DNA from: Candidatus Kerfeldbacteria bacterium CG15_BIG_FIL_POST_REV_8_21_14_020_45_12
Lineage (GTDB): Bacteria; Patescibacteriota; Patescibacteriia; UBA9570; XYC2-FULL-38-9
Reading direction: 5' to 3'
Assembly (NCBI GenBank): GCA_002781785.1
Contig: PFGC01000019.1
Location: forward strand, 1-33,429
DNA: 33,429 nt
Shown: positions 1 to 33,429 of the stretch, in pieces
How positions within the stretch are numbered: the first letter of the stretch is position 1
Layout: each line of letters begins with the position of its first letter
The notes under the pieces: generated by a model
What the model was told of the DNA's origin: nothing
What the model saw: the letters and a program-made list of their open reading frames with translations, nothing else
The model's database searches: none
Position numbers and translations under genes: made by a program

Positions 1-636
1 ACAAGGCAAGCGGCTAACGCCCTGTTAAAGGTGTTGGAGGAGCCACAGGCAGAGACAGTGACTATTTTAGCAACTAGCACTCCAGATCAACTTCCTGATA
101 CATTACGATCGAGGCTGCACACTGTTTACGTACCGCCGTTGATAGGCGCGCAAGCGAGGCAGGTGGCGAGCGTGTTGGACCAGGCCCTGACAGCTGGTGA
201 GTTGGAGGAAGCTGTGCACATGTCTAGTGGCAGGTTTCAGAGATTACACGATCTAGTTAGCGTCGGTGTTTCTGGGAGTGGATTTGCATCGAGAGCAGAA
301 TTTTGGATTTCCTTCTTGGAGGGGAGTGTTACAGCGAGAGACGCTGCAGTAAAAAAGCAATTCGGTTTGTCAGTTAAGGATAATGAGGAGCTGCATCAGT
401 TGAGCAAGTACCTTGATACTGCACAGGAGGTTATTCACGACATCTTTTTGCTAGCGACGCGTAGTGATCAAGCATTAGTTTTTATTAAGCAAAGGGATCG
501 TTTGGAAGGCATTGCTAGTCAGTGGGGAAAACGACAGAGTGCGATCAGGTTGGCCTTAATAGATCGAATACGACTCATGGAAATTAGAAAGGTGAATAAG
601 AAGAATATTCTAGATTATTTGACAATTCGTCTATGA
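1..636 (+). CDS. holB: DNA polymerase III subunit delta' (C-terminal part; truncated by window edge)
   Basis: The reading frame is open to base 1, so only the C-terminal part of the protein is present. The first visible residues, TRQAANALLKVLEEP, are the classic segment of clamp-loader AAA+ proteins before sensor 1. They are followed by an LRSR segment (residues about 35-38 of the visible part) that matches the conserved SRC/arginine-finger region, here SRL. The remainder is helical, as expected for the collar domain. Delta' helps the clamp loader place the beta sliding clamp on DNA. DnaX (gamma/tau) is the alternative, but the short C-terminus with no extended tail favours delta'. The stop overlaps the next start codon as ATGA (633-636), which indicates translational coupling. 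The Walker A region lies outside the window and cannot be judged. Confidence 0.82.
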   Translation, partial: TRQAANALLKVLEEPQAETVTILATSTPDQLPDTLRSRLHTVYVPPLIGAQARQVASVLDQALTAGELEEAVHMSSGRFQRLHDLVSVGVSGSGFASRAEFWISFLEGSVTARDAAVKKQFGLSVKDNEELHQLSKYLDTAQEVIHDIFLLATRSDQALVFIKQRDRLEGIASQWGKRQSAIRLALIDRIRLMEIRKVNKKNILDYLTIRL

Positions 637-1721
637 ACAAAAAAATATTTGCAATCGGAACCCTAGTCTTTGGTATCGTTATGATGGGTGCTAGCTGTGG
701 CACTGTGGCGGATGGAGGGGTCTTTCGTTCCAGTGATGAGGGTCAGTCTTGGGAGCAAAAAGTATTCGTGGGCCAACAAAAAAAGAAAGTAATTAGCATT
801 TCTAGTGTTAATGTACAAAAGCTAGTTCAAGATCCAAATAATAGCGATGTCCTCTATCTGGCTACAAAAGAAGATGGGCTGTGGAAGACTGAAACAAAAG
901 GAGAGCAGTGGTATCAACTCCCTTTGACTCCAGATCGGATTCGGGATGTGGCCATTAGCTTAGTTGATAGCAATGTTGTGTTTACTGTTAGAGGAAATAC
1001 AATTCTTAAGACGGTAGATGGTGGTGGAGCTTGGGATATTGTGTACACCGATTCCCAGAACGCGATTATTACTAGAATTGTAGTTGACTGGTTCAATGGT
1101 GATCAGATCTATGCAGTTACTTCAATTGGAACTGTTTTATTTAGCGAAGACGCTGGTGCTAATTGGCAGGTTTTGACACAAGTGGACGAACCTTTGATTG
1201 GAATTACAATGAGTCAGCTTGATAGTCGAGTTCTATACATAACTGAGTTAGATAGGACGATTCATAAAACGGTTGATGGTGGAGTTACTTGGGCGGACAT
1301 ATTTGCCGAGCCTTTACCAGAAGAATTGGGGCCGTTGGGAATTGTAAAATACTTAACCATGAGTCCGTCAAATTCTAACGAGCTTTACCTGGTCACGACT
1401 GAGGGAATTTTCAATTCCCAGGACGGAGGAAGTCAGTGGAATTATGTTACGACGTTAATCGCACGGGGGGCGCCGGAAAATTCAGCCATGACAACCTTTG
1501 CAGTTCGACCAGATGCGGCGGGGACCTTGTTATTTACGGTCGGCCGCATAATTCATAAAACTGTTGATGGAGGAATTACCTGGGAAACAATTGAAACCTT
1601 TCCCTCAGGTCGTAAAATAACAAGTCTGCTGGTTGATACGGCAGATCCAAATACTGTGTTTGCTGGAACCGAATTAGTTGAAGAGAAGAAAAAGGGGTTG
1701 GTCTCGGCTCCTTCTAAGTAA
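633..1721 (+). CDS. Exported Asp-box (BNR) beta-propeller lipoprotein, Ycf48/sortilin-like
   Basis: This 362-residue protein starts with a short hydrophobic signal (residues 5-18) and a lipobox-like GASC with Cys22, so it is probably a membrane-anchored lipoprotein outside the cell. Asp-box repeats of the form S/T-x-D-x-G-x-x-W recur at about residues 33-40, 86-93 (degenerate), 127-134 and four more times (SEDAGANW, TVDGGVTW, SQDGGSQW, TVDGGITW). That makes seven, consistent with a seven-bladed propeller. Between the boxes are the usual hydrophobic strands and NSDVLYLAT-like segments. Such propellers occur in sialidases, Ycf48 and VPS10 proteins, but no catalytic sialidase residues are evident, so a binding or assembly role is more likely. 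It sits between holB and frr, overlapping holB by 4 bp. The specific function is unknown. Confidence 0.75.
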   Translation: MNKKIFAIGTLVFGIVMMGASCGTVADGGVFRSSDEGQSWEQKVFVGQQKKKVISISSVNVQKLVQDPNNSDVLYLATKEDGLWKTETKGEQWYQLPLTPDRIRDVAISLVDSNVVFTVRGNTILKTVDGGGAWDIVYTDSQNAIITRIVVDWFNGDQIYAVTSIGTVLFSEDAGANWQVLTQVDEPLIGITMSQLDSRVLYITELDRTIHKTVDGGVTWADIFAEPLPEELGPLGIVKYLTMSPSNSNELYLVTTEGIFNSQDGGSQWNYVTTLIARGAPENSAMTTFAVRPDAAGTLLFTVGRIIHKTVDGGITWETIETFPSGRKITSLLVDTADPNTVFAGTELVEEKKKGLVSAPSK

Positions 1722-1730
1722 AATATACAT

Positions 1731-2267
1731 ATGAAGAAAATTGATTTTCAAGATGCCCTGGACCATTTACACGAGAGTTTTGGAACCCTACACACCGGCA
1801 GGGCAACGCCGGCCATGGTTGACCAGGTAATGGTTCAGGCATATGGATCGATGATGAAGTTGCAGGAGGTGGCTAGTATTTCAGTACCTGAGCCACAGAT
1901 GATATTAATTCAGCCTTGGGATAAGACAGTTGTTAAGGCAATTGAGACATCGATAAGAGAAAGTGATTTGCAACTTAACCCTGTAGTTGATGGAGAGCAA
2001 ATTCGGATCGCTGTACCCCAGTTAACTGAGGAGAAGCGTCGGGAGTTGGTTAAAATTATGAATGAAAAGGCAGAAGAAGCTCGAATTCATGTAAGGCAAA
2101 TCAGAGAAGAGGAAATGAAGAGTTTAAAGGAACAGGAGAAGAGCGGAAAAATCTCTGAAGATGATCTGTTCCGTATGGAGAAGGAAGTTCAGTCATTGGT
2201 AGATCAGGTAAATAAGGAGATCAAGGAAGCCTCCGAACAGAAAGAGTCTGATTTGATGAAAATCTAA
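1731..2267 (+). CDS. frr: Ribosome recycling factor
   Basis: The 178-residue product is close to the usual 185 and matches the family along its whole length. It has the N-terminal helix with HTGRATPAMVD, the domain II beta region (SISVPEPQMILIQPWD), the NPVVDGEQIRIAVPQLTEEKR segment and the long C-terminal helices with VRQIREEEM. RRF works with EF-G to split post-termination ribosomes in the cytoplasm. The start is the ATG at 1731, 9 bases after the stop of the lipoprotein gene, and no Shine-Dalgarno precedes it (upstream AAATATACAT). It is followed after 2 bases by rseP. An frr-rseP neighbourhood is common in bacteria, though the usual uppS/cdsA genes between them are missing here. Confidence 0.97.
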   Translation: MKKIDFQDALDHLHESFGTLHTGRATPAMVDQVMVQAYGSMMKLQEVASISVPEPQMILIQPWDKTVVKAIETSIRESDLQLNPVVDGEQIRIAVPQLTEEKRRELVKIMNEKAEEARIHVRQIREEEMKSLKEQEKSGKISEDDLFRMEKEVQSLVDQVNKEIKEASEQKESDLMKI

Positions 2268-2269
2268 TC

Positions 2270-3373
2270 GTGAGCATACTAGCTACTACAGCGGCATTTC
2301 TATTAGTGTTGTCGGTGTTGGTTATTTTTCATGAGTGTGGACATTTTTTAGCTGCTCGGTTATTCAAGCTTAAGGTTGATGAGTTTGGCTTTGGTTTTCC
2401 ACCGCGATTGTTTGGAAAAAAGTATGGGGAGACCTTGTATTCCGTAAATGCAATTCCATTAGGAGGGTTTGTTAGGATAAAAGGAGTTGCCGGTGATGAT
2501 CCAGATATGCAACGCGATAAGGACGATAGGAGTAGTTTTTCATCTAGGTCACCGCTAGTTAAAATAGTGGTTTTGACGGCCGGAATCATGATGAATTTGC
2601 TGTTGTCTGTACTGCTGTTTAGTGGTGTTTTTATGTTAGGAGTTCCCACCACCATTGATCAGGTTACAGAGGGGGCGGTGGTATCAGATCAAAGACTGGT
2701 CGTGACAAATGTTGGTGAGTCAACTCCAGCTCAGGCAGCTGGAGTTATGGCAGGCGATGTCGTTTTGTCAGTAGATGGGGCTGTTGATCCCACGGCGGCG
2801 GAGTTACAGGAGCAGCTAGGGAAAATTACGGATGCTGAAGTTGAATTGGAAATTAAGCGGGGTGATGAGAATATTAAATTGTCCGTTACTCCTGGCCCAA
2901 TTCAATATGGTGATGCTGGATATATTGGCATTGGAGTTGGAATCGAGGACGTGGTTACAGCTAGATATGGTTTAGTGTCATCAGTTGCTCAAGCGGTTAA
3001 GACTACTTTAGTTATAACAAAACAAATTTTTGTGGCTCTGGTTAATTTGTTTCTTGATCTCTTTTTGAAGGCCAAGGTTAGTGACGATGTTTCCGGACCA
3101 ATTGGCATAGCGGTATTAACTGGACAGGTGGCCAGCTTGGGGGCGACCTCATTGCTTCAATTTATGGCGGTCCTGTCTATTAATCTAGCGCTGTTTAACC
3201 TACTCCCAATACCAGCTCTTGATGGGGGACGGTTGTTGTTTGTGTTAATTGAGCTAGTACGCGGCAAGCCGGTTAACGAAAAAGTTGAGTCATTAGTACA
3301 TTCCATAGGATTTGGACTACTTTTACTGATGGTAGTTTTTGTGACCTTTAGAGATATTGGAAATTTCTTCTGA
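2270..3373 (+). CDS. rseP: Site-2 intramembrane zinc metalloprotease (M50 family)
   Basis: The 367-residue membrane protein carries the zinc-binding HECGH motif at residues 21-25 in the first transmembrane helix. The third ligand motif LDGG (Asp318) lies in a C-terminal helix within NLLPIPALDGGRLLF. A single PDZ domain lies between them (about residues 135-215, containing TPAQAAGVMAGDVVLSVDG). RseP/RasP proteases cut single-pass membrane proteins such as anti-sigma factors or leftover signal peptides. E. coli RseP has two PDZ domains; one is typical of Gram-positive and Patescibacteria versions. The start is a GTG at 2270, two bases after the frr stop, with no Shine-Dalgarno. The stop codon lies inside a perfect inverted repeat (3370-3390). 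Confidence 0.95.
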   Translation: MSILATTAAFLLVLSVLVIFHECGHFLAARLFKLKVDEFGFGFPPRLFGKKYGETLYSVNAIPLGGFVRIKGVAGDDPDMQRDKDDRSSFSSRSPLVKIVVLTAGIMMNLLLSVLLFSGVFMLGVPTTIDQVTEGAVVSDQRLVVTNVGESTPAQAAGVMAGDVVLSVDGAVDPTAAELQEQLGKITDAEVELEIKRGDENIKLSVTPGPIQYGDAGYIGIGVGIEDVVTARYGLVSSVAQAVKTTLVITKQIFVALVNLFLDLFLKAKVSDDVSGPIGIAVLTGQVASLGATSLLQFMAVLSINLALFNLLPIPALDGGRLLFVLIELVRGKPVNEKVESLVHSIGFGLLLLMVVFVTFRDIGNFF

Positions 3374-3390
3374 ACACATTACGTGTTCAG
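3370..3390. promoter_or_regulatory. Perfect inverted repeat at the rseP stop, upstream of mreB
   Basis: The two arms CTGAACAC (3370-3377) and GTGTTCAG (3383-3390) are perfect reverse complements separated by ATTAC. The left arm contains the rseP TGA stop. It could be an RNA hairpin that ends the upstream operon, but no T-run follows, so an intrinsic terminator is poorly supported. The alternative is an operator for the mreB promoter just downstream, because the right arm ends 8 bp before a TTGACA box. Confidence 0.5.
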
Positions 3391-3398
3391 TAAGAGCA

Positions 3399-3427
3399 TT
3401 GACAAATTGACCTATCTCCAGTAAGCT
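3399..3427 (+). promoter_or_regulatory. Putative sigma70-type promoter for mreBCD-mrdA
   Basis: A perfect -35 box TTGACA (3399-3404) is followed after 17 bp by TAAGCT (3422-3427), which matches the -10 consensus at only three positions. The mreB start lies 19 bp further on. A second possible -10, TTAAAT at 3435-3440, ends exactly 6 bp before the ATG but has no good -35 at the right distance. The gap of 73 bases between rseP and mreB is one of the larger ones here, which supports a new transcription start. Confidence 0.5.
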
Positions 3428-3446
3428 TGCTCGGTTAAATTTTCCT

Positions 3447-4496
3447 ATGATCAAGAAGTTTTTTGGTTCACTATCGACTGATTTGGGCATAGACATTGGC
3501 ACTGCCAATACTTTAGTTTATGCTAAAGAGAAGGGCATTGTCATCAATGAGCCTTCGGTTGTTGCTATCAATACACGCAATGATCAAATCATTGCTGTGG
3601 GGCAAGACGCTAAGCAGATGATTGGAAAAACGCCGCCTCACATTATAGCAACAGAGCCTTTGGTAGATGGGGTGGTATCTGATTTTGAGGTAGCTGAAAA
3701 AATGCTGAAGCACTTTATAGATAAAGTGCACAGAGAAACATTTTCTGTATTTCCTCGTCCTCGGGTTGTTATTTCAATTCCTTTAGATATCACAGAGGTG
3801 GAACGGAAGGCGGTTGAAGACGCTGTGGTTAGCGCGGGCGCCCGTGAAGTTTTTTTGCTAGAGGAGCCGATGGCAGCAGCGGTTGGAGCTAGAGTTCCGA
3901 TAGAGGATTCAACCGGAAATATGATTGTTGATATTGGAGCCGGAACAACATCCATTGCTGTAATATCTCTTGGTGGAATTGTGGCTTCAAGATCCCTGCG
4001 CTCGGCTGGCAGTGAGCTCAACAAAGATATAATCAATTACGTCCGTGATCATTTTAATATTTTGTTAGGTGAGAAAACAGCCGAAGATGCCAAGATTTTC
4101 ATTGGGTCTGTGCATGAGAACAACGAGAGAATTGAAGCAAAGGTGCGTGGACGAGATATGATATCTGGACTCCCTAGGGAGATTATTATCACTAGTGATC
4201 ATCTACGTGAAGCGATGAATCGATCAATCCAAACAATTATTGATAATGTTAAGTTGGTTATTGAATCTACCCCACCAGAGCTTGTGGCTGATATTTACGA
4301 GAGGGGAATGTTGTTGTCTGGAGGAACTTCTCTACTAAGAGGTTTGGACAAGAGAATTTCTGAGGCAGTGTCAATTCCGGTGATGGTGGTTGATGACCCT
4401 CTGACTGTAGTGGTTCGTGGAACTGGAATTGTACTGGAAGACATTGAGGCAGCCTCTGATTTGTTCGTGGTTGCTGCTGATGGTTTATCGCAGTAA
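3447..4496 (+). CDS. mreB: Rod shape-determining actin homologue MreB
   Basis: The 349-residue protein shows the actin-fold signatures of MreB: the phosphate-1 loop LGIDIGTANTLVY (about residues 14-26), the EPSVVAI segment, the VEDAVVSAGAREVFLLEEPMAAA region, phosphate-2 IVDIGAGTTSIAVI and the adenosine motif LLSGGTSLLRGLD. MreB forms ATP-dependent filaments under the membrane that organise lateral wall synthesis. It is the first gene of an mreB-mreC-mreD-mrdA set transcribed together, so the cell probably grows by elongation. The upstream sequence TTAAATTTTCCT contains no Shine-Dalgarno. Confidence 0.98.
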   Translation: MIKKFFGSLSTDLGIDIGTANTLVYAKEKGIVINEPSVVAINTRNDQIIAVGQDAKQMIGKTPPHIIATEPLVDGVVSDFEVAEKMLKHFIDKVHRETFSVFPRPRVVISIPLDITEVERKAVEDAVVSAGAREVFLLEEPMAAAVGARVPIEDSTGNMIVDIGAGTTSIAVISLGGIVASRSLRSAGSELNKDIINYVRDHFNILLGEKTAEDAKIFIGSVHENNERIEAKVRGRDMISGLPREIIITSDHLREAMNRSIQTIIDNVKLVIESTPPELVADIYERGMLLSGGTSLLRGLDKRISEAVSIPVMVVDDPLTVVVRGTGIVLEDIEAASDLFVVAADGLSQ

Positions 4497-4502
4497 TCTG
4501 CT

Positions 4503-5324
4503 ATGAGCGGTAGATTAGAGAGGTTTCGATCCCGGATGCCACGCCTATGGATGGTGGTAGGTGGAATATTGATTTTAATTGGCCTGCACTATTCTGGATT
4601 GTTAAGACCGCTGGAAAATTTATCTCGATATGTCATTAATCCCGTAGCTGGCCTGATTTATCGGCAGTCGGCGGAAAATCTAACCGGTCCGTTGGATCTT
4701 GACAATATGACTCGAGAAGAGTTGCTTATTTACACCAAGGAGATCGAGAGTAATTTATATGATGCCTTAGTAGAGAAGGCTCACCTTCAAACACTAGTTG
4801 ATGAGACGCGATTGACGGAGGAGCAACTGAATTTCTTAAAGGGCAGATCTTTTCAGGCCGTTACAGCAAAAGTAGTGGGAAGAACCACTGACGATTTGTC
4901 GGAGTCTATTGTTGTTAACAGAGGTAAGAATAGTGGAGTTATTCCTGGGTTGGCAGTAATTGCTGGTAATGGCTTGTTAGTAGGCACCGTTGACTCTGTC
5001 GATGACAATAGTTCGACGGTGTTGCTAAGCACCAGCTTTAACTCATTGGTCAGTGCAGTAGTTCAGAACGAAGCGCAGAGTCCTGGTATGGTTTCAGGTG
5101 AGCATAACTTGTCTCTAACTATGGAATTTATTCCGCAGTTTGATGAATTAAAAGTAGGAGAAATGGTGCAAACCAGCGGTGCGGAATCAGGTGTGCCACA
5201 CGGTTTAGTGGTTGGACAAATTCAGGAGGTACATGAAGAGCCGGGTTCATTATTTAAAGAGGCTTCTTTGCGACCGTTATATGATCCGACTAAGCTTATC
5301 GTAGTTACGGTATTGCTGCCATAG
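4503..5324 (+). CDS. mreC: Cell shape-determining protein MreC
   Basis: The 273-residue protein has a short basic N-terminus, one transmembrane helix (about residues 16-33), a coiled-coil segment (about 68-110) and then the paired beta-barrel domain. The barrel region contains IVVNRGKNSGVIPGLAVIAGNGLLVGTVD, a hallmark of MreC. MreC sits outside the membrane as an antiparallel filament and activates the PBP2-RodA synthase. The gene starts 6 bases after mreB and ends 3 bases before mreD, so it is in the same operon. Its length is normal for the family. No Shine-Dalgarno is seen (AATCTGCT before ATG). Confidence 0.95.
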   Translation: MSGRLERFRSRMPRLWMVVGGILILIGLHYSGLLRPLENLSRYVINPVAGLIYRQSAENLTGPLDLDNMTREELLIYTKEIESNLYDALVEKAHLQTLVDETRLTEEQLNFLKGRSFQAVTAKVVGRTTDDLSESIVVNRGKNSGVIPGLAVIAGNGLLVGTVDSVDDNSSTVLLSTSFNSLVSAVVQNEAQSPGMVSGEHNLSLTMEFIPQFDELKVGEMVQTSGAESGVPHGLVVGQIQEVHEEPGSLFKEASLRPLYDPTKLIVVTVLLP

Positions 5325-5327
5325 ACT

Positions 5328-5864
5328 ATGCGTAGATTTTTTTTAATAATATTGTGGATTATAAGTGTAATCATAGTAGTTTCTCTTCAGCAGGGTTTCG
5401 TTAGGCAGTGGGGTAGCTTGTCAACATATATTCAACTAGATGTTTTAGCTGTAATTTTGCTAACTATTTTTTATCGTCCATGGACGGGACTAATAGTCTC
5501 TTTTGTGATTGGTAGTTGGATGGACCTTTCTAGTAGCTTGCCCTTTGGTGTTTACCTAGGCGCTATTAGCTTAGCGTCTTTTGCAGCATTGTTTTTGCGA
5601 GACCGGGTGTTGAAGCAAGATGCGGAGTATGCGGTTGTTTTACCAGCCATTATAAGCACGTGGGTATTTTGGGGAGGTGTTATTGGGTTTACCTGGATAG
5701 ATAGTAGTTTTTCAGCTACTTCGATCCCTGCAGCTTGGTACGAACTAAGCTTGAGAATGGCATTGTGGCAGTCACTTACCCATGGCATAGTTGCTGGTTT
5801 ATATTTTGTTGCTCATCGATTAGTGAGTAAAAGATTCGTCGGAATAAAATCCGCAGCATATTAG
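5328..5864 (+). CDS. mreD: Rod shape-determining membrane protein MreD
   Basis: This 178-residue, very hydrophobic protein has about five predicted membrane helices, beginning with residues 5-20. It includes the IFYRPWTGLIVSFVIGSWMD segment, with the Asp typical of MreD/ECF-S-like folds, and the DLSSSLPFGVYL motif. It lies between mreC and mrdA at spacings of 3 and 1 bases, which supports the assignment more firmly than its weakly conserved sequence does. MreD is an integral part of the elongasome. Confidence 0.88.
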   Translation: MRRFFLIILWIISVIIVVSLQQGFVRQWGSLSTYIQLDVLAVILLTIFYRPWTGLIVSFVIGSWMDLSSSLPFGVYLGAISLASFAALFLRDRVLKQDAEYAVVLPAIISTWVFWGGVIGFTWIDSSFSATSIPAAWYELSLRMALWQSLTHGIVAGLYFVAHRLVSKRFVGIKSAAY

Positions 5865-5865
5865 T

Positions 5866-7791
5866 ATGAAGGACCCTTTCGAACTATACGCTGACGCTAA
5901 TAAGCCAATTCGCTCCCAACGAGTTGGGGATATTATTGATGCCGTACCGCCAGAGCAGCCACTTGAGGGAGGTGAAAGAATGACAGGAGCAGCTAATGAC
6001 TTTCCATTAAGGAGACTGCTCGTAGTCGTTGCAGCGGTCTGCTTAGTTCTGGTTGTCCGAATATCATACTTGCAGCTTGTCAGAGGGTCTGCGTATCGAA
6101 GCATAGCCGAGGGAAACAGAATCCATTTAGATGTGACAAAATCCCTCCGTGGGGTTGTGTATGATCTTGATGGCAATTTATTGGTAAAAAATGTACCAGA
6201 CTTTCGTCTTAGAATTACTGCTCGTGAATTACCTAGGCGAACTGATGCAAAATATAAAGAGGCCTTAGTAGCCATTTCAGAGTATGGCCAAATAGACCAG
6301 GAGCAGCTTGGTCAAGAGTTAGAAAGATCACGCCTTAGTGGCCAGCCTGTTACAGTTAGAACCTTCATACCTTACAGCGAGGCTTTGGCCATTATGAGCG
6401 CAGTGCACAGAGTTCCCGGTGTCTCTATAGATGCGTATTACGCTAGAGAGTATTTGGCCGGGCCTGCGTTTTCGCACATCCTTGGATACACTGGTAAAAT
6501 TTCAGAGGTTGAGTATAAAGAATTGGCTGAGTCAGGTTACCGATTGGATGATACCGTTGGTAAAACAGGGGTAGAACTGTCGTACGAAAATTATCTCCGA
6601 GGACAAGATGGAGAAAGGAAGATTGAAGTCAACAACCGTGGACAAGAAACAGCGGTGGTTTCAGATAGTCCAGCTGTAGCAGGGGATAATCTTTATCTGA
6701 CAATTGACCAGGACCTTCAGGAGTCACTCTACGCCAAGCTACAAGAAGTTGTTGAGGCAGGAGATTTACCAGGCGCTTCAGCAGTTGTGATTGATCCTAG
6801 GTCTGGCGCTGTTAGAGCTTTGGTCACCTATCCATCATACGATGATAATTTGTTTGTTGGTGGCATTTCACAGGATGAGTACCAGAAGCTGACGGCCGAT
6901 GAGCGCAATCCATTGTTTAACAGAGCTATAACTGGAACGTATCCATCTGGATCCACTTTTAAGCCGGTAGTTGCAGCTGCAGCGCTTGAAGAGGGTGTAA
7001 TTACGGCAACCTCTACGGTTGAAAGTAATGGTGGAATTCAAATTGACCGATTCTTCTTTCCAGATTGGAAGCCAGGTGGTCACGGCACGACGAACGTTAC
7101 AAAGGCTTTGGCGGAATCTGTGAATACCTTTTTTTACTTGGCTGGTGGTGGTGATAATGAAACTACGTCGGGCCTTGGAGTAGAGCGTATAACTGATTAC
7201 GCTAAACGTTTTGGGTTGGCTAGTAGGTTAGGGATTGATTTGCCAGGAGAGAGTGATGGATTCTTGCCGTCTAAGGCATGGAAAGAGGAGTATAAAGATG
7301 AGCCGTGGTATATCGGCGATACCTATCATTTAGCCATCGGACAGGGTGACATCTTAGTCACTCCAATTCAGGTAGCGAGCTACACGGCAACTATTGCTAA
7401 TGGAGGAACCTTCTACGAACCTTATGTAGTAGAGCGAACAACTAATCAACTTGGTGAAACTGTTTACCAGCATGAACCAAAAATTCATAATAATCAGGTG
7501 GTAAGCCCTCATTCCATATCAATAGTTCAACAAGGCATGCGAGAGGCGGTAACCTATGGCAGCGCTCGTTCATTATTGTCGTTACCGGTAACCAGTGCTG
7601 GAAAAACTGGTACTGCTCAATTTGGAGATCCGAATAATGAGACACATTCATGGTTTACTGCCTTTGCGCCATATGAATCTCCAGAGCTTGCAATAACTGT
7701 TTTGGTTGAAGGTGGCGGTGGAGGCAATGACGCAGCTCTGCCAGCCGCGCGGGAGGCATTGCGTGAATATTTTGGATCAACAGCTCAGTGA
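5866..7791 (+). CDS. mrdA: Penicillin-binding protein 2 (elongation-specific transpeptidase)
   Basis: The 641-residue class B PBP has a cytoplasmic N-terminus of about 45 residues, a transmembrane helix (about 46-66), a dimerisation/pedestal domain and a transpeptidase domain. All three active-site motifs are intact: SxxK as Ser363-Thr-Phe-Lys366, SxN as Ser418-Val-Asn420, and KTG as Lys580-Thr-Gly582. PBP2 crosslinks peptidoglycan during lateral growth, together with RodA and MreBCD. A cytoplasmic tail of about 45 residues is longer than usual. It directly follows mreD (1 base) and ends with TGA at 7789-7791, immediately before the greA promoter. No rodA gene is present in this window. The family assignment is secure; PBP2 rather than PBP3 rests on the operon. 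Confidence 0.95.
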   Translation: MKDPFELYADANKPIRSQRVGDIIDAVPPEQPLEGGERMTGAANDFPLRRLLVVVAAVCLVLVVRISYLQLVRGSAYRSIAEGNRIHLDVTKSLRGVVYDLDGNLLVKNVPDFRLRITARELPRRTDAKYKEALVAISEYGQIDQEQLGQELERSRLSGQPVTVRTFIPYSEALAIMSAVHRVPGVSIDAYYAREYLAGPAFSHILGYTGKISEVEYKELAESGYRLDDTVGKTGVELSYENYLRGQDGERKIEVNNRGQETAVVSDSPAVAGDNLYLTIDQDLQESLYAKLQEVVEAGDLPGASAVVIDPRSGAVRALVTYPSYDDNLFVGGISQDEYQKLTADERNPLFNRAITGTYPSGSTFKPVVAAAALEEGVITATSTVESNGGIQIDRFFFPDWKPGGHGTTNVTKALAESVNTFFYLAGGGDNETTSGLGVERITDYAKRFGLASRLGIDLPGESDGFLPSKAWKEEYKDEPWYIGDTYHLAIGQGDILVTPIQVASYTATIANGGTFYEPYVVERTTNQLGETVYQHEPKIHNNQVVSPHSISIVQQGMREAVTYGSARSLLSLPVTSAGKTGTAQFGDPNNETHSWFTAFAPYESPELAITVLVEGGGGGNDAALPAAREALREYFGSTAQ

Positions 7792-7820
7792 TTGACAGGG
7801 GTTTTAATAATCAGTAGAAT
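7792..7820 (+). promoter_or_regulatory. Strong sigma70-type promoter of greA-lysS-serS
   Basis: TTGACA (7792-7797, perfect) and TAGAAT (7815-7820, five of six) are separated by exactly 17 bp. The -35 box starts one base after the mrdA stop codon. Transcription would start near 7827, leaving a leader of about 20 nt before the greA ATG at 7848. The leader contains no Shine-Dalgarno. Confidence 0.85.
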
Positions 7821-7847
7821 AAGTCACGTCAATAGTAAAACATCGAA

Positions 7848-8315
7848 ATGACAGACAAGAAGTTTTATGTAACGGAAGAGGGGTTAAAGCAGCTAGAGCT
7901 GGAGCTTAAAGAGCTTAAGACGGTTAAGCGAAGGGAATTGGCTGAGAGAATTCAGGAGGCCAAGGAACTGGGAGATTTATCAGAAAATGCCGAGTACATC
8001 GAGGCTAAGGAGGAGCAAGGCTTTGTAGAGGCGCAGATTCTTGAATTAGAGCAGAGAATTAAAAACTGTGCGATTATTTCGCATAAAAATAATACCGAGA
8101 CAGTTGAGGTTGGTTCAACTATAACTGTAAAGAATTCAGATAGTGAGGAAATGACTTTCACTATCGTGGGGTCTTCTGAGTCAAGTCCAGCAGATAAGTT
8201 AATTTCTAATGAATCTCCTTTGGGCAGAGCCTTCATCGGTCAAAACGTAGGAGAGGAGGTTACAGTTGAAACGCCCGGTGGACAGGTTAAGTATAGAATC
8301 TTGAGCGTAGAATAA
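7848..8315 (+). CDS. greA: Transcription elongation factor GreA
   Basis: The 155-residue protein has the N-terminal coiled coil that enters the RNA polymerase secondary channel. It includes the conserved tip and flank GDLSENAEYIEAKEEQGFVEA (about residues 42-62). The C-terminal FKBP-like domain contains SPLGRAFIGQNVGEEVTVETPGG. GreA stimulates transcript cleavage to rescue backtracked polymerase. The two acidic tip residues (Asp, Glu) are present. It is the first gene behind a strong promoter and is followed after 21 bases by lysS, a pairing also seen in other bacteria. Confidence 0.97.
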   Translation: MTDKKFYVTEEGLKQLELELKELKTVKRRELAERIQEAKELGDLSENAEYIEAKEEQGFVEAQILELEQRIKNCAIISHKNNTETVEVGSTITVKNSDSEEMTFTIVGSSESSPADKLISNESPLGRAFIGQNVGEEVTVETPGGQVKYRILSVE

Positions 8316-8336
8316 GGTAGAGTCGTTTACTCAACT

Positions 8337-10445
8337 ATGAGTGAGAATAGTTCTGAATATGATATTCGTCGTGAGAAGGTAGCGAAGCTGCGCTTATTAG
8401 GGCTAGACCCATACCCAGCGACAACTAAGCGAACTATTTCGGTCCAAGGTTTTTTGGATGTGTTTGATGATTTGGAAGGGGAGAAGAAAACAGAATTTAT
8501 TTCTGGTCGAGTTAGATTACAAAGGGCTCATGGTAAATTGATCTTTATTACTATCGAGGATGCCTCTGGTCGCTTGCAAATTGTTTTAACTAACCAGGAT
8601 CTTTCTGAAGAGGATTTCTCCTTGGTGGTCGATGTAGTTGATGTTGGTGATATTGTAGAGGTTTCTGGGACGCCGTTTGTAACAAAAAAAGGTGAGCGGT
8701 CAATGCTAGCCAAGTCAGTTAGTATTCTGACCAAATCCGTTAGGCCATTGCCAGACAAGTGGAAGGGGATGCAAGATGATGAGGCTCGATACCGCAGGCG
8801 CTATGTGGATATGATTATGAGACCTGAACTGCGGGAGATGTTTCGAATGAAATCAATTTTCTGGCAGTCGATGCGACAATTTTTAGTGACTGAAGGTTTT
8901 TTAGAGGTGGAAACTCCGGTACTTGAAAATACTCCAGGAGGAGCTGACGCTGAGCCATTTGTGACTCATCATAAGGCATTGGATTTGGATCTGTATTTGC
9001 GTATATCTATGGGAGAGCTTTGGCAGAAACGGTTGATGGTAGGCGGTTTTGAAAAAACGTTTGAGATCGGACGACAATTTCGCAATGAGGGTTTAAGCCC
9101 CGAACATTTACAGGATTACACTCAGATGGAGTTTTACTGGTCTTTTGCGGATTACGAAATGGGTATGATTTTGGTAGAGAGAATGTATAAATATGTTGTA
9201 CAACAAACCTTCGGTAAGTTGGAATTTTCGATTAGAGGATTTGATATTGACCTAAATCAATCGTGGGGTCGGATTGACTACTGTGAGACAATTCTTGAGG
9301 CAACCGGCGTTGATGTAACTAGTGCTAGTGATGCAGAACTACAGGCGGCTGCTGAGAAATGTGGTGTCAACGTTTCCGAAATTAGGGGTAGAGGTAAACT
9401 GATTGATGCAATATGGAAGCAGTTGAGAAAGCAAATAGCAGGTCCTGTATTTTTAGTTAATCACCCTGTAGAGGTGTCACCCTTGGCTAAGCGCCACGCT
9501 GGAAGGTTAGACGTGGTTGAGAGGTTCCAGGTAATTTTAGCGGGATCTGAGGTAGGAAATGGCTATTCAGAGCTTAATGATCCAGCTGAACAGCACGAGC
9601 GCTTTTTAGACCAAGCTAAGCTGCGAGAGGCGGGCGATGGTGAGGCACAGATGCATGACGAAGAATTTGTTGAAGCGTTGGAGTTTGGTATGCCGCCAAC
9701 CTGTGGTTTTGGGGTAAGCGAAAGACTGTTTTCTTTTTTGATGGATAAGCCAATTAAGGAGTGTGTGATGTTTCCACTATTGAGACCAAAGCTGAGCGAT
9801 CAGTCAGTACAGACGTCTCCTGATTTAGTGGTTAATTCTGTAGAAGTTAAGTCTGTTGACGACACGACTTTGTCTAATTTTGACTCTGGTATTACTCGAG
9901 CAGAGGCTGAGAAGCTGGTTTTTAGTGAGGTGATTGACGAAGGGTTACGTCGTCACATGTTGGCTACTGAAAGTATTATGGTGGCTCTTGGTAAACATTT
10001 TGGAGCTAGTAGCCCAGAGGTGTGGGGAATCGCTGGTTTATTGCACGATGTTGATTATGAGAAGTGTGCCCTGGAAGAGCATAGCTTGGTGGGGGCTAAG
10101 ATGTTGGAGGAAAGAGGCGTTCACAAAGACGTGGTTGACGCAGTCCGTGAGCATAATTACATGCATAAAATTGAACCGAAGACACTGATGTCAAAAACTC
10201 TGATGTGTTTGGAGCAATTAACTGGGTTGATAATCGCTTGTGCGCTGGTGCGGCCGGATAAGAGTCTTGGGTCTGTAAAAGCCAGTAGTGTGCGTAAGAA
10301 GTTGAAGGACAAGTCTTTTGCTAGAGGAGTTGATCGAGAAATGGCGGCAAAATCAGAAGAGTTAATTGGATTACCGTTGGAGCAGGCGATTGAGATATGT
10401 TTAGCTGCTATGCAGCAAGATGCTGATAAATTAGGCTTAGCTTAG
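8337..10445 (+). CDS. lysS: Lysyl-tRNA synthetase (class II) fused to a C-terminal HD phosphohydrolase domain
   Basis: The 702-residue protein is about 200 residues longer than ordinary LysRS. Residues 1 to about 485 are a complete class II LysRS: an OB-fold anticodon-binding domain (about 50-145), motif 2 (FEIGRQFRNEGLSPEHLQDY, followed by a TQMEFY segment) and motif 3 near 465-484 (GFGVSERLF through FPLLRPK). After a polar linker, residues about 530-702 form an HD-superfamily domain resembling the stand-alone predicted hydrolases of COG2316. Candidate metal ligands are His540, His570-Asp571 (LLHDVDYE), His582 and His606-Asn607. The join is a single uninterrupted frame. LysRS charges tRNA-Lys and is a known producer of Ap4A; the HD activity is unknown. 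It lies in an operon with greA and serS and has no Shine-Dalgarno. Confidence 0.93.
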   Translation: MSENSSEYDIRREKVAKLRLLGLDPYPATTKRTISVQGFLDVFDDLEGEKKTEFISGRVRLQRAHGKLIFITIEDASGRLQIVLTNQDLSEEDFSLVVDVVDVGDIVEVSGTPFVTKKGERSMLAKSVSILTKSVRPLPDKWKGMQDDEARYRRRYVDMIMRPELREMFRMKSIFWQSMRQFLVTEGFLEVETPVLENTPGGADAEPFVTHHKALDLDLYLRISMGELWQKRLMVGGFEKTFEIGRQFRNEGLSPEHLQDYTQMEFYWSFADYEMGMILVERMYKYVVQQTFGKLEFSIRGFDIDLNQSWGRIDYCETILEATGVDVTSASDAELQAAAEKCGVNVSEIRGRGKLIDAIWKQLRKQIAGPVFLVNHPVEVSPLAKRHAGRLDVVERFQVILAGSEVGNGYSELNDPAEQHERFLDQAKLREAGDGEAQMHDEEFVEALEFGMPPTCGFGVSERLFSFLMDKPIKECVMFPLLRPKLSDQSVQTSPDLVVNSVEVKSVDDTTLSNFDSGITRAEAEKLVFSEVIDEGLRRHMLATESIMVALGKHFGASSPEVWGIAGLLHDVDYEKCALEEHSLVGAKMLEERGVHKDVVDAVREHNYMHKIEPKTLMSKTLMCLEQLTGLIIACALVRPDKSLGSVKASSVRKKLKDKSFARGVDREMAAKSEELIGLPLEQAIEICLAAMQQDADKLGLA

Positions 10446-10450
10446 ATTCT

Positions 10451-11740
10451 ATGTTGGACATGCAATTTATAAGGGATAACGCCGAGGCGGTCGCTGAGAA
10501 CGCTAAATTGCGGAATATGCCGGTTAATGTTCAAGTTTTACTTGAGTTAGATGAGCGCTATAGAAACCATCTACAGATTGCAGATGCTTTGCGCGCACAG
10601 AGGAATGATAATGCGGAGCGTTTGAATAAAATTCAGGACAAGTCCTCAATGGAAGCTCAGGAGATTATAGCTCTGGGAAAAGGTCTTAAGACTAAGCTTG
10701 CTGAGGTAGAGGCAGAGTTGGCCGAGATTAATAGTGAGTTAACTCCGGCTAAGTTGTCAGTACCAAACATGACACACCCGGGAGTTCCAGTTGGTAGTGA
10801 TGATGCTGGAAATGGTCAAATTGCTCAGCATAGTGAGCCGACTCGTTTTGAGTTTGAACCAAAGGATCACGTGGCCTTGGGTCAGGAGCTAGATATTTTG
10901 GATTTTGATCGTGGATCAGCTGTAGCGGGTGCCGGTTTTTATTTTGTGAAGGGAGCCGCGGCTTTATTGGAGATGGCCCTGGTAAACTATGCCATGGAGG
11001 TTTGTCGGTCTGAGGGGTTTTCTCCAATGATAACTCCTGATTTGGCTTATCAGGAAATACTGGAGGGAACTGGTTATAATCCAAGAGGTGACGAAACGCA
11101 AATTTATAGTATTGAGGGAACTGATTTGTCCTTAATTGCGACTTCAGAAATTGCGTTAGCTGGGTATTATAAGGATCACACCTTTGCGGCTGGTGAATTG
11201 GATGAGCCAAAACGGATAGTTGCTGTATCTCATTGTTTTAGAACTGAGGCCGGTTCATATGGTCGAGAGTCACGGGGACTTTATCGAGTGCATCAGTTTA
11301 CCAAAGTTGAAATGTTCATTTTTTGTCAGCCTAAGGATTCGGATAAAATGCACGATGAAATTCTTAGAGTAGAGCGAAAAATAATGGACGGTTTAGAATT
11401 ACCTTATCGGGTAGTTGATTGTTGTACTGGAGATTTAGGGGGCTCGGCCTATCGAAAATACGACATCGAGGCCTGGATGCCATTTAAGAATGATTGGGGT
11501 GAGGTAACATCAACCTCAAATTGCACAGATTTTCAGGCACGCCGTTTGAATACCAAGTATGTTACCGATAGTGGCAAGAGGGAATTGGTACACACTCTAA
11601 ATGGAACCGCTGTGGTATCGTCTCGTGTACCGCTGGCAATTATGGAAAACTATCAGCAAGCGGATGGATCTATTAAAATTCCGACCGTGTTGCATCCTTA
11701 CATGCAAGGGGTAACGGAAATTAAAAAAGAGGCAAAGTAG
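10451..11740 (+). CDS. serS: Seryl-tRNA synthetase
   Basis: The 429-residue protein matches SerRS throughout. It starts with MLDMQFIRDNAEAV, continues with the long antiparallel coiled-coil tRNA-binding arm (about residues 30-100), and has class II motif 2 (FRTEAGSYGRESRGLYRVHQ, then FTKVEMF) and the C-terminal ENYQQADGSIKIPTVLHPYM. Motif 3 is slightly unusual (NGTAVVSSRVPLAIMENYQ; most homologues have NGSGLAVGRT), but the class II arginine is retained. It charges tRNA-Ser. It begins 5 bases after lysS, so it shares the greA promoter. The TAG stop is one base from the stop of the convergent FemX-like gene, with no terminator between them. Confidence 0.97.
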   Translation: MLDMQFIRDNAEAVAENAKLRNMPVNVQVLLELDERYRNHLQIADALRAQRNDNAERLNKIQDKSSMEAQEIIALGKGLKTKLAEVEAELAEINSELTPAKLSVPNMTHPGVPVGSDDAGNGQIAQHSEPTRFEFEPKDHVALGQELDILDFDRGSAVAGAGFYFVKGAAALLEMALVNYAMEVCRSEGFSPMITPDLAYQEILEGTGYNPRGDETQIYSIEGTDLSLIATSEIALAGYYKDHTFAAGELDEPKRIVAVSHCFRTEAGSYGRESRGLYRVHQFTKVEMFIFCQPKDSDKMHDEILRVERKIMDGLELPYRVVDCCTGDLGGSAYRKYDIEAWMPFKNDWGEVTSTSNCTDFQARRLNTKYVTDSGKRELVHTLNGTAVVSSRVPLAIMENYQQADGSIKIPTVLHPYMQGVTEIKKEAK

Positions 11741-11741
11741 T

Positions 11742-12788
11742 TTATTGTCCGCGCTTTAAACGCCTAACTGTTTCTATGGTCCAGGTAAATGGATAAGTAG
11801 AACTAAGGGGTAGGTCATGACAGTGGAGGATATCAAATTGGCTTCCGCCAAAGCCTCTTTTAAAGCGACTGATACCTATCCATGGGTGTTGTCTTTTTAA
11901 GAGGCGTGACTTCTCTTTGTTTTCAGGGACAACTCCCCAAAAATTGTAAGTTTTGCAATTGCGCTTTTTAGCCTCTTTGATAGCTTCCCACTGGAGGAGA
12001 TAGCTGGCTGGAATTTTATTGTAGTCGGAGCGAGAAGCGCCGTGATGGTAGGATCCAATGTCACCATAGTACATCATGATGGCTGCCGATATTGGAATAT
12101 CTTGGTACCAGGCAATGAAGACTCTAGCTACATCACTTTCGCGAAAGGCCTCAACTTGAGCCCTGAAGTAATCGTCCTTGTAAGGGGTAAATTTATGTCT
12201 CTCAACGGTTTGTTGGTGAATATCTATGAATATATCAACTGCTTCAGGTGTGTTCGTCTGTTCAATCCTCACTCCGTCTCGCTCAGCTCGTCTAATAAGA
12301 TTGCGCATGGTCTTGCGCATACCTTTCAGCACCTCTTCTTCAGGTGATGAAATATCGAGGAGCCAAAGATTCTCGGCCAATAGGTGGATTGGTGCAGGTC
12401 TCCAACCAGCTCCGTGATACAGCTGACGGTTTTGTGTGGAGTCGATAATGAAGGGAGATGATCGAACAAAATCTAGGTCGTTGTCCTTGCCAATAGATTT
12501 TAGATGTCGGGTGATTTCTGGAAGCGCTTTCCAGGCAGAGGCGGTTAGTACTGGGCCGTATGGCAAAAAGAGATAATTACCGCGTCTAGCGTGAACGACG
12601 ATGGCTAAAGCTAGTCCAACCATGTCGCCTGAGTCGTCGTCGTAAAATGCTAGCGTCAGCGTCTGTTCACCAAGGCTGGCGTGGAGTTTTTGCATTTCCC
12701 AAGCCTGCAGAAATGGAGGTGTGGATCTGTTTAGTAAAAAAGCTTGCCAGTCTGCTTGAGAGGGGTTGTGATCGACTCGAATATTCAT
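11742..12788 (-). CDS. FemX/FemAB-like aminoacyltransferase (peptidoglycan interpeptide bridge)
   Basis: The 348-residue protein has the tandem GNAT fold typical of FemX/FemAB. Signatures are the N-terminal PPFLQAWEMQKLH (family form: FLQSWEWGEF), the central WLLDISSPEEEVLKGMRKTMR with RNLIRRAERDGV, the second-GNAT FIAWYQDIPISAAIMMYYGD, and YNFWGVVPENKEKSR. The terminal GISRFKRGFGG is also diagnostic. These enzymes move an amino acid from aminoacyl-tRNA onto the stem-peptide lysine of lipid II or UDP-MurNAc-pentapeptide on the inner face of the membrane. It is the last gene of a four-gene operon and overlaps the DegT gene by 4 bp (ATGA). Which amino acid it adds cannot be read from the sequence. 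Confidence 0.88.
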   Translation of the reverse strand: MNIRVDHNPSQADWQAFLLNRSTPPFLQAWEMQKLHASLGEQTLTLAFYDDDSGDMVGLALAIVVHARRGNYLFLPYGPVLTASAWKALPEITRHLKSIGKDNDLDFVRSSPFIIDSTQNRQLYHGAGWRPAPIHLLAENLWLLDISSPEEEVLKGMRKTMRNLIRRAERDGVRIEQTNTPEAVDIFIDIHQQTVERHKFTPYKDDYFRAQVEAFRESDVARVFIAWYQDIPISAAIMMYYGDIGSYHHGASRSDYNKIPASYLLQWEAIKEAKKRNCKTYNFWGVVPENKEKSRLLKRQHPWIGISRFKRGFGGSQFDILHCHDLPLSSTYPFTWTIETVRRLKRGQ

Positions 12789-14038
12789 GAAGCTGCCTGA
12801 TTTATAAAATTGATGACTTGCTGGGCCGCGGTGGGTGAGGTAAGTGGATTGGTCGGTAGATTAACAATGCGGGTTGCTAGTCGTTCTGCTGCTGGACATG
12901 AACCATCGATGTAGCCTATGTCTGAGTGGTTTGCGCTGCAGGGGATGACTATATCTGTGTACCAATCGCCCAGCAGTATACCCTGTAAGCGGCCTTTTTT
13001 CAACAGTTCCGTCTGGTTTTTAACTTCTATGCTGTAACGAAGATAGAGCGGTTTTGAGTTAGGTGGAATTTGCTGTGACGGGTGTTTAATATTGGCCCGA
13101 TACATTTTTGCAATGGAGTGGCGATGCTCTAGGTTTTTTGGTAACTGTTGGTACTGTTGGATGGCTAGATGTGCAATGGCATTGGGCAGCCGATAAACTT
13201 GTGCTGGAGCCTGGCCGGCCTTTTCTTGTGTGCTTAAAACATCTGGAAGTAATCTAAGCTTGCGTCCTACAGCGATTATAACTTTACCCACGTTAACTAC
13301 GTAATATAGGCGCTTAGCCACACTAAAAATGACAGGGTGCAGCAGTCGTTGTTTTATCCAAAAAAGACTGGGTAGTGGGAGTTTAGGCTCAAGGTTGCTT
13401 AGGTGTTTTTGTAGATCTTTTCGAAAGGCTATAGCCATACCGCCAGAGACACTGGAAATAACTTTATCACGACCGAAGGAAAAGATAGCAGCATCGCCAA
13501 AACTTCCAATTGGCTGTGAATTGACACTGACTCCTAATGAGTGGGCACAATCTTCAATCAGTGTGATACTGTGATCTTGGCAAATTTTTTGTATAGAGAG
13601 GATGTCAGCTGGTACGCCGAATGTATGTTGAACAATTACTGCGGTAATTCTGTGATTTTTTGAAAGGGTGGCTTTGAGGATTTCCGGACTCAGGTTGTAG
13701 GTAGAGTCAATATCAAGAAACCTAGGTGTGCCTCCAGCCGCACGGATGGCGTTTGGTACAACAATACAGGTAAAGGCTTGGGTGACAACCTCGTCACCTG
13801 GTTTTAAGTTGAGCCCCTCAAGTACTAAGCGCAGGGCCGATCTACCGCTGTCTACGGCGAGGGCAGTAGACCCTGGATAATCTCTTTTAAAACTATTCTC
13901 TAGTTGGACAATGTGAGGACCTTTTTTCCAGTACCGCCATAGCCAAGGAGTTATCAAATATCGCAAGGCTAGCCGTATGTCCTGCTTTGAAGCATTTGGC
14001 GAGAGGTGAGGTGAAATTGGAGATTTGAATAGAGGCAT
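12785..14038 (-). CDS. DegT/DnrJ/EryC1/StrS family PLP-dependent aminotransferase
   Basis: From the ATG at 14038 the product has 417 residues. An upstream in-frame start at 14095 would lie inside the MurF-like gene, so the start just after the MurF stop (TAA, 14042-14040) is preferred. It has the fold type I pattern of sugar or polyketide aminotransferases: VDSGRSALRLVLEGLNLKPG, DEVVTQAFTCIVVPNAIRAA, IEDCAHSLGV and the Schiff-base lysine Lys192 in FSFGRDKVISSVSGG. Family members usually transaminate nucleotide-activated keto-sugars. Here the gene lies between a Mur ligase and a FemX-like gene in a coupled operon, so a role in envelope precursor synthesis is likely. The substrate is unknown. 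Confidence 0.88.
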   Translation of the reverse strand: MPLFKSPISPHLSPNASKQDIRLALRYLITPWLWRYWKKGPHIVQLENSFKRDYPGSTALAVDSGRSALRLVLEGLNLKPGDEVVTQAFTCIVVPNAIRAAGGTPRFLDIDSTYNLSPEILKATLSKNHRITAVIVQHTFGVPADILSIQKICQDHSITLIEDCAHSLGVSVNSQPIGSFGDAAIFSFGRDKVISSVSGGMAIAFRKDLQKHLSNLEPKLPLPSLFWIKQRLLHPVIFSVAKRLYYVVNVGKVIIAVGRKLRLLPDVLSTQEKAGQAPAQVYRLPNAIAHLAIQQYQQLPKNLEHRHSIAKMYRANIKHPSQQIPPNSKPLYLRYSIEVKNQTELLKKGRLQGILLGDWYTDIVIPCSANHSDIGYIDGSCPAAERLATRIVNLPTNPLTSPTAAQQVINFINQAAS

Positions 14039-14039
14039 A

Positions 14040-15680
14040 TTAACTAATGTCGGGAACGATGAAATTTCTGATCTTAGTTTGAACTCTACCTTCAATCAGC
14101 ACAATATCATCAGTGGTGATATCGCTAAGTTTATTTTCTATTAAACGGTCAATTCGTTCGTCTACAATAATTTGTTCCGCGGACATACCGGCGGCCATGG
14201 CTGATTCTGAGAGCGGGCGACTAAAGTCACGCTTGGTAATTATCAACAAATCGGCTACCTCGGCTATGCGCTGTCCGACAGAACGATGATGTTTATCGCT
14301 GTCTGTACCTAGCTCCAACATTCCTGGTGTAATGACAATTTTCCTTTTATCTGTAAAAAGTGCGAGATAGTCTAGGGCTGCTAAGAAGCCATCCGGGTTA
14401 GCGTTATAACTATCGTCTATTACAGAGTAGTGATGACGCCCGTTTTTAAGTTGCATCGTGCCGGCAGGTGCACTTAAGCGATCAAGGCCCGCTACTATTT
14501 CCTCAATCGGCATTGCTAAATGGTTTGCTACAGCGACGGCAGCTAGTACAGCCGGCAAAGCTTGAACACCGTTTAAACTAACTTGAGCACGAGTGCGTTG
14601 CAGGCCGATATGTAGAGTAAATTTAATCTGATGTGGGATTACGACTATATCGGTGGCGTAGATGTGGGCGTTATCAAGAACTGAGAAATAATGCACGGGA
14701 GCGGGACTATATTGGGCTATTTCGCGACAGGCCTGAAGGTCACGATTAAGTATGGCTAAACCTGATGCTGGTAAGCATTGTAAAAGCTCGGCTTTAGTTT
14801 TCTTAATTATCTCGAGCGATCCAAACAGAGATAGGTGTTGTCCGCTGACCGCTGTGATTACTCCAATGATTGGCGAGACAAGATTACAGATGGCAGCTAT
14901 TTCACCGGGGCGATAGGCTCCCATTTCTACAATTAAAATTTCGTGGTCTTCTTTAAGGGACGATAAAATCGTTTGAGCCACTCCGATGTCGACGTTTATA
15001 TTTTTAGGTGTTGCTAAAACCTTCCAGCGCTTTTCTAATATAATCTTAAGAAAATGCTTCGTCGAGGTTTTTCCAAAACTGCCGGTAATACCAATGACAA
15101 TTGGGTTTACCTTTTGAAGTTTGATTTTAGCTTGGTGGAGAGTGGATTTTTTTTGTGAATTAACAAGTGGTCTAAGTAATTCAATCCAGATAGTTACAAT
15201 CAGCGGAACGGCGGCAAGTAGTAGTGACAACACTCCGAAATGACTGGTTGGGATTGAGGTCTCAGGGAGAGCTAACCGGATCAAAACGTAGAGCACAGCC
15301 AGGGTCGTGAATGAGGCAAGGGAAGTGATTATGGTCTTAGTAGTCCAGAGAGGCCTAGCCGGTCTTCGCACAACGCGAGCGCACTCAAGGGCAATTAAAA
15401 CACACCAGGGTAGAAAAATTATGGCGATCAGATTTGAGTCACCCCAGGCCTGAGCTGTTAGTAAGTATACTCCAGCGACGATCTCGATAAAGATCCAGGG
15501 AGATAAAATGAAAAGTTTACCGCTACGTGTAGAGAAGTAGTCCTTTAATCTGTCCCAACGATATTCTTTAATTTGCCAGACCGATGTCCAGCGCAAAATA
15601 GCTCCGGCTACGGGTAAAATAAATAATACATGTAGCAAGATGTCCAGTGGCCAGTAGTAGTCTATGAAAAGTTGATTCAT
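14040..15680 (-). CDS. MurF-type Mur ligase with an N-terminal multispan membrane domain
   Basis: The 546-residue protein has about five predicted membrane helices in the first 190 residues. An ATP-dependent Mur ligase core follows, with P-loop GITGSFGKTSTK near residue 200, LIVEMGAYRPGEI, the central-domain AVSGQHLSLFGS and the C-terminal MurF signature VIDDSYNANPDGFLAALDYL. MurF adds D-Ala-D-Ala to UDP-MurNAc-tripeptide. The usual N-terminal UDP-MurNAc-binding domain of MurF is absent and a membrane region takes its place, so the substrate might be lipid-linked, or the enzyme might not be MurF in the strict sense. It overlaps the hydrolase gene by 4 bp (ATGA) and is one base from the DegT gene. 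I am sure of a Mur ligase and fairly sure of the MurF type. Confidence 0.88.
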   Translation of the reverse strand: MNQLFIDYYWPLDILLHVLFILPVAGAILRWTSVWQIKEYRWDRLKDYFSTRSGKLFILSPWIFIEIVAGVYLLTAQAWGDSNLIAIIFLPWCVLIALECARVVRRPARPLWTTKTIITSLASFTTLAVLYVLIRLALPETSIPTSHFGVLSLLLAAVPLIVTIWIELLRPLVNSQKKSTLHQAKIKLQKVNPIVIGITGSFGKTSTKHFLKIILEKRWKVLATPKNINVDIGVAQTILSSLKEDHEILIVEMGAYRPGEIAAICNLVSPIIGVITAVSGQHLSLFGSLEIIKKTKAELLQCLPASGLAILNRDLQACREIAQYSPAPVHYFSVLDNAHIYATDIVVIPHQIKFTLHIGLQRTRAQVSLNGVQALPAVLAAVAVANHLAMPIEEIVAGLDRLSAPAGTMQLKNGRHHYSVIDDSYNANPDGFLAALDYLALFTDKRKIVITPGMLELGTDSDKHHRSVGQRIAEVADLLIITKRDFSRPLSESAMAAGMSAEQIIVDERIDRLIENKLSDITTDDIVLIEGRVQTKIRNFIVPDIS

Positions 15681-16465
15681 AGGAATGATTTTAGTCGGTT
15701 GGCAATTTGGGTAGCGTGCGTCCGGTGGATGCCGTGTCGACCATCTTCAAAAATTGTGAGGTTTGCTTGCTTCATTACTTTGGTCATGTACTCTCCATCG
15801 CTAACAGGGACATAGCTGTCGTGTCGTCCCCAGAAGATTTCGGTTGGATGTTGTACGTTGGGTAGTAGAGCAGTTAGGTCCTCCTGCGTAACTAGTGAAA
15901 ACGTCTCCTTCATAACACCATCTAAAATTATGTAATCGTTGCCACCGATGGCTTTGTATCCAATCTTTCTGACAATAGGGAATAAGGGCCTGAGCAGTGG
16001 AAACTGAAAAAGTTTTTTTATACGACTGGCCCGAGACTCTCGACTGGCAATATACTCAAGGTTGCCGCGGATGCCAGCTGGTGCTAGGTAAGCTATTTTT
16101 CTTACAAGATCAGGTCTGTCGTTTAATAGTTTTGTGGCAATACGTCCGCCAAAAGAGTGGACAACTAGATCAACTTGGCCTATTGATAGAGCTTCAATAT
16201 ATTTTACGACGCATGAAGAGTAGTCAGCCACGCTCCAAGCCTGGAGTGGGGGAGCGGATTCACCAAAGCCAGGTAGGTCTAAGGCGATGAGATGACGGTG
16301 TGTGGAGAGCTGATTATTCAATTCTGTCATGAGGGTTTGAAATGATTCAGCCGAACCACCCCAGCCGTGCAAAAAAAGAATGACCGGCTGACTTGAGTCG
16401 TTTGCGAGCTCAATATAGGACAGTTGGTTTTTTCCGACAGTGATGTTTTTTCTGGTTCCAAGCAT
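15677..16465 (-). CDS. Alpha/beta-fold hydrolase
   Basis: The 262-residue protein (from the ATG at 16465) has the full alpha/beta-hydrolase pattern: the oxyanion HGWGGSAESF near residue 32, nucleophile Ser104 in the elbow VVHSFGGR, the acid in WGRHDSYVP and the catalytic His in the C-terminal EDGRHGIHRTHA. There is no signal peptide. The substrate cannot be predicted. An upstream ATG at 16471 exists, but it lies directly against the -10 box TATACT; a transcript starting 6 bp after that box would begin exactly at the 16465 ATG, so this start is preferred. It is the first gene of the operon leading to MurF, DegT and FemX, which suggests a role in envelope precursor or lipid metabolism. Confidence 0.88.
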   Translation of the reverse strand: MLGTRKNITVGKNQLSYIELANDSSQPVILFLHGWGGSAESFQTLMTELNNQLSTHRHLIALDLPGFGESAPPLQAWSVADYSSCVVKYIEALSIGQVDLVVHSFGGRIATKLLNDRPDLVRKIAYLAPAGIRGNLEYIASRESRASRIKKLFQFPLLRPLFPIVRKIGYKAIGGNDYIILDGVMKETFSLVTQEDLTALLPNVQHPTEIFWGRHDSYVPVSDGEYMTKVMKQANLTIFEDGRHGIHRTHATQIANRLKSFL

Positions 16466-16471
16466 TGGCAT

Positions 16472-16500
16472 AGTATACTGAATTTGCCTTTATAATTCAA
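16472..16500 (-). promoter_or_regulatory. Promoter of the hydrolase-murF-degT-femX operon, probably leaderless
   Basis: On the minus strand, TTGAAT (16500-16495) and TATACT (16477-16472) are spaced 17 bp. Six bases later comes the ATG at 16465, the textbook position of +1. The mRNA would therefore begin with its own start codon. It overlaps the divergent ftsQ promoter. Confidence 0.7.
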
Positions 16501-16512
16501 GTTGCGTACAAT
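16484..16512 (+). promoter_or_regulatory. Promoter of the ftsQ-like gene, near-leaderless
   Basis: TTGCCT (16484-16489) and TACAAT (16507-16512) are separated by 17 bp. The ATG at 16522 follows after only 9 bases, so transcription would start about 3 nt before it. The region is shared with the divergent operon promoter; the two -35 boxes overlap the opposite promoter's spacer. Confidence 0.65.
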
Positions 16513-16521
16513 ACGCAAAGT

Positions 16522-17718
16522 ATGATGAATTGGTATGCTAATTATAAGAACAAAAAGCGGACTACTAAGTTTGCTGCGTCACATCGCTCTCAACATGAAC
16601 GATTGAAGGTTAGGCATGCTCGAGCCGAAAGTCGTCCGTCTGTTGAACGACCTGGTTTGAAAGTACCAGAGTTGATCAAGCGTGATGCGGTAGCTGTCAT
16701 TGGAACTGTAATCTTAGTGATCGCAGCTTTTTATGTTTTAGCTATACGTAATCCACGCTTTCAGTTGACGGAAATCAGCATAACTGGAGCGCAGTATTTA
16801 AGTGCAGATGAAATTACGCAGGCAGCGCAGGGGTACTTGGATTCAAAATTTGTTGGAATAGTTACGCGTGATACTTATTGGTCAGCGCACGAAGGCTCTG
16901 TCGAGAGAGCTATTCGTGATCGTTTTAGTGATTCATATGCCCTGGATAATGTTAATGTTGATATTAAATATCCAAACCTTGTTAGTATCACTGTGGTTGA
17001 ACGTATTCCGAGTTTGGCATGGGTAACTCACTCGACAGATAAACGCGAGCATTACTACACCATAGACCGTGATGGTGTGGTGACAGAGGAGTTAGTATCG
17101 TTTGCTGATCTTGATCCTTCCTTCCCTCGAGTGAGAGATGACAATCGACCCGAGCTTGGTCTGGGCTGGCAAATTATATCCAAAGATTATATTGACGCTG
17201 TATTTTTTCTGCATGCCAACTTTACCGCCAAGACTGGTTTGCCACTAGATGCTTTTGCTTTTCCAGCTACAACCTGCCAAGATCGACAGTTTGTAGCTGA
17301 GAAACTCTTTCAGCAACAAATCTTGGAATCAGGATCAGATGAGTTTAGATCGAAACGTATCGAGATACAGGAAATGTTTCAGAGTGGTGAACTTTCCATA
17401 GACCAGAGTCTAGACGAGCTTGAGAGGGTCAAGGAGGAGGAGCTCTTAAAGCTCGGGGAAGAGAACCTAGATGGTTTTGAGAGGCTGCAGTGGGAGACGG
17501 TCTATGTTGAAACACTGTGTGACTATGTCGTTGTTGCAACTGATTTGCATCTTGAAATTCCGGACTCAGCCGGGGGATTTACTGTGAGATTTGATACGAG
17601 ACAGGACCTAACAGTCCAGATGGAGAATCTAGCGTCAGTATTGAAGTCGAAGGTACCAGATAGATCGGCTGTCCAATACATTGATGTACGTATTCCGGAC
17701 CGTGTTTATATAAAGTAG
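16522..17718 (+). CDS. FtsQ/DivIB-like cell division protein with POTRA domain
   Basis: The 398-residue bitopic protein has a basic cytoplasmic N-terminus (about 1-55), one membrane helix (about 56-76) and a POTRA domain starting with FQLTEISITGAQYLSADEI. A beta-domain follows, with VSITVVERIPSLAWV and YYTIDRDGVVTEEL, and the end QYIDVRIPDRVYIK is characteristic of FtsQ. FtsQ links early and late divisome proteins. It is over 100 residues longer than common FtsQ proteins because of a charged, helix-prone insertion around residues 260-325 (IQEMFQSGELSIDQSLDELE and flanking sequence). ATG codons occur at 16522 and 16525, and either may be used. The gene stands alone on this strand, with a near-leaderless promoter. 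Confidence 0.8.
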   Translation: MMNWYANYKNKKRTTKFAASHRSQHERLKVRHARAESRPSVERPGLKVPELIKRDAVAVIGTVILVIAAFYVLAIRNPRFQLTEISITGAQYLSADEITQAAQGYLDSKFVGIVTRDTYWSAHEGSVERAIRDRFSDSYALDNVNVDIKYPNLVSITVVERIPSLAWVTHSTDKREHYYTIDRDGVVTEELVSFADLDPSFPRVRDDNRPELGLGWQIISKDYIDAVFFLHANFTAKTGLPLDAFAFPATTCQDRQFVAEKLFQQQILESGSDEFRSKRIEIQEMFQSGELSIDQSLDELERVKEEELLKLGEENLDGFERLQWETVYVETLCDYVVVATDLHLEIPDSAGGFTVRFDTRQDLTVQMENLASVLKSKVPDRSAVQYIDVRIPDRVYIK

Positions 17719-17737
17719 CTTTTATAGGGATTGCTAT

Positions 17738-17761
17738 AGATATGTGTCGTAAAACATATCT
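17738..17761. terminator. AT-rich hairpin between convergent genes, possible weak terminator
   Basis: AGATATGT (17738-17745) and ACATATCT (17754-17761) form an 8-bp stem with an 8-base loop. It lies in the 83-base gap between the convergent ftsQ-like and M23 peptidase genes. It is AT-rich and lacks a clear T-run on either strand, so terminator function is only suggested by its position. Confidence 0.3.
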
Positions 17762-17801
17762 TGTGCGACGCAAACATATTCACTTCCCTAGCTAAACCAG
17801 G

Positions 17802-19148
17802 CTAACTTGCTGGTAGATATTTAAGTGGGTCATCAGGAATGCCGTTGACTCGAACCTCAAAATGAAGATGATCTCCAGTTGAGTAGGCGCCAGCTCCAGG
17901 AGTTTGTGGTAAACCGCCGCTACAAGCCACAGCCTCTCCCCTGGTAACGAATTGGTCTACACTTACTCGAATACAACTAATGTGTCCATAGACGGTAGAA
18001 AGACCATTACCATGGTCTATTCTAAGGTAGGCGTAATTCGATGTGCCATCAAACTTGGCGATGGTGACATAACCTGAGGCTGAGGCGTAAACTGGGCTAC
18101 CTTGGGGCTGATCAATGTCGATGGCGTTATGCTCGAATATGCGTCGGAAAGGATAATCGGCGCAGTGAAAACCACAAGTGACGTAACGGCCGCTGACTGG
18201 CCATGAGAAGTTGGTAGGGCCGCCATTTAGAAAATCCTGTTCACCTTCACTGACATCGGCGTCATTAGTGGTATCGTCGTCCTGAAGCTTATCTATCACT
18301 CCCTGGCGAATACTTTCGATTTTTGCTTGAACGTTACCTTGAAGAGATGAAATTTCCCCCTCTACTTGCTGTTGTTCAGTTCTGACCTGGTTGTAGAGCT
18401 CTTGAAACTTATCCTCGTTGAGCTCTGATTCATCGAGCAACTGATTTTTGTAACTTTCGTCGTCCTCCAAGTCTTTTTGTTCATTTTCTAGATCGTGCTT
18501 GGTGACGTTCACCTCGGCCTTCTTCTGCTTCATCTCTGAGCGCTTTTCCTTGAGGGTGGCCTGTGTAATTTGTACGGTATCAAGTGTGGTCTGAACTTTA
18601 GATTGAATGTGGTTAGTGTATTGGACGTCTGAAAAAAAGTCAGAGAAGGTTTTATTTTTTTGAAAGGTAATTTCAAGGGCGGTTCTATGATCAGACTGGT
18701 AGAGCTCACGAATCAAGTTCCCCAGTTCCTCTTTGTTGCGGTTAATATCGTTTTCTGAAATTTGAATCTGTATCTTCAGAGACTCTATCTCTAATTGGAG
18801 TACATCTAACTCTATTTCAGCTGATTTAATCCCGGTTTGCGTCTCGTTAATACGTTGGTCCAAAAGATCAAGTTGACTCTCTAGATCAAGTTGCTGCTGC
18901 TGAATATCCTCGATATTTTTTTGATAGGCATCACGACGCTCTTCCAACTCTCTGACGTCGTTTGCTCTAGTTTGAATATCTTCGTTGATTGATTGAATGC
19001 GGCTGTCCTTGCCAATTTCAGTTTGGACAATCTGTTCGAAGACGGCGTCGTCGACACGGGCTTGGGCTACGTTGGCCGAAAAAAATGCCCAACCGCCGAT
19101 TAATAGAGTTGCACTGATAAATGAAAGAGCTGTTTTAAGCTTCGGCAT
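17802..19148 (-). CDS. Exported coiled-coil M23 (LytM) peptidase, EnvC-like
   Basis: The 448-residue protein has a signal peptide ending near AQA (about residue 30), long coiled coils (about 35-270, rich in E, Q, K and L heptads) and a C-terminal M23/LytM domain (about 320-445). The zinc-site pattern is present: HNAIDID near residue 337 and HLHFEVR near 427, with GNGLSTVYGH between. Such proteins cut peptidoglycan crosslinks directly, or (EnvC, NlpD) activate amidases when catalytic residues are lost. Here the ligands look intact, so direct hydrolysis is plausible. The overall plan, coiled coil plus LytM, matches EnvC. It starts 3 bases after gltX and shares its promoter. Confidence 0.9.
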   Translation of the reverse strand: MPKLKTALSFISATLLIGGWAFFSANVAQARVDDAVFEQIVQTEIGKDSRIQSINEDIQTRANDVRELEERRDAYQKNIEDIQQQQLDLESQLDLLDQRINETQTGIKSAEIELDVLQLEIESLKIQIQISENDINRNKEELGNLIRELYQSDHRTALEITFQKNKTFSDFFSDVQYTNHIQSKVQTTLDTVQITQATLKEKRSEMKQKKAEVNVTKHDLENEQKDLEDDESYKNQLLDESELNEDKFQELYNQVRTEQQQVEGEISSLQGNVQAKIESIRQGVIDKLQDDDTTNDADVSEGEQDFLNGGPTNFSWPVSGRYVTCGFHCADYPFRRIFEHNAIDIDQPQGSPVYASASGYVTIAKFDGTSNYAYLRIDHGNGLSTVYGHISCIRVSVDQFVTRGEAVACSGGLPQTPGAGAYSTGDHLHFEVRVNGIPDDPLKYLPAS

Positions 19149-19151
19149 AAT

Positions 19152-20642
19152 TTATTCTGAGAGCATTTTAATAGCTGTCTCAAGTCGACTAATAGTTTCG
19201 TTCTTACCTAGAAGTTCTGCCATTTCAAAAGGCGAAGGTGACTTCTGCTGTCCGGTGAGGGCGTATCGAACTGGCCATAGTATGTCACCATTGCCCCATT
19301 CAGTAGTTTTTATCCAGTCAATAATGGTAGGCTCTAAGCTGCTGCGCAGGTATTGGTCTTCAGGTAAACTTACAAACTGCTCTTTGGCGGCCAACAGAGC
19401 TTGTAGCGCAGCATCTTTTGTAGATTTCTTCCAGACTAGATCCCCCGCTTGATAGCTTGGAGATTTAAGCCAGTTTACGGTTTCAGTAGCCTCTAGAAGG
19501 GTGCTAATTCGCTCTCTCAGCGCTTCCCAGATTGATTCTTGACGTTTGGGTTCAAAGGCAGTGAACCAAGCTAAGAAGTCTTGATAAGGCTGTGCCTCTT
19601 TAGCGACCTTGGCCAGCTCTTCTATGCGTCGTAAAATATCAGATAAGGGTAATTGTTTGAGGTATTGTTGGTTGAGCCAGTTTAACTTATCTGTTTCGAA
19701 AAGTGGGTTTGGGATGTTAATGTGCTTCAACTCAAACGCAGCTATTAGTTCTTCGATGGAAAAAATCTCCTGACCTGTCTTTGGATTCCAGCCAAGCATG
19801 GCGCAGAAATTTAGAATAGCCTCTTTTAAGTAGCCCTGGTCTCGAAAAGCAAAGATCCCCATAGCTCCCTTTCGCTTGCTAACTTTACCACCCTCTTTAG
19901 CAAGAAATAATGACAGGTGAACAAAGACTGGTTGCTCCCAGCCAAAAGCTTGATATAACAGAACGTGCTTGGGTAGGGATGGTAACCATTCCTCTCCTCT
20001 GATGACGTGAGTTATTTCCATGTGGTGATCATCTACCACATTGGCTAGGTGGTAAGTTGGAAAGCCGTCCGATTTCATGATGACCTGATCATCAACATCC
20101 TTAGCTTCAAAGCTGACGGTGCCACGGAGTAGGTCTTCAACTACAACGCTCCCCTCTTCTGGAACTGCTAAGCGGATGACGTGAGAGGTATTTGAATCAA
20201 GTTCTTTTTGAATAGCTTCAGCGGAAAGGCGTCGGCAAGTCTTGTCATAACGAGGAGCTTGCTTGTTGGCTTGCTGATCAAGCCGCATTTGATCAAGTCG
20301 GTCCTTGGTGCAAAAACAATAATAGGCGTGCTTGGTATCAAGCAGCTTTTGTGCGTACGTTTTGTACAGCTCAAGGCGCTCACTTTGAAAATATGGACCA
20401 AAGTCTCCACCAACTTCGGGTCCCTCGTCCCACTCAAGGCCGAGCCACTTGAGTCCATCGGTAATTGATTCTAAGCTACCCTCCTGGGTACGTGATTGAT
20501 CGGTATCTTCTATCCTTAGTAAAAAATCTCCTTGGTTATGTTTGGCCCACAGGTAAGGATATAGAGCGCTGCGAGCGCTGCCAATGTGTAGGTCACCGGT
20601 GGGTGAAGGCGCAAATCTTGTGCGAATACGAGGTGTTGTCAT
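19152..20642 (-). CDS. gltX: Glutamyl-tRNA synthetase
   Basis: The 496-residue class I synthetase has the HIGS motif at residues 19-22 in FAPSPTGDLHIGSARSALYP, the LLRIEDTDQSRT segment, and the second signature KVSKRKGAMG near residues 250-258. The C-terminal anticodon-binding helical domain follows. It charges tRNA-Glu and, in organisms lacking GlnRS, often also tRNA-Gln for later amidation; this window cannot decide which. The start at 20642 is set by homology and by a promoter whose -10 box ends 9 bases upstream. The gene order gltX-M23 is a simple two-gene operon. Confidence 0.97.
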   Translation of the reverse strand: MTTPRIRTRFAPSPTGDLHIGSARSALYPYLWAKHNQGDFLLRIEDTDQSRTQEGSLESITDGLKWLGLEWDEGPEVGGDFGPYFQSERLELYKTYAQKLLDTKHAYYCFCTKDRLDQMRLDQQANKQAPRYDKTCRRLSAEAIQKELDSNTSHVIRLAVPEEGSVVVEDLLRGTVSFEAKDVDDQVIMKSDGFPTYHLANVVDDHHMEITHVIRGEEWLPSLPKHVLLYQAFGWEQPVFVHLSLFLAKEGGKVSKRKGAMGIFAFRDQGYLKEAILNFCAMLGWNPKTGQEIFSIEELIAAFELKHINIPNPLFETDKLNWLNQQYLKQLPLSDILRRIEELAKVAKEAQPYQDFLAWFTAFEPKRQESIWEALRERISTLLEATETVNWLKSPSYQAGDLVWKKSTKDAALQALLAAKEQFVSLPEDQYLRSSLEPTIIDWIKTTEWGNGDILWPVRYALTGQQKSPSPFEMAELLGKNETISRLETAIKMLSE

Positions 20643-20651
20643 AGTGGCCAG

Positions 20652-20680
20652 ATTGTAGCTTGTTTTTTATCTTAAAACAA
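20652..20680 (-). promoter_or_regulatory. gltX promoter, near-leaderless
   Basis: On the minus strand, TTGTTT (20680-20675) and TACAAT (20657-20652) lie 17 bp apart. Nine bases then precede the gltX ATG at 20642, so the transcript would begin about 3 nt before the start codon. It lies just beyond the terminator of the aminotransferase cassette. Confidence 0.65.
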
Positions 20681-20692
20681 GTCTCTTTAAAT

Positions 20693-20735
20693 AAAAAAAA
20701 GAAGGTCGCACGAGCCTGCTGGCGCTCGGTTGACC
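20693..20735 (-). terminator. Intrinsic terminator of the GC-rich aminotransferase gene
   Basis: Read on the minus strand, GGTC and CGAGC pair with GCTCG and GACC, with a symmetrical 3-nt internal loop and an 8-nt apical loop (20735-20704). This is followed by TTC and eight T residues (20700-20693). The stem overlaps the last base of the TAG stop codon. This is the only convincing rho-independent terminator in the window. Confidence 0.8.
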
Positions 20736-22069
20736 TAGGTGGGAACTTCCACAATCCAGTCCCGGATGGAGTTGGGCGGGACTTCATGACCATACTGCAT
20801 CGCCGTGAGGCGATCGTACAGCCACTGAGTGACCGCTCCGATCTGACCATCGCCGACTTGCCAGCGGTGGTATTTGCCATTGAGGATGGCGTGGATCCGA
20901 CCAGTTGGACTGGTGACGGCCGCGGTGCCTGCCCCGAGCAGCTCCTGGAGCTGTCCGCCTTCAGCCAGCTGGATGAGCTTCTGGAGGGTGAGGTCATCGC
21001 CGGTCACGACCGTGCTGCCACGGAGGCGCAGCAATTCGAGACAGGAGTCCATCACGACGCTGGGGAGGATGGTGCCACGGTCACGACATGGCGTCATGAA
21101 GCGGGATTCTCCTGCACTGAGGTACCGCAGGCCGAGGTTTGAAGTACCAACCTCTTCCAGTCTCCTCAGCTGCGGCGGCTTGCCGAAGTCCTCAGCTGCC
21201 AGCCAGATGAGCTGGCTGATCTGAACCGTGGGGTCGATTCGCTGCATGACCGCCTTGGCTCGATCGAGCGCTTCCATGTCGGCGTAGTTTCCCCTCGCCT
21301 TCACGGATCCGAGTCCCCCAGGAGGAACTCGAGCTCGGTCCGTCTCTACGAACAGGTCGTTGGCGTGCATGCCTCCGGGGTAGTAGGCTCCCACAGGACA
21401 GCAGATGATGAAGAAGCGGAAGTGAGTCCCTGGCCTGACGGACAGGGCTTCATTGACCGCTTCCATCACCGGACGGATGTAGAGGCTGTAGCCAGGAACG
21501 GTGGGGATCCATCCAGCCTTGGCGTTGGCAGCCACGACAGCGTCGACAGCGCTTAGCCACAGCGCTTCCGGGATCTGAGGCATCTTCATGCGCACGCAGG
21601 CTTGATTCTGCCTCTTGGCGTTCTGGTCCGCTCGGAAGCGACGGATGATGCCGTCGTGACCGGAGTAGGCCTTCAGTCCTTCGAAGTGGCCGAGGCCGTA
21701 GTGGCGATGGATCTCGGCCAGCTTGAGAGCCCGGCTGGCGAGAGCCTCGATGGAGAGTACCCCTTCCGGAGTGAGCCGATCGAGTACTTGAGGATCTGAG
21801 AGCTTGCGCCAGCTCGCGCCGAAGTTCTGACGGACCCAGCCGATTACCCAGCGATCAGCTGTGACCGCTCCGACTTCCTCCGAGCTGAAGCGGATGCCAT
21901 GCTCCGCGGGGTTGTAGGGTTCCAGCCGGGCGTTGACCCAGCCGTTGCCATCATGCTCCATCATGAAGACGATGGGTGCCGGGTAGTTGCCGAAGCCGAG
22001 TTGTTCGGCGGCGGGCATCTGAGGAATCTGCACCGGGTGGCGCAGAGGGAATTGAATCCGGGGGCTCAT
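20735..22069 (-). CDS. Class IV (branched-chain type) aminotransferase, GC-rich, probably transferred
   Basis: The 444-residue protein belongs to PLP fold type IV. It has GLGHFEGLKAYSGHDGIIRR, the active-site lysine Lys257 in GSVKARGNYADME (family form: VKxxGNYA), the cofactor-binding LEEVGTSNLG and the C-terminal TPCRDRGTILPSVVMDSCLE. The closest well-known type is IlvE, which interconverts branched-chain amino acids and 2-oxo acids. At 444 residues it is longer than usual (300-370), with an extended N-terminus. The start at 22069 is fixed by AGGAGG 4 bases upstream; an upstream ATG (22153) would place the -10 box inside the gene. Sampled sequence is 60% G+C (36 of 60 at 21061-21120) against about 40% in neighbours. 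No other branched-chain pathway gene is nearby. Confidence 0.85.
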   Translation of the reverse strand: MSPRIQFPLRHPVQIPQMPAAEQLGFGNYPAPIVFMMEHDGNGWVNARLEPYNPAEHGIRFSSEEVGAVTADRWVIGWVRQNFGASWRKLSDPQVLDRLTPEGVLSIEALASRALKLAEIHRHYGLGHFEGLKAYSGHDGIIRRFRADQNAKRQNQACVRMKMPQIPEALWLSAVDAVVAANAKAGWIPTVPGYSLYIRPVMEAVNEALSVRPGTHFRFFIICCPVGAYYPGGMHANDLFVETDRARVPPGGLGSVKARGNYADMEALDRAKAVMQRIDPTVQISQLIWLAAEDFGKPPQLRRLEEVGTSNLGLRYLSAGESRFMTPCRDRGTILPSVVMDSCLELLRLRGSTVVTGDDLTLQKLIQLAEGGQLQELLGAGTAAVTSPTGRIHAILNGKYHRWQVGDGQIGAVTQWLYDRLTAMQYGHEVPPNSIRDWIVEVPT

Positions 22070-22073
22070 GCGG

Positions 22074-22079
22074 CCTCCT
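22074..22079 (-). promoter_or_regulatory. Canonical Shine-Dalgarno of the aminotransferase gene
   Basis: The minus strand reads AGGAGG, then CCGC, then ATG (22069). It is the only full consensus Shine-Dalgarno I find before any of the roughly 25 genes here, and it decides the start codon. Confidence 0.85.
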
Positions 22080-22137
22080 TTTGGCAGTGGTCTTGCGACC
22101 GTGAAGAGAACGCCTGCAAATTGGCAGATGTGGCATA

Positions 22138-22166
22138 AGTGTAGGAAAAGCAAACTAGCCTGTCAA
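22138..22166 (-). promoter_or_regulatory. Strong promoter of the aminotransferase cassette
   Basis: On the minus strand, a perfect TTGACA (22166-22161) and TACACT (22143-22138) are spaced exactly 17 bp. The -35 box begins 12 bases beyond the wecG-like stop (22178). The predicted leader of about 60 nt carries a small GGTC-GCAA-GACC hairpin (22100-22089) before the Shine-Dalgarno. Confidence 0.8.
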
Positions 22167-22177
22167 ACCCACAATTG

Positions 22178-22927
22178 TTAACTTTTATTGGATAGTAAAA
22201 CTGTCAGAGGAAACACAATTATGGCTCTGAAAATTCTGCGATAACGCCTTGGCTCCTTGATTAATCTCCAAAGCCACTCGAGGTGTAGTTGACGGATAAT
22301 AGCCGGTGCTCTGTTAGCTGCTCCGGTCCAAAAATCAAAAGTTCCGCCGAGGGTTAAAAACAAGCGGGCGGTAGGAATTATGTCGTTATAAGTCAGTGAC
22401 CACTCTTCTTGATACGGAAAACCTAAACCTACCAGCACAAGGTCAGGGTCAGTGTGAGAGACCGACTCAGCCAAATCTCTTCCACCCCTCTTGCTCCACT
22501 CTTGGGAGCTAGCTATGACTGACACAATAGCACCGGGAGCTAAGGCTTGAATTGCCTGACTAACTTGGGTGGCGTTGGACTTTCCGTCTCGGCGAATAAC
22601 AGCGGTTATCCTTAGATTACCAGATAATTTTAGTAACTCGCTAGCAAAGTCTACGCCAGGTACTGTGTGTTTAATTTTGGAGGCTAAACGTAACCCATAA
22701 CCGTCTGCAATAGAGAGGTCAGCTAGTTTTAAGATAGATTGATATTTTTTGTGCCTGTAGCTATGTAGTAGAATCTCGGGATTAGGTGTGATAATTACCC
22801 GACTTCTATCAGACCTTAACCAGCCATTGGTCAGGGTTAAAGCCTCTTCTAAAGAGCAGTCGTCCACGGGTACGCCTAGAATATTAACAAGGGGCCAGTT
22901 GCGGCGATGGTTGTTGGTTTGGTTCAT
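22178..22927 (-). CDS. WecG/TagA/CpsF family glycosyltransferase
   Basis: The 249-residue protein matches GT26 enzymes end to end: NILGVPVDDCSLEEALTL, the ITPNPEILLHSYRHKKY segment, LADLSIADGYGLRLASKI with the conserved Asp, VLVGLGFPYQEEWS, LTLGGTFDFWTGAANRAPA and HLEWLWRLIKEPRRYRRI. These enzymes move N-acetylmannosamine or a related uronic acid from UDP onto undecaprenyl-linked GlcNAc, for teichoic acid, enterobacterial common antigen or exopolysaccharide synthesis. The C-terminal basic and hydrophobic part probably touches the membrane. A weak minus-strand promoter (TTGTTT 22975-22970, 17 bp, CATATT 22952-22947) precedes it. Confidence 0.93.
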   Translation of the reverse strand: MNQTNNHRRNWPLVNILGVPVDDCSLEEALTLTNGWLRSDRSRVIITPNPEILLHSYRHKKYQSILKLADLSIADGYGLRLASKIKHTVPGVDFASELLKLSGNLRITAVIRRDGKSNATQVSQAIQALAPGAIVSVIASSQEWSKRGGRDLAESVSHTDPDLVLVGLGFPYQEEWSLTYNDIIPTARLFLTLGGTFDFWTGAANRAPAIIRQLHLEWLWRLIKEPRRYRRIFRAIIVFPLTVLLSNKS

Positions 22928-22930
22928 AGC

Positions 22931-22959
22931 TTGAAGTTACTAAATAAATATGTCATAAT
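22931..22959 (+). promoter_or_regulatory. Promoter of the lysozyme-like gene, probably leaderless
   Basis: TTGAAG (22931-22936) and CATAAT (22954-22959) are spaced 17 bp. Only 7 bases separate the -10 box from the ATG at 22967, so the transcript should begin at or one base before the start codon. This also argues against the upstream in-frame start at 22907. Confidence 0.65.
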
Positions 22960-22966
22960 TTCGCCC

Positions 22967-24409
22967 ATGAAACAAGTTATCTTAACGCTGGGCATATTGT
23001 TTTCAGCGGCTATCGGATTTGCACCTTTATCAGTAGGAGCTTTTACTTTTGAAAAAGACCTGCTAATCACTGATCGTGATTTTGAGTACGTTGATTATTT
23101 GTCAACCAGCGGAATTCAACGCTTTCTTCAGGAGAAAGGTTCGGTGTTACAGAATATTTCTGCCTCGGACACAGACGGAAAAAATCGAAGCGTCGCTGAG
23201 ATTATTAATCGAGTGGCTACACGGCACTCGATTAATCCAATGGTTTTGTTAGTGATGGCCCAGAAGGAGTCGAGCGCGATCACGAGTAGTTCAAGTAGCT
23301 ATGCGATTGATAATTGGATTTTGGGCTACGGTCGGTGTGATAGCTGTTCAGAGGCAGACGCAGCTCCTTATCGAGGCATGGCAAATCAGTTTACTTGGGC
23401 AGCTCGGGGTTTGCGAGGTTACGTTGATGATATTAATTCGCGAGGTCACACAGTTTCTGGATGGGGACCAGGCATTGCTAAGACAACCATGGATGGTATA
23501 TCAGTTACTCCTAGTAACAAGGCAACCGCTGCGCTCTATACCTACAATCCTTGCGTTGGTGCGTATGGTGGAGGTTATCCTAATTTCGGGTGTAACTCGG
23601 CTTTTCAGAAATTATGGCAGGATTGGAATGCCAATACTGTTAAATATCCAGACGGAACCTTACTACAGGCTGGTGGAATGATTTATTTAATTCACAACGG
23701 TCAGAAACGAGCCTTTACTTCTATGGGTGCGTTGGTGGCAAATTACGACACTAGAAAAATTATTACAGTTCCAGTGGTAGCGGTTGAGCAGTACCCGACC
23801 GGACAGAAAATTTTACTTCCAGATTTTTCTCTAGTACGTAATCCGGCCGGCACTGTTTACTTAATTACTGGATTAAAAAAACGAGGCATTGCCTCCCAAG
23901 AGGCTTTTCGTAGACTCGGATTTAATCCAGAGGAAATATTGGATATCGGTTGGGGTGTAGCCAATAGCTATGGAGAGGGTTCGCCAATTACCGTTAAGAC
24001 CACCTTTGCTCCAGGCACCTTGGTTCAAGATGATGGAAATGGCGCCGTCTATTACGTTGGGGCTGGGGGTAGAAAGCGGGCTATTTTTGACAGAGCTATA
24101 TTAGACAACAATTTTAATCAATCAGCGATAGTCGGTGCCTCTCCGGCAGATATTCAGGCTATTCCGGAAGGTCGTCCGATGGTCTTGGCGGATGGAACTC
24201 TAATCAAGGGGTCTAAGGCGGTGTTTGTTATTTCCAAAGGTAAGCGAAGGGCTTTTGATTCTGGTACAACTTTTGAACAATTAGGCTACACTTGGGATAC
24301 AGTAGTTGAAGTGCCAAAGTCGGTACTTAAATTGCATGAGAAAGGAAAACCAGTTACTCTTAAAAAGGTTAAGGCCTCTAGTAAGAGTTCAAAGAAGAAA
24401 AATAAGTAG
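22967..24409 (+). CDS. Exported lysozyme-like protein with four surface (S-layer-like) repeats
   Basis: From the ATG at 22967 the protein has 480 residues, with a signal peptide (about 1-24, ending SVGA). The N-terminal domain (about 30-215) resembles lysozyme/transglycosylase-like domains of Patescibacteria and actinobacteria: IINRVATRHSINPMVLLVMA leads to QKESSA, in which Glu101 is a candidate catalytic acid, followed by WILGYGRCDSC and NKATAALYTYNPCVG. The C-terminal half has four repeats of the type DGTLLQAGGMIYLIHNGQKR, each with a hydrophobic YLI/YYV/FVI strand and a K-R-A/G turn, probably a surface-display module. The tail is Lys/Ser-rich. It probably remodels peptidoglycan at the cell surface; enzymatic activity is inferred, not shown. 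Confidence 0.75.
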   Translation: MKQVILTLGILFSAAIGFAPLSVGAFTFEKDLLITDRDFEYVDYLSTSGIQRFLQEKGSVLQNISASDTDGKNRSVAEIINRVATRHSINPMVLLVMAQKESSAITSSSSSYAIDNWILGYGRCDSCSEADAAPYRGMANQFTWAARGLRGYVDDINSRGHTVSGWGPGIAKTTMDGISVTPSNKATAALYTYNPCVGAYGGGYPNFGCNSAFQKLWQDWNANTVKYPDGTLLQAGGMIYLIHNGQKRAFTSMGALVANYDTRKIITVPVVAVEQYPTGQKILLPDFSLVRNPAGTVYLITGLKKRGIASQEAFRRLGFNPEEILDIGWGVANSYGEGSPITVKTTFAPGTLVQDDGNGAVYYVGAGGRKRAIFDRAILDNNFNQSAIVGASPADIQAIPEGRPMVLADGTLIKGSKAVFVISKGKRRAFDSGTTFEQLGYTWDTVVEVPKSVLKLHEKGKPVTLKKVKASSKSSKKKNK

Positions 24410-24428
24410 TTATTAGCTAGAAAAAGGT

Positions 24429-25187
24429 ATGCCTATAGTCTTTACATCTATCGTGCCTAGTACCCCAGGTATTTTAGGTGACATTAAGACAGCCTCTTCT
24501 GGTGAATCAGCTACCGTTAAAGCCTTAAAAGAACTAGAGGGTGAGTTGTATTTCATGAAGCCAGATACGGTTATTGTAATTTCTGAACATGGTTCTGAGG
24601 TGCCTGAGTTATTTAATGCCACTATCGCAGGTCAAATGAAATCTAGTTTGAGCGATCGTCAGTTTATAGGAGATGTTGGATTAACTACTCATTTGAAAGA
24701 GGCTATTGATACTGGTCAGCATGAAGTGCCAATGACCATTATTGCGCCAAGTGTTTTATCAGTTGAGGTGTCTTCCCCTCTTGAAATAATGCTGGATCAT
24801 TTGGATGAGACGAAAGTGGTAGTAATGACAACTTCTCAGTTGGGACTTGAAAACCATGTAGAGTTTGGAAGATTTTTACATCATGAATTACTGCAGTCTA
24901 ACTCACGAATAGCGGTTATTGCTGCTGGTAATTTTGGCGCTTCAGAAATAGATGAAGTTAACGCCAGCGCCTTTCAAGCGACTGCCATACAGTCAATTGT
25001 CAGTAATAATCCATCTGAGATTTTAAAGACAAATCCAGATTTAGTTAAAAATAGCGCAGCTGATATTTTAAACCCGCTAGCAGTTTTGGTTGGAGTAATG
25101 GAAACCCTTAACGTTAAAGCTTCGGTGATGAGCCAAGAGTCTTCACACGGTGTAATGAACGTGGTAGTAAATTTTGTTATTCAATAG
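24429..25187 (+). CDS. MEMO/LigB-like protein (class III extradiol dioxygenase fold)
   Basis: The 252-residue protein resembles AmmeMemoRadiSam system protein B and LigB-type dioxygenase subunits: DTVIVISEHGSEVPELFNA, the DVGLTTHLKEAI region, VVVMTTSQLGLENHVEFGRF and IAVIAAGNFGASEI, followed by the C-terminal SQESSHGVMNVVVNFV. In catalytic LigB proteins the N-terminus carries a metal-binding His (PHPP-like). Here the matching segment is VPSTPGIL, with no His, so metal binding and catalysis may be lost. The second site His (SEHG) is kept. No AMMECR1 or radical SAM partner lies nearby. It precedes priA-def-fmt on the same strand, 3 bases before priA. The function is unknown. Confidence 0.65.
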   Translation: MPIVFTSIVPSTPGILGDIKTASSGESATVKALKELEGELYFMKPDTVIVISEHGSEVPELFNATIAGQMKSSLSDRQFIGDVGLTTHLKEAIDTGQHEVPMTIIAPSVLSVEVSSPLEIMLDHLDETKVVVMTTSQLGLENHVEFGRFLHHELLQSNSRIAVIAAGNFGASEIDEVNASAFQATAIQSIVSNNPSEILKTNPDLVKNSAADILNPLAVLVGVMETLNVKASVMSQESSHGVMNVVVNFVIQ

Positions 25188-25190
25188 GTC

Positions 25191-26885
25191 ATGATTGCTC
25201 AGGTTCTCCCCTATCGCCGAACCGTGCGTGGGGTGGAAGGTTTTGATTATAAGATCCCTAATGATTTGTTAGATAATGTTAAAGTGGGGAGCTTGGTTAG
25301 GATTGAATTTAGATCAAGGAGATTATTGGGTTTAGTTATTGCGGTTGATAAAGATGGCGATAAGCTTGATCCTAGGAAGCTTAAGTCAATTGTAGAGGTA
25401 CTCCCCTATTCTTGGTGGGAAAATGCGGCCAGGTTGAGCTGGCTTAAGTGGTTTGCGGATTATTACTACATTTCTTTACCGCATGCCTTTTTTTCGTTGC
25501 AATTTCCAATCATAGATCGTAAACAAAAGGCCTCGTTGGAAGCTCCAGAGTCTTTTACTTTATTTCCAGCTGAGGCGGTTGGACGAGCAGAGGCTGCTGC
25601 CAAGGTTTTTGAGTCTTTGGCTTCTCCCTCGCCTACTATGCTTTGGTACTCGCATCGTGAGGATTGTTTGGTGACTTATCAGATGATGTGCCAGCAGATT
25701 GTTGGACACACTTTAATTTTTGTTCCAGAACAGTTTGATGCAGTTGAGTTAACCGAAGCTTTACCTAGGGAAAGAGTGAGGTGGTTACTTGGAAAGCAGT
25801 CGGGCTCTCAGTGGATTAAATTGATGTCTGAACTGGAAGAGTCTGAAAATAACTTAATAGTCTTGACGACACGTCAGGGACTAGCTTTACCCCTTAGTTT
25901 TTTTAGGACAATTATTGTGGACCAGGAGGAGGCGCGTAGTCATAAGCAGTACGACGCTAACCCTAGATTTCATATTCGTGAAGCAGTTCTAGCTGCATAT
26001 GAAGAGATGCAAAAATCTAAAGGTGATAAAGGAAAGCAGGTTTTACTAATGACGTCGCTTAGTCCATCTCTGAAAATGTTGGCTCGCGCAGCAGATAAGA
26101 CTATAGAGTTGCTAGATTGTCGAAGACCTAGACAGCGTGAGATCTTAATTGTGGACATGGAGCAGGAGCGGATTGGAGGAAATTATAGCTGGTTTGGTGA
26201 GCCTGTAGTAGAGGCGTTATTTAAATCAAAGCGGGCGCTACTTTTTTTAAATAGAGCAGGAACATTTCAGTTGGCGACCTGTCAGTCGTGCTCACAGTTG
26301 GTTTCGGCGACAGCTCAGGTGTGTCCAAATTGTGGTAGTGATAAGCTTATCCGAACTGGTAGAGGGACGGAACAGCTGGAACAGGATTTAAGAATATTGC
26401 TGCAGCAGGAAAATCTGGTTAAGCGGGTGTTGAGAGTAGATGCGTCAAAGACAGATGAGCAATTATCTCAAGAAGCCATCATGGAATCGGAGGTGGTAAT
26501 AGCTACAGAGAAGATCTTACGACAAGTGCCACTGAGCTCATTTGATCTAGTGGTCGTTTTGTCGATAGATTACCTGCTAGTATATCCGCACTACCAAGCG
26601 CATGAGCGGGCTTCTCAGATTTTTGTGCGTTTAGCGGCGGTGGATGCGCCGGTTATCTTGCAGACTAGTGTGGTTAGTCATCCGGTAATCCAAGCCTTAG
26701 CTCACGACAGCTATGACATCATTGCCGAAGCCGAACTTGAAATTCGTCGTGACTTAAAACTGCCGCCGTATGGTGAATACGTTTTAAGTTTGAATCGTAA
26801 GTCTGGAAGCAGCGTGCCGCTCAGAGCTTTACCTGAGCGTAAAAATCTGTCTTCAGATGTTGTGATTGATCGGTCTGACGCTTGA
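25191..26885 (+). CDS. PriA-like primosomal protein N' with degenerate helicase motifs
   Basis: The 564-residue protein aligns with PriA (about 730 in E. coli) in order. It has the N-terminal 3'-DNA-binding fold (residues 1-105), a RecA-like part, one zinc pair set (Cys364, Cys367, Cys378, Cys381), the GRGTEQLEQDL segment and the late LKLPPYGEY. The ATPase motifs are gone: the Walker A position reads WYSHREDC (152-159) where PriA has GVTGSGKT, the DEEH box is DQEE (244-247), SATPS is SLSPS, and the QVAGRAGR motif VI is replaced by RLAAVDA. Four of PriA's eight zinc cysteines are missing and the C-terminal domain is short. DNA binding may persist without helicase action. Its position before def and fmt is the classic priA location. 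Confidence 0.85.
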   Translation: MIAQVLPYRRTVRGVEGFDYKIPNDLLDNVKVGSLVRIEFRSRRLLGLVIAVDKDGDKLDPRKLKSIVEVLPYSWWENAARLSWLKWFADYYYISLPHAFFSLQFPIIDRKQKASLEAPESFTLFPAEAVGRAEAAAKVFESLASPSPTMLWYSHREDCLVTYQMMCQQIVGHTLIFVPEQFDAVELTEALPRERVRWLLGKQSGSQWIKLMSELEESENNLIVLTTRQGLALPLSFFRTIIVDQEEARSHKQYDANPRFHIREAVLAAYEEMQKSKGDKGKQVLLMTSLSPSLKMLARAADKTIELLDCRRPRQREILIVDMEQERIGGNYSWFGEPVVEALFKSKRALLFLNRAGTFQLATCQSCSQLVSATAQVCPNCGSDKLIRTGRGTEQLEQDLRILLQQENLVKRVLRVDASKTDEQLSQEAIMESEVVIATEKILRQVPLSSFDLVVVLSIDYLLVYPHYQAHERASQIFVRLAAVDAPVILQTSVVSHPVIQALAHDSYDIIAEAELEIRRDLKLPPYGEYVLSLNRKSGSSVPLRALPERKNLSSDVVIDRSDA

Positions 26886-26909
26886 AGAACTGAAAGAAAT
26901 GTGTTAAAT
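26882..26909 (+). promoter_or_regulatory. Possible def promoter, near-leaderless
   Basis: TTGAAG (26882-26887) and TTAAAT (26904-26909) are spaced 16 bp, with 9 bases to the ATG at 26919. This repeats the -10-to-ATG spacing seen at gltX and the ftsQ-like gene. The boxes are weaker and overlap the end of the priA-like gene. Confidence 0.4.
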
Positions 26910-26918
26910 GTATGTGAT

Positions 26919-27419
26919 ATGAAATATGCCAGTCCCCTACAAATATGCCTGGAAGGGCGTGATGACGTAGTTAGAATAAAAACTCAAGAGGTGCCTACTG
27001 ATCAGATTTTAACTGATGAGATGCAGTCTTATTTTGACGAATTAATTCAGACCATGCTGCAATATGATGGGATTGGAATTGCCGCTAATCAGGCGGGTCA
27101 GTCTTGGCAGGTATTTGTCGTACACAAGGATTACTCCCCCACTGGAGAACATTTAGTTGTGATAAATCCTAGAATGGTATCAATGTCTGAAAGAACCCAT
27201 ACCATGGAGGAGGGTTGCTTGTCTGTTCCTGGAGTCTACGGCGGAGTCGAGCGAGCTAGCAAAGTGAGACTAAAGGGGCTGGGTCGCGATGGAGCGGTTT
27301 TGGATTTAAAGTCTAAGGGTATGTTAGCTAGGATTTTACAGCATGAATATGACCATCTGCAGGCAGTTGTATTTATAGATAAAGCTACTCACTTGTCAGA
27401 TCGCAAGCACTCCATGTAA
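26919..27419 (+). CDS. def: Peptide deformylase
   Basis: From the ATG at 26919 the protein has 166 residues. All three motifs are intact: GIGIAANQAG near residues 52-61, EGCLSVPG with metal ligand Cys100, and QHEYDH with His142, Glu143 and His146. The enzyme removes the N-formyl group from new proteins using Fe2+ or similar. A GTG at 26901 is in frame, but the ATG suits homologues and the putative promoter better. The gene stop directly abuts the fmt ATG. One deviation is QAVVF after HEYDHL, where most homologues have G in the first position (HLxGxLF). Confidence 0.96.
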   Translation: MKYASPLQICLEGRDDVVRIKTQEVPTDQILTDEMQSYFDELIQTMLQYDGIGIAANQAGQSWQVFVVHKDYSPTGEHLVVINPRMVSMSERTHTMEEGCLSVPGVYGGVERASKVRLKGLGRDGAVLDLKSKGMLARILQHEYDHLQAVVFIDKATHLSDRKHSM

Positions 27420-28322
27420 ATGGCCATGTCTTCACCACTGAAAGTAATTTTTTTTGGAACACCTGAGCTGGCTGTGCCGTGCCTTGAGGTTTTAGCTGAC
27501 CCGAAACAGACCCCAGAGATTTCTGTAGTCGCCGTTGTCACGCAGCCAGATAAGATTGGTAATCGTGGACGCCAAGCTCCACCCCCAGTCAAGTTGGCTG
27601 CGCAACGACTTGGTCTTCCAGTTTTGCAACCTCACAGGATTAAGGCTAACAATCCGGAGGGTAGTACATTTATAGATGAGGTTAGGTCCCTGCGCCCGGA
27701 CATAGCGATTGTTATTGCTTATGGAAAAATAGTTCCCCTGGAACTGCTGAATATTCCCCAGTTAGGTTTTTTAAATGTCCACGTGTCCCTGCTACCAAGG
27801 TGGCGGGGAGCCTCACCCATTCAGGCAGCCTTACTGGCTGGTGATAGTGAAACTGGTGTGACAATTATGAAGATGGATGAAGGCATGGACACCGGACCAA
27901 TATTGCTTCAGAGAGCCATTAACATAGATCAAGCAGACACAGCCGCTAGTATCCATGATCGATTATCTAGCCTTGGGGCGGCGGTCATGATTGAGGCCTT
28001 AACTGGATATGTCAGCGGCGCGTTGTTGCCAGTAACGCAGCCGGCTAATGGTATTACTAGTTGTGGTTTAATTAAGAAAACTAATGGATTAATCGACTGG
28101 AGTAGTGACCCAGCTTACATTGAGCGACAGATTAGAGCTATGCACCCATGGCCAGGTGCTTTTACTGACATTTATGGAGAGCCAATTAAAATTACAGAGG
28201 CTCATCTGGAGTCTGGACGGTTGGTGATTGATAAAGTTAAACCAGCTGGAAAAGGAGAGATGGAATACAGGGCTTATAGCAACGGAAATCGTGATCGCCC
28301 GCTACCTCCCAATAAGGCCTAG
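27420..28322 (+). CDS. fmt: Methionyl-tRNA formyltransferase
   Basis: The 300-residue protein starts with KVIFFGTPELAVPCLEVL and has VVTQPDKIGNRGR, the formyl-transfer region IVIAYGKIVP, and LNVHVSLLPRWRGASPIQAA with the conserved N-H, SLLP and RGA elements. The segment TGVTIMKMDEGMDTGPILLQ follows, then a shortened C-terminal tRNA-binding domain. It formylates Met-tRNAi using 10-formyl-THF, the partner step to def just upstream. The ATG at 27420 follows the def stop with no gap; an ATG at 27426 is equally possible. Its TAG stop overlaps the stop codon of the convergent glycosyltransferase gene. Confidence 0.96.
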   Translation: MAMSSPLKVIFFGTPELAVPCLEVLADPKQTPEISVVAVVTQPDKIGNRGRQAPPPVKLAAQRLGLPVLQPHRIKANNPEGSTFIDEVRSLRPDIAIVIAYGKIVPLELLNIPQLGFLNVHVSLLPRWRGASPIQAALLAGDSETGVTIMKMDEGMDTGPILLQRAINIDQADTAASIHDRLSSLGAAVMIEALTGYVSGALLPVTQPANGITSCGLIKKTNGLIDWSSDPAYIERQIRAMHPWPGAFTDIYGEPIKITEAHLESGRLVIDKVKPAGKGEMEYRAYSNGNRDRPLPPNKA

Positions 28323-29800
28323 TTTCTAACTTTTTTTGTTGTATAAAAGCCCAGGTACTTACCTCTAAGAAGTCTAGTTTGAGCGTCGATGGCAGGAATT
28401 GATCCAAAGATTATCAACACGATTGGAAGTAAAATCCATTGCAGAAGGACTAGTCCTATTTTGGCGAATCGATTGCCTGGAATATTTTGAGGTAACATAT
28501 ACACGTTTAGAATGGCTGACGCAAATATTCCAACCATAGCAATACTCATTAATACCTGTAGGATGGCAGGAGCGTTTTGAGCGACGACGGTGGCCTTTTC
28601 AATGTCACTGGCCATGTATAGGGGCAGGTAGCCCAACACGGTTATCAGGATGGGCGCGGTGGACCAAGAGTACATACCTTCACCAAGATTAAACAGTAAA
28701 TGCCATCTTCTACGCGGCAGTTTTTCAGCCTTCCAGAAGTGCCAAACCATAAACGGGAAGTGCTCTATTCCCCAAGCCCAACGACGTTGTTGTTTATACA
28801 AATTCTTGATAGTGAGAGATAGTTTTCCAGCATGGGCTGTGTCCATGGAGACTGGAATATACATTGGGACCACATCGTAGTCACCATCATAATATATAAA
28901 GCACTGCAGAAATATTCTAGAGTCCTCGGTAACAATATCAGCTTGCCAGAAGCCGACATCAACCAAAGCCTTGAAGCTCATGGCGTGAGAGGAGAAGGTC
29001 CAAAGTGGTTTTGGCCGGGCCAGTTCAGCCATTAGCCAAAAGGTAGTTGAGTTGGCGACGACACGCGTAAACGAGGGTGATTCCCAAACGTTATTATTGT
29101 ATAAGGCAAGGGGCTGGTAGCTAGCTCGGGTTGGATTTGGATGGGTAGCGTAACTATTGGTTAAGTAGGCAAAATACTGAGGGTCAACTACGGTGTCGAT
29201 GTCAAATGAAGATGTGATTAACTTGGCGTAGTCCCAACCCTTTGTGTCAACGTATTCCTTGACGCGATGTCCAGCCCAATTCAAATTAGCTCCCTTAGCC
29301 GCAATTTCTCCAGGGATATCACTCGGGTGAATAGTTACAAGAAAGTCGTAGAATTTGTCGCCATACTCTTGTTTCATGAGTTTTGCGACTTCGTTGAAGT
29401 GCTGTAGTTCTCGCTCTTCCCCGGCTAGGATCACTACCATCTTGTTGGTTGGATAAGTCCCAGCCACCAAGGCGTCAAAGGTATGACGTAAAACCTCAGG
29501 TTCTTCATCAAGGGTCGGAAGAAAAATTAAGTGGTAGTAGTCCTTCCAATTTTCTAGCTTTTTTACCTGACTCATCCAGTCGATGGCTCTTTGTCTTCTA
29601 AATTGGCGCCAGGAAAAGGTCAGGTAAGTAATGAAATATAGAACTCGTAAAAGCCAGTAGAGATCAAAGACGATGGCTGCATAGACCATCCATAGGGGCT
29701 TGATAATCGAAAAAAGTATGACTAGAATTAATGTTGTCCAGACTAAGGTGCCTGGGATCATTTCGAGAAGTCGGTATTTTCTGTAGTTGCTTATTTTCAT
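28319..29800 (-). CDS. Membrane glycosyltransferase, GT2 (cellulose synthase-like)
   Basis: The 493-residue protein has two N-terminal membrane helices (about 14-60), a GT-A catalytic domain and several C-terminal helices (from about 375). Catalytic motifs are LIFLPTLDEEPEV, the DxD in SSFDIDTVVDPQY, the acceptor-site VTEDSR and QQRRWAWG (the Q-x-x-R-W motif of processive GT2 enzymes). It probably makes or extends a polysaccharide, or transfers a sugar to a lipid carrier, at the cytoplasmic membrane. The donor and product are unknown. It is the last gene of a five-gene minus-strand run and ends on a stop codon that overlaps the fmt stop (28319-28322). Confidence 0.88.
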   Translation of the reverse strand: MKISNYRKYRLLEMIPGTLVWTTLILVILFSIIKPLWMVYAAIVFDLYWLLRVLYFITYLTFSWRQFRRQRAIDWMSQVKKLENWKDYYHLIFLPTLDEEPEVLRHTFDALVAGTYPTNKMVVILAGEERELQHFNEVAKLMKQEYGDKFYDFLVTIHPSDIPGEIAAKGANLNWAGHRVKEYVDTKGWDYAKLITSSFDIDTVVDPQYFAYLTNSYATHPNPTRASYQPLALYNNNVWESPSFTRVVANSTTFWLMAELARPKPLWTFSSHAMSFKALVDVGFWQADIVTEDSRIFLQCFIYYDGDYDVVPMYIPVSMDTAHAGKLSLTIKNLYKQQRRWAWGIEHFPFMVWHFWKAEKLPRRRWHLLFNLGEGMYSWSTAPILITVLGYLPLYMASDIEKATVVAQNAPAILQVLMSIAMVGIFASAILNVYMLPQNIPGNRFAKIGLVLLQWILLPIVLIIFGSIPAIDAQTRLLRGKYLGFYTTKKVRN

Positions 29801-29805
29801 AAATA

Positions 29806-30966
29806 TTATACAAATTGATTTACAGTATATAACACTGCGTAGACAACTCCAATTAGATAGGCTGCCTGGAATAATCTCACGCCGACGACGTGAAAATTGA
29901 ATTTAAAGGCAGGTGGGTTGGGGTTTGTTTTAGATCTCTGGTACATCTCCCATATCAGAACTCCCTGAAATCCACCGGTGACGGCACCGGCTATGTTTAG
30001 CACCTGAACAAAACTGACTAGGCCAGCTAAGTAGACAAAGAGTGCTGGAAGTATGGTTAGTAGTATGGCAATAGTGCGAGAGAGTTTAAAGTCATACTGG
30101 TAAAGCTGCTTCAGTGCAAGTCCAATTACGAGAAATGAGCTACCCATGGCCAGTATACCAATAGCTGCTCCAGCTACAACAATCTTGTCTCCAAGTAGCA
30201 ACTTGAGCCCATCTATGGCATTTTCTGACGTCTCAGGTCCGCTCACGCCGACTACCAGCAACGCAAACGTTAGGTACAGTAACCCGGTGATTAGAACGGA
30301 TACCCAGATCACTTTAGGAAAGGAGGTAAGTTTTTGACTGGCTGCTAATAACCGACGAAGTTCCGGGATTATACTGGCTGCACCGAAGGCAAAAAGAATG
30401 ACGCCGTAAGGAAGTAAAATACTTCTCAAGGAAGCTGTTGGCAGGTTTGTAAATGATAGTTTTGGCACGGTAAGAAGTGCAAGCACCCCCACGGAGACAA
30501 GTAGTCCAGCTACGATTAATTCTTCTAGTCTAGCTATAAATAAAAGTCCAATAGTGATGATCAGGCTAGCAGCGGCCCAAAAAGTAATTCCATAGGCTTG
30601 TTCTGAGCCACCAATCCATGGGTTAAATACTTCGTAGAGTAAGTGCCCAATTTCAATTGTGTAAGCAATGAGTGCTGAATACAAACCAAAGATGAGAGAG
30701 CCGATTGCCAACCATTGACCTGATTTACCAAAATACTCTTTAGCATACCCTAAAAACTGATGAATATCATGGCTTCGAGTAACCACCTGGGCATAGGCAG
30801 TTAGCGTTAAGGCGACTAGACCACCTATTAAAACAATGTTGATTACCCCAATTGTTATGCCGGCTTGGGCAAATACATACGGAATACCAAAGAGTCCGGC
30901 TCCTACGGCCGTACCAATTAGCACAGCTACAGCTGCAAGTTCTGTATGCTTATATCCGCGTATCAT
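29806..30966 (-). CDS. Aromatic amino acid permease-like transporter (HAAAP/APC superfamily)
   Basis: The 386-residue membrane protein has about 11 predicted helices. Its N-terminus has the unwound first-helix signature AVLIGTAVGAGLFGIPYVFAQAG, typical of Trp/Tyr permeases and the wider LeuT-fold amino acid transporters. Further features are TAYAQVVTRS, the GAASIIPELRRL loop and a late ALFVYLAGLVSFVQVLNIAG. Uptake of amino acids coupled to protons or Na+ fits an organism with few biosynthetic genes. The exact substrate is not determined. It overlaps the upstream gene by 4 bp (ATGA, 30963-30966). Confidence 0.85.
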   Translation of the reverse strand: MIRGYKHTELAAVAVLIGTAVGAGLFGIPYVFAQAGITIGVINIVLIGGLVALTLTAYAQVVTRSHDIHQFLGYAKEYFGKSGQWLAIGSLIFGLYSALIAYTIEIGHLLYEVFNPWIGGSEQAYGITFWAAASLIITIGLLFIARLEELIVAGLLVSVGVLALLTVPKLSFTNLPTASLRSILLPYGVILFAFGAASIIPELRRLLAASQKLTSFPKVIWVSVLITGLLYLTFALLVVGVSGPETSENAIDGLKLLLGDKIVVAGAAIGILAMGSSFLVIGLALKQLYQYDFKLSRTIAILLTILPALFVYLAGLVSFVQVLNIAGAVTGGFQGVLIWEMYQRSKTNPNPPAFKFNFHVVGVRLFQAAYLIGVVYAVLYTVNQFV

Positions 30967-32117
30967 GCCTTTGGTGCTAAGGATTTTTCCTCATGACCAA
31001 TGGTGCGAGACCACACCATTAGTGAAATTCCCATAACGAGTCCAAGGAGTCCTATTAAAATAAGCGGATAGGATAATTGATTGAAATAACTGACCAGTAC
31101 GCGTTCGAGCACTGGTAAAAGGTCGGTGGAAATAGCTGTCTGTAATTGTATTTGCTTAATAATACCGGAGGGTAAGAAATACTTAGTAATTAGCCCTAGT
31201 CCAAGGTGTTTCCCACCAGTTAGCAGAAATAGAAGACCTAACCACCAGAGCATGCGGTCAGGTGAGGTTAGGGTTTGGATGATTAGTGTGATGGTGAAGA
31301 TGCCGATTATTATCCAAAGCAAGGTCTGAGTGGTCTGAATTGTGCCAAAAGTGGTCCTGGCCCCTTCGACTTGTGCTTGAAGGTCTTCCAGCCGTGCAAG
31401 TTCTGCTTTGGAAAAAGTTGTAGTTGAGTTTTGGTTGTCGAGTAAACTATTTTTATCAGCTATTAAAAGCTTCAAAAGATTGATTTCAGAGGGAAGTTGT
31501 CCGGCGATTAGTTCTGGACTAATTGGGACACCCCGTAGCAGCATTGAGCTATCTGAAGAGCCAATCAGGGAAGATGGCCAGCACCCAGCGTTTTGAAAGT
31601 CACTGAACGAAATATCTTCTGACTCTGAGGACCCTGCCTGAAGTGCAATGCGGAGAATTTCACCGTCTGTACAGTCTGGTAACGAGGGAGGTCTCTTAGC
31701 CCCAATTTCCTCTAATATAGCGCGAACCTCAGTACGGAGCCGATCCTTTTCGTTGCCTAGTGGGATAGCTAAATTGAGGTCACTTAATTTAACCTCCGAA
31801 TTAGTCAGGCGGTACGACTCGCTTATTAACCTATCTCCCGTTGCTTGTAATTCTGAGCTTGGGAAAACTTGCCTGAGTCCTGAAACAACGCGGTCCTGAG
31901 AAATTTTTAGATCAGCAATTACTAGTGCTTCCTGTTCTCCTTGAAATATTGATTTAACCGATAGCGGTACAATTTCATCGTAAACGTTTGCATCAGTCAG
32001 GCTCTGCTTGAGTGGCTCTGGGTTAAGAACCTGATGCTCTAGCAGTTCACTACTTAGCGTCAAAGGAATCAAAATTACCAGAACGATAAGGTTGATAATT
32101 AAAAAGGTGGAGCGCAT
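30963..32117 (-). CDS. Membrane protein of unknown function with large extracytoplasmic domain
   Basis: I do not recognise this 384-residue protein. It has an N-terminal signal-anchor helix (about 4-24), then some 240 polar residues that probably lie outside the membrane, including DANVYDEIVPLSVKSIF and two Cys (in LPDCTDGE and NAGCWPS) that could form a disulfide. The C-terminal part has three to four helices (about 268-290, 294-315, 352-372). The N-terminal LNPEPLKQSLTDANVYDEIV resembles segments of other uncharacterised bacterial membrane proteins. It is coupled to the permease (4-bp overlap) and lies 5 bases after the glutaredoxin gene. The Cys pair next to a glutaredoxin is suggestive but unproven. 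Confidence 0.6.
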   Translation of the reverse strand: MRSTFLIINLIVLVILIPLTLSSELLEHQVLNPEPLKQSLTDANVYDEIVPLSVKSIFQGEQEALVIADLKISQDRVVSGLRQVFPSSELQATGDRLISESYRLTNSEVKLSDLNLAIPLGNEKDRLRTEVRAILEEIGAKRPPSLPDCTDGEILRIALQAGSSESEDISFSDFQNAGCWPSSLIGSSDSSMLLRGVPISPELIAGQLPSEINLLKLLIADKNSLLDNQNSTTTFSKAELARLEDLQAQVEGARTTFGTIQTTQTLLWIIIGIFTITLIIQTLTSPDRMLWWLGLLFLLTGGKHLGLGLITKYFLPSGIIKQIQLQTAISTDLLPVLERVLVSYFNQLSYPLILIGLLGLVMGISLMVWSRTIGHEEKSLAPKA

Positions 32118-32122
32118 AGTGG

Positions 32123-32362
32123 TTACTTCGAATATTCCAGTCGCAGGTAAGAGATAATGTCGTCAGATTCGTACAGGGTGGTGTTATTGTCCTGATCAAC
32201 TAAAAAAGGGACTTGTTGCTTACCGCCCAGAGTTTGGAGGAAATGTCGTTTCGTTGAACCCTTTGGGACATTGCGAATGATGTAGTCTAATTCTAGTTCA
32301 GACAAAACAGCTCTGACCTTGGCACAGAAGGGACATCCTTCGTATTGGTATAATTCGAGCAT
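32123..32362 (-). CDS. Glutaredoxin-like thiol-disulfide protein
   Basis: This 79-residue protein has a thioredoxin fold with the CPFC active site (Cys10 and Cys13 in YEGCPFCAKVRAVL), the TVP-type cis-proline motif QQVPFLVD and the C-terminal LYESDDIISYLRLEY helix shared by glutaredoxins and GST N-terminal domains. It probably reduces disulfides or glutathione-type mixed disulfides in the cytoplasm. It starts 9 bases after the DUF3048 stop and ends 5 bases before the unknown membrane protein gene, so it belongs to the same run. No Shine-Dalgarno is seen. Confidence 0.88.
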   Translation of the reverse strand: MLELYQYEGCPFCAKVRAVLSELELDYIIRNVPKGSTKRHFLQTLGGKQQVPFLVDQDNNTTLYESDDIISYLRLEYSK

Positions 32363-32370
32363 GATGATGT

Positions 32371-33429
32371 TTATTGGAACTCAAATGAAATGAACGGTGG
32401 CACTATACTTATCCAACTATTACCTCGAAGAAGGTCTATTTCTGCACCAGCCTCATCGAAGTATTTAGTGCGTGATTGACGGGTATCTTTTTTCCAAGTG
32501 CCAAGGATGTGGCTACCGTCTCTAAAAATATCGACCTTACCCTCTCCGGTCACAGGCCAGTTTATTCTGCCTTTGCCCTCTATTTCAAAACCGTCTTGGA
32601 CGTGCTGAACAATAACGTTACGGGCCGTGATGGTCTCTCCAGTAACCTCATCAGTTTGAATCTGGCCTCCAGTGGATCTTTCATAGACTTTGTGTTCCGC
32701 GTTATAAGTGTAACCCGCATCGTATGAACCTCCGTAGCCAATTTTAATAACATTGGCGGTTTCATTGGCTTCAGACAAAAGATCGTCATCGACAAACTTC
32801 CAAGTGTCGTAATTTGGCGGGTCCTCTTTAGTCCAGCTATGATTGTCTATGGCTGTGTAAAGATTTTCTGTTGAGGTAAACAGATTGTGTGGTGAGACTT
32901 TTCTAGACTCTCTCCAAAAGAATCCACCTTCACGAAGTCCGTCTACGTCTCTTAATGAGAAAGACTGAACAGCTAACAGGGCTGTATAGCTACCGCCAGC
33001 GTGGAAATAAGCACAATTGTACTCGGATACAAATTCAAGATATGTGTCACGAGCTGATCGAACCGGGCCCACTCGCTCAGAGTTTTCGCCGGCGTAGACG
33101 GCCATAAAGCGGGTAATTCCTCCTTCTACTATGAGCTCATAGACAAGGCTAGCTTGTGAGAGACCTGATTGCGGTCGAACACCACCAAAGGCGGCATTTT
33201 CAATCATTACGCAGGCAGGAACTGGGTTGGCTTCACTGGCTGCTACCATTACACCGTCTAACCTACGCGGGAGAGTGGTGGGAGCTTCGACTGGAATAAC
33301 GTTTGAATCAATATCGATGCCAATATTTGAATCAGAAGGTCTTTTTAGTGAATCCTGTTGGTTGCCAGTTAGGACAGTGATCCAATATACGCCAATAGTT
33401 AGGATGGCAATCACCACACAGACTATCGC
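32371..33429 (-). CDS. DUF3048 (YerB-like) exported protein, 5' end cut by window edge
   Basis: The frame is open to the last base of the window, so the true start lies outside; a GTG at 33417 is possible but leaves an incomplete signal. The visible N-terminus is a membrane helix (VVIAILTIGVYWITVL). The rest fits the DUF3048 family: PACVMIENAAFGGVRPQSGL, ASLVYELIVEGGITRFMAVY, ERVGPVRSARDTYLEF, then AYFHAGGS and KVSPHNLFTSTENLY. The second half (INWPVTGEGKVDIFRDGSHI, then LGTWKKDTR) is the DUF3048 C-terminal domain. Family members such as Bacillus YerB are exported lipoproteins of unknown function, often near wall genes. It heads the minus-strand run towards the GT2 gene. Confidence 0.85.
   Translation of the reverse strand, partial: AIVCVVIAILTIGVYWITVLTGNQQDSLKRPSDSNIGIDIDSNVIPVEAPTTLPRRLDGVMVAASEANPVPACVMIENAAFGGVRPQSGLSQASLVYELIVEGGITRFMAVYAGENSERVGPVRSARDTYLEFVSEYNCAYFHAGGSYTALLAVQSFSLRDVDGLREGGFFWRESRKVSPHNLFTSTENLYTAIDNHSWTKEDPPNYDTWKFVDDDLLSEANETANVIKIGYGGSYDAGYTYNAEHKVYERSTGGQIQTDEVTGETITARNVIVQHVQDGFEIEGKGRINWPVTGEGKVDIFRDGSHILGTWKKDTRQSRTKYFDEAGAEIDLLRGNSWISIVPPFISFEFQ

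Follow-up and report, generated by a model that had tools for sequence, protein, structure and literature searches.

AlaX-like, B3/4 and EMAPII-type domains, found at the termini of aminoacyl-tRNA synthetases (aaRS), bind tRNA or clear mischarged tRNA. Among HD proteins, RNase Y (HDIG) is a membrane-anchored endoribonuclease, while YqeK (COG1713, TIGR00488) is a symmetrical Ap4A hydrolase of the HD fold with an H..HD..H..H..D/E set of two-metal ligands; LysRS is an established source of Ap4A. In mycoplasmas YqeK is fused to NadD and proofreads or repairs the side products of this enzyme (PMC9426524). The known HD domain in a synthetase, that of the heterotetrameric GlyRS beta, has no catalytic doublet (PMC8464048) and touches the acceptor stem of the tRNA (PMC9908026).

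Here we describe a LysRS-HD protein encoded in a stretch of 33,429 nucleotides (hereafter the window). It is an aaRS with an appended domain, and a literature search found no published description of this fusion. Like NadD-YqeK, it joins a six-ligand HD hydrolase to an adenylating enzyme, the two being neighbouring genes elsewhere, but in NadD-YqeK the partner is NadD and the HD domain is YqeK proper. The HD of LysRS shares with YqeK the fold and the ligand pattern; it differs in scoring under the curated YqeK model, in a C-terminal half of its own with the signature LVxPxKK...FAxxxxR, and in coexisting with YqeK in Firmicutes. RNase Y is the closest match between profiles, although it is much longer, carries other domains and has a curated model under which the LysRS HD family falls. 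GlyRS beta also holds an HD inside a synthetase and is the best Foldseek match, but its doublet is lost and sequence similarity is weak. Finally, synthetases with AlaX-like, B3/4 or EMAPII-type modules similarly carry an accessory domain at a terminus; these modules are however deacylases or RNA binders, whereas the HD of LysRS has a phosphohydrolase fold.

A complete LysRS continues in frame into an HD domain

The open reading frame at 8337-10445 (plus strand) runs uninterrupted from an ATG at 8337 to a stop at 10445 and encodes 702 aa in three parts: a complete class II LysRS (residues 1-485; 8337..9791, plus strand), a disordered linker (486-517; 9792..9887, plus strand) and an HD domain (518-702; 9888..10442, plus strand). 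The LysRS part comprises an OB anticodon domain (55-131) and a catalytic core (148-481). TIGR00499, the model of bacterial class II LysRS, matches residues 6-485 (E 5.7e-143; 477 bits against a curated cut-off of 427.6). Together with the single open frame, this bears out the initial annotation, which read a full class II LysRS to about residue 485 running in frame into an HD domain. Class II motifs 2 and 3 with their catalytic arginines and the lysine-binding ELND are present (FRNEG at 248-252, E265, GNGYSELND, R463); these active-site motifs are conserved across 35 fused copies and intact in comparison with solved LysRS structures. The genome of 1.2 Mb has this one LysRS only, its two other matches being more distant class II synthetase relatives (23-28% identity). 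GC content is unchanged across the LysRS-HD junction.

The AlphaFold model has a mean pLDDT of 90.7 at full length and 97.7 for the HD alone, with a pTM of 0.68, and both domains are confident. Linker pLDDT is low, falling below 50 at residues 488-506, which are predicted disordered. In most other fusions the linkers are 14-73 residues long and unconserved; two exceed this range, and in each of them another domain intervenes. Since the linkers are disordered and unconserved, we favour a tether over a rigid composite site: as modelled, such flexibility would imply a common local pool and no composite active site.

The metal ligands of the HD domain are conserved

The HD domain matched PF01966 over its cut-off at residues 539-615 (E 7.3e-9) and TIGR00277 over its curated cut-off (E 2.3e-9); these scores and the high pLDDT of the HD part ruled out a chance match. 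The superfamily metal motif H...HD...D/E is present. In an alignment of 163 sequences we located six ligands, all on the plus strand: H540 (9954..9956), a histidine in 38 of 38 fused copies; the doublet H570-D571 (10044..10049), ligands 2 and 3, invariant; H582 (10080..10082), kept in 37 of 38 fused copies and Q in one; H606 (10152..10154), invariant; and E626 (10212..10214), always E or D and matched in alignment to the last Asp of YqeK. The initial annotation had named the first five of these correctly and missed the sixth, E626; it had also placed the HD domain rightly, with a start at 520 that lies nearer residue ~518. D573, G630, F661 and R667 are invariant as well. Two-metal HD enzymes, YqeK among them, show the same six-ligand pattern (PMC8177086).

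All six ligands are complete in 37/38 fused and 121/125 unfused sequences (158/163 overall). Because the fused copies retain them almost without exception, the HD domain is very probably a catalytically active, metal-dependent phosphohydrolase, as far as residue conservation can indicate. The same conservation bears on a contrary view, in which the domain would be a non-catalytic module for the tRNA acceptor stem or for oligomerisation, like the HD of GlyRS beta. GlyRS beta is indeed the top fold match, and its HD clamps the acceptor stem (PMC9908026). Nevertheless, the HD doublet is gone from GlyRS beta whereas the full ligand set is kept here, and profile similarity between the two is weak (13% probability); we regard a non-catalytic role as very improbable.

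The HD domain differs from YqeK

In profile-profile comparisons the HD domain was closest to RNase Y (E 9.5e-14), then YqeK (4e-11) and, far behind, GlyRS beta (0.002). With hhalign, the GlyRS beta HD (TIGR00211) reached only the 13% given above against the HD family, which is no profile match; the genome of the window has no glyS match. The best PDB match by profile was the YqeK structure 8jja (E 7.5e-6), with the metal ligands aligned, while a single-sequence PDB search and a PHROGs search with the HD of the window gave no match. A Foldseek search placed GlyRS beta first (E 4e-3, TM ~0.5), followed by PgpH and YqeK, all weak; small alarmone hydrolases are also among the fold similarities. 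The NCBIfam relatives include YqeK, NadD-YqeK and two families in which an HD accompanies a tRNA Cm56 methyltransferase or an NTP-transferase. A literature search for COG2316 found no paper naming it.

Two identities were rejected. The cut-off of TIGR00488 (YqeK) was not reached, 7 of 21 HD family members being weak matches (best 2.7e-8). The RNase Y model gave E 0.13 for the HD of the window, below its curated cut-off, and no KH domain was found in the protein. Thus the profile, fold and NCBIfam comparisons indicate a distinct HD subfamily, other than YqeK.

These results bear on the proposal of the initial annotation that the HD part may break down Ap4A, or clear mis-formed lysyl-adenylate, produced by its LysRS partner. 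Extended to Ap3A, this would be a built-in alarmone control or adenylate proofreading comparable to YqeK fused to NadD. Much of its basis stands: the fusion to a classic Ap4A-making synthetase, an intact metal site whose ligands align with those of YqeK, and YqeK structures as the top PDB matches by sequence. Profile searches found YqeK and ApaH missing from the genome of the window and its near relatives. NadD-YqeK, where YqeK proofreads the products of its partner (PMC9426524), is a precedent, and both this fusion and the NTP-transferase-HD family are among the NCBIfam relatives. Other parts did not hold. The domain is not YqeK by the curated model, the RNase Y profile is nearer, and the residue three after the HD doublet is aromatic where YqeK has its ADP-binding Lys62. 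In Firmicutes with a stand-alone HD, a true YqeK over cut-off occurred in 6/6 tested, so that the HD does not merely stand in for an absent Ap4A hydrolase. Moreover, HIT-family proteins, a possible Ap4A alternative, are present in the genome, many relatives are without both HD and YqeK, and one same-family relative has lost the HD. Ap4A hydrolysis is possible and one of two serious options, but not the better supported, and we lean against it.

The fusion recurs across Patescibacteria

HD searches covered 57 relatives and 380 genomes of the phylum, and the surrounding DNA was read in 146 genomes. The HD domain is fused to the LysRS C-terminus in 38 of these 146, from 19 families, and in 34 the next gene after lysS, on the same strand, is an HD gene; the remaining HD genes are near lysS in 7 and apart in 67. 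The search for fusion architectures in Patescibacteria called for at the outset thus returned many examples. The fusion is also found in relatives at ~60% identity, and the lysS-HD arrangement in matches titled Jacksonbacteria, Kerfeldbacteria and Portnoybacteria. An assembly join, the artefact feared in the initial annotation, is ruled out by this recurrence without need of reads.

In the phylum sample of gene neighbourhoods, lysS is fused to the HD or at most three genes away in 73/128 genomes. Counting serS and greA too, one of the three lies within three genes in 83/128, which leaves 45/128 HD-bearing genomes with none of them in that range. Given ~1,000 genes per genome, chance alone would put an arbitrary gene beside lysS in about one genome in several hundred. 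On a FastTree tree of the HD, 18 changes of fusion state are required, of which starred branches force at least 10, FastTree support values being of the least strict kind; the link was thus joined and severed many times. Altogether, the relatives show a genuine and ancient LysRS-HD pairing that has been re-formed again and again.

The domain can also be lost. In G003, a 92% complete genome of the same family, LysRS stops at 490 aa, no HD match was found, and no serS ORF lies directly downstream of lysS; the HD is therefore dispensable. In G002 the contig ends inside the linker. At locus L234 a fused HD is followed shortly downstream by another HD that stands alone. Beyond the phylum, in Gemmatimonadota, Chloroflexota, Bacillota, Acidobacteriota and further groups, relatives of the HD occur as stand-alone genes, and none had lysS beside it at the loci examined. 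These loci and the 45 unlinked genomes indicate that HD chemistry is not specific to LysRS.

Gene neighbourhood

The gene order in the window is greA-lysS(HD)-serS. By profile match and neighbourhood comparison, greA (7848..8315, plus strand) is the conserved operon neighbour upstream and serS (10451..11740, plus strand) the one downstream. Upstream of greA-lysS, mreB, mreC and a PBP2-like transpeptidase gene occupy 3447-7791 (plus strand); a gene reading as the same transpeptidase precedes greA-lysS at three other loci (L235, L236 and L237). Genes of the FemAB family, a DegT aminotransferase and a Mur ligase (11742-15680, minus strand) converge on serS. As FemX-type enzymes use aminoacyl-tRNA, the locus combines genes of the cell wall with those of synthetases.

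In several Firmicutes (three loci) the stand-alone HD gene is near genes that appear, by eye, to encode an esterase, RNase R and SmpB. In the phylum, a gene likewise named by eye as an rdgB-like nucleotide pyrophosphatase often adjoins the HD gene. This frequent neighbour, together with the spread of stand-alone HD across many phyla in varied company and the fold resemblance to PgpH and small alarmone hydrolases, is consistent with a hydrolase of general house-cleaning function that acts on some other nucleotide (non-canonical NTP, cyclic dinucleotide or ppGpp-like) and came to travel with lysS through its place in the operon, with no LysRS-specific role. Such a function explains neither why it is lysS in particular that the HD has so often been fused to, or come to adjoin again, nor the tRNA domains found at the same C-terminus; we consider it unlikely.

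Other domains share the LysRS C-terminus

Among long LysRS ORFs of the phylum we observed LysRS-DUF2000 at five loci, and LysRS-tRNA_bind, LysRS-tRNA_bind-B3/4, LysRS-B3/4 and LysRS-DUF2000-AlaX-like at one each, the AlaX-like domain consisting of tRNA-synt_2c and tRNA_SAD. The HD enters such combinations as LysRS-B3/4-HD, LysRS-DUF2000-HD, LysRS-HD-DUF2000 and, at L234, LysRS-HD-B3/4-DUF2000. DUF2000 is absent from the genome of the window; compared with solved structures it gave just a chance-level match to 2gax (E 0.82), and a literature search combining it with tRNA found no paper. Since the HD shares the C-terminus with tRNA-handling domains, a role in quality control of the tRNA cycle is favoured, and this company, read from domain architecture, would speak for tRNA quality control no less than for the alarmone.

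A bolder generalization is that the LysRS C-terminus of Patescibacteria is a modular docking site, repeatedly fused to stand-alone tRNA quality-control enzymes (AlaX-like, B3/4, tRNA_bind, DUF2000, HD), with the HD an active tRNA phosphohydrolase, the first catalytic HD tethered to an aaRS and a still-active cousin of the GlyRS beta HD, which is catalytically dead. We found no description of modular docking at the LysRS C-terminus in the literature, and offer the idea tentatively, as one that we hold to be somewhat doubtful.

Discussion

Our preferred reading, to which we give a probability of roughly 0.4, is that the only LysRS of the cell carries a tethered, catalytically intact phosphohydrolase of the two-metal HD type that serves quality control in the LysRS/tRNA cycle, with tRNA ends on the one side and Ap4A or adenylates on the other as candidate substrates. 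The flexible linker would keep the HD close to LysRS, where it could meet a phosphoester product. It would most likely act at the tRNA rather than on the charging reaction itself, for instance on an end that is faulty or bears a cyclic phosphate, or on a phosphodiester of bound RNA. Counting for this tRNA side are RNase Y as the nearest profile, the HD relative in the tRNA Cm56 methyltransferase, the GlyRS beta fold match and the RNase R and SmpB neighbours; the weakness of the fold matches and the lost doublet of GlyRS beta count against it, as do the HD genes that lie apart from lysS and the loss of the domain in G003.

Through its pairing with LysRS, a widespread HD family gains a concrete functional partner, and with it a short list of candidate substrates. 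If the substrate is Ap4A, a single enzyme would both produce its alarmone and break it down. Were the substrate tRNA, the protein would show how very small genomes hold quality control of tRNA on the synthetase.
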